A DNA stretch of 64,000 nt from Streptomyces pluripotens (GTDB lineage: Bacteria; Actinomycetota; Actinomycetes; Streptomycetales; Streptomycetaceae). The DNA lies in NCBI RefSeq assembly GCF_000802245.2, contig NZ_CP021080.1:5270001-5334000 (forward strand), in the 5' to 3' direction. Below the pieces are notes generated by a model. That model saw only the letters and a program-made list of their open reading frames with translations. It was not told the DNA's origin and ran no database searches. A program made the position numbers and the translations under genes. Shown here piece by piece: positions 1 to 64,000 of this stretch (its first letter is position 1; each line of letters begins with the position of its first letter).

Positions 1-152
1 GCTGCCCGTACGCCGACATCCCGAAGGACAACGTCACGCGCACGGTCCGTCCGGAGCTGACCGAGGTCGGCAGCCAGCACTGGGCCGCGTGCCACATGAC
101 GCAGGAGCAGCGGGAGCGGATCTGGACCGAAGAGATTGCGCCGAAGCTGTGA
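1..152 (+). CDS. Oligopeptide ABC transporter ATP-binding protein (3' end)
   Basis: Only the last 49 residues are in the window; the gene begins upstream. The tail shows the Cys/His-bearing C-terminal extension typical of DppD/OppD-type peptide transporter ATPases (CPYA near the start, WAACHM later), which follows the nucleotide-binding domain in this family. The stop codon overlaps the GTG start of the next ATPase gene by the GTGA arrangement, so the two are translationally coupled, as expected for the DppD/DppF pair that powers one permease for peptide uptake. The exact substrate cannot be judged from this fragment. Confidence 0.85.
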
Positions 153-1480
153 GTGAGAACGCAGAGGACAAGCCCGTGACCATCCCTGCACAGAGCGAGG
201 GCACGGAGGCGAAGGACTCCGGGACGGCCACTCTCACCAAGGAGGTCGCACCCGGCGAAGTGCTCCTGAAGGTGACCGGGCTGCAGAAGCACTTCCCCAT
301 CAAGAAGGGGCTGCTGCAGCGGCAGGTCGGCGCGGTGCGCGCGGTGGATGGGCTCGACTTCGAAGTCCGCTCCGGCGAGACCCTCGGCGTCGTCGGCGAG
401 TCGGGTTGCGGCAAGTCGACGATGGGCCGGCTGATCACCCGGCTCCTGGAGCCGACCGCCGGCAGCATCGAGTTCGAGGGCAAGGACATCACCCACCTCG
501 GCGTCGGCGGGATGCGCCCGATGCGCCGTGACGTGCAGATGATCTTCCAGGATCCGTACTCGTCGCTGAACCCGCGCCACACCATCGGCACCATCGTCGG
601 CGCTCCCTTCCGGCTCCAGGGCGTCACGCCCGAGGGCGGCATCAAGAAGGAAGTGCAGCGGCTGCTGTCGGTCGTGGGCCTCAACCCCGAGCACTACAAC
701 CGCTACCCGCACGAGTTCTCCGGCGGTCAGCGCCAGCGCATCGGCATCGCCCGGGCGCTGGCTCTGAAGCCGAAGCTGGTCGTCGCCGACGAGCCGGTGT
801 CCGCCCTGGACGTGTCGATCCAGGCCCAGGTCGTCAACCTCATGGACGACCTCCAGGAGGAGCTGGGCCTGACATACGTGATCATCGCGCACGACCTGTC
901 GGTCGTCCGGCACGTCTCGGACCGGATCGCGGTGATGTACCTCGGCAAGATCGTCGAGCTGGCCGACCGGGACTCGCTGTACAAGGCGCCGATGCACCCC
1001 TACACCAAGGCGTTGATGTCGGCAGTCCCGATTCCGGACCCGAAGCGAAGGAACGCCAAGAGCGAGCGCATCCTGCTCAAGGGCGATGTACCCTCGCCGA
1101 TCTCCCCGCCGAGCGGCTGCCGATTCCACACCCGGTGCTGGAAGGCGACGGAGATCTGCGGGACCACCGAGCCGCCGCTCGTGGAGTTGAAGCCCGGTCA
1201 GCGCGTCGCCTGCCACCACCCGGAGAACTTCGAGGACCAGGCGCCCCAGGACACGGTTCTGCTGTCGGCGGCCAAGGAGGCGGCCGGGACGACCCCGGAC
1301 CGGACCGGTGCGGAAGGGGCAGGGGCCGAGGACCGGGAAGCCGCCTCCGAAACGGCGTCCGGGGAATCGCCGGAGGCGGGCCCTGAAGCCGGTGTTGAAG
1401 TTTCCTCGGACGCGTCCTCTGCGCGCTCGACGGAAACGGGCTCCGACTCCGGTGAACCCACGGTCGACGAGGACAAGTAG
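149..1480 (+). CDS. Oligopeptide ABC transporter ATP-binding protein, DppF type
   Basis: 443 residues, GTG start at 149 overlapping the upstream stop. A complete ABC ATPase: Walker [10 protein letters not shown] near residues 83-91, signature SGGQRQR near 191, Walker [13 protein letters not shown] about 20 residues later, then the oligopeptide-type C-terminal region (CRFHTRC, then ACHH). It would hydrolyse ATP at the membrane to drive peptide import with the partner ATPase just upstream. The last 75 or so residues are an acidic, Glu/Ala/Ser/Gly-rich tail without recognisable fold, longer than usual for the family. It is the last gene of its operon, followed by a strong hairpin. Confidence 0.93.
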
Positions 1481-1510
1481 GGCGGTCACCGAGGACGGGT
1501 GACGAGAGTC

Positions 1511-1563
1511 CGCCACCGCGTGTGCCCCGGCAGTCCAGGACTGCCGGGGCACACGCGGTGGCG
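1511..1563. terminator. Long perfect inverted repeat, probable terminator
   Basis: Two 26-base arms (1511-1536 and 1538-1563) are exact reverse complements separated by one base. There is no U tract, as is common for Streptomyces terminators. It lies 30 bases after the peptide transporter operon. The rest of the gap to 1922 holds a tandem 16-mer and no convincing gene or promoter. Confidence 0.8.
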
Positions 1564-1680
1564 GGGCCGGGCCAGTGGCTGGTCGCCCGGTGACTTCCAT
1601 CCGACGCCGGTCGCCGGAAGTCCGGCGGTGCCCCTGCCAGCACGGTGGTGCTGCAGTTCGGGTTCGCGCACGCATTCCCC

Positions 1681-1712
1681 CTGCTGAGTGGTCCGGCTGC
1701 TGAGTGGTCCGG
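1681..1712. repeat. Tandem duplication of a 16-bp unit
   Basis: The unit CTGCTGAGTGGTCCGG occurs twice head to tail (1681-1696 and 1697-1712) in the gap between the transporter operon and the TRIC-like gene. It is probably a replication-slippage product; no function is evident. Confidence 0.7.
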
Positions 1713-1922
1713 CTCCCGCTCCGGCGGGTCGTGGGGCAGCGGGGACCGTAGAAGTGTTGACAGTGAACGGTCAATTGAGTGGTGGGGGTGTTGCGGAAGC
1801 ACCCCAATTTCGGGCGTCCGCGGCGGGACGGCTTGTCGGCCTCGACTGTTGTGTGCAAGGAAACTCATCCTGTGGGCCTGGCTTTGTAAGGTTCAGGCGG
1901 TCTGACAGGAGACAATGTCAGG

Positions 1923-2582
1923 GTGCAGCTCCAGACGTTCTTCAGTCCCTCCGTTCAGCACACGCTCGATGTCGTCGGCATCTTCGTGTTTGCGATCTCC
2001 GGTGCGCTCCTTGCCGTCCGGAAGAACTTCGACGTCTTCGGCATCGCCGTCCTCGCCGAGGTGACCGCGCTGGGGGGAGGGGTCTTCCGCGACCTCGTGA
2101 TCGGCGCCGTGCCCCCGGCCGCCTTCACGGACCTCGGGTACTTCCTCACCCCGCTGCTCGCCGCGCTCGTCGTCTTCTTCCTGCACCCGCACGTGGAACG
2201 CATCCAGGCCGCGGTGCTCGTGTTCGACGCGGCCGGTCTCGGCCTGTTCTGCGTCACCGGTACGACCAAGGCGTACAGCTATGGCCTCGGTGTGACCGCG
2301 TCCGCGGCGCTGGGTCTCGCCACCGCCGTCGGCGGCGGTGTGCTGCGGGACGTCCTGGCCAACGAGGTCCCTTCGCTGCTGCGCTGGGACCGTGATCTGT
2401 ACGCGGTTCCGGCGATCGTGGGCGCCACGATGGTCGCGCTGTGCATCCACTATGCCGCCCTGACCACGTTCACCAGTGGCCTCGCGGCGGTCACCGCCTT
2501 CGCGTTGCGGCTGCTCGCCATGCGGTTCCACTGGCGAGCGCCGCGTGCGTGGAACCGTCGTTCGACGGTGACCGAGGAGTAG
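1923..2582 (+). CDS. TRIC/UPF0126 family membrane protein
   Basis: 219 residues, GTG start at 1923 with AGGAGA about ten bases upstream. The protein is almost entirely hydrophobic with about seven membrane segments. It has the two family glycine signatures of trimeric intracellular cation channels in the first and second halves (GGGVFRD near residue 55 and GGGVLRD near residue 140), reflecting the internal duplication. Bacterial members form homotrimeric potassium-permeable channels, but the physiological role in actinomycetes is unclear. The last 92 bases overlap the 3' end of the convergent esterase gene. Confidence 0.9.
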   Translation: MQLQTFFSPSVQHTLDVVGIFVFAISGALLAVRKNFDVFGIAVLAEVTALGGGVFRDLVIGAVPPAAFTDLGYFLTPLLAALVVFFLHPHVERIQAAVLVFDAAGLGLFCVTGTTKAYSYGLGVTASAALGLATAVGGGVLRDVLANEVPSLLRWDRDLYAVPAIVGATMVALCIHYAALTTFTSGLAAVTAFALRLLAMRFHWRAPRAWNRRSTVTEE

Positions 2583-3750
2583 GCCCGGTGCCGGACCCGG
2601 TCCGGGAGCCGGCCTGCCCCGGGGCGCGGCCCTGTCCCATCTGTAGGGTGAGCCAGCGGAAGGCCGGGGTGACCTGTGGCCGCCACAGCGCCATGTTGTG
2701 GCCGCCGGCGCTCCGCGGCAGGAACTGCACGTGCACGGTGGTCGGCGCCTTGGCGACTGACTCCAGGGCCATGCCGGCCTCGTAGCCGTCGCCGGACTCG
2801 CCGGAGAGGTAGAGCGCGACCCGGGGCGGCACGGGGGCGTTCCGCAGCAGCAGGTAGGGGTTGTTCGCGGCGCGCAGCGCGGGAGTCTGGGCGGCGAGGG
2901 AGTTGCGCTCGCCGATCGGATCGTTGTACCCGGACAGACTCACGGCCGCTCGGTAGCGGTCGGGGTGGGCGACGGCCAGCTTGGCCGCGCAGTGGGCGCC
3001 TGCTGAGTACCCCGCCACCGCCCAGCCCTGCGGTGCCGGCTGGGCCCGGAAGTTGTCCGTGATCATCTTCGGTACGTCGAGGCTGAGCCAGCTGTCGGCG
3101 TTGACCTGACCGGGAATGTTCGCGCAGCCGGTGTCGACGCTGGCCAGCAGGTTGGTGCGCGGAGCGACCAGGATGAAGGGCGCCACCCGTCCGCTCCGCA
3201 TCAGTGGCAGCAACTGCTCGTGGGCCTTCAGTGACCCGAACCACGCCTTCGCCGAACCCGGGTAGCCCGACAGCAGTTCCACCACCGGGAACTTCCGGTG
3301 GCGGTAGGCCGGCTCGCTGTACTGCGGCGGCAGCCAGACGTAGACCTCTGCGTTCACTCCCGAGACCCGGCCTCTGAGCTGGGTGACGCGTACGCCGCCG
3401 GACGCGTGCATCCGGGGACCTCCCGCTGGTCTGAAGGTCTGTCTGACCTTGGGCAGTCGTTTCACCGCAATCCCGCCGGTGCCGTCCTGGCCGAGGTCGG
3501 TGGCCTGCTCGACGTGGTTGCCGGTGCCGAGCAGGTCGGCCCAGTTGTCGTACAGGTTGTTCTGGTTGTTGACCAGGACGAAGACCAGCGTGACCGCCGT
3601 GCCCTGGGCGAACAGCAGCATCAAGAGCCTGGCCACGGCGCGCAACGGCTGGGGTCCGCGGACCCGAGACCACAGGGTGAGCGGCAGTGCGAGGGCGACC
3701 ACTGTCAGCACGATGGTCGTGTAGAGGAACGTAGTCCCGGTGAGGCTCAT
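2491..3750 (-). CDS. Membrane-anchored alpha/beta-hydrolase, putative esterase (antigen 85-like)
   Basis: 419 residues from ATG at 3750, which has GAGGA close upstream; an in-frame GTG at 3801 is a weaker alternative. Two N-terminal hydrophobic segments (about residues 6-24 and 37-60) anchor an exported domain. The nucleophile elbow GYSAG places Ser at residue 249, and GGHN near residue 365 supplies the likely catalytic His. This matches the putative esterase family that includes mycolyltransferase-like and feruloyl-esterase-like enzymes. The substrate is unknown. The last 45 residues are low-complexity Gly/Arg/Thr-rich and run through the end of the opposing TRIC-like gene. Confidence 0.85.
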   Translation of the reverse strand: MSLTGTTFLYTTIVLTVVALALPLTLWSRVRGPQPLRAVARLLMLLFAQGTAVTLVFVLVNNQNNLYDNWADLLGTGNHVEQATDLGQDGTGGIAVKRLPKVRQTFRPAGGPRMHASGGVRVTQLRGRVSGVNAEVYVWLPPQYSEPAYRHRKFPVVELLSGYPGSAKAWFGSLKAHEQLLPLMRSGRVAPFILVAPRTNLLASVDTGCANIPGQVNADSWLSLDVPKMITDNFRAQPAPQGWAVAGYSAGAHCAAKLAVAHPDRYRAAVSLSGYNDPIGERNSLAAQTPALRAANNPYLLLRNAPVPPRVALYLSGESGDGYEAGMALESVAKAPTTVHVQFLPRSAGGHNMALWRPQVTPAFRWLTLQMGQGRAPGQAGSRTGSGTGPTPRSPSNDGSTHAALASGTAWRAAATRRR

Positions 3751-3910
3751 GTCCTCATAGAGGGATATCCGTGCACCGGGGTTGTGGACGTGTCCGGACA
3801 CTTACCGAGAAATTGTCGGAATCTCACTCGGAGGCGGGAGTGTGTCGAGGTCAGGGAACTGTCCAGAGGAAAAGCTACCGCTTAGTAGTTTCCTGTTGTA
3901 CCGTTCGTCC

Positions 3911-4774
3911 ATGCCAGAAGCAGCTTCCGTACCGGCCGCGCGGACGGCCGTGATCGGCGACAGTGAGTTCGACCGGGACACCACGGTCACCCGGCGTGAG
4001 TCGGGGGTCTACGACATCAGCCTCTCGGACGGCTGGACGATCATCAACGCGGTCAACGGCGGCTACTTGCTGGCCGTGCTCGGCCGGGCGCTTGCGGACG
4101 CCCTTCCGCACCCCGACCCCTTCACCGTCTCCGCGCACTATCTGACCGCCTCCCAGCCCGGCCCGGCGGTCGTCCGCACGCAGCAGGTCCGTACCGGCCG
4201 TACCCTCTCCACCGGCCAGGCCTCGCTCCTGCAGTACGACGACGAGGGCAACGAGGTCGAACGCATCCGTGTCCTGGCCTCCTACGGTGACCTCGCCACC
4301 CTCCCCGACGACGTCCGCACGACGGCGAAGCCGCCCGCCATCCCGCCCATGGAGCAGTGCTTCGGCGCCGACAACTCGCCGGTCCCGGTGCCGGGCAGCT
4401 CGGCCATCACCGAGCGTCTGATGCTCAGGCTGGACCCTGCCACCCTCGGCTGGGCGCTCGGCGCGCCCTCCGGCAAGGGCGAGATGAGGGCCTGGTTCGG
4501 GCTCGCCGACGGCCGGGACGCCGACCCGCTCTCGCTGCTGCTCACGGTGGACGCCCTGCCTCCCACCGCTTTCGAGATCGGCCTCAAGGGCTGGGTTCCC
4601 ACGGTGGAACTCACCGTCCACGTCCGCCACCGACCGGCCCCCGGCCCGTTGCGGGTGTCCATTGCGACCCGCAACCTGGCCGGCGGCTTTCTGGAGGAGG
4701 ATGCCGAGGTCTGGGACAGTGCGGACCGCCTGGTCGCCCAGTCCCGCCAGCTGGCCCGGGTCCGGCTCGGCTGA
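3911..4774 (+). CDS. Thioesterase-fold (TesB-like double hotdog) protein
   Basis: 287 residues from ATG at 3911. The N-terminal part (NAVNGGYLLAVLGRAL near residue 45) and the C-terminal repeat correspond to the double-hotdog arrangement of acyl-CoA thioesterase II-like proteins, which hydrolyse acyl-CoA thioesters in the cytosol. The exact acyl substrate cannot be told. It stands alone, divergent from the esterase gene on the left and convergent with the DinB-type gene on the right, from which it is only 8 bases away. Confidence 0.85.
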   Translation: MPEAASVPAARTAVIGDSEFDRDTTVTRRESGVYDISLSDGWTIINAVNGGYLLAVLGRALADALPHPDPFTVSAHYLTASQPGPAVVRTQQVRTGRTLSTGQASLLQYDDEGNEVERIRVLASYGDLATLPDDVRTTAKPPAIPPMEQCFGADNSPVPVPGSSAITERLMLRLDPATLGWALGAPSGKGEMRAWFGLADGRDADPLSLLLTVDALPPTAFEIGLKGWVPTVELTVHVRHRPAPGPLRVSIATRNLAGGFLEEDAEVWDSADRLVAQSRQLARVRLG

Positions 4775-4782
4775 GCCGGGTC

Positions 4783-5385
4783 TCAGTCCCGGGTCAGCGG
4801 GGTGCGCCCCATCCAGGCCGCCAACTGCTCGTAGACACCGGCACCTGCGGGGGCTTCCCGGCGCGCGTCGAACGGGGTCTGCGCGTCGCGCGGGCGACTG
4901 TCGGGCAGCAACGCGCGGGCGGTGGTGAGGGCGAATCCGGCCAGTTCCGGATCGAGCGGGAGCGGATGGCCGAGGCCCTCGGAGAGATCCCAGGTGTGCG
5001 TGACGATCTCCATGACGTAGCCGGAGAGAGCCGTGTGTCCCGGGACCTCGCCCCAGGGGACGCGCACCGAGGACGCCATCCGCTCGTCAGGCTCCCAGGC
5101 CTTCAGCACCCGGGTGCGCACCTCCTCGTAGGCGGACGCCCACTCGGCGTCCCCGACGCCCTCGGCGAACGGGTGCACCGCGAGCCCGTCGCCGCCCTCG
5201 CCGATGACCGCGATCCGCCGGGTGCCGCCGACGATGTGGCTCAGCAGGTCGCGTACGTCGAATGCGGCGCAGGGTGTGGGGCCGTCGAGTTGCTCCGGGC
5301 GCACCGTCCTGATGAGTGCCGCCGCCTGTCCGGTGGCGCGGGTGTAGGCGGGGCGCGGGTCCTGGTAAGCGGGGTGAGTGGTCAT
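4783..5385 (-). CDS. TIGR03086-type metal-dependent enzyme (DinB/mycothiol-dependent isomerase superfamily)
   Basis: 200 residues from ATG at 5385. The start of the domain (PTPCAAFDVRDLLSHIVGG) and the internal HTWDLSEGLG motif are those of the maleylpyruvate isomerase N-terminal/DinB fold, a four-helix bundle whose His residues bind a divalent metal and which in actinobacteria often uses mycothiol. The reaction is not known for this subfamily. It is divergent from a WYL-domain regulator with about 100 bases between, so that regulator may control it. Confidence 0.82.
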   Translation of the reverse strand: MTTHPAYQDPRPAYTRATGQAAALIRTVRPEQLDGPTPCAAFDVRDLLSHIVGGTRRIAVIGEGGDGLAVHPFAEGVGDAEWASAYEEVRTRVLKAWEPDERMASSVRVPWGEVPGHTALSGYVMEIVTHTWDLSEGLGHPLPLDPELAGFALTTARALLPDSRPRDAQTPFDARREAPAGAGVYEQLAAWMGRTPLTRD

Positions 5386-5428
5386 CACGTGCCTTCCGTT
5401 GTGTCGGTAGGGCCGAGGATCCAGCAAT

Positions 5429-5449
5429 AACCTGACAGAACACGTCAAC
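5429..5449. promoter_or_regulatory. Candidate operator of the WYL regulator
   Basis: In the short divergent gap, CCTGACA and CGTCAAC flank GAACA, giving an imperfect inverted repeat centred on TGAC/GTCA. Its position between the regulator and its divergent neighbour fits autoregulation. The symmetry is modest. Confidence 0.35.
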
Positions 5450-5487
5450 ATTTGCGCAAGGCTTTGGTGCGGCGGGATGCTGGGGGC

Positions 5488-6465
5488 GTGAAGTCCGGCC
5501 GGCTGCTGTCGATCCTGCTGCTCCTGCAGACCCGAGGGCGTGTCCCCGCGCGTGAACTCGCCGACCGGTTGGAGGTGTCGGTCCGCACCGTCTACCGGGA
5601 CGTCGAGGCGCTGTCGGCTGCGGGCGTCCCGGTCTACGCAGAGCGCGGCAGGCACGGCGGCATCGAACTCCTCGCTGGATTCCGCACGGACGTCACCGGA
5701 CTGACGGCCGACGAGTCCCGCGCCCTGTTCGTCCTGGCCGCGCAGGGTGCGCACGCCGCCCTGGGTCTGGACGCGGCCCTCGGTTCGGCCCTGCGCAAGG
5801 TGATGGCTGCGCTCCCGGCGCCGCACCGGCCGGCCGCCGACGTCACCAGCCGCCGCATCCTGGTCGACGCCACCCGGTGGCGGAGCGGCCCGCAACAGGC
5901 CGTCGACCTGGAGGTACTGCAGGACTCGGTGTTCTCTGACCGGCGCCTCAGGCTCCGCTACCGACACAGCGGGGAGCGCGAGCCGCGGACCTACACCGTG
6001 GACCCCTACGGCCTGGTCGCCAAGGCCGGTATCTGGTACCTCGTCGCCGACCGGCGTGGTCGGCCACGGCTGTTCCGGGCCGACCGGGTGCGCTCCGCCC
6101 GCCTGTTGGAGGAGTCGGTACGGCGCCGGCCGAGTGTCGAACTCGCCGACGTCTGGGCCGAGTTGCGCCGCCAGGTGGAGGACCGCGAGAACGGTGTCGA
6201 GGTCACCGTCCGGGTCCGGCGCGAGCGCCTCGACATGTTCCGGCGGATGGCCGGCCCGCAGCTGACGGACGGCGTCGACGATGACGGCGAGAGCGAGTGG
6301 GTCACCGCCAGGCTGTCGTACCCGGTGCTCCGGGCGGTGCGCCAACTCCTCGCGTTCTCAGACCAAGTGGAAGTGCTGGAGCCTCCCGAGGCCCGGGCGG
6401 AACTGCTGGCGGCGGCGCGTTCCGTCACGGGTCTGTACCAGGGGGCGGGCCGGGCCCGGAGCTGA
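5488..6465 (+). CDS. WYL-domain transcriptional regulator (YafY family)
   Basis: 325 residues from GTG at 5488; the next residues KSGRLLSILLLLQ are the usual start of this family. An N-terminal winged helix-turn-helix (about residues 1-60, RELADRLEVSVRTVYRD) is followed by a WYL domain (about 140-215) with [20 protein letters not shown], and a C-terminal WCX-like extension. Such proteins bind small ligands or nucleotides through the WYL domain and mostly act on neighbouring genes. The divergent DinB-type gene is the obvious candidate target. Confidence 0.9.
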   Translation: MKSGRLLSILLLLQTRGRVPARELADRLEVSVRTVYRDVEALSAAGVPVYAERGRHGGIELLAGFRTDVTGLTADESRALFVLAAQGAHAALGLDAALGSALRKVMAALPAPHRPAADVTSRRILVDATRWRSGPQQAVDLEVLQDSVFSDRRLRLRYRHSGEREPRTYTVDPYGLVAKAGIWYLVADRRGRPRLFRADRVRSARLLEESVRRRPSVELADVWAELRRQVEDRENGVEVTVRVRRERLDMFRRMAGPQLTDGVDDDGESEWVTARLSYPVLRAVRQLLAFSDQVEVLEPPEARAELLAAARSVTGLYQGAGRARS

Positions 6466-6551
6466 GCTTCCAGGGCAGGCCCCAAGGTCGGGCGGTTGGT
6501 GCGTCGGTCGATGGGTCGTCCGCAGAGCAGGCCCAGCGGGGCCAGCCCCTG

Positions 6552-7178
6552 TCAGTCCAGCCAGTGACTGCGGCCGATGCTGATGAGCCGCAGCTGCCGG
6601 GTGGCGAGTTGCGTCACCCGTTCCCGCTCCTCCTGCGGGGCCTCCAGCGCCTCCAGGAACAGGGAGGCGGTGCTGAGCATCAGGTCGACGTAGAGGTGCG
6701 CGAGCATCAGCAGGTCGTCGTCGTTCCAGCCCCCGGCCTCGGGGTCCGCGGCCAGTCCGACCTTCACCTCCTCCGCGAACCGGCCCAGTTGGGCCCGGAT
6801 GGCCTCGCGCACCGGCTGCACCCCGCCGTGCCGCTCGCGGGCGATGAAACGGACGTGCGCCGGGTAGGTGTCCACATGACGGGCAATCAGCTCGATGGCG
6901 CGCCTGATGCGTTCCTCGCCGTCGCCCGTCGTGGACACCGTCGTCCGCACCATCGCATGGAGGCTGCCCAGTGCCTCGTCGACCAGGGCCACGCCGAGGT
7001 CCGCGGTTGACCGGAAGTGCCGGTAGAAGGCCGTCGGGGCGACGCCGACGGCTCGGGTGACCTCGCGCAGGCCCAGGCTGCTCAGGCTCTGATCCTCCAG
7101 CAACGCGAGCGCCGCTTCGAGGAACGCCTGCCGGGTCTTCTGCTTCCTGGCCTGCCGGACACCGAGGGTGTGACTCAT
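6552..7178 (-). CDS. TetR family transcriptional regulator
   Basis: 208 residues. The N-terminal helix-turn-helix (about residues 12-58, VTRAVGVAPTAFYRHFRS) is typical of TetR repressors of the FabR-like group; the C-terminal helical domain would bind an unknown ligand. It diverges from two very small membrane-protein genes. The intervening region has matching AACAACTGTT operators, one just upstream of this gene, so it probably represses itself and the divergent unit. Confidence 0.9.
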   Translation of the reverse strand: MSHTLGVRQARKQKTRQAFLEAALALLEDQSLSSLGLREVTRAVGVAPTAFYRHFRSTADLGVALVDEALGSLHAMVRTTVSTTGDGEERIRRAIELIARHVDTYPAHVRFIARERHGGVQPVREAIRAQLGRFAEEVKVGLAADPEAGGWNDDDLLMLAHLYVDLMLSTASLFLEALEAPQEERERVTQLATRQLRLISIGRSHWLD

Positions 7179-7188
7179 GTCATCCAGT

Positions 7189-7200
7189 TAACAACTGTTC
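7189..7200. promoter_or_regulatory. Probable TetR operator, left copy
   Basis: TAACAACTGTTC contains the AACAACTGTT core also found at 7247-7256. It is AT-rich in a GC-rich region and lies 11 bases upstream of the TetR start codon. Confidence 0.6.
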
Positions 7201-7228
7201 TCTGGAATTGGAAAGCCGTCGAACGCGC

Positions 7229-7234
7229 TAGACT
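7229..7234 (+). promoter_or_regulatory. Candidate -10 element TAGACT
   Basis: TAGACT matches the usual Streptomyces -10 hexamer and lies between the two operator copies, about 95 bases before the small membrane-protein gene. No good -35 is visible (TTGGAA at 7209 is only 15 bases away). Confidence 0.4.
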
Positions 7235-7242
7235 CAAGGTCA

Positions 7243-7270
7243 GTGAACAACTGTTACTACAACTGTTCAC
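7243..7270. promoter_or_regulatory. Probable TetR operator, right copy
   Basis: The outer arms GTGAACA (7243-7249) and TGTTCAC (7264-7270) are exact inverted repeats, and AACAACTGTT inside repeats the left operator core. It lies just downstream of a TAGACT -10, where a bound repressor would block transcription of the small membrane-protein genes. Confidence 0.65.
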
Positions 7271-7323
7271 CGAAGCTTTATGCGAGGCAAGACACGAGGC
7301 ATCCCGGAGGGGGGTTCGATCCC

Positions 7324-7491
7324 ATGCTGTTCCTCGTCGCCGCACTCATGCTGCTCGGTGTGGTGCTGGGCACCGTCGCCCATGCACCGCTGAGCGTCAC
7401 CGCCGCCCTGGCTGCCGTCATCGCCGTCTGGCTCGGCATCTTCGCGGTCCGCGAGCACCACGGCCGCCAGCACCACACCTCGGCCCACTGA
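7324..7491 (+). CDS. Small membrane protein, 55 residues
   Basis: ATG at 7324 preceded by a strong GGAGGGGGG ribosome site. The peptide has two hydrophobic stretches (MLFLVAALMLLGVVLGTVA and a second near residues 25-42) and a His-rich, charged tail. It has no recognised family. It is the first gene downstream of the TetR operators and lies 42 bases before a second small membrane protein, so the two probably form a unit repressed by the divergent TetR. Confidence 0.6.
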   Translation: MLFLVAALMLLGVVLGTVAHAPLSVTAALAAVIAVWLGIFAVREHHGRQHHTSAH

Positions 7492-7533
7492 TCGTCCCGA
7501 TCGCCCGGAATCGAGTTCCAGGAGCTGAGCACC

Positions 7534-7809
7534 ATGCAACTCACCGCACCGACCAACGGCCGCACCACCCGTACGGGAACGCGTGACGCCGACGGGATGG
7601 CCGTGGCGTCCTTCATCCTCGGCCTCCTCGGCCTGCTCGTCCTCAATGTCTTCCTGGGGCCGATCGCCATCGCCCTGGCCGGTGTGTCCCTCTGGCGCGG
7701 CACCGTCCGCCGCGGTCGTGCGTACCTGGGTCTCACCCTGGGCGTCGCCGACCTGGCGGTCCTGGTGATCGCGATGCAGTTGACCCACACGGTCTCGTGG
7801 AGCCTGTAG
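7534..7809 (+). CDS. DUF4190-like small membrane protein
   Basis: 91 residues. After a hydrophilic N-terminus of about 20 residues, the sequence AVASFILGLLGLLVLNVFLG and a second hydrophobic helix near residues 65-85 match the two-helix DUF4190 arrangement common in actinomycete membrane proteins. The function is unknown. It probably forms a two-gene unit with the 55-residue membrane protein upstream under the TetR operators at 7189-7270. Confidence 0.75.
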   Translation: MQLTAPTNGRTTRTGTRDADGMAVASFILGLLGLLVLNVFLGPIAIALAGVSLWRGTVRRGRAYLGLTLGVADLAVLVIAMQLTHTVSWSL

Positions 7810-7985
7810 CCGACCGCTGAGCAGCCGCATCCGACCCGGTCCCCGAGCGGGAGCCCCGAGGGCGACGGGGCAAGGCCCGCCGCGCCGGGCGCCGGGCCGG
7901 CGGGGCCCGTGTGGCGCATGCCGGTGGCGCATACGGGGTGCACTGCCGTAGCCCACCGCAACGGGCCCGTAGAATCGGCCGCACC

Positions 7986-9155
7986 ATGGCTTACCTCGAC
8001 CACGCCGCCACGACCCCGATGCTCCCGGAGGCGGCGGAGGCGCTGACCGCCCAGCTGAGCATCACGGGCAACGCATCCTCGCTGCATGCCTCCGGCCGCA
8101 AAGCCCGCCGAACGGTCGAAGAGTCCCGCGAGACCCTCGCGGAAGCGTTGGGCGCCCGCCCCAGCGAGGTCGTCTTCACCTCCGGCGGCACCGAGGCCGA
8201 CAACCTGGCCGTCAAGGGCCTGTACTGGTCCCGCCGGGACGCCGACCCGGCCCGGACCCGCATCCTGGTCAGCCCCGTTGAGCACCACGCGGTCCTCGAC
8301 GCCGTGCACTGGCTCGGCGAACACGAGGGCGCCACCGTCGACTACCTTCCCGTCGACTCCTACGGCCGGGTGCATCCCGAGGCACTGCGCGAGGCCATCG
8401 CCCGTAACCCGGATGATGTCGCCCTGGCCACCGTGATGTGGGCCAACAACGAGATCGGCACCGTCCTGCCGGTCCGTGAACTCGCCAGTGTGGCCGCGGA
8501 ATTCGGTATCCCGCTGCACGCCGACGCGGTTCAGGCCCTCGGTCAAGTGCCGGTCGATTTCGCCGCCTCCGGCCTTGCCGCGATGACCGTCTCCGGCCAC
8601 AAGATCGGCGGCCCCTACGGCATCGGCGCCCTGCTGCTCGGCCGCGAGTACACGCCGGTGCCCGTCCTGCACGGCGGCGGTCAGGAACGCCACGTCCGCT
8701 CCGGCACCCTCGACGTCCCGGCCATCGCCTCCTTCGCCGTCGCCGGCCGGCTCGCGGCCGGACAGCGCGAGTGGTTCGCACGCGAGATCGGTGCCCTGCG
8801 CGACCAGTTGATCGACGCCGTCCGCAGCGCCGTGCCGGACGTGATCCTCGGCGGCGATCCGGCACCCGAGGGCCGCCTCCCGGCCAACGCGCACTTCACC
8901 TTCCCCGGCTGCGAGGGCGACTCCCTGCTGCTCCTGCTGGACGCCCGGGGCATCGAATGCTCCACCGGATCCGCCTGCACCGCGGGTGTCGCCCAGCCCA
9001 GCCACGTCCTGCTCGCCACCGGCACCGATCCGGAACTGGCCCGTGGCACACTGCGCTTTTCCCTCGGCCACACCTCGACCGAGGCGGACGTCCAAGCGGT
9101 GGCCGAGGCGATCGGGCCCGCGGTGGAGCGGGCGCGGGCGGCGGGCCTCACGTAA
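7986..9155 (+). CDS. Cysteine desulfurase (IscS/NifS family)
   Basis: 389 residues from ATG at 7986 ([12 protein letters not shown]). Pyridoxal-phosphate enzyme of the class V aminotransferase fold: the Lys of [10 protein letters not shown] (residue 206) would bind the cofactor, and Cys331 in the STGSACTAG loop would carry the persulfide. It removes sulfur from cysteine for transfer to acceptors. mnmA, which needs persulfide sulfur for tRNA 2-thiouridine, follows 750 bases downstream on the same strand, so it is the likely sulfur donor for MnmA. An amidase gene on the other strand separates them. Confidence 0.95.
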
Positions 9156-9159
9156 CCGT

Positions 9160-9840
9160 TCAGCGCGGTGCGGTACCGGCCCGGCGTACCAGCCGCATGT
9201 ACCGGTGCCAGTCCCAGTGCGGCCCGGGGTCCGTGTGGTCGGTGCCCGGCACCTGGACGTGGCCGATGATGTGATCCCGGTCCACGGGCAGGCCGTACCG
9301 GCTGCAGATCGCCGCGGTCAGCCGTGCTGAGGTCGCGTACATGGCGTCGGTGAAGGACGAGGCCTCCGTCACGAAGCCCTCGTGCTCTATGCCGACGCTC
9401 CGCTCGTTGTACTGCCTGTTCCCCGCGTGGAAGGCCACGTCCAGTTCCCGGACCAGCTGGGTGAGCCGACCGTCCTTGCGCACGATGTAGTGCGCCGCCG
9501 CCCCGTAAGAGGGGTCCCGGAAGACCTTCACCGCCGACGCGTAGCTCCCCTGGGTGACGTGGATGACCACGCGGTCGATCGGATAGTCGTCGGGTCGGTT
9601 CGCCCTGCGCCAGTTCGCGGCGGAGGCCGCCACCCAGCGCGCTCCGCGGAAGTCCACCGCCCCGGCGACCCGGGGCCTCTCCACGCCAGGCAGCCGCCAC
9701 CACAGCCGGGACACCTCCCGCCTGGCCAGCACCGTTGTACCCACGGCAGCCGCGGCTCCGCCGACCAGCAGGGCGCGCCGGCCCAGCCGTCGGTCCGTGT
9801 CGTCCTTCGCCCCCGCACGATCTTCGCTCCCCACCCGCAC
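9160..9840 (-). CDS. Tat-exported N-acetylmuramoyl-L-alanine amidase (amidase_2/PGRP)
   Basis: 226 residues. The N-terminus holds a twin-arginine-like signal ([15 protein letters not shown] near residues 20-35), suggesting Tat export. The catalytic domain shows the zinc-amidase pattern: VVIHVTQGS (first His), [21 protein letters not shown] and [10 protein letters not shown]. It would cleave the amide between muramic acid and the stem peptide in the cell wall. The gene sits on the opposite strand between the cysteine desulfurase and mnmA, ending 4 bases after the former. Confidence 0.9.
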
Positions 9841-9899
9841 GTGGTCTCCAACGGATGTCCGGCGGCCCCGGTTCCCGCGCCCCGTACCCTGGAAGAGCT

Positions 9900-11030
9900 A
9901 TGACTGACACCCCGCAGCGCACCCGCCCCCTCCGCGTCCTCGCCGCCATGTCCGGCGGAGTCGACTCCGCCGTCGCCGCCGCGCGCGCCGCGGAAGCCGG
10001 CCACGAGGTCACCGGCGTCCACCTCGCGCTCTCCGCGAACCCGCAGTCCTTCCGTACCGGCGCGCGGGGCTGCTGCACCATCGAGGACTCACGCGACGCC
10101 CGCCGGGCGGCCGACGTCATCGGCATCCCGTTCTACGTCTGGGACCTCGCCGACCGCTTCCGTGAGGACGTCGTCGAGGACTTCATCGCCGAGTACGAAG
10201 CCGGTCGCACCCCCAACCCGTGCCTGCGCTGCAATGAGAAGATCAAGTTCGCCGCGCTGCTGGACAAGGCGCTGGCCCTCGGCTTCGACGCCGTCTGCAC
10301 CGGCCACTACGCCAAGGTGATCGTGCGCGCGGACGGCTCCCGCGAGCTGCACCGCGCCTCCGACATGGCCAAGGACCAGTCGTACGTCCTCGGTGTCCTG
10401 GACGAGAAACAGCTCGCTCACGCGATGTTCCCGCTCGGCGACACGGTCACCACCAAGGAGGAGATCCGCGCCGAGGCCGAGCGCCGGGGAATCGCGGTGG
10501 CCAAGAAGCCCGACTCGCACGACATCTGCTTCATCGCCGACGGCGACACCCAGGGCTTCCTGGCGCAGCGGCTCGGCAAGGCCGAGGGCGACATCGTCGA
10601 CGAGTCCGGCACCAGGCTCGGCACCCACGAGGGCGCCTACGGCTTCACCATCGGCCAGCGCAAGGGGCTACGCATCGGCACCCCGGCCCCCGACGGCAAG
10701 CCGCGCTACGTACTCGACATCTCCCCCGTCACCAACACGGTCACCGTCGGCCCGGTCGCCGCGCTGGACGTCACCGCACTCACCGCGATCAAGCCCCGCT
10801 GGTGCGGCACCGCCCCCACCGGCCCCGGCACCTACACGGCCCAACTCCGTGCGCACGGCGGCGAGAGCGAGGTCACCGCGGAGCCGGTCGGCAGTGAGCT
10901 GCACGTCGTTTTCACCGAGCCGGTTCGCGGGGTCGCCCCGGGTCAGGCGATCGTCCTGTATGACGGCACCCGCGTGGTGGGCTCGGCGACGATCGCGTCG
11001 ACCACCCGCGCGACAGCCGCGGTGGGGTGA
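9900..11030 (+). CDS. mnmA: tRNA-specific 2-thiouridylase MnmA
   Basis: 376 residues from ATG at 9900, with GGAAGAG just upstream. The ATP-binding PP-loop is [11 protein letters not shown] near residue 17. The catalytic Cys108 lies in NPCLRCNEK and the second Cys210 in [20 protein letters not shown] near residue 58 is also family-typical. It activates U34 of Lys, Glu and Gln tRNAs with ATP and inserts sulfur taken from a persulfide donor, here probably the cysteine desulfurase encoded at 7986. Confidence 0.96.
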
Positions 11031-11106
11031 CCAGTGGGCTCGCGGCAGGGCGGTGGTGCGCCGGCGGGAGCGGCAGCAGTGGCGGTGGACAGGTGCGCCG
11101 CCCGGG

Positions 11107-11889
11107 TCACCCGGTGAAGAAGTCCGTCAGCACCGGCCCCAGCACCTCGGGCTCCACCATGTGGGTCTGCCCCTCCAGCACGCGGTGGGTACCCAGCGGC
11201 ACCGCCTCCGCGATCGCCCGGGACGCCTCGCGCATGAAGCCCGGGCTCGCCCCGCCCGCGACGGACAGCACGGGCACGGAGATCGCGGCCACCCGCTCCC
11301 GGGGCAGGAGGCCGTCACCCATGACTGCGTCGTCGTGGGCGAGGCTCGGCGCGACGGCCTCCAGGCCGGCCCACATGGGGGACTGGCGGGCACCCCGGAT
11401 CACCTCCTCGCCGAGGCCCGTCAACCGGAGGAAGAGTTCCACCGCCTCCCCGGGCCGACCCTCCGCGAGCGCCTGGCCCAACTGCTCCTTGTACCGCGCC
11501 TCCCGCTCGGCGCCACCCTCCAGGAAGTCGGCGAACGGCACCTCGTACACCGCCGCCTGACGGACCGGCACCCCGCTCGCGGCGGCCTCCAACACTAGTG
11601 CGCCACCGGAGGAGACCCCGAAGAGTGCCGCTTCGCCGCCCACCGCGTCGACCAGCGCGGCGAGGTCCTCCACCTCACGGGCTACCGCGTACGGTCGCGT
11701 GTCGCCGCTCTCACCGCGGCCCCGGCGGTCGTAGACGACGGCCGTGCAGCGGTCCGAGAGCCGCGTCGCCAGGGGCATCATGGTGCCGCCGGTGGACAGG
11801 GCGCCGCTCACCAGGATCACCATGGGCCCCTGGCCGATCACGTCGTACGCGAGGCGGGTGCCGTCTCGGGAAGTCGTCATCTCGTCCAT
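11107..11889 (-). CDS. Alpha/beta-fold hydrolase
   Basis: 260 residues; ATG at 11889 or, three codons on, at 11880. The nucleophile elbow is FGVSSGGA (GxSxG near residue 94), with YDRRGRGES before it and a terminal GQTHMVEPE supplying the catalytic His. It is a cytosolic hydrolase of the haloperoxidase/lipase-like group; the substrate cannot be inferred. No signal peptide. The gene stands alone between mnmA and a DUF427 gene. Confidence 0.88.
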   Translation of the reverse strand: MDEMTTSRDGTRLAYDVIGQGPMVILVSGALSTGGTMMPLATRLSDRCTAVVYDRRGRGESGDTRPYAVAREVEDLAALVDAVGGEAALFGVSSGGALVLEAAASGVPVRQAAVYEVPFADFLEGGAEREARYKEQLGQALAEGRPGEAVELFLRLTGLGEEVIRGARQSPMWAGLEAVAPSLAHDDAVMGDGLLPRERVAAISVPVLSVAGGASPGFMREASRAIAEAVPLGTHRVLEGQTHMVEPEVLGPVLTDFFTG

Positions 11890-11926
11890 GTCCGTGCAGA
11901 CTGCCGCACGGGAGACGACTCGTCGG

Positions 11927-12250
11927 TCACGACACGTCGACGTCGTAGAAGCAGAAGTGATCCCTGATCGCGGCCACGTCCGGCTTCGGGTCCGGGTACG
12001 CCCACACCAGATCCGGTGCGCCGGGCAGCGACCAGTACGAGGCCGTGCCCTTGAAGGGGCAGTAGGTGTGGGTCTCGGACGGCGTCAGCAGGTCGGTGCG
12101 CACGTCGTCGGCGGGGATGTAGTAGCGCGTCGGACACCCCGTCTCGCGCAGTTCCAGGGCTCGTCCGGTCTCTGCGAGCACCTGGTCGCCGTGCACCGCA
12201 CGCACGTGCCGCTCGCCCTGCTCGATGGTGATCGTGTGTCCTTGGGCCAT
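11927..12250 (-). CDS. DUF427 domain protein
   Basis: 107 residues from ATG at 12250. The sequence fits DUF427 throughout: YYIPADDV near residue 42, then TYCPFKGTASYWS and the ending DHFCFYDVDV. Members are small beta-rich proteins of unknown function common in actinobacteria. It is divergent from the LOG-like gene with only 34 bases between. That gap carries CGTACGGT twice, at 12254 and 12270, which may be an operator. Confidence 0.88.
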   Translation of the reverse strand: MAQGHTITIEQGERHVRAVHGDQVLAETGRALELRETGCPTRYYIPADDVRTDLLTPSETHTYCPFKGTASYWSLPGAPDLVWAYPDPKPDVAAIRDHFCFYDVDVS

Positions 12251-12284
12251 GGTCGTACGGTAGGGGAGCCGTACGGTGGGCGTC

Positions 12285-12824
12285 ATGAACATCTGCGTCT
12301 TCCTCTCCGCCGCCGACCTCGACGAGCGTTACACGCGTCCGGCGCGCGAGTTCGCGGAGCTGATCGGCAAGGGCGGCCACACCCTGGTCTGGGGTGGCTC
12401 CGACGTCGGCCTGATGAAGGTGGTCGCTGACGGTGTGCACGCGTCGGGCGGCAGACTCCTGGGCGTTTCCGTGGAGTTCCTGGCGAACAAGGCGCGGCCC
12501 GGCGCCGACGAGATGGTCATCGCCGCCGATCTCGCCGAACGCAAGAAGCTGCTGCTGGAGAGGGCGGACGCGGTGGTGATCATGGTGGGCGGTACCGGCA
12601 CGCTGGACGAGGCCACCGAGATCCTGGAGCTGAAGAAGCACGGCCGCACCGAGAAGCCGGTCGTGTTGTTGAACACCGCCGGCTTCTATGACGGCCTGCG
12701 TGCGCAGTTCCTTCGCATGGAGGATGAGGGCTTCCTGCCGCGTCCCCTGTCCGAGCTGGTGTTCTTCGCCGAGCAGCCGGCCGGGGCCCTGGCCCACCTA
12801 CAGGAGCGGCTGGGCGTCCGCTGA
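12285..12824 (+). CDS. LOG family (lysine-decarboxylase-like) nucleotide-binding protein
   Basis: 179 residues from ATG at 12285. Rossmann-like protein of the TIGR00730 family, with GGSDVGLM near residue 41, LAERKKLLL (the family RK pair) and VGGTGTLDE in place of the canonical PGGxGTxxE. Characterised members release cytokinin bases from nucleoside monophosphates. With the altered first position of the GG motif I would not claim that activity. The SDR gene follows after 16 bases, so the two are likely co-transcribed. Confidence 0.88.
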   Translation: MNICVFLSAADLDERYTRPAREFAELIGKGGHTLVWGGSDVGLMKVVADGVHASGGRLLGVSVEFLANKARPGADEMVIAADLAERKKLLLERADAVVIMVGGTGTLDEATEILELKKHGRTEKPVVLLNTAGFYDGLRAQFLRMEDEGFLPRPLSELVFFAEQPAGALAHLQERLGVR

Positions 12825-12840
12825 TGCGAGCATGGCGGGC

Positions 12841-13530
12841 ATGGCTACTCATGTGATCACCGGGGCCGGCTCCGGCATCGGCGCGGCCGTGGCCCGCCGT
12901 CTGCACGAGCGCGGGGACGATCTCGTGCTGCACGCGCGTGACGCGGGCCGGGCGAAGCACCTCGCGACCGCGTTCCCCGGGGCGCGCACGCTGGTCGGCG
13001 ACCTCGCGGACCCGGACAGGCTGTCCTGGGCGTTCTCCCACCAGACGCTTCCGGACCGGGTGGACTCCCTCTTGCACGTCGCCGGGGTCGTCGAGCTCGG
13101 CGCGGTGGGCGACCTCACCCCGAAGTCCTGGCACCACCAGCTCAACGTCAACCTGGTCGCCCCCGCCGAGCTGACCCGGCACCTCCTGCCCCAGCTGCGT
13201 ACGGCACGCGGCCATGTGATCTTCGTCAACTCGGGTTCCGGACTGAACGCCCATGCCGGCTGGTCCGCGTACGCCGCCTCCAAGCACGGTCTGAAGGCCC
13301 TCGCCGACGCTCTGCGCCAGGAGGAGCACGCGGGCGGGGTCCGGGTCACCTCCATCTATCCCGGCCGTACGGCGAGCCCCATGCAGGCCAAGGTCCACCG
13401 GCAGGAGGGCAGGGAGTACGACGCCTCGCGGTGGATCGACCCGGAGTCCGTCGCCACGACGATCCTGATGGCGTTGGACCTGCCGGCGGACGCGGAGGTC
13501 AACGACCTGACGGTGCGGCCGGGGCGCTGA
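12841..13530 (+). CDS. Short-chain dehydrogenase/reductase
   Basis: 229 residues from ATG at 12841 (an in-frame ATG at 12832 is possible). It has the cofactor motif TGAGSGIG near residue 6, the catalytic Ser in VNSGSG, and YAASK with Tyr and Lys. A classical SDR oxidoreductase acting on an alcohol or ketone, substrate unknown. It is placed 16 bases after the LOG-like gene. Confidence 0.92.
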   Translation: MATHVITGAGSGIGAAVARRLHERGDDLVLHARDAGRAKHLATAFPGARTLVGDLADPDRLSWAFSHQTLPDRVDSLLHVAGVVELGAVGDLTPKSWHHQLNVNLVAPAELTRHLLPQLRTARGHVIFVNSGSGLNAHAGWSAYAASKHGLKALADALRQEEHAGGVRVTSIYPGRTASPMQAKVHRQEGREYDASRWIDPESVATTILMALDLPADAEVNDLTVRPGR

Positions 13531-13603
13531 CCGCCCGGCACCGGCCCGGCGGGGACCGGTCTGCCGGACCCGGGCCCGGCGGCGTCTACGTAGGCTTCAC
13601 CCC

Positions 13604-14605
13604 GTGAACGACAACATGCGCTTTGCTGCCGCCACCGGCGTCGGGTCCATGCCCGGCACCGACGCGCGGGAGGCCGCCAAAACCGTCACCGGTAGCGTGG
13701 AAGACTTTCCGTTCCTGGCCGAGCTGCCCGCGCGGGGCCCCGGAGCCGACATGATCGGCCGCACCGCCGGGATGCTGGTCGAGTTGTACGCGCGCGTGGA
13801 GCCCAGCGGCTGGCGGATCGGGGACCGGCCGGGCCGGGACACCAAGCGGGCCCGGTCCTGGCTGGGGGAGGACCTGGACGCCCTGGAGGAGTTCACCCAG
13901 GGGTACCGGGGGGATCTCAAGGTGCAGGCCGTCGGCCCGTGGACCCTGGCTGCCGCACTGGAGCTGAAGAACGGCGAGGTCGCGCTCTCCGACCCCGGCG
14001 CATGCCGTGACCTGGCAGCCTCCCTCATCGAGGGGCTGCGGCTGCACCTCGCTGAGGTGCGGCGCCGGGTCCCCGGTGCCCGGATCGTGCTGCAGCTCGA
14101 TGAGCCGTCCCTCACCCCCGTCCTGCGCGGGAGGGTCCGCACCGCCAGCGGCTACCGCACACACCGGGCCGTGGACCGGCAGACCGTCGAAGCGACGCTG
14201 CGGGACGTCGTCGGGGTGCACGACGGGGGACCGGTGGCCGTGCACTCCTGCGCACCGGACGTCCCCTTCGCGCTGCTGCGGAGGGCCGGGGTGGCAGCGG
14301 TCTCCTGCGACGCCGCACTGCTCACCGAGCGTGACGACGAGGCGATCGGGGAGGCCATCGAGGCCGGCACGCGGCTGTTCGCCGGTGTCGTGCCGGGCAC
14401 GGACGGCCCGTTGTCAGACCCTGCCGGTAGCGTCATGGGTGTCAGGACGCTGTGGCGCAGGTTGGGGCTGGGTCCGGGGCTGCTCGCGGAGGCGGTCACG
14501 GTCACCCCGGCATGTGGGCTGGCGGGTGCTTCCCCCGCCTACGCGCGCCAGGTGCTCGCCCACTGCGTCCGGGCGGCGAGATCCCTCGCGGACAACCCAG
14601 AGTAA
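13604..14605 (+). CDS. Cobalamin-independent methionine synthase-like protein (MetE C-terminal domain only)
   Basis: 333 residues from GTG at 13604. It corresponds to the C-terminal catalytic half of MetE, about half the length of the full enzyme. The zinc site is recognisable: VAVHSCAPD provides His and Cys, and the late VTPACGLAG provides the second Cys. It could transfer a methyl group to homocysteine or a related thiol from a donor other than triglutamyl folate, as proposed for short MetE homologues. It lies 15 bases before ligA and is probably in the same operon. Confidence 0.85.
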   Translation: MNDNMRFAAATGVGSMPGTDAREAAKTVTGSVEDFPFLAELPARGPGADMIGRTAGMLVELYARVEPSGWRIGDRPGRDTKRARSWLGEDLDALEEFTQGYRGDLKVQAVGPWTLAAALELKNGEVALSDPGACRDLAASLIEGLRLHLAEVRRRVPGARIVLQLDEPSLTPVLRGRVRTASGYRTHRAVDRQTVEATLRDVVGVHDGGPVAVHSCAPDVPFALLRRAGVAAVSCDAALLTERDDEAIGEAIEAGTRLFAGVVPGTDGPLSDPAGSVMGVRTLWRRLGLGPGLLAEAVTVTPACGLAGASPAYARQVLAHCVRAARSLADNPE

Positions 14606-16816
<2,211 letters not shown>

Positions 16817-16824
16817 CGGTTGAA

Positions 16825-16864
16825 GGCCACCCGATCGGCGCATATCAGTTGCATACGGGTGGCC
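16825..16864. terminator. Candidate terminator after ligA
   Basis: GGCCACCCG (16825-16833) and CGGGTGGCC (16856-16864) form a 9-bp stem with a 22-base loop, 8 bases after the ligA stop. Confidence 0.5.
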
Positions 16865-17075
16865 CGTGCCTATTCGGGCAACCGTCGACGACCGGTGCCC
16901 GTGGAAGCCTTCTGCGGCCTACTGTTGAGGGGTGCGCCTGCCGTGTCCAGCTGCGGCCGGGGCATCCCCCTGCCCACCAGAGGCGCGGGGAAGGTTTCTT
17001 CGACGCGGAGCCGCTGATGGCTGTCGGGCATCGGGCCGCGTGGCGTGGGTACCGCCGGCTGTGAGAGGGACGGGA

Positions 17076-19316
17076 ATGGAACCGACCGAGAGCGTCGCCC
17101 CGGACTCACGGCTGCGTCTGCGCCGCCGTGCGGGCGGATGGCGGGGGAACCGGCGGACGGGTCGCGGTTGCGGGTGGACCGGCGGTCAGGCACGCCTGTC
17201 GGGGCCGGCCGTCGGTACCAAGGCGCGGCCTCCCACATCCCTGGCCATCGAGTCTGCCCCTGGCCCGGTGGGCGCCGGGTCCGAACGCCACCTGTCCTGG
17301 CCCGCACCGCCCGCCTCCGTCGTGGCAGCGGCCGGATTCGTCCTGGGCGCCGGCTTCTACCGCGCCTTCGCCGACCAGCACGCCCTCTTCCCCAGCGGTA
17401 CGGTCGGTTGGTCGCTGGCCCTGCTCACCGGCATCATCGTCTGCCACCTCGTCATGCTGGGCCGCGCCCGCTGGTGGAGCGGCACCGGTTCCGGCGTCGC
17501 CCTCACCCTCGCCGTTCTGCTGCTGTACGGCTGGGTGCCCGCAGGCCTGGTGAGCCTCACGGTCGTCGTCCTGGTCGGCATCGCCCGACGACACGACTGG
17601 CGGCAGGGCGTACTGCATGGCGCGGTCGACATCCTCGGCATCGGCGCCGGCGCTCTGCTGCTCAGCGCGTTCGGCAGGATCCCGAGTGTTGAGGAGCCCT
17701 GGCGGCCGGACAGCTGGAGCATCACCACCGCACCCGAGGTCGTGCTCGCCGCCGCCACCTACCTCGCCGTCAGCCGCGGCCTGCTGTGGTACCTGCATGC
17801 CCCACGCGGCGGCAGGGTCCCCGCCATCGACCGCTCCGCCTTGGTCAGACAGGGCCTCGTCGCCGTCGCGCTGCTCGGGATCGCGCCCCTGCTCTGCGTT
17901 GTCGCGGACGCCCAGCCGGTCTTGTTGCCGCTGTTCGCCATCCCGCTCATCGCTCTCGACTCCACCCTGTGGATGGCGCACGCCCGCGCCGAGGAGCAAC
18001 TGCGTGATCTGCTGACCGGGCTGCCCAACCGGCAGTGGCTGCTGGAGCGGATCTGGACTGCTCTCGACGACGCCGAACGCATCGGTGCCCGTGCTGCCCT
18101 CATGCTGATCGACCTCGACCGGTTCCGGTCGGTGAACGACACCCTCGGTCATCTCGCCGGTGACCGGCTGTTGCTCCAGATAGCCGACCGGCTGCGGCTC
18201 GCGCTGCCGCGCGGCGCCGAGGCCGCCCGGCTCGGCGGCGACGAGTTCGCCGTGTTACTGCCGGTAGCAGACTCCACCACCTCGGCCACCCGCGCCGCCC
18301 GCAGTCTCGTCACCGCGCTCAGCTCGCCCCTGGACCTGGACGGGCTCACCCTTGTGCTGGAGGCCAGTGCGGGTGTCGCCGTCTTCCCTGACCATGCGCT
18401 CGACGCGGAAGGGCTGCTGCGTCGGGCCGACGTGGCGATGTACCAGGCGAAGAGGGACCGTACGGGCGTGGAGGCGTACGAGTCCAAGAGGGACTCCAAC
18501 ACCCCGGACCGGCTTGGTCTCCTGGGCGATCTGCGGCGGGCGTTGGAGGCGAACGACGTAGAGCTTCACTACCAGCCCAAGGTCCGTTTCGACGGGCAGG
18601 TCGCAGGGCTGGAGGCACTGGTGCGCTGGGTGCATCCCGAGCGCGGGAAGGTGCCGCCGGACGAGTTCATAGCGATCGCCGAGTCCTCCGGGTTGATGCC
18701 CTATCTGACGGAGTACGTCCTGGAGACCGCGCTCGCGCAGGTTGCCCGTTGGCGGGCGCAGGGGTTGCGTGTGCCGGTCGCCGTGAACGTCTCCCCGCGC
18801 GATGTCCACACGCCGGGGTTCGCCGGCTCGGTCGCCGCCCGGTTGGCCCGGCACGGGGTCCCGGCCGGAGCGCTCCAGCTGGAGATAACCGAACACGTCC
18901 TGCTGGAGGATCCGCAGCAGGCCGCCGACACCCTCGCCGGACTCACCGGGCACGGTGTGAAGATGTCCCTGGACGACTTCGGCACGGGGTACTCGTCCCT
19001 GGTCCATCTGCGGCGGTTGCCGGTCAGCGAGCTGAAGATCGACCGTTCCTTCGTTGCCCGGCTGGCCGTCGACACCGAGGACGCGGAGATCGTGCGCTGC
19101 ACGGTCGACCTGGCCCATTCGCTCGGTTTGCTGGTCGTCGCCGAGGGCGTGGAGGACGACGAAACCTGGGAGCGGCTGCGGGACCTGGGCTGTGACGCCG
19201 TACAGGGCTGGCTGGTTGCCGCAGCGATGCCGCCCGAGGAGACGACGGCATGGCTGCGTGCGCGGGGGTCGCGTGGCTGGCAGCGGCCCCGGGCGGCACT
19301 GCCGGCCGCCGAGTAG
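17076..19316 (+). CDS. rmdB: Membrane GGDEF-EAL protein, probable c-di-GMP phosphodiesterase (RmdB position)
   Basis: 746 residues from ATG at 17076. Several N-terminal membrane segments (about residues 70-300) are followed by a GGDEF domain (RLGGDEF, residue 387) and an EAL domain with all signature motifs intact: EALVRW (513), NVSPRD, LEITEH, DDFGTGYSSL (633) and ELKIDRSF. No RxxD inhibitory site precedes GGDEF. The position between ligA and gatC is that of S. coelicolor RmdB, a phosphodiesterase affecting development; the symbol rests on that memory of gene order. Its catalytic outcome is probably c-di-GMP breakdown. Confidence 0.88.
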   Translation: MEPTESVAPDSRLRLRRRAGGWRGNRRTGRGCGWTGGQARLSGPAVGTKARPPTSLAIESAPGPVGAGSERHLSWPAPPASVVAAAGFVLGAGFYRAFADQHALFPSGTVGWSLALLTGIIVCHLVMLGRARWWSGTGSGVALTLAVLLLYGWVPAGLVSLTVVVLVGIARRHDWRQGVLHGAVDILGIGAGALLLSAFGRIPSVEEPWRPDSWSITTAPEVVLAAATYLAVSRGLLWYLHAPRGGRVPAIDRSALVRQGLVAVALLGIAPLLCVVADAQPVLLPLFAIPLIALDSTLWMAHARAEEQLRDLLTGLPNRQWLLERIWTALDDAERIGARAALMLIDLDRFRSVNDTLGHLAGDRLLLQIADRLRLALPRGAEAARLGGDEFAVLLPVADSTTSATRAARSLVTALSSPLDLDGLTLVLEASAGVAVFPDHALDAEGLLRRADVAMYQAKRDRTGVEAYESKRDSNTPDRLGLLGDLRRALEANDVELHYQPKVRFDGQVAGLEALVRWVHPERGKVPPDEFIAIAESSGLMPYLTEYVLETALAQVARWRAQGLRVPVAVNVSPRDVHTPGFAGSVAARLARHGVPAGALQLEITEHVLLEDPQQAADTLAGLTGHGVKMSLDDFGTGYSSLVHLRRLPVSELKIDRSFVARLAVDTEDAEIVRCTVDLAHSLGLLVVAEGVEDDETWERLRDLGCDAVQGWLVAAAMPPEETTAWLRARGSRGWQRPRAALPAAE

Positions 19317-19511
19317 TAGTCGCGGTGGCCACGCGCTACCGGTGCCGTCGCGCCTGGCCGCGGCGACCGCTTCGTCAGGGGCGGATTCCGGGACGGACGC
19401 CGTGCCCGTGGTCGTACTCGCCGGGGTCCGGGTCAGCCGTTTCACGGGCACCCGGCGCGGCCCCATAGGATTGGGCCCAAACGACACGCACTCACCCCAG
19501 AGGATCGCTGC

Positions 19512-19808
19512 ATGCCTGGCATCACGCGCGAGGAGGTCGCCCACCTCGCCCGGCTGGCGCGTCTGGAGCTGAAGCCCGAAGAACTCGACCACTTCGCAGG
19601 CCAGCTGGACGACATCATTGGCGCGGTCGCACGCGTCAGCGAGGTCGCCGACCAAGACGTACCGCCGACCTCGCACCCGCTCCCGCTGACGAACGTCATG
19701 CGCGCGGACGAGGTCCGTCCCTCGCTCACCCCCGAGCAGGCGCTCTCCGGCGCCCCGGCCCAGGAGCAGCAGCGTTTCAAGGTGCCGCAGATCCTGGGGG
19801 AGGACTGA
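19512..19808 (+). CDS. gatC: Asp-tRNA(Asn)/Glu-tRNA(Gln) amidotransferase subunit C
   Basis: 98 residues, ATG at 19512. The start [17 protein letters not shown] and the ending region around PSLTPEQAL are family-typical. GatC wraps around GatA and GatB and stabilises the amidotransferase. gatA begins 2 bases after its stop, so the genes are tightly coupled. Confidence 0.96.
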
Positions 19809-19810
19809 CC

Positions 19811-21306
<1,496 letters not shown>

Positions 21307-21310
<4 letters not shown>

Positions 21311-21546
21311 GCGCACTGACCAAGGCCAAGGGCTTCAAGAAGTCCAAGTCCGGTACGTACCTGTCCATGGCCACCACCGCGTTCGGCGCGGTGAGCGTCG
21401 TCAAGCAGATCAAGAAGGCGCGGCTGGAGAACGACACGCTGCGGTTGATCGACGCCACGGTGTCCGCCGCTGCGATCGTCACCGGCCTCGCCATCCTCTA
21501 CCGCGAGCTGAAGCGGTTGGGCGACGACGACGTCCTGCTGGGCTGA
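21307..21546 (+). CDS. Conserved small protein between gatA and gatB
   Basis: 79 residues from GTG at 21307, which overlaps the gatA stop by GTGA, so translation is coupled. The N-terminus is Lys-rich ([12 protein letters not shown]), and residues 20-65 are two moderately hydrophobic stretches around [16 protein letters not shown], suggesting a small membrane-associated or helical-hairpin protein. gatB begins 16 bases later. I do not recognise a family. Tight placement inside the gat operon suggests a real gene. Confidence 0.75.
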
Positions 21547-21562
21547 GAGGGAAGTTTTCACC

Positions 21563-23077
21563 GTGACCACCACGACCGACCTGGTGTCGTACGAGGACGC
21601 GCTTGCGTCGTACGACCCCGTCATGGGCCTTGAGGTCCATGTCGAACTCGGCACCAAGACCAAGATGTTCTGCGGTTGCTCGACCGCGCTCGGTGCGGAC
21701 GCCAACAGCCAGACCTGCCCCGTCTGCCTCGGCCTGCCCGGCGCGCTTCCGGTCGTCAACGCGACCGGCGTCGAGTCCGCGATCAAGATCGGTCTCGCGC
21801 TGAACTGCGAGATCGCCGAATGGTGCCGCTTCGCCCGGAAGAACTACTTCTATCCGGACATGCCGAAGAACTTCCAGACCTCCCAATACGACGAACCGAT
21901 CGCCTTCAACGGCTACCTCGATGTGCAGTTGGAGGACGGCGAGGTCTTCCGCGTGGAGATCGAGCGCGCCCACATGGAGGAGGACACCGGCAAGTCGACG
22001 CACGTCGGCGGCGCGACGGGCCGTATCCACGGCGCCTCGCACTCCCTCCTCGACTACAACCGTGCGGGCATCCCGCTCATCGAGATCGTCACCAAGCCGA
22101 TCGTCGGCGCGGGCGAGCGCGCTCCCGAGGTCGCCCGGGCCTACGTCCGTGAACTGCGCGAGGTCATCCGCGCCCTCGGCGTGTCCGAGGCCCGCATGGA
22201 GATGGGCCAGATGCGCTGCGACGTGAACCTGTCACTGATGCCCAAGGGCAGCGACACGTTCGGCACCCGGAGCGAGACCAAGAACGTCAACTCCCTGCGC
22301 TCGGTGGAGCGTGCGGCCCGGTACGAGGTCCAGCGGCACGCGGGCGTCCTCTCCGGCGGCGGCAAGATCGTCCAGGAGACCCGCCACTTCCACGAGGACA
22401 CCGGGTCCACCACCTCGGGCCGTGTGAAGGAGGAGGCCGAGGACTACCGGTACTTCCCGGAGCCCGACCTCGTCCCCGTGGCACCGTCGCGCGAGTGGGT
22501 CGAGGAGATCCGGGCGGCCCTGCCCGAGCTGCCACTGGTCCGCCGCACCCGGCTGCTCACCGAATGGGGCATCTCCACCACCGACATGCAGGCGATCCTC
22601 AACGCCGGTGCCCTGGACCCGATCGTCGCCACGATCGTCGCCGGCGCCGACGCGGCTGCCGCCCGCAAGTGGTGGATGGGTGAACTCGCACGCAGCGCCA
22701 ACGAGTCCGGCAAGGCCCTGGACGAGCTGCCGATCACACCGCAGCAGGTGGCCCGGGTCACCGAGCTGGTCGCGAACGGCGACCTGAACGACAAGCTCGC
22801 ACGTCAGGTCATCGAAGGTGTCCTCGCGGGCGAAGGCACCCCGGAGGAGGTCGTCGACCAGCGCGGCCTGAAGGTGGTGTCCGACGAGGGAGCGCTGACC
22901 GCCGCCGTGGACGAGGCCATCGCGGGCAACCCGGCCATCGCGGACAAGATCCGCGGCGGCAAGGTCGCCGCAGCCGGCGCCCTGGTCGGCGCGGTCATGA
23001 AGGCCACTCGCGGTCAGGCCGACGCGGCCCGCGTCAAGGAACTGATCCTGCAGAAGCTGGGCGTCGGCGAAGGCTGA
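21563..23077 (+). CDS. gatB: Asp-tRNA(Asn)/Glu-tRNA(Gln) amidotransferase subunit B
   Basis: 504 residues from GTG at 21563, with GAGGGA upstream. The GatB kinase-like catalytic part opens with [19 protein letters not shown] (Cys-rich motif with CPVCLG shortly after), and RADINLSL-type [11 protein letters not shown] occurs near residue 215. The C-terminal GatB/YqeY tail domain covers the last 150 residues. It activates the side-chain carboxylate of misacylated tRNA with ATP and amidates it with ammonia from GatA. Confidence 0.97.
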
Positions 23078-23093
23078 ACCCACACCCCACGCA

Positions 23094-23127
23094 GTACGGC
23101 CCCGGAGGATCCCCTCCGGGGCCGTAC
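23094..23127. terminator. Terminator after the gat operon
   Basis: A perfect 15-bp inverted repeat, GTACGGCCCCGGAGG (23094-23108) and its complement at 23113-23127, with a 4-base loop, 16 bases after the gatB stop. Confidence 0.8.
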
Positions 23128-23204
23128 CCCTCTGCACGCGGCCCCCGCGGCGGTGCCCCCGTGCGTGCCCGGTTTCCCAGCCGGAGGCGATACGCTCACC
23201 CGCC

Positions 23205-23546
23205 ATGAGTGGACGTACCCCTTCCGAGGCCGAGCTCGGGATATCCGGGGAATGTGATCAGGGCGAAGGGGACGAGCGAGAGGAACGGGACGTGGCCGCC
23301 GGGGACCCCCGGCGGGCTCGCTGGGTCGCCACCGTTGCCGGAACCCTGCTCACCCTCGCCGGGCTGGCCGCCGCACTGCTCCGGCTCACCCGTTCCGCTC
23401 CGGCGCTCGTGCCGGCCGCCTATGCGCTCGGTGCCCTCGTGTGCGCCGTCGCCGCGACCCTCGGGCACCGGGGCCGGACCCGCAGGGCCCTGTGGCTGTT
23501 GATCCTCGGGGTGATGCTCATGGCGCTCGGAGACCAGTCCGGCTGA
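23205..23546 (+). CDS. Small two-helix membrane protein, hypothetical
   Basis: 113 residues from ATG at 23205. A charged, acidic N-terminal 40 residues are followed by about three hydrophobic segments (VATVAGTLLTLAGLAAALL, then ALVPAAYALGALVCAVAATL, then ALWLLILGVMLMAL). No recognised family. It is probably an integral membrane protein. It lies alone between the gat terminator and the MMPL transporter. Confidence 0.65.
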   Translation: MSGRTPSEAELGISGECDQGEGDEREERDVAAGDPRRARWVATVAGTLLTLAGLAAALLRLTRSAPALVPAAYALGALVCAVAATLGHRGRTRRALWLLILGVMLMALGDQSG

Positions 23547-23749
23547 ACGCAGCCTTCGGGCGACAGGATCCGCCGGGGCGTCCTGTGACGTCTCTCGCAC
23601 TGCTGTGAATAACGACACGAACACGGCAAACGATCATTTTCGCCTGCAAGAGTGTCCTGAGATTGCTCATACGTTCTTTGCGGGCTGTTCAGTCTCTCGA
23701 CGATCGTTCCCGGTCAAAGATCCAAAAATCGTCCCCTGGGAGCACGTCC

Positions 23750-25981
23750 GTGGCAGCCCTCGCCCGTTGGTGTGTCCGGCATCGCCTGATCACCGTCCTG
23801 CTGTGGCTCCTCGCCTTCGGCGGGGTCACCGCTGCCGGAGCCGCGGCCGGTTCGGCGTACTCGAACGACTACGGGGTTCCCGGGACCGAATCCGGCCATG
23901 CGGCCGAACTACTCAAGAAGGGTTTCCCGCACCTGGGCGGGGACACCGACACCGTCGTCTGGCACACGACCGACGGCACGGTCCGTGACGCCGACGTCGA
24001 GCAGACCATGACCGGCACCCTGGACCGGATCGCCGAGTTGCCCGGAGTGGCATCGGTGTCCGGTCCGTACAGCGGTCAGGGCGGCCACCGGATCAGCGCT
24101 GACGGCCGCACGGCCTACGCCACCGTCACCTTCACCCAACAGGCCGAGGACATCGGCGCGGCCGAGGCGCAGTCCGTGGTGCGGACCGCCAAGGCCGCCG
24201 GAGGCGACGGGCTCCAGGTGGAGCTGGGCGGCACCGCCGTCGGGCTCACCGAGTCACCGCGCGGCCACACCGCCGAGGTGGTCGGCGTGGCCGTCGCAGC
24301 CGTCGTGTTGTTCCTCGCCTTCGGCTCGCTCGCCGCCTCGCTGCTGCCGATCGCCACCGCGTTGGTCGGCGTCGGTACCGCCTACGCCGGGATCGGTCTG
24401 CTCGGGCATGCCATGACCGTCGCTGACTTCGCCCCCATGCTCGGCATGCTGATCGGCCTCGGCGTCGGCATCGACTACGCGCTCTTCATCGTGACCAGGC
24501 ACCGGCGCGGCCTGAAACGCGGCCTGAGTGTCGCCGACGCCACCACGAACGCCGTCGCCACCACCGGACGCGCGGTCGTGTTCGCGGGCGCGACGGTGTG
24601 CATCGCGCTGCTCGGCATGCTCATACTCCGGTTGAGCTTCCTCAACGGGGTCGCCGTGGCCGCCTGTCTGACCGTTGTGCTGACCGTGGCGGCCTCCGTC
24701 ACCCTGCTGCCCGCGCTGCTCTCGTACATCGGTCCGCGCGCGCTCAGCCGACGCGAGCGGCGCCGACTCGCCGACCACGGGCCGGGACCGGAGCTGCCCG
24801 CCGGCCTCGCCGCCCGCTGGTCCGCACTGGTCGAGCGCCGCCCCAAGCTACTCGGCTCGCTCGCCGTCGCCGCCATCGCCCTGCTCGCCCTGCCGACCCT
24901 CTCCCTCCGCCTCGGCACCTCCGACCAGGGCAACGACCCCCGCGCCTCCACCACCCGCCAGGCCTACGACCTGCTCGCAGAGGGCTTCGGTCCCGGAGTG
25001 AACGGGCCGCTGACACTGGTGACACGGGTGGACGGCGCGGACGACAGGCTCGCCCTGGACAACCTCGACACCACCTTGCGCGACACACCGGGTGTCTCTT
25101 CCGTCACCCCGGTCACCTACGCGACCGGTGGGGACACGGCCTACCTCACCGTCGTCCCGGACTCCGCGCCCCAGTCGCAGTCGACCAGCCAGCTCGTGAA
25201 CCGGCTGCGCACCGAGGTACTGCCCCGCGCGGAGCGGGGTACCTCCCTGGACGTCCAGGTCGGCGGGGTGACGGCCGGCTACGACGACTTCGCGGCGGTG
25301 ATCGTCGGCAAGCTGCCGCTGTTCGTCGGTACGGTCATCGGGCTCGGCTGCCTCTTGCTGCTCGTCGCCTTCCGTTCGCTCGGCATCCCGCTCAAGGCCG
25401 GGGCGATGAACATCGCCGCCGTCGCCGCCGCGTTCGGCATCGTCGTCGCCGTCTTCCAGTGGGGCTGGGGCAGTGACCTGCTCGGACTGGGACGCGCCGG
25501 CCCCATCGAGCCCTTCCTGCCGGTGATCATGGTCTCGGTCCTGTTCGGACTCTCCATGGACTACCAGGTCTTCCTGGTCAGCCGGATGTACGAGGAATGG
25601 CTGGAGACCGGCGACAACCGGCGCGCCGTCCGCGTGGGCCTGGCCGAAACCAGCCGGGTGATCAACTCCGCCGCGGTCATCATGATCTCGGTCTTCCTCG
25701 CCTTCGTGCTCAGCGGCGACCGCGTGATCGCCATGTTCGGCATCGCACTGGCCGCCGCTGTCGCCCTGGACGCCTTCGTGCTGCGCACCCTGCTCGTCCC
25801 CGCCCTGATGCACCTGCTCGGCGCCGCCAACTGGTGGCTGCCGGGCTGGCTGGAGCGCAGGCTGCCGCGCATCAGCATCGAGCCGCCCGAGTGCCACGCC
25901 GCCCATGAGAGGCTCGGCGACGTCTCGGTGGACGAACTGCGGAAGGAACGGCAGCGCGATGTACGCGATATCCCTGGGTGA
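23750..25981 (+). CDS. MMPL family RND-type transporter
   Basis: 743 residues from GTG at 23750 (AALARWCVRHRLITVLLWLL), with GGAG about ten bases upstream. About twelve membrane segments in two repeats, each preceded by an extracytoplasmic loop. GIDYALFIVTRHR near residue 240 and SMDYQVFLVSRMYEEW near residue 600 are the paired MMPL motifs. It belongs to the proton-driven exporters of lipids and hydrophobic compounds; the substrate is unknown. The downstream acetyltransferase overlaps its end by 23 bases. Confidence 0.93.
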   Translation: MAALARWCVRHRLITVLLWLLAFGGVTAAGAAAGSAYSNDYGVPGTESGHAAELLKKGFPHLGGDTDTVVWHTTDGTVRDADVEQTMTGTLDRIAELPGVASVSGPYSGQGGHRISADGRTAYATVTFTQQAEDIGAAEAQSVVRTAKAAGGDGLQVELGGTAVGLTESPRGHTAEVVGVAVAAVVLFLAFGSLAASLLPIATALVGVGTAYAGIGLLGHAMTVADFAPMLGMLIGLGVGIDYALFIVTRHRRGLKRGLSVADATTNAVATTGRAVVFAGATVCIALLGMLILRLSFLNGVAVAACLTVVLTVAASVTLLPALLSYIGPRALSRRERRRLADHGPGPELPAGLAARWSALVERRPKLLGSLAVAAIALLALPTLSLRLGTSDQGNDPRASTTRQAYDLLAEGFGPGVNGPLTLVTRVDGADDRLALDNLDTTLRDTPGVSSVTPVTYATGGDTAYLTVVPDSAPQSQSTSQLVNRLRTEVLPRAERGTSLDVQVGGVTAGYDDFAAVIVGKLPLFVGTVIGLGCLLLLVAFRSLGIPLKAGAMNIAAVAAAFGIVVAVFQWGWGSDLLGLGRAGPIEPFLPVIMVSVLFGLSMDYQVFLVSRMYEEWLETGDNRRAVRVGLAETSRVINSAAVIMISVFLAFVLSGDRVIAMFGIALAAAVALDAFVLRTLLVPALMHLLGAANWWLPGWLERRLPRISIEPPECHAAHERLGDVSVDELRKERQRDVRDIPG

Positions 25982-26588
25982 CGACGGTGCCGAACTCGTG
26001 CCTCTGGAGGTCTGGCACGCAGAGGAACTGCTTGCCAGCATCGACCGGGGACGCGAGTTCATCGGCCGGCACGTCGGGCTGCCGGACGTGGTCTCCGATC
26101 TGGACGGCGCCCGGGCCTGGCTGACGTCGTACGCCGGCAAACGCGCCGCCGACGGTGGTGGCGTGCACGGGATCCGGCTGGACGGCAAACTCGTCGGCGG
26201 GCTGTTGTTCCGGGTCTGGGACACCCCGAGCGGGGTCTGCGAGGCCGGCTGCTGGCTGGAACCCGCGGCGGCCGGGCGCGGGCTGGTCACGCGCGGGATG
26301 CGGGTGCTGCTCGACTGGGCCTTCGAAGAGCGCCGTATGCATCGGGTGGAATGGCACGTGTCGTCCGCCAACGAGCCCAGCATCAACGTGGCCCGGCGGC
26401 TCGGCATGACCCGTGAGGGCGTGCTGCGCGAGAACTACCCGCACCGCGGCGTGCGCACCAGCACGGAGATCTGGGCGGTGCTCGCCCCCGAGTGGCGCGC
26501 CGCACGCGGACATGCCTCGCACACCAGCCATGGGGGGATCCCCCAAGAGCATTCCGAGCGCACTGCCCGGCCCGCCGCGGCCGACTGA
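25959..26588 (+). CDS. GNAT family N-acetyltransferase (RimJ/RimL type)
   Basis: 209 residues from ATG at 25959, inside the end of the MMPL gene, with GGAAGGAA nine bases upstream. GNAT features: LVGGLLFRVWDT, EPAAAGRGLVTRGM as the acetyl-CoA loop, then NVARRLGMTREGVLRE. The family acetylates ribosomal protein termini or small amines. After EIWAVLAPEW the last 30 or so residues (SHTSHGGIPQEHSER and on) are outside the fold and are encoded by a palindromic repeat fragment. Confidence 0.9.
   Translation: MYAISLGDDGAELVPLEVWHAEELLASIDRGREFIGRHVGLPDVVSDLDGARAWLTSYAGKRAADGGGVHGIRLDGKLVGGLLFRVWDTPSGVCEAGCWLEPAAAGRGLVTRGMRVLLDWAFEERRMHRVEWHVSSANEPSINVARRLGMTREGVLRENYPHRGVRTSTEIWAVLAPEWRAARGHASHTSHGGIPQEHSERTARPAAAD
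26524..26547. repeat. Palindromic repeat-like element within the acetyltransferase 3' end
   Basis: CCAGCCATGG followed by the 12-bp palindrome GGGGGATCCCCC (26533-26544) resembles a short hairpin repeat that I recall as scattered in Streptomyces chromosomes. It encodes part of the non-conserved tail of the acetyltransferase. Not verified against the rest of the genome. Confidence 0.45.
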
Positions 26589-26603
26589 GAAGCCGCACGT
26601 CGG

Positions 26604-26650
26604 GGGGCCTTAGGGAATCTGCGCGCACCGTCGGGGTGACCTAAGGCCCC
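26604..26650. terminator. Terminator after the acetyltransferase gene
   Basis: GGGGCCTTAGG (26604-26614) and CCTAAGGCCCC (26640-26650) form a perfect 11-bp stem with a 25-base loop, starting 15 bases after the stop. Confidence 0.65.
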
Positions 26651-26783
26651 TTACCCGTGCATGCGGTCGGCCGGCGGGCCGAAGATGCGGAACTCTCCCG
26701 ATGTGGCGCACCCCCCTGGGAGACGAAGGTGGAGGCATCGCAGAAAGCGAAGCACCACACCGCCTCTCCCCGAAGGACACGCC

Positions 26784-26978
26784 ATGTTCGAGATCGAGTA
26801 CCACCGGATGCGTTCCGCCGAACTGATCCGCGAGGCCGAGCGGGAGCGCCTGGCCCGCGCCGCCGCCCGGACACCACGCGCCGCCCGCCGCCGTCGCGGG
26901 GCTGCCGGCCACGGTGACGCAGCCGCCGAACCGCATACCGGTCGCTCCCGCAGGCGCCGGCTCCCGCGCGCCGCGTGA
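26784..26978 (+). CDS. Small basic Arg-rich protein, 64 residues
   Basis: ATG at 26784 with GAAGGAC upstream. The N-terminus MFEIEYHRMRSAELIREAE is a plausible amphipathic helix; the remainder is Arg/Ala-rich ([17 protein letters not shown]) with no fold I recognise. Similar short basic proteins occur next to regulators in Streptomyces. Its stop overlaps a GTG that is in frame with the following LuxR-type regulator, which may couple the two. Confidence 0.6.
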   Translation: MFEIEYHRMRSAELIREAERERLARAAARTPRAARRRRGAAGHGDAAAEPHTGRSRRRRLPRAA

Positions 26979-27169
26979 CCGCCGGCCCGGCCGCGGACAG
27001 GGCGGAGGGCGACCGTACGGGGGTCGGCCACCCTCCGCCCCAGGGTCGTACGGCTCCCCGGCAGAGTCGTACGACCCTTCCGCCGGTCGGCCCGCCCCTT
27101 CCGGTCGCTGGTAGGACCATCGCACCGAAGCTGTGGAAAACCGCTGCCGTTCCCTCGGGACCTCGTGCG

Positions 27170-30100
27170 ATGCTCGGGCCCGTGGAGACCAGGTCCGTCA
27201 GTCCCGTGTTCGTCGGTCGCACCGACGAACTGGCCACTTTGAACGACGCGCTCACCCGTGCCGCCAGGGACGCCTCCCTGGCGTCCGGCACCGCGGGAGA
27301 GCCGCAGGCGTTGCTGCTCGGCGGCGAGGCGGGCGTCGGCAAGACCCGACTCGTCGAGGAGTTCACCACGGCCGCGGCGCACCGCGGTGCGGTCGTGGCG
27401 CTCGGTGGCTGCGTGGAGATCGGCGCCGACGGGCTGCCCTTCGCTCCTTTCTCCACCGCCCTGCGCGCCCTGCGCGAGGCCCTGCCCGAGGACTTCGCCG
27501 CCGCGGCGACCGGCCAGGAGGAGGAACTGGCCCGGTTGCTGCCCGAACTGGGCGAGGCCACCGCGGGCCGGCATGACGAGCAGGGCATGGCCCGCCTCTT
27601 CGAACTCACCGTGCGACTGCTGGAGCGGGTCGCCGCCGCACGCCCGGTCGTGCTCGTGCTTGAGGACCTGCACTGGGCCGACGCCTCCACCCGTCACCTG
27701 CTCGCCTACCTGTTCCGCACGGTGCGCGCCGGTCGTCTTCTCGTTCTCGCCACCTACCGTTCCGACGACATCCACCGTCGCCACCCGCTGCGCCCGCTGC
27801 TCGCCGAACTCGACCGCCTGCGCACCGTCCGCCGCATCGAACTCGCCCGCTTCACCCGAGAGGAGGTCGGCCGCCAGATCGCCGGCATCCTGGCCGCCGA
27901 ACCCGATCCCGCCCAGGTGGACGAGATCTTCGAACGCAGTGACGGCAACGCCTTCTTCGTCGAGGAACTCGCCGTCGCCGGCTGCGTGGGCAACTGCACC
28001 GGTCTGACCGACTCCCTGCGCGACCTGCTCCTGGTCCGTGTCGAGGCGCTGCCCGAGAGCGCTCAGCGGGTCGCCCGGGTTGTCGCCGAAGGCGGCTCCA
28101 CCGTGGAGTACCGGTTGATCGCCGCCGTCGCCGGGCTCACCGAGGACGACCTCATCGAGGCGCTCCGGGCGGCCGTCGGCGCCAACATCCTCACCGTCAC
28201 TCCGGCCGGTGACGGTTACCGCTTCCGACACTCACTGGTCCGCGAGGCCGTCGCCGACGACCTCCTGCCCGGTGAACGCTCCCGGCTCAACCGCCGCTAC
28301 GCCCAAGCCCTGGAGGCCGATCCCGCGCTCGTCGCGGACGACGCCCGTGTGATGCGCCTGGCCAGCTACTGGTACCACGCCCACGACGCCGCCAAAGCCC
28401 TGCCCGTCGTCCTGGATGCCTCCGTCGTCGCCCGCCGGCGCCACGCCTACACCGAACAGCTCGGTCTTCTGGAAAGGGCGATGGAGCTGTGGGACAGCGT
28501 TTCCGACGAGGTGCGCTCCGCCCTGCGCCCGGTCGACTGCGGCGAGGGCTGCCCTTCGAGCGGCGGAGCCCCGGCCGGTAGTCCGCTGCGCTACCTCGAC
28601 CTGATGGCCGAGGCGTCCGTGGCGGGCCGGTTCGGCGGCGAACGCGAACGCGCACTGAAGATCACCAAGCGGGCCCTGCGCCTGTTGGAGGACGAACCGG
28701 ACCCCATCCGCGCCGCCTGGTTCTGGGTGCAGCGTTCCCGACTCGTCCAGGCCCTGGCCCGCGGTGACGGGTGGCGGGAACTGGCCATCGCCCAGGACCT
28801 CGTGCGCGGCCTGCCGCCCTCGGAGATGCACGCGGAGGTGTTGGCACTCGCCGCCAACTGGTCCATGCTGCACCGGCCCGGTCCCGAGGCCTTCGCCGCC
28901 GCCGAGCGGGCCGTCAGGTACGCGCACATGGTCGGCGCCCGGGACACGGAACTGCACGCCCGCCTCACTCTCGGCTGCCTCATGGTGGATTCCGGCGATC
29001 CGGAGACCGGCTTCGGGGAGCTGCGGCAGGTCCTGCGGGACACCCTCGCGGAGGGCGTGCACCATGTCGCGGGCCGCGCCTATGTGAACCTGCCGTCCGA
29101 ACTGCAGAGCGTCGGCCGTGACCGGGAGGCCGTACCCGTCCTGCGTGAAGGCATCGCCTTCGCCCGCACGTACGGACTACTGGACTCCGAGGCCTGGATG
29201 TGGAGCAATCTGTCCGAGGCGCTGTACTCGCTCGGCCAGTGGCAGGAGGCTGCCGAGGCCGCCGGGCATGCAGCTCGGGTCGGCCACAGCGCCAAGCCCC
29301 GCGGTGCCGGGGCCGTGCGCCTGGCCCACCTCGCCCTGGCCCGCGGAGAACTCGGTGAGACCGGGCGGCAGCTCGCTACCGCCCGCGCCCACTACGGCAC
29401 CCACGACCCCATGCCCCAGCACTCGCTGCTGCTGGCCCGCATTGCCATCGGTGTGGCCGCCGGAGAGGGCCGCATCGCAGACGTTCGCGCCGAACTGCGC
29501 CGGGCCCTCGACACCGGCTTCCCGCCCGGCACCCACCGCTACGGCTGGCCGCTGCTGCTGGCCGCCGCCATCGCCGAGGCCGACGCCCGTACCCCGCCCG
29601 CCGCCCGGACCGACCGTGCCGAGAACCTCGACCGGCTCGCCGAAGCCGCGCGGAACCTGACCACGGGAGTCCCGCTCTGGCATGCCTACGGCCAGTGGAC
29701 CCGCGCCGAACTGCTGCGGGCCGAGGCCCAGGACAGTGTAGACACCTGGTCGTCGGCGGTCACCGCCTTCGAACGCCTGGACCGTCCCTACGACCTCGCC
29801 CGGGTCCGTCACCGTCTCGCCGGAGCGCTGCTGGCCAAGGGGGGCGACGGCGAGCGCGACCGTGCGGCGGAACTGCTCCGACTGGCCGGCTCGGTCGCCG
29901 CCCACCTCGACGCCCGGCCCCTGGCCGCGGAGGTCGCCCTACTCGCCCAGCGCGCCCGCCTCCCGCTGAACCGTGTCCCACGGCAGGCACTCGCCCCCGC
30001 CGACCCGGCCGCGGCTCTCGGCCTCACCAGCCGGGAGCAGGAGGTCCTGCGCCTGGTCGCGGCCGGCCGCACCAACCGCCAGATAGCCCAGGAGCTGTTC

Positions 30101-30241
30101 ATCTCGCCGAAGACCGCGAGTGTCCACGTCTCCAACATCCTGGGGAAACTCGACGTCTCGGGCCGGGGCGAAGCGGCGGCGCTGGCCCACCGGCTGGGGC
30201 TGTTCCCGCCCGAGACGCTCGCTGCCCAACCGACCGGGTAA
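27170..30241 (+). CDS. LAL-type LuxR family regulator with AAA ATPase domain
   Basis: 1023 residues from ATG at 27170. An in-frame GTG at 26975 would add 65 low-complexity residues and overlap the stop of the upstream gene; GTG 27182 is a further option. N-terminal FVGRTDEL leads into an AAA/NACHT-like domain with Walker A GGEAGVGKTR (residue 51) and Walker B VLVLEDLHWAD. A long TPR-like helical middle follows, then a C-terminal LuxR helix-turn-helix (LTSREQEVLRLVAAGRTN). Such large ATP-binding regulators commonly activate secondary metabolism or sugar use. The target is unknown. Confidence 0.9.
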   Translation: MLGPVETRSVSPVFVGRTDELATLNDALTRAARDASLASGTAGEPQALLLGGEAGVGKTRLVEEFTTAAAHRGAVVALGGCVEIGADGLPFAPFSTALRALREALPEDFAAAATGQEEELARLLPELGEATAGRHDEQGMARLFELTVRLLERVAAARPVVLVLEDLHWADASTRHLLAYLFRTVRAGRLLVLATYRSDDIHRRHPLRPLLAELDRLRTVRRIELARFTREEVGRQIAGILAAEPDPAQVDEIFERSDGNAFFVEELAVAGCVGNCTGLTDSLRDLLLVRVEALPESAQRVARVVAEGGSTVEYRLIAAVAGLTEDDLIEALRAAVGANILTVTPAGDGYRFRHSLVREAVADDLLPGERSRLNRRYAQALEADPALVADDARVMRLASYWYHAHDAAKALPVVLDASVVARRRHAYTEQLGLLERAMELWDSVSDEVRSALRPVDCGEGCPSSGGAPAGSPLRYLDLMAEASVAGRFGGERERALKITKRALRLLEDEPDPIRAAWFWVQRSRLVQALARGDGWRELAIAQDLVRGLPPSEMHAEVLALAANWSMLHRPGPEAFAAAERAVRYAHMVGARDTELHARLTLGCLMVDSGDPETGFGELRQVLRDTLAEGVHHVAGRAYVNLPSELQSVGRDREAVPVLREGIAFARTYGLLDSEAWMWSNLSEALYSLGQWQEAAEAAGHAARVGHSAKPRGAGAVRLAHLALARGELGETGRQLATARAHYGTHDPMPQHSLLLARIAIGVAAGEGRIADVRAELRRALDTGFPPGTHRYGWPLLLAAAIAEADARTPPAARTDRAENLDRLAEAARNLTTGVPLWHAYGQWTRAELLRAEAQDSVDTWSSAVTAFERLDRPYDLARVRHRLAGALLAKGGDGERDRAAELLRLAGSVAAHLDARPLAAEVALLAQRARLPLNRVPRQALAPADPAAALGLTSREQEVLRLVAAGRTNRQIAQELFISPKTASVHVSNILGKLDVSGRGEAAALAHRLGLFPPETLAAQPTG

Positions 30242-30278
30242 GACATACGCTGGAGGAAACCGGCAGTGGGGAGAAGCC

Positions 30279-30485
30279 GTGTTCAATGCCTTCGAGGAAC
30301 TGTTCGCGCCCGGTCGCAAACACACTCGGGACGAGCAGAACAGGCTGGAACTGACCCGTGAGGACGTGGGCGACGGTGACCCCGGACGCGGCCCCATCGA
30401 CCTCGCGTCCGGGACGGCCCTCATACGGCTGTCCGGACCGCCGCCGAGCGTACCGAAGCCGGAGGACGAGCCGGAAGGGACATGA
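30279..30485 (+). CDS. DUF6191-like small protein
   Basis: 68 residues from GTG at 30279, with GGGGAG upstream. The sequence MFNAFEELFAPGRKHTRDEQ and ELTREDVGDGDPGRGPIDL is a conserved small family in Streptomyces, acidic and cytosolic, without known function. It lies 37 bases after the LAL regulator and 15 bases before the end of the convergent dehydrogenase gene. Confidence 0.75.
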   Translation: MFNAFEELFAPGRKHTRDEQNRLELTREDVGDGDPGRGPIDLASGTALIRLSGPPPSVPKPEDEPEGT

Positions 30486-30500
30486 GCGGATGCGCGGGTG

Positions 30501-31670
30501 CTACGTCACCTCCACCTCCAGCACCCGGTCGTCCCCCTTCCTCGGCGATCCACGACCGTCCGTGTTGCTCGTCACCAGCCAGACCTTGTTGCCGCCCGCG
30601 GCGACCACCGTACGAAGACGGCCGTACTTGCCCGTGAGAAACGCCTGGGGGGCGGCCGAGGCCTGGATGCCCTTCAGCGGGATGCGCCACAGCCGCTGCC
30701 CCTTCAGGGCAGCCATCCAGATCACTCCGTCGACGTAGGCGATGCCACTGGGGGAGGCTTCGTCGGTGTGCCACTGGGCGACCGGGTTGTGGAACGCCGG
30801 GTTTGACGACTTCCCCTCGGCGTCCGGCCAGCCGTAGTTGTCGCCGGGCTTGATCGCGTTCAGTTCGTCCCAGGTGTCCTGGCCGAATTCCGAGGCGAAC
30901 AGCCGCTGTCTGTCGTCCCAGGCCAGCCCCTCGACGTTCCGGTGACCGTAGGAGTACACGGGGGAGTCAGGAAACGGATTGCCCGGAGCCGGCTCGCCCT
31001 CCGGGGTCAGGCGCAGGATCTTGCCGCCCAGGGACCTCTTGTCCTGCGCCAGCGCCCGTCGGCCGCTCTCACCGGTACCCGCGTACAGCATCCCGTCCGG
31101 GCCGAACGCGATCCGGCCGCCGTTGTGCACGTAACCCTTGGGAATGCCCTTGAACACCGTGTCCGGGGCGCTCAGTTGTCCGCCGGGCGGCTTCTGGTCG
31201 TCGTAGCGCACGCGGACGATGCGATTGTCCGAGGCCGAGGTGAAGTAGGCGTAGACCATGTGGTCCGAGGCGTAGTCGGGGGACAGAGCGATGCCCAGCA
31301 GACCGCCCTCGCCGGCCGGGGAGACCCCGGACACGGTGCCCAGCTCGGTCTTCTGGCCGGTCTTCCCGTCGATCCGGGTGATCGTCCCCTCGTCCCGGGA
31401 GGAGACCAACAGATCGCCGTCCGGGAGCGGGGCCAGCCCCCAGGGCGTCTTGAGCCCCTCGGCCACCGTGCGCAGTACCCGTACCGAGCCCTTGGCCGGC
31501 GGGGTCGGCTCAGTGACCCGGCCGGACGCCGCGGTGTGGGGCGCCGTACCGTTCGGCACCGTGTTCCCTCCGATGCCCGGGATTCCCCCTCCGCCGGAGG
31601 AGCACCCGGCCGTCAGCAGGAGGGCGGCCGCGGTCAGTACGGCCGACACAGCTCGGCGTTGCACGATCAT
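30501..31670 (-). CDS. PQQ-dependent sugar dehydrogenase-like lipoprotein
   Basis: 389 residues from ATG at 31670, with GAAAGGG just upstream. A type II signal with lipobox LLTAGC (Cys near residue 23) implies membrane anchoring outside the cell. The mature part is a six-bladed beta-propeller of the soluble glucose/sorbosone dehydrogenase family: TPWGLAPLPDGDLLVS, GEGGLLGIALSPDY, YSYGHRNVEGLAWD and SEFGQDTWDELN. These enzymes oxidise sugars with PQQ in the periplasmic-equivalent space. The 204-base gap before the next gene shows nothing clear. Confidence 0.9.
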   Translation of the reverse strand: MIVQRRAVSAVLTAAALLLTAGCSSGGGGIPGIGGNTVPNGTAPHTAASGRVTEPTPPAKGSVRVLRTVAEGLKTPWGLAPLPDGDLLVSSRDEGTITRIDGKTGQKTELGTVSGVSPAGEGGLLGIALSPDYASDHMVYAYFTSASDNRIVRVRYDDQKPPGGQLSAPDTVFKGIPKGYVHNGGRIAFGPDGMLYAGTGESGRRALAQDKRSLGGKILRLTPEGEPAPGNPFPDSPVYSYGHRNVEGLAWDDRQRLFASEFGQDTWDELNAIKPGDNYGWPDAEGKSSNPAFHNPVAQWHTDEASPSGIAYVDGVIWMAALKGQRLWRIPLKGIQASAAPQAFLTGKYGRLRTVVAAGGNKVWLVTSNTDGRGSPRKGDDRVLEVEVT

Positions 31671-31874
31671 GATCCCTTTCCGGCGGTGATCCAGCGGCAG
31701 GTACTTCCACTCATACCCCGCTCCCGTGGCTCGGGCTCCCGTTCCACGGCAACGGCTCGCCATGACCTCCCAGACCCATGACGCCCGTCAGCCCTCACGC
31801 CCCTGTCCGGCTCGGATCCCCGTGGGCACCACGATCGCGGTCAGGCGCAGATCCCTGTCCGTCCCAGGCTCTCG

Positions 31875-32873
31875 TCAGTCCCACGATCCCCGCGCCGACG
31901 GCAGCTGGGACACCTCCGCCACGTCGTGCTCGGTCAGCCGCAGCCCGGCCGCGGCCGCGTTCTGCGTCGCCCAGCCCTCACGCTTGGTGCCCGGCAGGGC
32001 GATCACGTGGCGGCCCTGGGCCAACACCCAGGCCAGCGCCACCTGGGCCGGGGTAACGTCGCCGCCGTGCCGGCGCGCGATCCGGCGCAGACCCGCGACG
32101 ATCGGCTGGTTGGCCGCCATCATCTCGGCGGTGAAACGCGGATGGCGGGCGCGCACGTCGTCCGGTTCGAAGCCTTCGCCGGGGGTCAGCGTGCCGGTCA
32201 GGAAGCCGCTGCCCAGTGGCATCGCCGCGAGGAAACCCACGCCTCGGGCCTCGCACCACGGCAACAGCGCGTCCAACGCCTCCGGTGACCACACCGACAG
32301 CTCCGCCTGCACCGCGCTCACCGGGAACACCTGCTGGACCCGCTGCAGCTGGCGCAGGGTGGTGTCGTGCAGCCTGATGCCCGAGCGGCGCCCGCCGCGT
32401 GCCCCCACCGCGCACAGGCCCAGCGCCCGGACCTTCCCGGCCCGGACCAACTCGGCCATCGCGCCCCACGTCTCCTCCACGGGAACCTCGGGATCGGCGC
32501 AGTGCAACTGGTAGAGGTCGATCACATCCGTCTGCAGGCGCCGCAGCGAGGCGTCGCAGGCCCGCTTCACGTATCCCGGGCGGCCGTTGGCCACGATGTG
32601 CTGCTCGCCCACCAGCAGCCCCACCTTCGTGGACACGAAGGCGTCCTCCCGGCGCTCCTTGAGTACCCGGCCCAGCAGCAGCTCATTGGTGAACGGACCG
32701 TACATGTCCGCGGTGTCCAGCAGGGACGAGCCCAGGTCCAACGCTCGGTGAACGGTTCTCAGCGACGCGTCGCCCCGCTGTCGGGACCTGCTGTACGCCC
32801 AGCTCATCGGCATACATCCGAGTCCGACGGCCCCCACCGTGAGCGCCCCCGCGCCGATCCTCCTGCGCTCCAC
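31875..32873 (-). CDS. Aldo/keto reductase
   Basis: 332 residues from GTG at 32873, chosen because GGAGG lies 11 bases upstream and ERRRIGAGALTVGAVGLG is the usual beginning. TIM-barrel oxidoreductase using NADPH, with catalytic Asp and Tyr in DTADMYGPF, Lys in VSTKVG and His in YQLHCADP. The substrate is unknown. It is divergent from the hydroxyacid dehydrogenase gene with 76 bases between. Confidence 0.92.
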   Translation of the reverse strand: MERRRIGAGALTVGAVGLGCMPMSWAYSRSRQRGDASLRTVHRALDLGSSLLDTADMYGPFTNELLLGRVLKERREDAFVSTKVGLLVGEQHIVANGRPGYVKRACDASLRRLQTDVIDLYQLHCADPEVPVEETWGAMAELVRAGKVRALGLCAVGARGGRRSGIRLHDTTLRQLQRVQQVFPVSAVQAELSVWSPEALDALLPWCEARGVGFLAAMPLGSGFLTGTLTPGEGFEPDDVRARHPRFTAEMMAANQPIVAGLRRIARRHGGDVTPAQVALAWVLAQGRHVIALPGTKREGWATQNAAAAGLRLTEHDVAEVSQLPSARGSWD

Positions 32874-32949
32874 CTGCTCGTGAACCTCCCTCTGCCCTGC
32901 CCCCAACCTAACCTCTGCGCTATCGCGTCCCTGACATAGCCTCCATGCC

Positions 32950-33942
32950 ATGACTGCAGACGCGTGGCTTCCCATTCCGCCCGAGGAGATCGAGGGGCTT
33001 CCCGAGGGGCTGAGGTATCTGTTCTGGGACGGGGGCGAGGACGGCGAACAGGCCTTTCCGGGCGACCCCGCGGACTGTGCCGTCTACGTGGTGCCGTACA
33101 TGAAGCGGTATTCGGTCAAGGTGCGTCCGCTGAAGCAGCTGACCCATGTGCAGGTCATCCAGACACTCACCGCGGGCGTCGACGACATGACGGGGCACCT
33201 GTCGTCCATCGTGCCGGGCGTGCGCTTGTGCAACGCGCGCGGGGTGCACGAGTCGAGCACCGCCGAACTCGCGCTCGCCCTCACCCTGGCCTCCCTGCGC
33301 GGCATCCCGGGCTTCGTCCGGGCCCAACAGGAGGAGCGCTGGGCGAGCGCGTTCCATCCCTCCCTCGCCGACAAGAGCGTTCTCATCGTCGGCTACGGCG
33401 CGATCGGTGCCGCCATCGAGGACCGGCTCACACCCTTTGAACTTGCGCGGGTGGCGCGCGTCGCGCGCTCTGAGCGCACCACGGCGCGCGGTCTCGTGCA
33501 CCCGATCACCGAAGTGCTCTCACTGCTTCCGGACGCGGATGTGGTGATCATCTGCACCCCGCTCACCGGGGCCACGAGGGGCCTCGTCAACGCGGGCTTC
33601 CTCGCGCGGATGAAGGACGGCGCACTGTTGGTCAACGTCGCGCGAGGGCCCGTCGTCGACACCAAGGCGCTGCTCGCCGAGCTGGAGACCGGACGGATCA
33701 CCGCAGCCCTGGATGTGACCGACCCGGAGCCGCTGCCGCCCGGACATCCCCTGTGGCGGGCGCCTGGCCTGCTGATCAGCCCGCACGTGGGTGGTCCCTC
33801 CTCGGCCTTCCTGCCGCGCGCCAAGCGGCTCCTCGCCGACCAGATCACCCGTTTCGTGAACCGGGAGCCCCTGCGGAACGTGATCCTCACGACGGGGGGC
33901 GGCACAGCGGGGGGCGGCACGACGGGAGTAAACGGGCAGTAA
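32950..33942 (+). CDS. D-isomer-specific 2-hydroxyacid dehydrogenase
   Basis: 330 residues from ATG at 32950. NAD-binding Rossmann motif VGYGAIGAAIEDRL near residue 142; catalytic Arg in NVARGPVVD, Glu in DPEPLPPGH and His in SPHVGGP. It reduces a 2-oxoacid or oxidises the matching hydroxyacid, substrate unknown. The C-terminus ends in a Gly/Thr-rich tail. The next gene's start is about 400 bases on; that gap holds an inverted GACGAT/ATCGTC pair near 34040-34060 and no clear gene. Confidence 0.9.
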   Translation: MTADAWLPIPPEEIEGLPEGLRYLFWDGGEDGEQAFPGDPADCAVYVVPYMKRYSVKVRPLKQLTHVQVIQTLTAGVDDMTGHLSSIVPGVRLCNARGVHESSTAELALALTLASLRGIPGFVRAQQEERWASAFHPSLADKSVLIVGYGAIGAAIEDRLTPFELARVARVARSERTTARGLVHPITEVLSLLPDADVVIICTPLTGATRGLVNAGFLARMKDGALLVNVARGPVVDTKALLAELETGRITAALDVTDPEPLPPGHPLWRAPGLLISPHVGGPSSAFLPRAKRLLADQITRFVNREPLRNVILTTGGGTAGGGTTGVNGQ

Positions 33943-34340
33943 TCCGTTTCCGGCACCCTCCGCGACCTTTCGGGCGCGGTGTGTGTCGGCGTTCTCCCTG
34001 GTCGTCACGGAGCGTAGAGACGCTATGTCCCTGAGTGACGATCCTGGTGTATCGTCCCGGACAGGGGCTGCGCCGCCGACCGTTCGGCGCCGGGGATGGA
34101 CACTTCAGATCTGTGAGGGGGGCGACGGGCGATGCACGGCCTATGGACGAACGATCCGACGCGGCGGAGCCGCCGACGGCGACCCTGGCGCACGGCCGCG
34201 CGCAGACGCGGCCATCACACCAGCCACCACACCGGCCACCACTGTCACCACCAGCGCAGGCACAGCGGTCGCAGGAGGCAGACGCACCCAGCGCACCGGG
34301 ACCGCAGGGATGCGGGAGCGGCGCGGAGCGGGAGGCCCCG

Positions 34341-37300
34341 GTGAGCGCGCTCCCCACGGTGACGACCGGCTCCGACGAAGCGGTGCGTGCACCGCACCCG
34401 CACGAGGCGCTGCCGCCCGGCCGCCCGGCCCCCCATGGGAGCGCGCGCCTGACGGAGCAACTCATTGTCGCCCTGGTCTGCGCCGGCTACGCCGTCGGTG
34501 CAGCCTTCGGCTGGGGCGCGGACGAGCTCAGGCTGATCATGGGAGATTTCGGGTTGAGCGCCGCAGCAGGCGTCGCCGCCGTCTCCTGTTTCCTGTACGC
34601 CCGGAATGCGCGCGTGCGCTTCCGCTCCGCCTGGCTGCTGTTCGCCCTCTCCTCGGCCATGGCGGCCCTCGGCAACCTGGTCTGGGGCTGGTACGAGGTC
34701 GTCCTGGGGCGGCCGGTACCCAGCCCCAGCTACGCCGACCTGTTCTTCCTGTGCTTCGCGCCCCCCGCCATCGTGGGCCTGCTGGTCCTCGCCAAACGGC
34801 CGGTGACCAGGGCAGGGTGGATCTGCCTGACGCTGGACGCCTGGCTGATCGGCGGCTCGCTGCTGACCCTCTCGTGGAGCCTCGCGCTCGCCCAGGCGGC
34901 CCGTTTCGACGGCCCGAGCGTGGCGCACACCGCACTGTCACTCGCGTACCCGCTGCTCGACATCGCGCTCGTCAGCATGGTGCTCGCGCTGCATTTCCGC
35001 CGCGCCCCGGGCAACCGCACGGCCGTGAACACCGCGATCGGTGCGCTCGCGCTCACCGTGATGTGTGACGCACTGTTCACCTCGCCCCTGCTGCACAGCA
35101 GCTACCGCTCCGGACAACTGCTGGACGCGGGCTGGTTCGCCGGCTCGCTGCTGCTCGCCTACGCCCCGTGGGCCGCTCCCCGGCACCGGGACGCACGGGA
35201 GGCGCACGTACCCGACGGACGCACGCGCGTCGTCCACGAGCACCTGCCCGGACAGCGGAACACGGCCCACCCGCACGTGCCCGTACTCACCGAGGGCCGC
35301 GATCACCGCCGCTACCTGGCAGGCCGGCCGATCACCGGCTCCCTCGCCGCGCTCGCCCCGTACCTCGCCGCCGCGGTGTGCACCCTGGGCATCCTGTACA
35401 ACGTCCTCAACGGCCGAAGGCCCGACCACGTCGTGCTGGTCACCGCGGGGGGCGTCGTGCTCGCGCTCGTCATCCGCCAGGGCATCATGCTGCTGGACAA
35501 CATCACCCTCACCCAGGAACTGGCGCAGAAGGAGAACCACTTCCGCTCCCTGGTGCAGGGCTCCAGTGACGTCATCATGATTGCAGCACCGAACGGCATC
35601 CTCCGGTACGTCTCCCCGGCCGCTGCCGGGGTCTACGGCCGGTCCGCCGAGGAACTGGTGGGCACCGAACTGGCCGCGCTCATCCACCCGGAGGATCTGG
35701 GCTGTGTGGTGCACGAGGTGCGCCGCTTCCTCGCTGCCAATCCACTGGACGAGCCCACCACCCGCATCGAGTGCCGGTTCCGCTCCGGCGCCGGTGGCTG
35801 GCTCAACGTCGAGTCCACCGTCAACCGGCACCATGGCGGGCTCATCTTCAACAGCCGCGACGTGACCGAAAGAGTGCGACTGCAGGCGCAGTTGCAGCAC
35901 AACGCCGAACACGACCCACTGACCGACCTGCCCAACCGCGCGCTGTTCACCCGGCGCGTGCAGCAGGCTCTGTCCGGCCGCCGTGCCACCGACCGGGGTG
36001 CCGCCCTGCGGGGTACGGCCGTGCTCTTCATCGACCTGGACGGCTTCAAGGCCGTCAATGACACGATCGGGCACCAGGCCGGGGACGAACTGCTGGTCCA
36101 GGCCGCCCGCAGGCTCCAGGACGCGGTCCGGCAGGGCGACACCGCGTCCCGGCTGGGCGGCGACGAGTTCGCGGCGCTGATCGCCGGGGACGGCACCCGC
36201 GATCGTGCCGCCCGGGAACGGAATATCTTGGAGCTCGCCGACCGCCTCAGGGGAACCCTGTCCCAGCCGTACGCCATCGGCGGCAACGACGTCCGGGTGA
36301 ACGCCTCCATCGGTGTCGCCTTCGCCGAACCGGGCCTCGACGCCGGCGCGTTGTTGCGCAATGCCGACCTCGCGATGTACCGGGCGAAATCGGCCGGGAA
36401 GGGTCGGGTGGAGCTGTACCGGCCGCAGATGCAGCAGGACGTCGTACGCAAGGCGGAGCTGGCCACCCGGCTGCGTGCCGCGCTGCACGACGGTGAGTTC
36501 ACGCTGCTGCACCAGCCGGTGGTGTGTCTGGACAGTGGCCGGATCACAGCGGTCTCGGCGCAGGCGCGGTGGCGCTCCTCCCAGGGCGTGCTGTTCACCC
36601 CGACCGAGTTCCTGCGGGTGACCGAGGGCGGCGGCAAGACCGCCGAACTGGACGGTTGGCTCCTCCGGGAGGCCGTGAAGCAGGCTGCCGAGCGGGCCGC
36701 GACCGGGCTCGTGGTACCCGTGATCGTGCGGGTGAGCGCCCGGCGGCTGCTGGACCGCTCGATTCCGCCGGGCTCCGTGGAGGTGCTGCTGACCCGGAAG
36801 GGGCTGCCGCCCGGGGCCCTGGTCATCGAGGTGTCCGAGACGGAACCCGGGCTCTGCCTGGAAGAGCTGGAGCGGCGTCTGGCCGCGCTCAGCAGACTCG
36901 GGGTGCGGATCGCGCTGGACGGCTTCGGCAGCGGATACGCGGCCGTCACGGCCCTCAGGCGGCTTCCCGTGGACATCCTCAAGCTTGACCGCGGCCTGGT
37001 CGACGGGATCGTGGAGTCCGCACGGCTGCACAAGATCACTGGTGGCCTGCTGCGCATCGCCGGCGACCTCGGGCTGCAGTCCGTGGCCGAGGGCGTCGAC
37101 CTCCCCGAACAGGTGGCCGCCCTACGTGCGATGGGCTGCACACACGGTCAGGGAGCAGCCTTCGCGGGTCCGCTGGACGAGTACCGGTTACGCCGGGCGC
37201 TCGGATCCGGCCACTATCCCGTGCCGCATGCCCCGGCCGAACCGGCGTTCGCGGGCAAGAGCGCGGGGGTGTATGCGGGAGGTGTTCCAGCTGTCTTCGG

Positions 37301-37352
37301 AGGCGGCAGTTCCCTTCGTTCACATTCTGAGACGCCTGTCCCACCCACTTGA
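34341..37352 (+). CDS. Membrane PAS-GGDEF-EAL protein with degenerate EAL, probable diguanylate cyclase
   Basis: 1003 residues from GTG at 34341, chosen for GGGAGG five bases upstream; in-frame starts at 34143 and 34035 would add Pro/Ala-rich sequence. Eight or so membrane segments (about residues 35-385) precede a PAS domain (about 398-510), a GGDEF domain (RLGGDEF, residue 606) with the RQGD inhibitory site correctly spaced before it, and an EAL-like domain. EALxRW reads SAQARW (739), the NxS position is RVS, and DDFGTG is DGFGSG, so phosphodiesterase activity is unlikely. It probably makes c-di-GMP under product feedback. Confidence 0.87.
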   Translation: MSALPTVTTGSDEAVRAPHPHEALPPGRPAPHGSARLTEQLIVALVCAGYAVGAAFGWGADELRLIMGDFGLSAAAGVAAVSCFLYARNARVRFRSAWLLFALSSAMAALGNLVWGWYEVVLGRPVPSPSYADLFFLCFAPPAIVGLLVLAKRPVTRAGWICLTLDAWLIGGSLLTLSWSLALAQAARFDGPSVAHTALSLAYPLLDIALVSMVLALHFRRAPGNRTAVNTAIGALALTVMCDALFTSPLLHSSYRSGQLLDAGWFAGSLLLAYAPWAAPRHRDAREAHVPDGRTRVVHEHLPGQRNTAHPHVPVLTEGRDHRRYLAGRPITGSLAALAPYLAAAVCTLGILYNVLNGRRPDHVVLVTAGGVVLALVIRQGIMLLDNITLTQELAQKENHFRSLVQGSSDVIMIAAPNGILRYVSPAAAGVYGRSAEELVGTELAALIHPEDLGCVVHEVRRFLAANPLDEPTTRIECRFRSGAGGWLNVESTVNRHHGGLIFNSRDVTERVRLQAQLQHNAEHDPLTDLPNRALFTRRVQQALSGRRATDRGAALRGTAVLFIDLDGFKAVNDTIGHQAGDELLVQAARRLQDAVRQGDTASRLGGDEFAALIAGDGTRDRAARERNILELADRLRGTLSQPYAIGGNDVRVNASIGVAFAEPGLDAGALLRNADLAMYRAKSAGKGRVELYRPQMQQDVVRKAELATRLRAALHDGEFTLLHQPVVCLDSGRITAVSAQARWRSSQGVLFTPTEFLRVTEGGGKTAELDGWLLREAVKQAAERAATGLVVPVIVRVSARRLLDRSIPPGSVEVLLTRKGLPPGALVIEVSETEPGLCLEELERRLAALSRLGVRIALDGFGSGYAAVTALRRLPVDILKLDRGLVDGIVESARLHKITGGLLRIAGDLGLQSVAEGVDLPEQVAALRAMGCTHGQGAAFAGPLDEYRLRRALGSGHYPVPHAPAEPAFAGKSAGVYAGGVPAVFGGGSSLRSHSETPVPPT

Positions 37353-37385
37353 CACGTAGTGCGTGCCGGGGGGAGGGTCAGTGCC

Positions 37386-37427
37386 ATGCGCACCCGAATT
37401 CTCGTACTTGGAACGCGCGTCGGCTGA
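37386..37427 (+). CDS. ilvB leader peptide (13 residues)
   Basis: ATG at 37386 after a GGGGGGAGGG ribosome site. The peptide [13 protein letters not shown] holds a run Ile-Leu-Val-Leu encoded by ATT CTC GTA CTT; ATT, GTA and CTT are rare in this GC-rich genome. A ribosome stalled here when branched-chain aminoacyl-tRNAs are scarce would alter folding of the RNA before the attenuator at 37483. Confidence 0.8.
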
Positions 37428-37482
37428 GCTGGGACCCACCGGAGGGCGATCCGGAATCCCCAGCGACCTTCACCGGCGCGCT

Positions 37483-37516
37483 CCCCTCGCTTGCCTTACG
37501 GCACGAGGGGTTTTTT
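37483..37516 (+). terminator. Intrinsic attenuator upstream of ilvB
   Basis: CCCCTCG (37483-37489) pairs with CGAGGGG (37504-37510), with an inner TGCC/GGCA helix and loop TTAC, followed directly by six T residues. A U-tract terminator is unusual for Streptomyces and fits transcription attenuation controlled by the leader peptide 55 bases upstream. Confidence 0.85.
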
Positions 37517-37596
37517 GTTGCACGAGTGCCGTTCGTGCAGCGCTTGAACTCCGCCCGAACCTCGCAAAAACCCTCAGCATCGAGAAGAGAATGCCG

Positions 37597-39447
37597 ATGA
37601 CCGAGCAGGCCACCGGGGCCCACCATCCGCAGCCGCGGCCCCGTTCCGGAGGACAGCAGTCCGCACCCGTCGAGCACGTCACGGGTGCGCGGTCCCTCAT
37701 CCGCTCCCTTGAGGAGGTCGGCGCGGACACGGTATTCGGCATTCCCGGTGGTGCGATCCTCCCGGCGTACGACCCGCTGATGGATTCCACCCGGGTGCGG
37801 CACGTCCTGGTCCGCCACGAACAGGGCGCCGGCCACGCGGCCACGGGTTACGCGCAGGCCACCGGGAAGGTCGGCGTCTGCATGGCCACGTCCGGCCCCG
37901 GTGCGACGAATCTGGTCACGCCGATCGCCGATGCGCACATGGACTCGGTGCCGATGGTGGCGATCACCGGCCAGGTGGCGTCCTCGTCCATCGGCACAGA
38001 TGCCTTCCAGGAAGCGGACATCGTCGGCATCACCATGCCGATCACCAAGCACAACTTCCTTGTCACCAAGGCCGCGGACATCCCGCGGGTCATCGCGCAG
38101 GCCTTCCACATCGCCTCCACGGGGCGTCCGGGACCGGTTCTGGTCGACATCGCCAAGGACGCCCTCCAGGCGAAGACCACCTTCTCCTGGCCGCCGGTGA
38201 TGGACCTGCCCGGCTACCGTCCGGTGACCAAGCCGCACGCCAAGCAGATCCGCGAAGCGGCGAAGCTGATCACCACCGCCAGGCGTCCCGTCCTCTACGT
38301 CGGCGGTGGCGTCCTCAAGGCGCAGGCCACCGCCGAGCTGAAGGTCCTCGCCGAAATCACCGGAGCGCCCGTCACCACCACTTTGATGGCGCTCGGCGCA
38401 TTCCCCGACAGCCACCCGCTGCATGTGGGAATGCCGGGCATGCACGGTGCGGTCACCGCCGTCACCGCGCTGCAGAAGGCCGACCTGATCGTCGCCCTCG
38501 GTGCCCGCTTCGACGACCGCGTCACCGGCAAGCTGGACAGTTTCGCCCCGTACGCCAAGATCGTGCACGCGGACATCGACCCGGCCGAGATCGGCAAGAA
38601 CCGCGTCGCCGACGTGCCGATCGTCGGGGACGCCCGCGAGGTCATCGCCGACCTGGTCCAGGCCGTGCAGAAGGAGCACAGCGAGGGTCACAAGGGCGAC
38701 TACACCGCCTGGTGGAGCGACCTCAACCGCTGGCGCGATACCTACCCGCTCGGCTACGACCAGCCCGAGGACGGCTCGCTCTCCCCGCAGCAGGTCATCG
38801 AGCGGATCGGCCAACTGGCTCCTGAGGGAACGGTCTTCGCGGCGGGAGTCGGCCAGCACCAGATGTGGGCCGCCCACTTCGTCCAGTACGAGCAGCCCGC
38901 CACCTGGCTGAATTCCGGTGGCGCCGGAACCATGGGCTACGCGGTCCCGGCCGCGATGGGCGCCAAGGCCGGCATGCCGGACCGGATGGTCTGGGCGATC
39001 GACGGTGACGGCTGCTTCCAGATGACCAACCAGGAACTGACCACCTGCGCTCTGAACAACATTCCGATCAAGGTGGCCGTCATCAACAACGGCGCCCTCG
39101 GAATGGTCCGCCAGTGGCAGACGCTGTTCTACAACCAGCGCTACTCCAACACCGTGCTGCACAGCGGCCCGGAGGACGTCAACCCACAGGCCAGGGGCAC
39201 GCGCGTGCCGGACTTCGTGAAGCTCTCCGAGGCGATGGGGTGCGTGGGCCTGCGCTGCGAGCGTCCCGAGGACCTGGACAAGGTCATCGCGGAGGCGAAC
39301 TCCATCAACGACCGCCCGGTCGTCGTCGACTTCATCGTCCACGAGGACGCGATGGTGTGGCCGATGGTCGCCGCCGGCACCTCCAACGACGAGATCATGG
39401 CCGCCCGGGACGTCCGCCCTGACTTCGGCGACAACGAAGACGACTGA
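37597..39447 (+). CDS. ilvB: Acetolactate synthase large subunit
   Basis: 616 residues from ATG at 37597; ATG 37591 is too close to GAGAAGAGA to be preferred. Thiamine-diphosphate enzyme: [15 protein letters not shown] with the region [14 protein letters not shown] containing the catalytic Glu, and [12 protein letters not shown] with the cofactor-binding GDG motif. It condenses two pyruvates, or pyruvate with 2-oxobutyrate, in valine, leucine and isoleucine synthesis. The N-terminal 30 residues are non-conserved. ilvN follows after 26 bases. The operon is controlled by the upstream leader and attenuator. Confidence 0.96.
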
Positions 39448-39473
39448 CGAGACTGGCAAGGAAGAGCACACAC

Positions 39474-39998
39474 ATGTCCAAGCACACGCTCTCCGTCCTG
39501 GTGGAGAACACGCCGGGCATCCTCGCCCGGATCGCCGCTCTGTTCTCCCGCCGCGGGTTCAACATCGACTCGCTCGCGGTCGGTGTCACCGAGCACCCCG
39601 ACATCTCCCGCATCACCATCGTGGTGAACGTCGAGGACCTTCCGCTGGAGCAGGTCACCAAGCAGCTCAACAAGCTCGTCAACGTACTGAAGATCGTCGA
39701 GTTGGAGCCCGGTCAGGCCGTTCAGCGTGAACTCGTTCTGGTGAAGGTCCGCGCCGACAACGAGACCCGCTCCCAGATCGTGGAGATCGTCCAGCTGTTC
39801 CGCGCCAAGACCGTCGATGTCTCCCCGGAAGCCGTGACCATCGAGGCCACCGGTTCCAGCGACAAGCTGTCCGCCATGCTCAAGATGCTGGAGCCGTACG
39901 GCATCAAGGAGCTGGTCCAGTCCGGCACGATCGCGATCGGCCGTGGCGCCCGTTCGATCACGGACCGCTCGCTGCGCGCCCTGGACCGATCCGCGTAA
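39474..39998 (+). CDS. ilvN: Acetolactate synthase small (regulatory) subunit
   Basis: 174 residues. An N-terminal ACT domain (TLSVLVENTPGILARIAALF, and RGFNIDSLAVG) would bind valine for feedback inhibition, and the C-terminal half matches the IlvH/IlvN family. It activates and regulates the IlvB catalytic subunit encoded directly upstream. Confidence 0.96.
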   Translation: MSKHTLSVLVENTPGILARIAALFSRRGFNIDSLAVGVTEHPDISRITIVVNVEDLPLEQVTKQLNKLVNVLKIVELEPGQAVQRELVLVKVRADNETRSQIVEIVQLFRAKTVDVSPEAVTIEATGSSDKLSAMLKMLEPYGIKELVQSGTIAIGRGARSITDRSLRALDRSA

Positions 39999-40006
39999 GG
40001 CTGGAC

Positions 40007-40036
40007 ACGGGCGGCCGGCGTCCCCCGGCCGCCCGT
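40007..40036. terminator. Hairpin between ilvN and ilvC
   Basis: A perfect 12-bp inverted repeat, ACGGGCGGCCGG and its complement at 40025-40036, with a 6-base loop, 8 bases after the ilvN stop. It could end or reduce transcription before ilvC. Confidence 0.65.
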
Positions 40037-40051
40037 ATGCCGAGACCCTGA

Positions 40052-41116
<1,065 letters not shown>

Positions 41117-41127
41117 GTCTCACACCA

Positions 41128-41156
41128 GGGGGTCGGGGCGGGCAGCCCCGGCCCCC
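41128..41156. terminator. Terminator after ilvC
   Basis: GGGGGTCGGGG (41128-41138) pairs with CCCCGGCCCCC (41146-41156) across a 7-base loop with one G-U pair, 11 bases after the stop. A TAGACT hexamer at 41228-41233 further on may be a -10 element for serA. Confidence 0.7.
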
Positions 41157-41344
41157 GTTGTCCACCCCGTCCAGCCACGGACGGGTGATCCTTCCGCAGA
41201 GGCGCAAGACGACCTCCGCCACGCCACTAGACTGCTGCACAACACGCGTCAGGCCCACAGCGTCGTGCGTCTTCCGCGGCTAGCCCCCTCCACCGCCAGC
41301 GGCCGTCGGGACGGCCGTCCGCATTGGACTTGTGAGGACCTCAC

Positions 41345-42934
41345 GTGAGCTCGAAACCCGTCGTACTCATCGCCGAAGAGCTTTCGCCCGCGACCGTCGA
41401 CGCACTGGGCCCGGACTTCGAGATCCGGCGCTGCAACGGAGCCGACCGTGCAGCACTGCTCCCCGCCATCGCCGACGTCGACGCCATCCTGATCCGTTCT
41501 GCCACCAAGGTCGACGCCGAGGCCATCGCCGCGGCGAAGAAGCTCAAGGTCGTCGCGCGAGCCGGCGTCGGCCTGGACAACGTCGACGTCTCCGCCGCCA
41601 CCAAGGCCGGCGTGATGGTCGTCAACGCCCCCACCTCCAACATCGTGACCGCCGCCGAGTTGGCCTGCGGTCTGCTGCTGGCCAGCGCACGCAACATCCC
41701 GCAGGCCAACACCGCGCTGAAGAACGGCGAATGGAAGCGCAGCAAGTACACCGGTGTCGAGCTCGCCGAGAAGACCCTCGGCGTCGTCGGCCTCGGCCGT
41801 ATCGGTGCCCTCGTCGCGCAGCGCATGTCTGCCTTCGGCATGAAGGTGGTCGCCTACGACCCCTACGTGCAGCCCGCGCGGGCCGCGCAGATGGGCGTCA
41901 AGGTGCTCTCCCTGGACGAGCTGCTGGAGGTCTCCGACTTCATCACCGTCCACCTGCCCAAGACCCCTGAGACACTCGGCCTCATCGGCGACGAGGCGCT
42001 GCGCAAGGTCAAGCCGAGCGTGCGCATCGTCAACGCCGCCCGCGGCGGCATCGTGGACGAGGAGGCGCTGTATGCGGCGCTGAAGGAGGGCCGGGTCGCC
42101 GGCGCCGGCCTGGACGTGTACGCCAAGGAGCCGTGCACCGACTCGCCGCTGTTCGAGTTGGACCAGGTCGTCTGCACCCCGCACCTGGGTGCCTCGACCG
42201 ACGAGGCGCAGGAGAAGGCCGGCATCGCCGTCGCCAGGTCGGTCCGCCTCGCCCTCGCCGGTGAGCTGGTGCCGGACGCCGTCAACGTCCAGGGCGGGGT
42301 CATCGCCGAGGACGTCAAGCCGGGTCTGCCGCTCGCCGAGCGCCTCGGCCGTATCTTCACCGCGCTCACGGGTGAGGTCGCGGTCCGCCTCGACGTCGAG
42401 GTCTACGGCGAGATCACCCAGCACGACGTGAAGGTACTGGAGCTGTCCGCGCTCAAGGGCGTGTTCGAGGACGTCGTCGACGAGACGGTGTCCTACGTCA
42501 ACGCCCCGCTGTTCGCTCAGGAGCGCGGCGTCGAGGTCCGGCTGACCACCAGTTCCGAGTCGGCCGACCACCGCAACGTGGTGACCGTGCGGGGCACGCT
42601 GGGCAGCGGCGAGGAGGTGTCGGTCTCCGGGACGCTGGCCGGCCCCAAGCACGTCCAGAAGATCGTCGCGGTCGGCGACTACGACGTCGATCTTGCGCTC
42701 GCCGACCACATGGTCGTGCTGCGCTACGAGGACCGCCCGGGTGTCGTCGGCACCGTCGGCCGCATCCTCGGCGAGGCGGGCGTCAATATCGCCGGCATGC
42801 AGGTCGCCCGTGCGGCGGCGGGTGGTGAGGCGCTCGCGGTGCTCACCGTGGACGACACGGTGGCCCCCGGCGTGCTGACCGAAGTGGCGACGGAGATCGG
42901 GGCCACGTCGGCCCGGTCGGTGAACCTGGTCTGA
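41345..42934 (+). CDS. serA: D-3-phosphoglycerate dehydrogenase
   Basis: 529 residues from GTG at 41345, with GAGG upstream. Long form: NAD-binding core with VGLGRIGALVAQRM, catalytic Arg in NAARGGIVDE, Glu and the His of TPHLGAST; then an intervening domain; and a C-terminal ACT domain (VLRYEDRPGVVGTVGRILG) for serine feedback. It oxidises 3-phosphoglycerate in the first step of serine synthesis. Confidence 0.96.
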   Translation: MSSKPVVLIAEELSPATVDALGPDFEIRRCNGADRAALLPAIADVDAILIRSATKVDAEAIAAAKKLKVVARAGVGLDNVDVSAATKAGVMVVNAPTSNIVTAAELACGLLLASARNIPQANTALKNGEWKRSKYTGVELAEKTLGVVGLGRIGALVAQRMSAFGMKVVAYDPYVQPARAAQMGVKVLSLDELLEVSDFITVHLPKTPETLGLIGDEALRKVKPSVRIVNAARGGIVDEEALYAALKEGRVAGAGLDVYAKEPCTDSPLFELDQVVCTPHLGASTDEAQEKAGIAVARSVRLALAGELVPDAVNVQGGVIAEDVKPGLPLAERLGRIFTALTGEVAVRLDVEVYGEITQHDVKVLELSALKGVFEDVVDETVSYVNAPLFAQERGVEVRLTTSSESADHRNVVTVRGTLGSGEEVSVSGTLAGPKHVQKIVAVGDYDVDLALADHMVVLRYEDRPGVVGTVGRILGEAGVNIAGMQVARAAAGGEALAVLTVDDTVAPGVLTEVATEIGATSARSVNLV

Positions 42935-42940
42935 GAACCC

Positions 42941-42992
42941 GGAGAGCGCCGGACGGGTCGAGGTCCCCTCCTCGGCCCGTCCGGCGCTCTCC
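42941..42992. terminator. Bidirectional terminator between serA and the MFS gene
   Basis: A perfect 17-bp inverted repeat (42941-42957 and 42976-42992, arm GGAGAGCGCCGGACGGG) with an 18-base loop lies between the convergent serA and MFS transporter genes and can serve both. Confidence 0.8.
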
Positions 42993-43000
42993 TGCGTCCC

Positions 43001-44530
43001 CTACTCCTCCCCGGTCCCGATCCGGCGCAGTGCCACCGCCGCCCCCAGTGCGGCCAGTGCCAGCACCGTCGCCCCGGCGATGGCCGCTCCGCGCATTCCA
43101 CCGGTGAACGCCTCCCGGGCCGTGGCGAGCAGGGACGCACCGGTGCGGTCCGGTAGGTGAGCGGCCGTGGCGAGGGCACCGCCGAGGGTCTGGCGGGCCC
43201 CGGCCGGTGCGGTGGCAGGCATCTCGTGCCGGTAGAGGGCACTACCGATGGAGCCGAGTACTGCCATGCCCAGCGCGCCGCCGAACTCGGTGCCGGTCTC
43301 CAGCAGGGAGGATGCCGTGCCCGCCCGCTCCGCCGGGGCGCTGCCCATGGCCAAGTCGGTCAGCTGGGACATGATCGCGACCAAGCCGGAGGCGAGGACT
43401 CCCGCCCCGGCCAACACCAGCCACAGCGAATCCGTACCGGTGAAGGCGAGCGTTGCGAAACCGGCAGCCATGGCCGTGAAGCCGCCGGCGACGACGTGTC
43501 CCTGGTGGACGCCCCGTTGGACGAGGTGCGTGGTGAGGGGAGCGGCGACCGAGAGGAACACCGAGGGCAGCAGGCTCCACAAGGCCGCCGACAGCGGGCT
43601 CTTGCCGAGGACCGACTGCAGGTACTGCGTGGTGAAGATGGCCGAGCCCATCATCCCGAACGCCGAGACGAGGGTCAGGACGAGCGCCGGGGCGAAGCCG
43701 CGGCCCTTGAGCAGGGCCGGCGGGACCAACGGTGAGCCGGTGGTGCGCTGCCGGTGGACGAACAGGGCCGCGAAGAACAGGCCGAGGGCGACCGAGACGA
43801 CGTACAGCGGGTGCCAGCCCTCGGACGGGATCTCCTTCAGCCCGTAGATCACCGGGAGTACGGCGGCCATCGACAGCGGGACGCTCACCCAGTCGAACCG
43901 GCCGGGTTCGGGGTTCCTCGACTCGGGCAGCAGCACCGGGCCGAGCAGCAGGAGCAAGAGCATCGCGGGCAGGTTGACCAGGAAGACCGAGCCCCACCAG
44001 AAGTGCTGGACCAGGATGCCGCTCATCACCGAGCCGAGGGCGATGCCGCTGGTCATCACGCCGGACCACAGCCCGATCGCTTTCGCGCGCTGTGCCGGGT
44101 CGGTGAACATCGTGCGCAGCAGACCCATGGTCGACGGCATCAGAGTCGCGCCCCCGACGCCCAGGACCGCACGGGCCGCGATCAGGGTCTCGGCGCTGTT
44201 CGCGGAGGCGGCGAGGAGCGAGGCGCACCCGAAGGCCGCCGCCCCCATGAGCAGGAGCCTGCGACGGCCGATGCGGTCGCCGAGCGAGCCCATCGTCATC
44301 AGCAGGCCGGCCAGGACGAAGCCGTAGACGTCGAAGATCCACAGCTGCTGGGTGCCGCTCGGCCGCAGGTCGGCGCTGATCGCGGGGGTCGCGAAGTACA
44401 GGACCGAGACGTCCATGGAAACCAGCAGCAGCGGGAGCATCAGTACGCCGAGAGCGGTCCACTCGCGGCGTCCGGCACGGGTCGGGGAGGGCGGGGGACC
44501 GGTCGGGGCGGTGCTCGTCAGATGTGCCAT
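43001..44530 (-). CDS. MFS drug exporter, DHA2 (14-TMS) family
   Basis: 509 residues. About fourteen hydrophobic segments. The cytoplasmic loop signature GDRIGRRRLLL near residue 82 and the segment-5 motif of antiporters (LGSVMSGILVQHFWWGSVFLVN) identify a proton-coupled multidrug-type exporter. The N-terminus is a Pro-rich stretch. It is divergent from a TetR gene with repeated sequence motifs between them, so it is probably an efflux pump induced when its substrate releases that repressor. Confidence 0.93.
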   Translation of the reverse strand: MAHLTSTAPTGPPPSPTRAGRREWTALGVLMLPLLLVSMDVSVLYFATPAISADLRPSGTQQLWIFDVYGFVLAGLLMTMGSLGDRIGRRRLLLMGAAAFGCASLLAASANSAETLIAARAVLGVGGATLMPSTMGLLRTMFTDPAQRAKAIGLWSGVMTSGIALGSVMSGILVQHFWWGSVFLVNLPAMLLLLLLGPVLLPESRNPEPGRFDWVSVPLSMAAVLPVIYGLKEIPSEGWHPLYVVSVALGLFFAALFVHRQRTTGSPLVPPALLKGRGFAPALVLTLVSAFGMMGSAIFTTQYLQSVLGKSPLSAALWSLLPSVFLSVAAPLTTHLVQRGVHQGHVVAGGFTAMAAGFATLAFTGTDSLWLVLAGAGVLASGLVAIMSQLTDLAMGSAPAERAGTASSLLETGTEFGGALGMAVLGSIGSALYRHEMPATAPAGARQTLGGALATAAHLPDRTGASLLATAREAFTGGMRGAAIAGATVLALAALGAAVALRRIGTGEE

Positions 44531-44561
44531 GAGGCAGGAATGTACGCGCGTATCAAACGCT

Positions 44562-44624
44562 TGTCTAGGACGAATGTATGAGACGAATGTATGGGACGCA
44601 TGTGCAAATCATGTGTCTAGGACG
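44562..44624. promoter_or_regulatory. Repeated motifs in the MFS/TetR divergent promoter
   Basis: TGTCTAGGACG occurs at 44562-44572 and 44614-44624. GACGAATGTATG occurs at 44569-44580 and again at 44582-44593, with GACGCATGT following. These AT-richer direct repeats are the likely operators of the adjacent TetR repressor. Confidence 0.5.
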
Positions 44625-44655
44625 GCCGTATGGATCGCGGAGTAGGGTGACAGGC

Positions 44656-45246
44656 ATGGGACACCGTGAGGATCTGCTAGAAGGCGCCAAGCGCTGCCTG
44701 TTGGAGAAGGGCTTCGCACGCACCACCGCGCGGGACATCGTCAAGGAGTCGGGGACGAACCTGGCCTCGATCGGCTATCACTACGGCTCGAAGGACGCGT
44801 TGCTGGCGCAGGCGTACGTGTCGCTGGTGGAGGGGGCGTCCGCGGCGTTCGCTGGGGACGCCGGCGCCGGGTCCGGCGCCGCGCCGGGCTCCCTGGAGCG
44901 GTTCCGGGAGGTGTGGTCGAACATCGTCGCCACCATGCGCGAACCCGGCTCGTTCTGGCGGCTCAGCGCGGAGATCGCGGTCATGGGTGATCAGTTGCCC
45001 GAGGTGCGCGACCACCTCGCGCGCGCCCAACGGGAGGCCTCGCGCGGCTTCGTCGCCCTCTTGATGGGGGGACGCGAGGAGGACGTGCCGGAAGACGCCG
45101 TCGACACGCTCGGTGCCTTCTACACGGTCCTCATGACGGGCCTCATCGCCCAGTGGACCTTCGACCCGAAGACCGCACCCGACGGGGCCGCGCTCGCCGA
45201 GGGGCTACGGCGGATCATCGAGGCCGCGAACGCCAACCAGGGCTGA
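44656..45246 (+). CDS. TetR family regulator of the divergent MFS exporter
   Basis: 196 residues from ATG at 44656. The helix-turn-helix covers about residues 5-50 (TARDIVKESGTNLASIGYHY), followed by a ligand-binding helical domain. Placement divergent from an MFS exporter, with repeats between, is the classic local-repressor arrangement. Its last 32 bases overlap the convergent HATPase gene. Confidence 0.9.
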   Translation: MGHREDLLEGAKRCLLEKGFARTTARDIVKESGTNLASIGYHYGSKDALLAQAYVSLVEGASAAFAGDAGAGSGAAPGSLERFREVWSNIVATMREPGSFWRLSAEIAVMGDQLPEVRDHLARAQREASRGFVALLMGGREEDVPEDAVDTLGAFYTVLMTGLIAQWTFDPKTAPDGAALAEGLRRIIEAANANQG

Positions 45247-45670
45247 CCGGTCGGCCGGGCGCGGCCGTGCCGAGCCGCGCCCGGACCGTCTTGCCGACCT
45301 CCGCCCGCAGGAACCAGTCGAGTTCCTCCGCGAGCCGGCCGACGAGGAGGAGGCCGCGGCCACTCTCACCGCCAACCTTCCTGCCGCCCGGCTCGGGGAA
45401 CGCCGGTACCGGGTCCGACACGTCGACGAGCAGCCCGCCGTCCTCCAGTTCGGCCAGTCGCAACCACAGTTCGTGGCCGGGGGCCCTGCCGTGCAGCACC
45501 GCGTTGGTGACCAGCTCCGACGTGACGAGCACGGCGTCCTCGATGTCGCCGGTCCAGTTCCAGAGGGTGAGGTGGCGGCGGACGTGGAGGCGGGCCAGGC
45601 GAACGCTGCGGGCGGTCATCGGGTAGCTCATCGACCAGTCGTGGGTGAGGGAGGTGGGGGTGGGGGACAT
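45215..45670 (-). CDS. ATP-binding anti-sigma-factor-like protein (HATPase_c)
   Basis: 151 residues from ATG at 45670, with GGAG upstream. GHKL ATPase fold of the serine kinase/anti-sigma type: VTSELVTNAVLHG (N box), LLVDVSDPVP (G1 box) and GRGLLLVGRLAEELDW (G2). Divergent partner of an XRE-DUF5753 regulator and a DUF397 protein, the abaA/whiJ-type trio typical of Streptomyces. Its role is probably to modulate the regulator. Confidence 0.88.
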   Translation of the reverse strand: MSPTPTSLTHDWSMSYPMTARSVRLARLHVRRHLTLWNWTGDIEDAVLVTSELVTNAVLHGRAPGHELWLRLAELEDGGLLVDVSDPVPAFPEPGGRKVGGESGRGLLLVGRLAEELDWFLRAEVGKTVRARLGTAAPGRPVSPGWRSRPR

Positions 45671-45745
45671 GGGGGGCTCCGTTTCGTGCAGTTGCTGTTC
45701 AACCACGGTGACGGGCCGTTCCACTCGACATCAATCGAAACTCGC

Positions 45746-45757
45746 CTGATTAATCAG
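45746..45757. promoter_or_regulatory. AT-rich perfect palindrome in the WhiJ-like divergent promoter
   Basis: CTGATTAATCAG is a perfect 12-bp palindrome, flanked by CTC and GAG, in an otherwise GC-rich 204-base divergent gap. It is a strong operator candidate for the XRE-family regulator encoded at 45875. Confidence 0.55.
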
Positions 45758-45874
45758 TGAGTTGGAAAGTGGACTATGCCTGGTTCTGTGCAAACGGCTG
45801 CGCGAGCAACGCACGCGATGTCACACTCTGCACACGGTGGTCACCGGCACGCACGGCAGCGCAAAGGAGTGCAC

Positions 45875-46756
45875 ATGGCGGCCAAACGCGGACGCACGGC
45901 ACAACGACTCGAACTCGGCTTGCAGCTCCGTCAGTTACGCGAGAACTGTGGTCTGGGAGACCGCGGCGGCGGTCTCACCCGAAGGCAGGCCGTCGTGGGA
46001 CTACGCATCTCGGAGGCCTCGTTGCAGCGGATCGAGTCGGGTTCGCTGAACTTCCGCAACGTCGGCGATCTGCGCAAGCTGCTGGAGAAATACGGCGTCA
46101 CGGACGAGGGGGTCATCGAGTCGATGATCAACCTCAACCGGGAGTCGGCGAACCAGGACTGGTTGACGCAGTACCGGGGGCTCATGCCCGCGGGGATGCC
46201 GGGCTTCGTCGGGCTCGAACCCGAGGCCCTGTCGATGAAGGCGTACCATCCCACCCTCGTGTACGGCCTGCTTCAGACCGAGCGCTATGCGCGTGTCGTG
46301 CATGAGGTGCAGAAGCCGATCGAGGAGTACACGTCCGAATTCATCCGAAGCAGCGTGGAGTTGCGAATGAAGCGCCAGGAGGTGCTCACCCGAGGAAACC
46401 CGGTCAAGCTGCACGTCATCCTCGGGGAGGCCGCCTTGCGGTACCCCATCGGGGGCGCCGACGTCATGCGTGAGCAGTTCGCACGTATCCAGGAGCTCTC
46501 GGGACGGGACCACGTCACCATTCAGGTTCTACCCTTCCGACCCAGCTACCGCTCGGTCAACGACTTCGCCATTCTCGATTTCGGCAGCGAACTGCCGCCG
46601 CGTGTCCAGACCGACAGTGCCTGGGGCTCCGTATCCACCTCGGACAAGCCGCGCGAAGTCGACCGGTTCACCCGCCGGTTCAACGCCATGACAGCGTCAG
46701 CGCTGCCTCCCGAGGACACGCCCGAGTTCCTGTCCCGACTAGAACGAGAGCTGTAG
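45875..46756 (+). CDS. XRE helix-turn-helix regulator with DUF5753 (WhiJ-like)
   Basis: 293 residues from ATG at 45875, with AAGGAG upstream. The N-terminal helix-turn-helix (about residues 10-75, LTRRQAVVGLRISEASLQRIESG) is followed by DUF5753 (about residues 110-285, PTLVYGLLQTERYAR and RQEVLTRGNP). The family includes developmental regulators that act with a DUF397 partner. The DUF397 gene lies 3 bases downstream and an HATPase gene is divergent. It is one of many paralogous triads in this genus. Confidence 0.92.
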   Translation: MAAKRGRTAQRLELGLQLRQLRENCGLGDRGGGLTRRQAVVGLRISEASLQRIESGSLNFRNVGDLRKLLEKYGVTDEGVIESMINLNRESANQDWLTQYRGLMPAGMPGFVGLEPEALSMKAYHPTLVYGLLQTERYARVVHEVQKPIEEYTSEFIRSSVELRMKRQEVLTRGNPVKLHVILGEAALRYPIGGADVMREQFARIQELSGRDHVTIQVLPFRPSYRSVNDFAILDFGSELPPRVQTDSAWGSVSTSDKPREVDRFTRRFNAMTASALPPEDTPEFLSRLEREL

Positions 46757-46759
46757 ACC

Positions 46760-46975
46760 ATGCACCCGCGCCTCACGGCCTCCGAACTCGCCCTCGACTG
46801 CGCCTGGACGAAGTCCTCCCACAGCGACGCGGGCCAGAACTGCCTGGAAGTGGCCTCCATAGCCGCCCGCGTCGCCGTCCGTGACTCCAAGAACCCCACG
46901 GGGCCCGCCCTGCTTCTTGCCCCTCGTTCCTGGGCGGAGTTCGTGGCGCACCTGGCCGGGGGCCGAGACGTCTGA
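46760..46975 (+). CDS. DUF397 domain protein
   Basis: 71 residues. WTKSSHSDAGQNCLEVA and VAVRDSKNPTGPALLL are the two hallmark stretches of DUF397, with the ending WAEFVAHL. These short proteins pair with XRE-DUF5753 regulators and probably modify their DNA binding. It starts 3 bases after the regulator gene. Confidence 0.93.
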   Translation: MHPRLTASELALDCAWTKSSHSDAGQNCLEVASIAARVAVRDSKNPTGPALLLAPRSWAEFVAHLAGGRDV

Positions 46976-46980
46976 CGGGC

Positions 46981-48195
46981 TCAGAGCCGCGCCCGCTTCA
47001 GCGCCATGTGCAGCAGCAGCCGGTCCTCGCCGTCGTCCAGGTCCAGGCCGGTCAGCTGTTCCACCCGGGACAAGCGGTAGTACAGCGTCTGGCGGTGGAT
47101 GCCCAGCTCGGCGGCCGTACGGCCGGCCTGGCCCGCGCAGTCGAGGTAGGCCTCGGCGGTACGGGTCAGCTCCCGGTGGGCGGGGGCGAGCAGGGTGCCG
47201 ACCACGGGGTCCTGGACCGACTCCGGAGGCAGCGCGGTCAGCATCCGGTACGGTCCGATGCGCCGCCACTCCGCCACCGGCCCGAACCGCGGCTCGGCGA
47301 GCGCGGCCCGCGCGGCGGCGGCGGCCTCCTGCCACACCGTGCCCAGCTCGGCGAGGCCGGTCCGGGGCTCGCCGACCCCGGCCGCCGGCCCCCCGGCCCC
47401 CGAACGGCCCGCGCGCGTGCCCTCCGCCTCCTTCAGCAACCGCGTGGCCGCGGTCAGTGCGGGAGTCCCCGCGTCCGTCGAGCGGAGCCGGACCAGGACC
47501 GCGAGGCTGTGGTCCGTCCGCCCCCACGGCAGCGTGCACAGTGCCGTGGCGTGCGGGACCGTGCGCGGGGAGGGGCCCTCGTCCGGGTCGGCCGAGGGCC
47601 AGGGGGCGACGCAGACCAGGGTGTGCGGGCCGTCCGCGCGGGCCCCCAGGGCGGTGCGCAGCTCGGCCACCGCCATGTCCCGCTGCCAGCCGCGTTCCGC
47701 AGTGAGCACCGCCCGCAGCTCCCGGCTCAGCCCGGCCCCGGCCGCCGCCTCGTCCGCGAGCAGCGCGCCGATCCGGTCCGCCACCCGCATGGCGGAGACC
47801 AGCTGCGCGTCCGTCGGCCCGGGATCGCCGTCCAGCAGCCAGACGTACCCCAGCACCACGCCCCGGTGGCGTACCGGCAGGCAGATCCGGCCGCGGTACA
47901 CCCCAGCCTCCGGGCTCGGCGGGATCCGGACCGGTCCGGTCGCGCGGGTGATACCGAAGCCCTCGAACCAGGTCCGGACCCCGGTCGTGGAGCGCCGGGT
48001 GAGGATCGAACGGGTGCGCACCGGGTCCAGCGCCGAGGGATCCAGCTCGTCCTCGCTGTCGTACGCGCCGAAGGCGATCAACTCGAAGTCGCGGTTCTCC
48101 AGGGTCGCCGGAACACCCAGGAGCTCCGAGATCTCGTCCACCAGCTCCTGGTAGTCACCCTTGTAATCCGCCACCACGCATGCATTCTCCCCCAT
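46981..48195 (-). CDS. PucR/CdaR-type helix-turn-helix regulator of proline utilisation
   Basis: 404 residues from ATG at 48195, with GAGGGGGG eight bases upstream; an in-frame start at 48216 is possible. The C-terminal HTH_30 ([20 protein letters not shown], about residues 355-385) is that of PucR-type activators, and the N-terminal half is a sensor domain of unknown ligand. It is divergent from the proline dehydrogenase gene with 164 bases between, so it probably activates proline catabolism, as PutR-like proteins do. Confidence 0.88.
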
Positions 48196-48244
48196 TTTCC
48201 GGCCCCCCTCATACATCTGTCTGAGATCCGGGGCACGGATGCGT

Positions 48245-48254
48245 GACAGCTGTC
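48245..48254. promoter_or_regulatory. Palindrome in the put divergent promoter
   Basis: GACAGCTGTC is a perfect 10-bp palindrome about 50 bases upstream of the regulator start codon and 105 before the proline dehydrogenase gene; possible regulator binding site. Confidence 0.4.
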
Positions 48255-48306
48255 GATGGCCGAGGATCGGAGAGATCCTTAGGTTTCACGGTGGTTCTCC
48301 GTGCCG

Positions 48307-48324
48307 TACCCGGATAGTCGGGTA
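48307..48324. promoter_or_regulatory. Inverted repeat near the proline dehydrogenase promoter
   Basis: TACCCG and CGGGTA flank GATAGT, 35 bases before the proline dehydrogenase start; possible operator or promoter-proximal site. Confidence 0.35.
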
Positions 48325-48359
48325 GCGGCCTCGTATGGGTTGGTATGTGGAGGTGCCCC

Positions 48360-49286
48360 GTGCTGGGTCCCGTGATTCTCGCCGCGTCGCGCAGCGACCG
48401 GATGCGACGCCTGATCTCGGCGGCCCCGGTGACCAAGCAGGTCGTCGACCGCTTCATACCGGGTGAGACCGTCGACGACATCGTGCCGATCATCGAGGGC
48501 CTGACGGCCAAGGGCCTGGAGCTGACGATGGACGTCGTCGGCGAGGACATCACCAGCCCTGAGCAGGCCGCCGCCGCCCGGGACGCCTACCTGGCGCTGA
48601 TCGACCGGCTGAAGGAGCTGGAGCTCGGCGAGCGCGTCGAGATGTCCGTCAAGCTCTCCATGTTCGGCCAGGCGCTGGAGGGCGGCCACGAGCTGGCCCT
48701 CGCCAACGTCCGCCCGGTCGTCGAGGCGGCCGCCGCCATCGGCACCACCGTGACCCTCGACGCCGAGGACCACACCACCCTCGACTCGATGTTCGCCATC
48801 CACGAGGAGCTGCGGAAGGACTTCCCGCAGACCGGTTGCGTGATCCAGGCCTACCTCTTCCGCACCGAGGCCGACGCCCGCCGCCTCGCCGACGCCGGCA
48901 GCCGGGTGCGCCTGGTGAAGGGCGCCTACAAGGAGCCCGCCGAGGTCGCGTACCAGCAGAAGCACGAGATCGACAAGGCGTACGTCCGCATCTTGAAGAC
49001 CCTGATGGAGGGCGAGGGTTACCCGATGATCGGGTCCCACGACCCGCGCCTGATCGCCATCGCCCAGGAGCTGGCCCACCAGGCCGGCCGCAAGCTCGAC
49101 GAGTACGAGTTCCAGATGCTGTACGGCATCCGCAGCGACGAGCACCTGCGGCTGGCCGCCGAGGGCCACCGCATGCGCGTCTACACGGCCTACGGAACCG
49201 ACTGGTACGGCTACTTCATGCGCCGTCTCGCCGAGAAGCCCGCGAACCTGCGCTTCTTCATGCGCAGCATGGTCAGCAAGGGCTGA
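48360..49286 (+). CDS. Proline dehydrogenase
   Basis: 308 residues from GTG at 48360, chosen for GGAGG seven bases upstream (ATG 48345 lies before that site). Monofunctional PRODH: FAD-binding TIM barrel with EDHTTLDSMF, AYLFRTEADARRLA, RLVKGAYKEP and the final YGTDWYGYFMRRLAEKPAN. It oxidises proline to pyrroline-5-carboxylate. It lies 38 bases upstream of the P5C dehydrogenase gene, so both steps are in one operon. Confidence 0.94.
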   Translation: MLGPVILAASRSDRMRRLISAAPVTKQVVDRFIPGETVDDIVPIIEGLTAKGLELTMDVVGEDITSPEQAAAARDAYLALIDRLKELELGERVEMSVKLSMFGQALEGGHELALANVRPVVEAAAAIGTTVTLDAEDHTTLDSMFAIHEELRKDFPQTGCVIQAYLFRTEADARRLADAGSRVRLVKGAYKEPAEVAYQQKHEIDKAYVRILKTLMEGEGYPMIGSHDPRLIAIAQELAHQAGRKLDEYEFQMLYGIRSDEHLRLAAEGHRMRVYTAYGTDWYGYFMRRLAEKPANLRFFMRSMVSKG

Positions 49287-49324
49287 GCCCGAACACCCGC
49301 TCACGTACAAGGAGTACGGATCTC

Positions 49325-50956
49325 ATGGACGCTGTGACCCAGGTCCCCACCCCCGTCAACGAGCCGGTGCACGGCTACGCCCCCGGCTCGCCGGAGCGCG
49401 CGAGGCTGGAGGCCAAGCTCAAGGAGCTGGCCGAGAACCCGGTCGACCTGCCGATGACCATCGGCGGTGAGAAGCGGATGGGCGGCGGCGAGGCCATCCA
49501 GGTGGTGCAGCCGCACAACCACAAGGCCGTGCTCGGCACCCTGCGCAACGCCACCCAGCAGGACGCGCAGGACGCCATCGACGCGGCCCTCGCTGCCGCA
49601 CCGGCCTGGCGCGCGATGTCCTTCGACGACCGTGCCGCGATCATCCTGCGCGCCGCCGAGCTGCTGGCCGGTCCGTGGCGCGAGACGATCGCCGCCTCCA
49701 CCATGCTCGGCCAGTCCAAGACCGCCCAGCAGGCGGAGATCGACAGCCCCTGTGAGCTCGTCGACTTCTGGCGCTTCAACGTCCACTACGCCCGCCAGAT
49801 CCTCGCCGAGCAGCCCCCGGCGAACTCCCCGGGTGTCTGGAACCGCCTGGACCACCGCCCGCTGGAGGGCTTCGTCTACGCGATCACGCCGTTCAACTTC
49901 AGCGCGATCGCCGCCAACCTCCCCACCGCCCCCGCCCTCATGGGCAACGTGGTGGTCTGGAAGCCGTCCCCGACCCAGACCCACGCGGCCGTCCTGCTCA
50001 TGCAGCTGCTGGAGGAGGCGGGCCTGCCCAAGGGCGTCATCAACCTCGTCACCGGCGACGGCATCGAGGTCTCCGAGGTCGCCCTGGAGCACCGGGACCT
50101 GGCCGGCATCCACTTCACCGGCTCGACCAAGACCTTCCAGTACCTGTGGAAGACGGTCGGCAACAACATCGAGAAGTACCGCTCCTACCCGCGCCTGGTC
50201 GGTGAGACCGGTGGCAAGGACTTCGTGGTCGCTCACCCGAGCGCCGACCGCGCCATCCTGAAGACCGCCCTGACCCGCGGTGCCTTCGAGTACCAGGGCC
50301 AGAAGTGCAGCGCGACCTCCCGCGCGTACATTCCGGCGTCCATCTGGAACTCGGGCTTCAAGGAGGAGTTCGCCGCCGAGGTCGACTACCTCACCATGGG
50401 TGACGTCACCGACCTGTCCAACTTCATGGGTGCGGTCATCGACGAGCGTTCCTTCGCCAAGAACAAGGCGGCCATCGACCGCGCCCAGCAGGACCCGTCC
50501 TGCACCATCGTGGCCGGCGGCAGTTACGACGACTCGGTCGGCTACTTCGTCCGCCCGACCGTCGTCGAGTGCACCGACCCGGAGAACGAGGTCTTCACCA
50601 CCGAGTACTTCGGCCCGTTCCTCGCCGTGCACGTCTACGAGGACGACCAGTACGACGAGATGCTGACCCAGATGGAGTCCGTCTCCGACTACGCGCTGAC
50701 CGGTTCGGTCATCGCGGGCGACCGTGCCGCCGCCGCGTACACGATGGACAAGCTCCGCTTCGCCGCGGGCAACTTCTACATCAACGACAAGTCGACCGGT
50801 GCCGTCGTCGGCCAGCAGCCCTTCGGCGGCGGCCGTGCCTCCGGCACCAACGACAAGGCCGGGGCTCCCCAGAACCTCCTGCGCTGGACGCTGACCCGCG
50901 CTATCAAGGAGACCCTGGTCCCGCCGACCGACTACACCTACCCGCACATGGGCTGA
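49325..50956 (+). CDS. pruA: L-glutamate gamma-semialdehyde (P5C) dehydrogenase
   Basis: 543 residues from ATG at 49325. Aldehyde dehydrogenase family: GETGGKDF contains the catalytic Glu, and Cys328 lies in EYQGQKCSATSR. It oxidises P5C/glutamate semialdehyde to glutamate with NAD. Second step of proline catabolism, after the upstream dehydrogenase; expression probably depends on the PucR-type regulator. Confidence 0.95.
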   Translation: MDAVTQVPTPVNEPVHGYAPGSPERARLEAKLKELAENPVDLPMTIGGEKRMGGGEAIQVVQPHNHKAVLGTLRNATQQDAQDAIDAALAAAPAWRAMSFDDRAAIILRAAELLAGPWRETIAASTMLGQSKTAQQAEIDSPCELVDFWRFNVHYARQILAEQPPANSPGVWNRLDHRPLEGFVYAITPFNFSAIAANLPTAPALMGNVVVWKPSPTQTHAAVLLMQLLEEAGLPKGVINLVTGDGIEVSEVALEHRDLAGIHFTGSTKTFQYLWKTVGNNIEKYRSYPRLVGETGGKDFVVAHPSADRAILKTALTRGAFEYQGQKCSATSRAYIPASIWNSGFKEEFAAEVDYLTMGDVTDLSNFMGAVIDERSFAKNKAAIDRAQQDPSCTIVAGGSYDDSVGYFVRPTVVECTDPENEVFTTEYFGPFLAVHVYEDDQYDEMLTQMESVSDYALTGSVIAGDRAAAAYTMDKLRFAAGNFYINDKSTGAVVGQQPFGGGRASGTNDKAGAPQNLLRWTLTRAIKETLVPPTDYTYPHMG

Positions 50957-50972
50957 TCAGCCCCTCCCGACC

Positions 50973-51014
50973 ACGGGCCGGGAAGCCTGCCACCGAGCGG
51001 GCTTCCCGGCCCGT
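50973..51014. terminator. Terminator after the proline operon
   Basis: A perfect 15-bp inverted repeat, ACGGGCCGGGAAGCC and its complement at 51000-51014, with a 12-base loop. The remaining gap to 51442 has an AT-richer stretch near 51140-51230 and a pyrimidine-rich tract, but no clear promoter. Confidence 0.8.
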
Positions 51015-51343
51015 CGCCAATTCCGGCGCCGCGGGGAAGACGTCGACATTGCCGGGGAGGGGGCGGCATTGCCGCGGAGGAAAGGGGTGACAGCCGCCGT
51101 CCGGGCCCTGATCCGCACCCTGCGTTCCCTCGAACGAGGTAAGCCCGTCTCAGATAGTAGGAAGTCCGAGTAATTGAGCAGACAGGCGCGGCCAGTTCCT
51201 TTAGCTTTGTAGAAGCCGAACGTCTCGCTCGATCCAGCGCATGACGGTCGTGAGCCGGGCCCGTGCAGGCAACCCCTGCGGCCGACACCCCCACCTCTGC
51301 CGGGGGGCGCCTCCCGTTCCCCGAGGCGGTGGGAGGTCTCGTC

Positions 51344-51425
51344 ATCCCTTTCCTCCCGCACCTTTTCCCTCAGCTTTCACCTGCTTTGCCCGTTTCGCTT
51401 CTACTTTCCGCGCTCCCCGTTCGCC
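51344..51425 (+). other. Pyrimidine-rich tract upstream of the small gene before leuB
   Basis: About 80 bases are more than four-fifths C/T (for example CCCTTTCCTCCCGCACC). In the frame of the following small gene this reads as a Leu/Pro/Phe-rich stretch without stop, using CTT, TTG and CTA codons that are rare here. It may be an mRNA leader. Confidence 0.4.
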
Positions 51426-51442
51426 GAAGGAGTCGATCCCTC

Positions 51443-51574
51443 ATGCCCGAAACGACCGTCCGCCGTCGAGTCCGCCACGTCACCCGCACGAGCGAGTCCG
51501 ACCGCAGGAACGCCGCAGCCGCCCTCCAGCGTGCCCTCGACCGCCGGGACAACGGCGGCGAGACCGGCCACTGA
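51443..51574 (+). CDS. Small basic protein, 43 residues
   Basis: ATG at 51443 with AAGGAG eleven bases upstream. MPETTVRRRVRHVTRTSES followed by an Arg/Ala-rich helix, ending NGGETGH. No recognised family. The strong ribosome site and position about 100 bases ahead of leuB suggest a translated small protein. Stop at 51574; leuB has its own ribosome site. Confidence 0.6.
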   Translation: MPETTVRRRVRHVTRTSESDRRNAAAALQRALDRRDNGGETGH

Positions 51575-51677
51575 CCTGCTCTGGACCAGTAACCGCGCCC
51601 CGAAGGCCGCCCTCCGTCGGGTGTCCGCATCGCGGACGGCGCATGTCATTCCCTGGGACAAGGAGTAGGGTGCCCGC

Positions 51678-52721
51678 ATGTCTCGCAGCATCAATCTCGC
51701 AGTGATCCCCGGTGACGGCATCGGCCAGGAGGTCGTGGCCGAGGGTCTGAAGGTCCTCTCCGCCGTCCTGCCGCAGGATGTGAAGCTGGAGACCAAGGAG
51801 TACGACTTCGGTGCCAAGCGCTACCACGCCACCGGTGAGACCCTCACCAACGCCGACCTCGCGGCGCTGAAGCAGCACGACGCCATCCTGCTCGGAGCCA
51901 TCGGTGACCCGAGCGTCCCCTCCGGCGTGCTGGAGCGCGGCTTCCTGCTCAAGCTCCGCTTCGCCTTCGACCACCACGTCAACCTGCGTCCGTCGAAGCT
52001 CCTTCCGGGCGTCACCACGCCGCTCGCCGGCCAGCCGGAGATCGATTTCGTGGTCGTCCGCGAGGGCACCGAGGGCCCCTACACGGGCAATGGCGGCACC
52101 ATCCGCCAGGGCACCGCGGACGAAGTCGCCACCGAGGTCTCCGTCAACACGGCCTACGGGGTCGAGCGCGTGGTCCGGGACGCCTTCGGCCGCGCCCAGG
52201 CCCGCGCGCGCAAGAAGCTCACGCTGGTCCACAAGAACAATGTGCTGACCTTCGCCGGGCATCTGTGGACGAACACCTTCCACCGGGTGGCCCAGGAGTT
52301 CCCGGAGGTCACCACCGACTACCTGCATGTCGACGCGGCCACGATCTTCCTGGTCACCCAGCCCGAGCGGTTCGACGTCATCGTCACCGACAACCTCTTC
52401 GGCGACATCATCACCGACCTCGCCGCGGCCGTCTCCGGTGGTATCGGCGTGGCCGCCTCCGGCAACATCAACCCCGGCCGGGAGTTCCCGTCCATGTTCG
52501 AGCCGGTCCACGGCTCCGCCCCGGACATCGCGGGCCAGGGCAAGGCCGACCCCACCGCCACGGTCCTGTCCGTCGCCCTGCTGCTGCGCCACCTCGGTTA
52601 CGACACCGAGGCTGACCGGATCGACGCGGCCGTTGCCGCCGACCTCACCGAGCGTTCTGCGCAAGGTGCGCGCACCACCGTGCAGATCGGCGACGCGCTC
52701 GCCGCCCGAGTAGCCGGCTGA
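51678..52721 (+). CDS. leuB: 3-isopropylmalate dehydrogenase
   Basis: 347 residues from ATG at 51678, with AAGGAG upstream. Starts with [42 protein letters not shown] and [13 protein letters not shown] are active-site motifs of the beta-decarboxylating dehydrogenases. It makes 2-ketoisocaproate for leucine and, with citramalate synthase, can also produce 2-oxobutyrate from 3-methylmalate for isoleucine. A GTCCGC-ATC-GCGGAC hairpin at 51623-51637 lies in its leader. Confidence 0.96.
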
Positions 52722-52741
52722 CCCGGCGCTCGACACCCTCC

Positions 52742-52773
52742 AAGCCGCCGGGGCAGCGATCGCCCGGCGGCTT
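52742..52773. terminator. Terminator after leuB
   Basis: AAGCCGCCGGG (52742-52752) and CCCGGCGGCTT (52763-52773) form an 11-bp stem with a 10-base loop, 20 bases after the stop. Confidence 0.7.
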
Positions 52774-52963
52774 CCCCATGTCCCCGCCGGGTGCCACCAT
52801 CGACCCCTGGGCCGCTCTCACCCCCATTCCGTCCGCCGCAGCCCCCGCGCGATAATCGAACGCGGAGCCGCGGCATGAGGGAAAGCTCGGACGTCCTAGC
52901 ACTGGCGACTGGCAGTGTGGGCGTGAGCGCGGCCTGCCACTACAACCGGTGAAGGACAACCAC

Positions 52964-54052
52964 ATGACGACGCCCACGATCGAGCTCAAGCCGTCCGCCC
53001 ATCCACTGGCCGCCGCGGAGCGCGAGGCGATCCTGGCCAACCCCGGATTCGGCCGCCACTTCACCGACCACATGGTGACGATCAAGTGGACCGAGGGCCG
53101 CGGATGGCACGACGGCCAGCTCGTTCCGTACGCGCCGATCCCTCTCGACCCGGCCACCAACGTGCTGCACTACGCGCAGGAGATCTTCGAGGGGCTGAAG
53201 GCCTACCGTCAGCCCGACGGCTCGGTCGCCACCTTCCGCCCGGACCAGAACGCCAGGCGTTTCCAGCGGTCCGCACGCCGCCTCGCCATGCCCGAGCTGC
53301 CGGTCGAGACGTTCGTCGAGGCCTGTGACGCCCTGGTCCGGCAGGACAAGGACTGGGTGCCCACGCACGGCGGTGAGGAATCCCTCTACCTGCGGCCATT
53401 CATGATCGCCACTGAGGTCGGGCTCGGCGTCAAGCCCGCCAACGAGTATCTGTTCATCGTGATCGCCTCCCCGGCCGGCGCCTACTTCCCCGGCGGTGTG
53501 AAGCCGGTGTCGATCTGGGTCTCCGAGGACCGGGTCCGTGCCGTCCCCGGCGGCATGGGCGACGCGAAGACCGGCGGCAACTACGCTGCCTCCCTGCTCG
53601 CCCAGGCCGAGGCCGCCGCCAAGGGCTGCGACCAGGTCTGCTACCTCGACGCCGTGGAGCACCGGTGGGTCGAGGAACTCGGCGGCATGAACCTGTACTT
53701 CGTGTACGGCAACAAGATCATCACGCCGGCGCTGACCGGCTCCATCTTGGAGGGCGTCACCCGCGACTCCCTGCTCGCCGTCGCCCGTGACCTCGGCTAC
53801 GAGTCCGAGGAAGGCCGGGTCTCCGTCGACCAGTGGCAGCGCGACGTCGAGAACGGCACCCTCACCGAGGTCTTCGCCTGCGGCACCGCGGCCGTGATCA
53901 CCCCGGTCGGCACGGTCAAGAGGGACGGCACCGAGTGGCGGCAGGGCAACGGAGAACCCGGCGACGTCACGCTCCGGCTGCGCCAGGCTCTCCTCGACAT
54001 CCAGCGCGGCACCACCGAGGACAAGCACGGCTGGATGCACACGTTGGGCTGA
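52964..54052 (+). CDS. ilvE: Branched-chain amino acid aminotransferase
   Basis: 362 residues from ATG at 52964, with GAAGGAC upstream (GTG 52949 lies before that site). Fold-type IV pyridoxal enzyme: Lys202 in [12 protein letters not shown] binds the cofactor. [13 protein letters not shown] and [15 protein letters not shown] are family motifs. It transaminates 2-oxo acids to valine, leucine and isoleucine. It has its own promoter region after the leuB terminator. Only 3 bases separate its stop from that of the convergent permease gene. Confidence 0.96.
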
Positions 54053-54055
54053 GGG

Positions 54056-55498
54056 CTACCGCTCGGCGCTCAGGCTCAGGGCCGCTCCGGACTCCGTGTC
54101 CGCAGCGGCCCTGCCGCGTTCCGGGGAGAGCGTCAGCAACAGGTACACCGCTCCGCCCACCGCGCCCGACAGCAGGAAGCTGCAGTCCACGCCACCGGTC
54201 AGCGTCAGCAGCGGGCCCTGGTACGACGGCAGCGACACCGCCAGCAGACCGACCACGGCACCGGCCGTCCAGGAGACGGTGGCCCGCAGGTTCCAGCCCG
54301 CCCGGTACCAGTAGATCCCGCCCCGGGAACGGCGGTTGAAGACCTGCAGGGCATCGGCGTCGTACACCCCGCGGCAGCGGGCGAAGCCGATCAGGGTGAT
54401 GACCGCCCACGGGGTGCCGATCGCGGTGAGCAGGAGGACGAAGGACGTCATCGCCGACTGCGCGTCCCAGGCGTAGTGACCGGCGAAGACACAGGCGGTG
54501 GCGACGGCCGCGACGGTGTAGGTGGCCCGGGCACGCGACGCCCGGGGCAGGATGGCGTCCAGGTCCAGGCCCATCGAGTACAGCATCAGGCCCGCGTTGC
54601 CGACCGAGCCGGCGGAGGCGGACAGGAGCAGCGGGACCAGGTACCAGGTGGGGGAGGCTGCGACCAGCGGGCCCGCGTAGTCGAGGGCCGCGTGCGCGCC
54701 GTACGCCGTGAAGGTGCCGAACAACTGCGGCACCAGCAGCCCGAGAACCAGACCGAGCCAGGTGGCGTGCAGGACGCGGCGGCCGGAGTGACGGGCGGGG
54801 GAGATGTAGCGGGTGTAGTCGCCGAGCAGGGTGATGAAGGCGATCGGTCCGGACAGGCCGGCCGCCACCGCCGCGAGCAGCCAGGTCGGCCAGAAGGACC
54901 CGAGCAGATAACCGCCCGCGTCCGGCAGAGCCGACGTGGTGAAGTGGGGGGCGTAGGCGAGGATGCCGAGGGCGAGCAGCGCGCTCATGCCGATGGCCAG
55001 CACCTTGGACATGGCGAGCAGTACCCGGTAGCCGTAGACGGCGCCGGCGACCGTGGCCGCGGCGAGCACCGTGTAGACGACGGCGTACGACCCCCCGTTC
55101 GCGGTCAGCCCGAACATCCGGCCGAGCACACTGAGCATCACGTCCCCGCCGATCCACACCGTCAGCGCGGTGTAGCCCAGCGCCAGCAGCAGACCGACCA
55201 CCGAGCCGACCAGTCGGCCGCGGACGCCGAACTGGGCGCCGGAGGAGGTGGAGAGGTTGGTCGCGGTACGCAGTGAGATCAGGGCCAGTGGGGCGGTCAC
55301 GGCGGTGCCGACCACCGTGCCGACCACGATGGAGCTGACCGAGGACCACCAATCGAGCCCGAACGACGGCGGCAGCCAGCCGAAGATGATCACCCCGAGG
55401 CAGAGGTTGGATCCGAGCAGGATCGAGACGAGGTCGCGCGGACCGCTGGTCCGCTCCTCGTCCGGGATGGTGTCGACGCCGTGCTGTTCGATCGGCAT
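54056..55498 (-). CDS. NCS1 family permease (purine-cytosine permease type)
   Basis: 480 residues from ATG at 55498, with AAGGAGACC upstream. About twelve membrane segments; the opening GPRDLVSILLGSNLCLG and the loop LGDYTRYISP are NCS1 features. Known members import cytosine, allantoin, hydantoins, purines or pyridines with protons or sodium. It is divergent from the urease-like genes, and two copies of the operator palindrome lie just upstream of its start. It is therefore probably the importer for the compound handled by that operon. Confidence 0.92.
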   Translation of the reverse strand: MPIEQHGVDTIPDEERTSGPRDLVSILLGSNLCLGVIIFGWLPPSFGLDWWSSVSSIVVGTVVGTAVTAPLALISLRTATNLSTSSGAQFGVRGRLVGSVVGLLLALGYTALTVWIGGDVMLSVLGRMFGLTANGGSYAVVYTVLAAATVAGAVYGYRVLLAMSKVLAIGMSALLALGILAYAPHFTTSALPDAGGYLLGSFWPTWLLAAVAAGLSGPIAFITLLGDYTRYISPARHSGRRVLHATWLGLVLGLLVPQLFGTFTAYGAHAALDYAGPLVAASPTWYLVPLLLSASAGSVGNAGLMLYSMGLDLDAILPRASRARATYTVAAVATACVFAGHYAWDAQSAMTSFVLLLTAIGTPWAVITLIGFARCRGVYDADALQVFNRRSRGGIYWYRAGWNLRATVSWTAGAVVGLLAVSLPSYQGPLLTLTGGVDCSFLLSGAVGGAVYLLLTLSPERGRAAADTESGAALSLSAER

Positions 55499-55529
55499 GG
55501 CTGGTCTCCTTCGACGGCCGCCAGGTGGT

Positions 55530-55544
55530 TTGAGCGACGCTCAA
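55530..55544. promoter_or_regulatory. Operator copy 1 of the permease/urease-like divergent promoter
   Basis: TTGAGCGACGCTCAA, a perfect 15-bp palindrome, 31 bases upstream of the permease start codon. Consensus of the three copies: TWGAGYGAYGYTCWA. Confidence 0.7.
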
Positions 55545-55550
55545 TGCGAT

Positions 55551-55565
55551 TTGAGCGACGTTCAA
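55551..55565. promoter_or_regulatory. Operator copy 2
   Basis: TTGAGCGACGTTCAA, one mismatch to copy 1 and centred exactly 21 bases away (two helical turns), so two repressor dimers could bind side by side. Confidence 0.7.
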
Positions 55566-55619
55566 TGTGGCGCGAAGCCTCGGTCCCGGTCAATGCTTCT
55601 GTTTCAGGAATTCTGCGTT

Positions 55620-55634
55620 TAGAGTGATGCTCTA
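55620..55634. promoter_or_regulatory. Operator copy 3, overlapping the urease-like promoter
   Basis: TAGAGTGATGCTCTA shares the GAGYGAYGCTC core of copies 1 and 2. Its TAGAGT end resembles a Streptomyces -10 hexamer, and it lies 28 bases before the urease gamma-beta gene, so a bound repressor would cover that promoter. Confidence 0.6.
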
Positions 55635-55662
55635 ACTTGGTAGGGCAAGGAGGTGCCGCATC

Positions 55663-56385
55663 GTGAGACTCACCCCCACGGAACGTGACCGGCTGCTGCT
55701 CTTCGGGGCCGCCGAGCTAGCGCGGGCACGCCGGGCGCGCGGTCTGCGGCTGAACGTGCCGGAGGCCACCGCGTTGATCGCGGACACCGTTTGCGAGGCG
55801 GCCCGGGACGGCAGGCGGCTCGTGGAGGCCATCGAAGCCGCCCGGTCGGTGCTCGGTCCCGAGGACGTCCTGCCGGGGGTCGCCGACGTCGTCACCGAGG
55901 TGATGGTCGAGGCTGTCTTCGACGACGGCTCCCGGCTCGCGGTGGTCTCCGATCCCATCGGCGGTGGCCTCGGCGAGGACGCCCCGGGCGCGCTGCTGCC
56001 CGCGTCCGAACACGCCGACCCCCGGCCGGTCCTGCGGGTCCAGGTCACCAACACCGCCACCGTGCCCATCTCCGTCACCTCCCACTTCCACTTCTTCGAG
56101 GCCAACCCACGCCTCGACTTCGACCGCCCGGCCGCCTACGGCATGCGGCTCGCGGTACCCGCAGGGTCCTCGGTCCGCTTCGGGCCGGGGCAGCGCGAGG
56201 AGGTGGGGCTGGTCCCGATCGGCGGCGAGCGCGTCGCCATCGGCTTCGCCGGTCTGGTCGACGGGCCACTGGACGCACCCGGCGCACAGGAAGAGGCCCT
56301 GCGCAGGGCGGCGGCCTGCGGATACCTCGGAGTCACGCACGCCGTCACGAACCCCGCTGTGCCGGAAGGAGACGAAGAGCGATGA
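55663..56385 (+). CDS. ureAB: Fused urease gamma-beta subunit
   Basis: 240 residues from GTG at 55663, with AAGGAGG upstream. Residues 1-100 are a urease gamma subunit (RLTPTERDRLLLFGAAELAR and AARDGRRLVEAIEAARSVL). From about residue 115 the beta subunit follows (VTSHFHFFEANPRLDFDR, then RFGPGQREEVGLVPIGGER). Such fusions occur in several bacteria. They build the scaffold of the enzyme with the alpha subunit, whose ATG overlaps this stop. The usual accessory genes ureDEFG are absent here. Confidence 0.92.
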   Translation: MRLTPTERDRLLLFGAAELARARRARGLRLNVPEATALIADTVCEAARDGRRLVEAIEAARSVLGPEDVLPGVADVVTEVMVEAVFDDGSRLAVVSDPIGGGLGEDAPGALLPASEHADPRPVLRVQVTNTATVPISVTSHFHFFEANPRLDFDRPAAYGMRLAVPAGSSVRFGPGQREEVGLVPIGGERVAIGFAGLVDGPLDAPGAQEEALRRAAACGYLGVTHAVTNPAVPEGDEER

Positions 56386-58106
56386 GCCGCTCTAAAGGAC
56401 GAGAGGTGAGCCGGGCGGTCCGGGTCGACCCGCACGCCTACGCGGCCACCCACGGCCCCCGTACCGGGGACCGCATCCGCCTCGGCGACTCGGGTCTGAC
56501 CATCCGTGTCGAGTCCGACTCGCAGCGGTACGGCGACGAGTTCCTGGCCGGCTTCGGCAAGACGGCCCGCGACGGACTGCACCTCAAGGCCGCCGCCGTC
56601 CGTGACACCTGCGACGTCGTGATCAGCAACGTCGTCGTGATCGACGCGACCCAGGGCATCCGCAAGGTCTCCATCGGCATCCGTGAGGGCCGCATCTGCG
56701 CCATCGGGCGAGCCGGCAACCCGGACACCCTCGACGGGGTCGACGTCGTCGTCGGCACCGGCACCTCCATCGTGTCCGGCGAGGGGCTCATCGCCACCGC
56801 CGGTGCCGTCGACACCCATGTCCACCTGCTGTCGCCGCGCATCATGGAGGCCTCCCTCGCCTCCGGCGTGACCACGATCATCGGGCAGGAGTTCGGTCCG
56901 GTCTGGGGCGTCGGCGTCAACTCGCCCTGGGCACTGCGCCACGCCTTCGGCGCCTTCGACGCCTGGCCGGTCAACATCGGTTTCCTCGGCCGGGGCTCGT
57001 CCTCGTCGCAGGCGCCGCTGATCGAGGCACTCGCCGAGGGCGGTGCCTGCGGTTTCAAGGTGCACGAGGACATGGGCGCCCACACCCGGGCCCTGGACAC
57101 CGCTCTACGGGTGGCCGAGGAGCACGACGTCCAGGTCGCCCTGCACAGCGACGGCCTGAACGAGTGCCTGTCCGTGGAGGACACCCTGAAGGTGCTTCAG
57201 GGGCGCACGATCCACGCCTTCCACATCGAGGGCTGCGGTGGCGGGCACGTGCCCAATGTGCTCAAGATGGCCGGCGTCCCGAATGTCATCGGCTCTTCCA
57301 CCAATCCCACCCTGCCCTTCGGTCGGGACGCGGTCGCCGAGCACTACGGCATGATCGTCTCCGTCCACGACCTCAAGACCGACCTGCCCGGCGACGCGGC
57401 CATGGCCCGCGACCGCATCCGGGCCGGCACCATGGGCGCCGAGGACGTGTTGCACGACCTGGGCGCGATCGGGATCACCTCCTCCGACGCCCAGGGCATG
57501 GGCCGGGCCGGCGAGACGGTCCGTCGCACGTTCGCCATGGCCGGCAAGATGAAGGCCGAGCTGGGCCCCATGGCAGGTGACGGCGAGGGCGACGACAACG
57601 CCCGGGTACTGCGCTACCTGGCCAAGCTGACCATCAACCCGGCCATCGCCCACGGACTCTCGCACGAGGTCGGCTCCATCGAGACCGGCAAGCTGGCCGA
57701 CATCGTGCTGTGGCGCCCGGAGTACTTCGGCGCCAAGCCGCAGCTCGTCCTCAAGGCCGGCTTCCCCGCGTACGGCGTCACCGGCGATCCCAACGCGGCC
57801 ACCGACACCTGCGAACCCCTGGTTCTCGGACCACAGTTCGGCTCGTACGGCGCCACGGCCGCCGACATCTCCGTCGCCTTCGTCGCCCAGGCCGCCGTCG
57901 ACCAGGGCGGTGACACGATGCCCACGCGCCGCCGCCGGGTCGCCGTGCGCGGCACCCGTGGCATCGGCCCCGCGGACCTGCGTCTGAACGCCCGTGTCGG
58001 CGCGGTCGACGTCGACCAGCGCACCGGCCTGGTCACCCTCGACGGCGATCCGCTGCGTTCCGAGCCCGCTGCCACGGTCTCCCTCAACCGTCTCTATTTC
58101 CTGTGA
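56382..58106 (+). CDS. ureC: Urease alpha-subunit-like amidohydrolase, divergent pocket
   Basis: 574 residues from ATG at 56382, overlapping the upstream stop by ATGA. All nickel-ligand positions of urease are present: His146 and His148 (DTHVHL), Lys226 (GFKVHED, the carbamylated Lys), His255 (ALHSDGLNE), His281 (FHIEGCGGGH) and Asp369 (SSDAQGMGR). The catalytic flap His is kept (His329, SVHDL), but the flap Cys is Val328. The GGGTGPAAG loop reads GQEFGPVWG (168-176), HIHW is HVHL, and the pocket Ala of SDSQAMG is Gly. Either a divergent urease or a related hydrolase with another amide or ureide substrate. Confidence 0.88.
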   Translation: MSRSKGREVSRAVRVDPHAYAATHGPRTGDRIRLGDSGLTIRVESDSQRYGDEFLAGFGKTARDGLHLKAAAVRDTCDVVISNVVVIDATQGIRKVSIGIREGRICAIGRAGNPDTLDGVDVVVGTGTSIVSGEGLIATAGAVDTHVHLLSPRIMEASLASGVTTIIGQEFGPVWGVGVNSPWALRHAFGAFDAWPVNIGFLGRGSSSSQAPLIEALAEGGACGFKVHEDMGAHTRALDTALRVAEEHDVQVALHSDGLNECLSVEDTLKVLQGRTIHAFHIEGCGGGHVPNVLKMAGVPNVIGSSTNPTLPFGRDAVAEHYGMIVSVHDLKTDLPGDAAMARDRIRAGTMGAEDVLHDLGAIGITSSDAQGMGRAGETVRRTFAMAGKMKAELGPMAGDGEGDDNARVLRYLAKLTINPAIAHGLSHEVGSIETGKLADIVLWRPEYFGAKPQLVLKAGFPAYGVTGDPNAATDTCEPLVLGPQFGSYGATAADISVAFVAQAAVDQGGDTMPTRRRRVAVRGTRGIGPADLRLNARVGAVDVDQRTGLVTLDGDPLRSEPAATVSLNRLYFL

Positions 58107-58156
58107 CGTTCGCCCCGCGGTGACGTTCGTCAGCCTCCGTCAGACAAGGACCCCCT

Positions 58157-59197
58157 ATGACCACCCCCGCCGCCGACGGCTTCCGCATGCCTGCCGAGTG
58201 GACCCCGCACGAGCGCACCTGGATGGCGTGGCCGGGCCCCAACCCGACCTTCGACGATCCGGACGACCTCGCCGCCTCCCGTACCGCCTGGGCGTCCGTC
58301 GCCCGCGCCGTCCGCCGTTTCGAACCGGTGACGGTCGTATGCGGTCCCGGCCAGTCGGCGGACGCGAAGGCACTGCTCGGTCCGGACATCGACACCGTCG
58401 AGCGCGACCTCGACGACGCCTGGATGCGCGACATCGGCCCCACGTTCCTCACCAACGGCAGCGGCGAACTGGCCGCCGTGGATTGGACGTTCAACGGTTG
58501 GGGGGCCCAGGGCTGGGCCCGCTGGGAGCACGATTCCAAGATCGCAGCTCATGTCTCGGACCTGGCCGGCGCCACGACCTACGCCTCGAAGCTGGTCAAC
58601 GAGGGCGGCGCGATCCACGTCGACGGTGAGGGCACCGTCCTGCTCACCGAGACCGTGCAGCTCGGCCCCGAGCGCAACCCGCACTGGTCCAGGAGCGAGG
58701 TCGAGGCCGAGATCCACGCCCACCTCGGCACCAGCAAGGCGATCTGGCTGCCACGCGGCCTGACCGGCGACTACCCGCCCCACGGCTTCGGCACCCTCGG
58801 CCACGTCGACATCGTCACCGCCTTCGCCCGCCCCGGTGTCGTGGTCGCGCACCACCAGCCCGACCCGGCCCACCCGGACCACGAGGTGACCCGCGAGGTC
58901 ATCGGCATCCTGAAGTCGGCCACCGACGCACGCGGCCGTCGTCTGGAGGTCGTGGAAGTGCCGGCCCCGACCGTTCTGGAGGCCGACGGCCACTGGGTCG
59001 ACTACTCCTACATCAACCACTACCTGTGCAACGGCGGCCTCGTACTGTGCGGCTTCGACGACCCGCGCGACGAGACGGCCGCCGGGATCTTCCGCCGTCT
59101 CTTCCCCGAGCGGACCGTCACCCTCGTCGACGCACGTACGATCTTCGCGGGTGGCGGCGGTATCCACTGCATCACCCAGCAGCAGCCGAAGGTGTGA
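58157..59197 (+). CDS. Agmatine deiminase family protein
   Basis: 346 residues from ATG at 58157. Guanidino-group-modifying enzyme of the agmatine/peptidyl-arginine deiminase fold: AWMRDIGPTF (Asp), LVNEGGAIHVDGEG (Glu), LGHVDIVTAF (His) and GGGIHCITQQQP with the nucleophile Cys338. The family hydrolyses a guanidine to a ureido compound and ammonia. It lies 50 bases after the urease-like gene in the same operon, so its ureido product could be the substrate of the urease-like enzyme. Agmatine itself is not proven. Confidence 0.92.
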   Translation: MTTPAADGFRMPAEWTPHERTWMAWPGPNPTFDDPDDLAASRTAWASVARAVRRFEPVTVVCGPGQSADAKALLGPDIDTVERDLDDAWMRDIGPTFLTNGSGELAAVDWTFNGWGAQGWARWEHDSKIAAHVSDLAGATTYASKLVNEGGAIHVDGEGTVLLTETVQLGPERNPHWSRSEVEAEIHAHLGTSKAIWLPRGLTGDYPPHGFGTLGHVDIVTAFARPGVVVAHHQPDPAHPDHEVTREVIGILKSATDARGRRLEVVEVPAPTVLEADGHWVDYSYINHYLCNGGLVLCGFDDPRDETAAGIFRRLFPERTVTLVDARTIFAGGGGIHCITQQQPKV

Positions 59198-59221
59198 TCA
59201 GGGCGAGGAGATGAGCGGGAG

Positions 59222-59836
59222 ATGGCCAAGGCGGCCCGCGCGCGCAGGAACGCGCCGTCGCGCGAGGAGGTACTGGCAGCCGCCATGGCGATGATCGCCG
59301 AGCGTGGCCTGGAGAAGCTCACCATGGCGGCGCTCGGCCACGAGGTCGGCATGAGCAGCGGCCATCTCCTCTACTACTTCCACTCCAAGGACGAGCTGCT
59401 GCTGCAGACTCTGGAGTGGAGCGAGGGCCGCCTCGGCGCCGAGCGCGGTCGCCTGCTCACCCGGAGCGGTTCGGCACGCGAACGTCTCGACGCCTACATC
59501 GACCTGTACGTCCCCGACCGGCACGGCGACCCGCACTGGACGCTCTGGCTGGAGGTGTGGAACCGCTCCAAGAACGCCGATGCCGACGGCCGCGACCGTC
59601 AGGCCGCCATCGAGGGGGCCTGGCACCGCGACCTGGCGGCCCTGCTCGCCGAGGGCATCTCGCGCGGCGAGTTCCGCCCGGTCGACCCCGACCGCTTCGC
59701 CGCCCGGTTGCGTGCCCTCCTCGACGGCTTCTCGATCCACGTGGCGATCGGTCTGCGCGGCACGGACCGGGAACAGGTGCTGTCCCATGTGCGGGAGTTC
59801 GTCGCCGAGACCCTGCTGGCACCTCCATCCGGGTGA
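59222..59836 (+). CDS. TetR family regulator of the urease-like/permease unit
   Basis: 204 residues from ATG at 59222, 24 bases after the deiminase gene. Helix-turn-helix near residues 14-55 (LTMAALGHEVGMSSGHLLYY), followed by a C-terminal domain of the BetI-like group. It is the last gene of the operon. It is the natural candidate to bind the three palindromes at 55530-55634 and to respond to the transported compound or a breakdown product. Confidence 0.9.
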   Translation: MAKAARARRNAPSREEVLAAAMAMIAERGLEKLTMAALGHEVGMSSGHLLYYFHSKDELLLQTLEWSEGRLGAERGRLLTRSGSARERLDAYIDLYVPDRHGDPHWTLWLEVWNRSKNADADGRDRQAAIEGAWHRDLAALLAEGISRGEFRPVDPDRFAARLRALLDGFSIHVAIGLRGTDREQVLSHVREFVAETLLAPPSG

Positions 59837-60045
59837 ACCACTCGTCCCTTCCGCCACCGGACGGACACGGCGGTTCGTGGGACAGCCCAGGGGAAGAGCG
59901 TGCCCCGCGCTGCTGGCGCAGCCCTTGCGCTAGGCAGCGCCGTGCGGGCGCCGGAGGACCCGTACCCGGGCCCGGGGCGGCTGCCGAGGGACCCGTGAGT
60001 CCAGTCCTGCGACCGCATCCTGAGACGGGTGGTGAGCCGGGGGTG

Positions 60046-60117
60046 GTGCTGTGCCACACTTCCCCCGTGCTCTCGTTCGCCATGATTATGGGCAGCAGGC
60101 GCGCCGGTCCGCAGTGA
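60046..60117 (+). CDS. Candidate leader peptide of cimA
   Basis: An open frame from GTG 60046 (or GTG 60067, ATG 60082) to TGA 60115 ends with FAMIMGSRRAGPQ. It holds a rare ATT isoleucine codon between two Met codons, and CTG/CTC Leu codons further upstream. It lies 55 bases before a U-tract terminator, the arrangement seen at ilvB. No good ribosome site selects the start, so this is tentative. The segment 59837-60045 shows nothing recognisable. Confidence 0.35.
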   Translation: MLCHTSPVLSFAMIMGSRRAGPQ

Positions 60118-60171
60118 CCACCTCGCACGACCAGGTGCGGGTGGCCACCGTCGTCCTCGACCCGCGCGCAG

Positions 60172-60198
60172 ACCTCTCGCACCCGCGAGAGGTTTTTT
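60172..60198 (+). terminator. Intrinsic attenuator upstream of cimA
   Basis: ACCTCTCGC (60172-60180) pairs perfectly with GCGAGAGGT (60185-60193) over loop ACCC, and six T residues (60193-60198) follow. GCGGGTG at 60137-60143 is complementary to CACCCGC at 60180-60186 inside the hairpin and could form the alternative antiterminator. Confidence 0.8.
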
Positions 60199-60307
60199 CG
60201 TTTTCCGGCCCATCCTCAGCCGGGAACCGAGCGCGGGGGAGTGCCAGGGGACGGTGGAGCCGGATGTTCCGGTAAGACCGAAGATTCACAACAGGAGCCT
60301 TGAGACC

Positions 60308-61918
60308 ATGACCGAGACCGCAACCAGCGAGCTCGACGACTCGTTCCACGTCTTCGACACCACGCTGCGCGACGGCGCGCAGCGCGAGGGCATCAACCTC
60401 ACCGTCGCGGACAAGCTCGCCATCGCACGGCACCTGGACGAATTCGGCGTGGGCTTCATCGAGGGCGGCTGGCCCGGCGCGAACCCCCGGGACACGGAGT
60501 TCTTCGCCCGCGCCCGGCAGGAGATCGACTTCAAGCACGCCCAGCTCGTCGCCTTCGGTGCCACCCGCCGTGCCGGTACCAGGGCCGCAGACGACCCGCA
60601 GGTCCGGGCGCTCGTTGAGTCCGGGGCCCCGGTGGTCACCCTGGTCGCCAAGTCGCACGACCGGCACGTGGAACTGGCTCTGCGCACCACCCTGGACGAG
60701 AACCTGGAGATGGTCCGGGACACCGTCGCGTATCTGCGATCGCAAGGCCGTCGGGTGTTCGTCGACTGCGAGCACTTCTTCGACGGCTACCGCGCCAACC
60801 CCGAATACGCCAAGGCGGTCGTCCGCGCGGCTGCGGAGGCCGGTGCCGATGTCGTGATCCTCTGCGACACCAACGGAGGCATGCTCCCCGCCCAGGTCCA
60901 CGCGGTCGTGTCCACGGTCCTCGCCGACACCGGTGCCCGGCTCGGCATCCACGCCCAGGACGACACCGGCTGCGCGGTCGCGAACACCCTCGCGGCGGTC
61001 GACGCGGGCGCGACCCACGTGCAGTGCACGGCCAACGGCTACGGTGAACGCGTCGGCAACGCCAACCTCTTCCCGGTCGTCGCGGCCCTGGAGCTCAAGT
61101 ACGGCAAGCAGGTGCTGCCCGAGGGCCGGCTGCGGGAGATGACCCGCATCTCCCACGCCATCGCCGAGGTCGTCAATCTCACCCCCTCCACGCACCAGCC
61201 CTACGTCGGCCTCTCCGCCTTCGCACACAAGGCAGGCCTGCACGCCTCGGCCATCAAGGTCGACCCCGACCTGTACCAGCACATCGACCCCGAGCAGGTC
61301 GGCAACACCATGCGCATGCTGGTCTCCGACATGGCGGGCCGAGCCTCCATCGAGCTGAAGGGCAAGGAGCTCGGCGTCGATCTGGGTGGCGACCGCGAGC
61401 TCGTCGGCCGGGTGGTCGAGCGGGTGAAGGAACGTGAACTGAGGGGCTACACCTACGAAGCCGCCGACGCCTCCTTCGAGCTCCTCCTCCGCGCCGAGGC
61501 CGAGGGCAGGCCGCTGAAGTACTTCGAGGTCGAGTCCTGGCGGGCCATCGTCGAAGACCGCCCCGACGGCAGCCACGCCAACGAGGCCACGGTCAAGCTG
61601 TGGGCGAAGAGCGAGCGCATCGTCGCCACCGCGGAGGGCAACGGCCCGGTGAACGCCCTCGACCGTGCCCTGCGGGTCGCACTGGAGAAGATCTACCCGC
61701 AGCTCGCCAAGTTGGACCTGGTCGACTACAAGGTCCGGATCCTGGAGGGCAAGCACGGCACCCAGTCCACCACCCGGGTGCTGATCTCCACGTCGGACGG
61801 CTCGGCCGAGTGGTCCACGGTGGGTGTCGCGGACAACGTCATCGCCGCTTCCTGGCAGGCCCTGGAGGACGCGTACACGTACGGCCTGCTCCGCGCGGGA
61901 GTGGCACCGGCTCAGTAG
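60308..61918 (+). CDS. cimA: Citramalate synthase
   Basis: 536 residues from ATG at 60308, with AGGAG upstream. The TIM-barrel start VFDTTLRDGAQREGINLTV and FIEGGWPGANPRDTEFF, with CDTNGG and HAQDDTGCAVANTL, are those of the TIGR00977 citramalate synthase group rather than standard LeuA. A C-terminal LeuA-dimer-like regulatory domain covers the last 130 residues. It condenses pyruvate and acetyl-CoA to citramalate, feeding isoleucine through LeuCD and LeuB. A U-tract attenuator precedes it. Confidence 0.92.
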   Translation: MTETATSELDDSFHVFDTTLRDGAQREGINLTVADKLAIARHLDEFGVGFIEGGWPGANPRDTEFFARARQEIDFKHAQLVAFGATRRAGTRAADDPQVRALVESGAPVVTLVAKSHDRHVELALRTTLDENLEMVRDTVAYLRSQGRRVFVDCEHFFDGYRANPEYAKAVVRAAAEAGADVVILCDTNGGMLPAQVHAVVSTVLADTGARLGIHAQDDTGCAVANTLAAVDAGATHVQCTANGYGERVGNANLFPVVAALELKYGKQVLPEGRLREMTRISHAIAEVVNLTPSTHQPYVGLSAFAHKAGLHASAIKVDPDLYQHIDPEQVGNTMRMLVSDMAGRASIELKGKELGVDLGGDRELVGRVVERVKERELRGYTYEAADASFELLLRAEAEGRPLKYFEVESWRAIVEDRPDGSHANEATVKLWAKSERIVATAEGNGPVNALDRALRVALEKIYPQLAKLDLVDYKVRILEGKHGTQSTTRVLISTSDGSAEWSTVGVADNVIAASWQALEDAYTYGLLRAGVAPAQ

Positions 61919-61980
61919 GTCCGGCGGAGGCGCCGGACGGACGGCGCCGAAGCGGGGCCGGTCACCGGTTGACCGTGGCC

Positions 61981-62023
61981 GGGCACCCTGATCCGGCCGG
62001 TCACCGGCCGGATCAGGGTGCCC
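61981..62023. terminator. Long perfect inverted repeat, bidirectional terminator
   Basis: Two exact 21-base arms (61981-62001 and 62003-62023) separated by one base, between the convergent cimA and GPP34 genes. The right arm contains the stop codon of the GPP34 gene. Confidence 0.8.
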
Positions 62024-62627
62024 GCCAGATGTTGTCGAACGCCACGTTCTCGATGCGGCGCCGCTCGCGTACGGCCTCCAGTTCGGTCACCGCATCGCCG
62101 ACCGCCACCAGCACGGTGACGACCGCCTCGTCGTCGGGCTCCTCCTCGGGCGGCCGCTCGTGCTCGATGCCCAGGGTGGCGGCGAGGTCGGCGAGGACGG
62201 GCTCGTGGGCCCACCAGCGATCGGCCGCGTGCCGGCGGGCGGGGGTGTCGGCCGGGGTGTCGTCCCGGCTCGGGCGGGACAGCCAGTGCCGGCGCCTCCC
62301 GGTGAGCTGCCCTTCGGCGTACAGGACGTCGTGGTAGACCGTGGCCAGTCCGTGCCCGCGACGCCACAACCAGTCCTCGACCGTCTCGTAGGGTTCCTGC
62401 CGGACGAGCTCCGCCCCCGCCTCGTCCAGCAGCCGGTCACCCGTGGTCAGCGGCGGCCCAGGCACAACGCGCCCGTCCGCCAGGGTGAGGGCCCGGGCAC
62501 GGAGGAGGTCGATCAGCTCGGCCCCGGCGAGCGCCAACGCCAGGTCGCCCTGCTCGACGGGACGGCCGCCGGGATGGCTGCGGGGGACGTCCAGGCTGAC
62601 CAGGTACAGATCCTGTGGTGTGGTCAT
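62013..62627 (-). CDS. GPP34 (GOLPH3/Vps74-like) family protein
   Basis: 204 residues from ATG at 62627, with GGAG upstream. DLALALAGAELIDLLRAR, DRLLDEAGAEL, VEDWLWRRG and the RR-containing middle fit the GPP34 fold. The eukaryotic relatives bind phosphatidylinositol 4-phosphate; the actinobacterial members, numerous in Streptomyces, have no known function. Its start codon overlaps the stop of a small upstream open frame. No membrane segment. Confidence 0.85.
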   Translation of the reverse strand: MTTPQDLYLVSLDVPRSHPGGRPVEQGDLALALAGAELIDLLRARALTLADGRVVPGPPLTTGDRLLDEAGAELVRQEPYETVEDWLWRRGHGLATVYHDVLYAEGQLTGRRRHWLSRPSRDDTPADTPARRHAADRWWAHEPVLADLAATLGIEHERPPEEEPDDEAVVTVLVAVGDAVTELEAVRERRRIENVAFDNIWRAP

Positions 62628-62761
62628 ACCGGTCTCCAGGGCCGCCGGGCCGGGGCCGGCCCGGCCCGTTCGCGTCGGATACCGGCCGCGCGGCACAGGG
62701 CACCCCCCTGCCCGCCGGCACCGCAGGGGGAGGCAGTGGTCCGGACCAGGAACTCGCGCAT
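62624..62761 (-). CDS. Possible small protein upstream of the GPP34 gene
   Basis: 45 residues from ATG at 62761, with a strong GAGGGAG ribosome site seven bases upstream. The stop overlaps the GPP34 ATG by ATGA, suggesting coupling. The peptide (MREFLVRTTASPCGAGGQGG and an Arg/Pro/Ala-rich end) matches nothing I know and could be a non-functional upstream frame. Confidence 0.4.
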   Translation of the reverse strand: MREFLVRTTASPCGAGGQGGALCRAAGIRRERAGPAPARRPWRPV

Positions 62762-63390
62762 GATCCGCTCCCTCGGTGAGCAGTCCGGCGGAGCCGCCGG
62801 GTGCCTTCATCGTCGCGCAGCCAGCCGGCTGCCGCCGCTCAGCAGGATCCCTCGGGGGAGGACGGCTGGGCCGTGCGCCCGGCGCCCGGGCGGGCCGGTG
62901 AACCCCGTGCCGCGGTTGCCGAGGCTGCCCCGGTTCAGTGGCTGGCCGGGCGGAACACGGTGTCGTCCACAACGCCCACCGGCGGTGTGCCGTCGGACGG
63001 GCGGGACGGGGCCGCCGACGGCCGAGGCCAGCCGCTGAACCGGGGTGGACGCCGTGCCGCGGGCGTGTCGGTGTTGATGCGGCACACCCACCGTGCCCGT
63101 GCCCGTGGCCGTCCGCTGGTCCCTCTGTGTCATCCTGACAGGGCCCAGGCCCAACCGGCGGACCGCCGTCCGAGGCCTTCATGTCACTCCGGGGGTGGGA
63201 TGTTCGGCCCGCGAAAGTGAGGGGGCTCTCGGGTGACGACTTTGTGGCACACCTACAACGCGGGAGCCTTCTGAGCAGTCGGAACGGCTGCACGCCGCCG
63301 TGGTTCTGTTCACTGGTACCAGGAAAACGGGCCGGAGACTGTACAGAGTCGACGGCTCGCTTTCGTCGGTGTCCTTCGTAAGGTCACTAC
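62762..63390. other. Intergenic region before the carboxylase gene
   Basis: 629 bases between divergent genes. No convincing gene: an open frame from GTG 63067 reads Arg/Pro-rich. Near the carboxylase end are two short palindromes, CTGGTACCAG (63313-63322) and CTGTACAG (63339-63346), possible operator or promoter-proximal sites. The remainder shows nothing I can interpret. Confidence 0.4.
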
Positions 63391-64000
63391 ATGACCGTTG
63401 TGGAAGAGAAGACGGGTGAGCCGGCAGGCGAGCCGACGGACGCACGCGGACGGGTCGCCGAGCTGCACGAGATTCGCACGCAGGTCGTGGCGGGTCCGAG
63501 CGAGAAGGCGACCGAGGCGCAGCACGCCAAGGGCAAGCTCACGGCGCGGGAGCGGATCGAGCTGCTCCTGGACCCGGGGTCCTTCCAGGAGGTCGAGCAG
63601 CTCCGCCGGCACCGGGCGACCGGGTTCGGGCTGGAAGCGAAGAAGCCGTACACCGACGGTGTGATCACCGGCTGGGGCACGGTCGAGGGGCGTACGGTCT
63701 TCGTCTACGCCCATGACTTCCGGATCTTCGGCGGTGCGCTGGGCGAGGCCCACGCCACCAAGATCCACAAGATCATGGACATGGCCATTGCGGCCGGAGC
63801 GCCCCTGGTCTCCCTCAACGACGGCGCAGGGGCCCGTATCCAGGAGGGCGTCTCCGCCCTCGCGGGCTACGGCGGCATCTTCCAGCGCAACACCAAGGCG
63901 AGCGGCGTCATCCCGCAGATCTCGGTGATGCTCGGCCCGTGCGCCGGCGGCGCGGCCTACAGCCCCGCCCTGACCGACTTCGTCTTCATGGTCCGCGAGA
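63391..64000 (+). CDS. Acyl-CoA carboxylase beta (carboxyltransferase) subunit, 5' part
   Basis: ATG at 63391; 203 residues before the window ends. Carboxyltransferase domain: AQHAKGKLTARERIELLLD, FGGALGEAHATKIHKIMD, NDGAGARIQEGVSALAGYG and GPCAGGAAYSPALTDF match the propionyl/acetyl-CoA carboxylase beta family. By position and N-terminal sequence it corresponds to the Streptomyces gene named accB (not the biotin carrier of E. coli). It carboxylates acetyl- or propionyl-CoA to supply malonyl- or methylmalonyl-CoA. Confidence 0.93.
   Translation, partial: MTVVEEKTGEPAGEPTDARGRVAELHEIRTQVVAGPSEKATEAQHAKGKLTARERIELLLDPGSFQEVEQLRRHRATGFGLEAKKPYTDGVITGWGTVEGRTVFVYAHDFRIFGGALGEAHATKIHKIMDMAIAAGAPLVSLNDGAGARIQEGVSALAGYGGIFQRNTKASGVIPQISVMLGPCAGGAAYSPALTDFVFMVRE

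Follow-up and report, generated by a model that had tools for sequence, protein, structure and literature searches.

The five-gene unit and its intergenic region

The locus described here lies in a 64,000-nucleotide stretch of Streptomyces pluripotens DNA (the window) and comprises five genes, in which an NCS1-family permease gene is divergent from ureAB, ureC2, AgDI and tetR. The intergenic region between the two transcription units is 164 bp long and contains three operator-like palindromes.

54056-55498, minus strand: NCS1-family permease, 480 amino acids, probable importer (PF02133)
55530-55544, no strand: palindrome 1, TTGAGCGACGCTCAA, self-complementary at 14 of 15 bases
55551-55565, no strand: palindrome 2, TTGAGCGACGTTCAA, self-complementary at 12 of 15 bases
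55619-55635, no strand: palindrome 3, TTAGAGTGATGCTCTAA, with 6-bp arms, close to the ureAB start
55663-56385, plus strand: ureAB, urease gamma-beta fusion, 240 amino acids (PF00547, PF00699, PRK13192)
56382-58106, plus strand: ureC2, divergent urease alpha subunit, 574 amino acids (PF00449, PF01979)
58157-59197, plus strand: AgDI, guanidino deiminase of the agmatine-deiminase family (PAD_porph), 346 amino acids (PF04371)
59222-59836, plus strand: TetR-family regulator with a BetI-type C-terminal domain, 204 amino acids, final gene of the operon (PF00440, PF13977)

The coordinates, the Pfam matches and the intergenic sequence confirm the divergent five-gene arrangement with palindromes in between that a preliminary description of this DNA had given. 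The ureAB and ureC2 genes overlap in an ATGA junction, and gaps of 50 bp and 24 bp separate ureC2 from AgDI and AgDI from tetR. Gene calls were made with a home-made codon-usage caller, which overlooks genes in lower-GC genomes. The ureAB product matches PF00547 (120.1 bits), PF00699 (109.1 bits) and PRK13192 (322.2 bits, above the cut-off of 243), and the permease matches PF02133 with 344.6 bits (cut-off 23.5) and TIGR00800 with 50.1 bits, under the cut-off of 353.1. AgDI scores 362.5 bits against PF04371 and 318.3 bits against the agmatine deiminase model TIGR03380, under its cut-off of 381.8; aligned to the Arabidopsis enzyme, it presents all four Asp, Glu, His and Cys motifs, which we take to be catalytic.

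The regulator matches PF00440 (48.2 bits) and PF13977 (84.6 bits), so that a TetR_N helix-turn-helix, a ligand domain and a nearby palindromic putative operator are all present, and tetR is found close to ureC2 in 78 of 80 named loci. Palindrome 3 is 67% identical to palindrome 1, and several relatives carry an element resembling it about 44 bp upstream of ureAB. When the window's own motif was used as query with at most three mismatches, it was found within 250 bp upstream of ureAB in 77 of the 80 named relatives; the 19,750 upstream bases gave 85 matches, against 17 in the remaining 1,626,294 bases of the same loci. The motif thus occurs before ureAB more often than by chance. TetR would repress both transcription units via the three palindromes.

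A urease relative with a retained metal site and an altered pocket

UreC2 matches PF00449 (134.9 bits) and PF01979 (151.1 bits) and passes the urease alpha subfamily model PRK13207 (750.6 over 354), but stays under the cut-off of the NCBIfam equivalog TIGR01792 (645.7 against 680). In the tree it belongs to a clade separate from canonical urease, with 76-100% identity within the clade and at most 50% to canonical enzymes; at 45-50% identity, the urease fold is not in doubt. Across 101 aligned UreC2 rows (98 distinct sequences), the six metal ligands H134, H136, K217, H246, H272 and D360 are kept in every row (numbering, including that of the carbamylated K217, presumably as in K. aerogenes), and the catalytic H320 together with H219 and R336 is invariant. 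Loss of the metal site was set aside because every ligand is retained. The canonical pocket for urea, characterized by GG at 157-158, the A167 loop, C319 and A363, is instead changed in every UreC2 row: G157-G158 is replaced by QE, the A167 loop is four residues shorter, C319 is V or A, H321 is mostly D, and A363 is G, a residue also found there in one of nine canonical rows. As predicted from this alignment, the substrate pocket of UreC2 is rebuilt and its metal site retained.

These residues bear on two other readings of UreABC2. That the enzyme is catalytically lost or serves an unrelated function, and has been preserved on other grounds, is very improbable. Of 37 genomes of the same genus, 16 lack the gene, which is therefore dispensable, and the flap Cys is gone in all rows, which would suit such a loss; against it, the ligands and H320 are invariant over the 98 distinct sequences, and the association with AgDI recurs in different arrangements. 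It is unlikely that UreABC2 is an ordinary second urease acting on urea produced by AgDI or a neighbor (e.g., from guanidine) or by purine degradation. This possibility draws on the retention of all metal ligands and of the catalytic His, on the PRK13207 score, and on the available text of PMC3293853 and PMC5489568, in which the UreC2 pair is counted as urease or urea-utilising, but it is at odds with the missed equivalog cut-off and with the altered pocket positions in every row.

The distribution of the other urease genes points in both directions. No urease accessory gene lies within the five-gene unit, and a canonical ureABC, along with the single UreD and single UreF matches of this genome, is located about 4.8 Mb away. 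This agrees with the earlier view of a urease homologue lacking accessory genes, and a plain ureABC-EFGD operon, which had likewise been doubted, was set aside. At least 17 other UreC2 genomes also have a canonical-type match (45-49% identity), which, as in the window's genome, argues against UreABC2 being an ordinary second urease. UreD and UreF were found in 24 of the 25 UreC2 genomes, the window's included, the remaining one (G017) being a draft of 1140 contigs; metal loading of UreABC2 would thus be carried out in trans by UreD, UreF and UreG encoded elsewhere. In three genomes (G040, G045 and G047) UreC2 is the only urease alpha subunit found and ureF-ureG-ureD is free-standing, which is in keeping with loading in trans and also favors a function as urease, as does the location of free-standing ureFGD next to purine-degradation genes: urate oxidase, hydroxyisourate hydrolase and OHCU decarboxylase in G040, and xanthine dehydrogenase in G044.

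The ure(AB)C pair SCO5525-SCO5526 of S. coelicolor, noted in 2008 to lack accessory genes (PMC2492869), is taken as the counterpart of the window's pair by gene structure alone, without an alignment; in the available text of that paper the pair is treated only as a urease cluster in the UreC tree and the AgDI link is absent. Control by arginine was set aside, as the available part of PMC3293853 reports no arginine or ArgR effect on SCO5525-5526, and the "SCO5526" of the accessible part of PMC4991794 belongs there to a ribonucleotide reductase operon and is not ureC2. A sister clade (support 100/99) is formed by UreC proteins, 67% identical to the window's, whose UreAB-UreC genes lie in NRPS clusters on Streptomycetaceae plasmids (L114-L116), beside NRPS, phosphotransferase and 2OG-Fe(II)-oxygenase-like genes. 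These proteins share the QN/QE, loop and C319V changes with UreC2, but retain A363, have R at 321 and are not accompanied by AgDI.

Exchange of partners next to the deiminase

AgDI adjoins UreC2 in 25 of 25 genomes and in 79 of 80 named loci, the lone exception stopping at a contig end, and PAD_porph occurs in all 25 genomes with UreC2 versus 9 of 27 without. The preliminary description had proposed a survey of the gene neighborhood and regarded a lack of joint conservation as fatal to its core inference; since the neighbors are conserved together, that inference survives. Apart from the NRPS sister group, UreC2 always adjoins AgDI in the examined loci, unlike canonical urease, from which it also differs in clade, pocket and lack of accessory genes while sharing the gamma-beta fusion plus alpha organization, the six ligands, H219, H320 and R336.

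Viewed from the deiminase, the association is broader. Among 296 genomes, 65 were positive for the window-type AgDI, and 64 Actinomycete loci were examined (G684, a partial match, was omitted; 21 Streptomyces loci had 1.5-kb flanks only). The partner is UreC in 25 loci, an AguB-like nitrilase in 16 and an amidase in 12, and none was detected in 11; three of these loci (L286, L307, L310) stop at, or close to, the end of a contig, and L307 holds an 88-residue nitrilase fragment. The UreC count includes L325 and L334, whose proteins, at only 52% identity with UreC2 of the window, nevertheless have the QE motif, the shortened loop and G363. None of the 64 loci has two partner types, and no nitrilase or amidase was found in the covered stretches of 89 UreC2 loci, among them the 80 named ones, mostly with flanks longer than 1.5 kb. 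At least eight changes of the UreC label are required on the AgDI tree; the partners have been swapped repeatedly, and long branches leave some joins unsure. Shuffle and Fisher statistics on these loci take no account of shared ancestry. The swap recurs in a second lineage of AgDI, where clusters that have ABC transporter genes and deiminases of 52-75% identity contain either UreABC2 (L126 and L151) or a nitrilase (L188 and L189).

That one deiminase family is combined with UreC, a nitrilase or an amidase, and never with two of them, gives independent support to deimination followed by hydrolysis, and two unrelated enzyme types in the place of UreC2 suggest that a urease relative evolved to break substituted ureas. 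To our knowledge, nitrilases and amidases would not be expected to split urea, and their occupying the same place argues further against a second urease. The UreC2 gene set is probably not for urea.

The substrate may vary among these systems. The Glu and His motifs are found in all 64 AgDI loci, Cys in 62 and Asp in 54; the D-x-W-x-RD-x-GP motif is missing in 10 of the 12 amidase-linked enzymes, and the deiminases may therefore not share one substrate. The AgDI-linked nitrilases are nearest to N-carbamoylputrescine amidase, with TIGR03381 as best match at 172-241 bits against a cut-off of 410.25, and nitrilases of this family scoring 254-265 bits occur in most Streptomyces, that of the window's genome in a hydantoinase-type cluster, so the substrate cannot be read from the name of the family. 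In Streptomyces such a nitrilase could act in trans. A dedicated AguB elsewhere was dropped as a discriminator of UreC2 genomes because family nitrilases were found in 38 of the 39 genomes searched, which makes their presence uninformative. In three Streptomyces loci (L182, L183, L187) AgDI occupies the same locus and UreC2 is absent; there the ureido step is therefore dispensable or done elsewhere. In L229, window-type AgDI and a nitrilase are accompanied by a primary-amine oxidase, a GABA transaminase and an aldehyde dehydrogenase, the enzymes that an amine product would call for. Two genomes also have AgDI next to a third and more remote type of UreC (L227); this type was not built on, because among the ten genomes in which it was found AgDI is adjacent only in G067 and a polyamine-type ABC transporter stands instead in G302, G095 and G174.

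A proposed deimination-hydrolysis route

In the agmatine deiminase pathway, AguA and AguB convert agmatine via N-carbamoylputrescine into putrescine (PMC9397018, available text). As in that pathway, the unit combines a deiminase of the AguA family with a neighboring hydrolase that would be expected to split the N-carbamoyl product, and other Actinomycetes pair this AgDI subfamily with an AguB-like nitrilase. It differs in that the window's AgDI is under the AguA cut-off, no AguB nitrilase adjoins the deiminase, an enzyme of the urease family is proposed for the second step, and the importer is of the NCS1 family. The best reading is thus a new variant of this known pathway with a urease-family second step. 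The substrate would be taken up by the NCS1 permease; AgDI, judging from its family and conserved motifs, would remove NH3 from a guanidino group to yield a substituted urea, R-NH-CO-NH2; and UreABC2, as a nickel enzyme, would hydrolyze it to R-NH2, CO2 and NH3, as a non-orthologous replacement of the N-carbamoylputrescine amidase AguB.

The uptake step is the weaker part of the proposal. We know of no NCS1 carriers for cations such as agmatine. According to Pfam, the NCS1 family covers allantoin, hydantoin and purine carriers. The importer proposed earlier holds as to family but not as a constant member of the unit: the permease gene is close to UreC2 in 63 of 80 named loci and missing in 17, one of which has a contig end 5' of UreC2, and other AgDI-cluster variants carry an oligopeptide-type ABC transporter or an APC permease. 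The carriers of this family, and the free-standing ureFGD beside purine genes in G040 and G044, would suit degradation of ureides or hydantoins (allantoate, ureidoglycolate, etc.), with UreABC2 acting as the ureide amidohydrolase and AgDI contributing a side activity. This is nevertheless improbable, as the gene that constantly accompanies UreC2 encodes a guanidino deiminase rather than a ureide enzyme and the NCS1 gene, besides its absence from the 17 loci, was not seen close to UreC2 in G040, G044, G045 and G047.

We therefore consider it likely that these genes form a regulated operon for the catabolism of a guanidino compound, most probably agmatine or a near relative of it, in which AgDI carries out the deimination and UreABC2 hydrolyzes the ureido product, doing the job of AguB; the same order of steps in the preliminary description is supported by the conserved neighbors and the partner swap. 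Within this proposal, agmatine and N-carbamoylputrescine are a tentative choice of actual pair, slightly short of an even chance. Evenly balanced is the wider claim that UreABC2 is a nickel urease-family enzyme for an N-substituted urea (e.g., N-carbamoylputrescine) and not urea, one of three unrelated enzymes behind the same deiminase, with a sister recruited to peptide natural products.

Urease is generally regarded as an enzyme that acts on urea alone. In many Streptomyces, members of this large clade carry the annotation urease subunit alpha, probably wrongly, and counts of urease genes would be too high as a result; in the available text of PMC5489568, ure(AB)C is counted among the urease genes and only 15 of 31 isolates split urea. 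If true, the proposal would mean that the urease scaffold supports a second chemistry and that the ureido group left by a guanidino deiminase can be hydrolyzed in a third way; it would also furnish a detailed example of non-orthologous displacement that happened repeatedly, and a lead to the role of the urease relative in NRPS clusters.

Gene unit, conserved neighbours and clade of the urease-like enzyme

The unit consists of two divergent transcription units, with leuB and ilvE before the NCS1 permease gene and a leuA-like gene after tetR.

Genes of the unit (coordinates in the window)
54056-55498, - strand, NCS1 permease
55663-56385, + strand, urease gamma-beta fusion (ureAB)
56382-58106, + strand, urease alpha subunit (ureC2), with an ATGA overlap with ureAB
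58157-59197, + strand, agmatine-deiminase-family protein (AgDI)
59222-59836, + strand, TetR regulator

The preliminary description of five genes in two divergent units, with three palindromes in a common intergenic region, is borne out. The three palindromes lie within the 164-bp gap separating the permease gene from ureAB. Of 80 named relatives, 77 carry the motif within 250 bp upstream of ureAB (85 matches in 19,750 bases), whereas the remainder of those loci has 17 matches in 1,626,294 bases.

By sequence comparison, the urease-like enzyme of the window is a clade of its own (UreC2). It is 90-96% identical to its counterparts in named Streptomyces, from which the window's genome is taken to be a Streptomyces. 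UreC matches in 61 related genomes form two bands, one of 76-100% identity (25 genomes: 21 of 37 of the same genus, the window's genome counted, plus a further 4 from the same order) and the other of at most 49%. Of 396 genomes sampled evenly across the phylum, nine contain UreC2, all of the same genus, a tenth match (50% identity) being a canonical-type UreC. A tree of 27 UreC proteins joins UreC2 with a group from NRPS clusters (support 100/99), while canonical ureases (100/99) and a third UreC type (100/100) branch apart; the canonical urease of the window's genome is encoded elsewhere, outside the unit. The NRPS-associated UreAB-UreC pair, 67% identical to UreC2, lies within a conserved gene cluster on three Streptomycetaceae plasmids (L114, NZ_CP108786.1; L115, NZ_CP109401.1; L116, NZ_CP109047.1). 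Its neighbours are FkbM/NRPS genes (seen in two of the three), an APH-type phosphotransferase, a stand-alone condensation-domain gene, a 528-aa protein that matches no Pfam family (L115 protein searched) and a 2OG-Fe(II)-oxygenase-like gene scoring at the cut-off. A fourth record, from Kitasatospora (H2), is unannotated.

Permease, urease-like enzyme, deiminase and TetR regulator had been read as a candidate nitrogen-catabolic unit; the member that constantly accompanies UreC2 is the deiminase. AgDI adjoins UreC2 in 25/25 genomes and in 79 of the 80 named loci, the exception (L052) stopping 36 bases after ureC; TetR is near UreC2 in 78 of these loci and NCS1 in 63. In six of the loci that lack NCS1, either nothing takes its place between ilvE and ureAB (L037, L041, L047, L063, L098) or another gene stands before ureAB (L108). 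The deiminase domain (PAD_porph) occurs in 25/25 UreC2 genomes versus 9/27 others (Fisher p 1.2e-7, descent ignored). The UreC2-AgDI link persists through rearrangement: genome G002 has AgDI before ureAB, along with TetR and an NCS1 protein unlike that of the window (28% identity). In G004, G012 and G409, the second copies of UreC2 go with other AgDI paralogues (43% to the window AgDI) and further AgDI genes, several of which start like exported proteins. The second copies in G004 and G409 also stand with an ABC transporter that has a family-5 solute-binding protein. Clusters of the G004 and G409 type (L126 in G004, L151 in G409, L188, L189) hold three to five agmatine-deiminase-family genes each beside an oligopeptide-type ABC transporter, and Tat-like N-termini, judged by eye, on several of the deiminases make deimination outside the cell possible.

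Metal site, substrate pocket and accessory proteins of UreC2

Residues were surveyed in 101 UreC2 rows (98 distinct) against nine canonical rows, with numbers and roles that we take to be those of the K. aerogenes urease scheme. The six metal ligands together with H219, H320 and R336 are invariant over all UreC2 rows. The flap residue C319 is replaced by V (95/101) or A (6/101), H321 by D (97/101), and both A363 by G and GG at 157-158 by QE (101/101 each); the A167-bearing loop is four residues shorter. All nine canonical rows are unlike this pattern, save for G363 in one, and the A167 position is variable among them. Because the metal site is kept and pocket positions are changed, the sensible reading is that UreC2 would be a working hydrolase with a different substrate site, which is probably roomier. 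The third, deep UreC type (L227 in G067, L226 in G281, L261-L263 in G302, G095, G174) carries V-H in its flap, and its A167 loop is shorter still; AgDI adjoins it in two genomes, while in three its neighbour is a PotABCD-like polyamine ABC transporter.

The window's genome has one UreD and one UreF match, and both proteins are present in 24 of the 25 UreC2 genomes, the exception being a draft of 1140 contigs (G017). UreC2 is the only urease alpha subunit found in G040, G045 and G047, which still keep ureF-ureG-ureD standing alone without ureABC (L145, L146 and L147, respectively); in G044 a canonical operon carries accessory genes of its own, and a second set stands free (L148). These sets support UreC2 as a putative client of the urease accessory proteins. 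The free-standing genes adjoin urate oxidase, hydroxyisourate hydrolase and OHCU decarboxylase genes in G040 and a xanthine dehydrogenase gene in G044; no purine-degradation genes were recognised near them in the stretches examined of G045 and G047. This purine context counts in part towards urea or a ureide as substrate and against the favoured reading. The main rival explanation, that UreABC2 (the ureAB fusion with UreC2) is an ordinary urease, we consider unlikely. Earlier publications note that ure(AB)C of S. coelicolor and S. avermitilis lacks accessory genes (PMC2492869), list SCO5525-5526 as urea-utilising, with arginine or ArgR without effect (PMC3293853), and count ure(AB)C among urease genes, 15/31 isolates being urease-positive (PMC5489568).

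Exchange of hydrolases beside AgDI and the proposed pathway

Three genomes without UreC2 (G041, G042, G043) possess the cluster type of G004 and G409, with deiminases, regulator and transporter genes 51-75% identical in G041 and G043, and in all three a nitrilase adjoins AgDI where ureAB-ureC2 would stand. Among NCBIfam models this nitrilase fits TIGR03381 (N-carbamoylputrescine amidase) best, scoring 232-241 bits, below the cut-off of 410.25. Window-type AgDI was surveyed in 296 genomes of the class (65 with a match; 64 places examined). UreC lies within 4.5 kb in 25/64 loci (20/21 in Streptomyces, 5/43 in others), an AguB-like nitrilase is the partner in 16, a PRK06565-type amidase in 12, and none was detected in 11. 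Two partners never occur at one locus (0/64), a lack of overlap reached in 0 of 20,000 random draws (descent ignored); likewise, no nitrilase or amidase gene was found in the stretches examined around 89 UreC2 loci. In a 79-protein AgDI tree the UreC label requires nine changes, at least eight of them being forced by well-supported branches, losses counted. Deep members (L325, L334; UreC 52% identity) have the order AgDI-ureAB-ureC and likewise carry QE, the short loop and G363. NCS1 genes adjoin AgDI and the amidase in L319, L326 and L329, and this amidase may be a third ureido hydrolase.

The loci compared thus describe a module of a variable importer, AgDI, one of three unrelated hydrolases and often a TetR-type regulator. 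The standard agmatine route, in which agmatine deiminase (AguA) is followed by the nitrilase AguB, is described in PMC9397018 and PMC3534580. In one nitrilase-type locus, L229, window-type AgDI (53%) and an AguB-like gene follow genes for a primary-amine oxidase (889.4 bits over a cut-off of 651), for a GABA transaminase (TIGR00700; 585.1 bits over 506.65), for a succinate-semialdehyde-dehydrogenase-like enzyme (547 bits, below the cut-off of 646.35) and for an APC permease. This content matches the needs of agmatine -> putrescine -> GABA -> succinate. AgDI would act on a guanidino compound, and an unrelated amide-type hydrolase would then cleave the ureido product, which we infer to be the only sensible reaction for three unrelated hydrolases of this type behind a guanidino deiminase.

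Some observations call for caution. The window AgDI scores under the agmatine deiminase cut-off (318.3 vs 381.8 bits), one motif is missing in 10/12 amidase-linked AgDIs, and some Streptomyces (L182, L183, L187) keep AgDI and TetR at this locus with no UreC2. Nitrilases of the family occur in 38/39 genomes searched. In the window's genome, two of them (L259; 254.8 and 260.7 bits to TIGR03381) share a cluster with aminotransferase-like, hydantoinase-like and NCS1 genes, which probably serves a reductive pyrimidine or hydantoin route; below-cut-off TIGR03381 matches are not to be taken as AguB.

In all, the ureido compound released by AgDI is rather likely the substrate of UreABC2. The preliminary proposal that a guanidino compound is deiminated and its ureido group then hydrolysed remains the best-supported reading, favoured with reasonable though far from full confidence, and the partner and residue patterns now add to its support. 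Evidence beyond that description lies in the choice of one among three partners beside AgDI, in the residues kept and changed in UreC2, and in its NRPS-associated sister group. Among the matches listed in the open-licence literature, to which the search was confined, none linked agmatine deiminase or ureido hydrolysis with a urease-type protein, and prior work may exist in subscription papers. The unit is filed as a variant of the agmatine-deiminase type of pathway.
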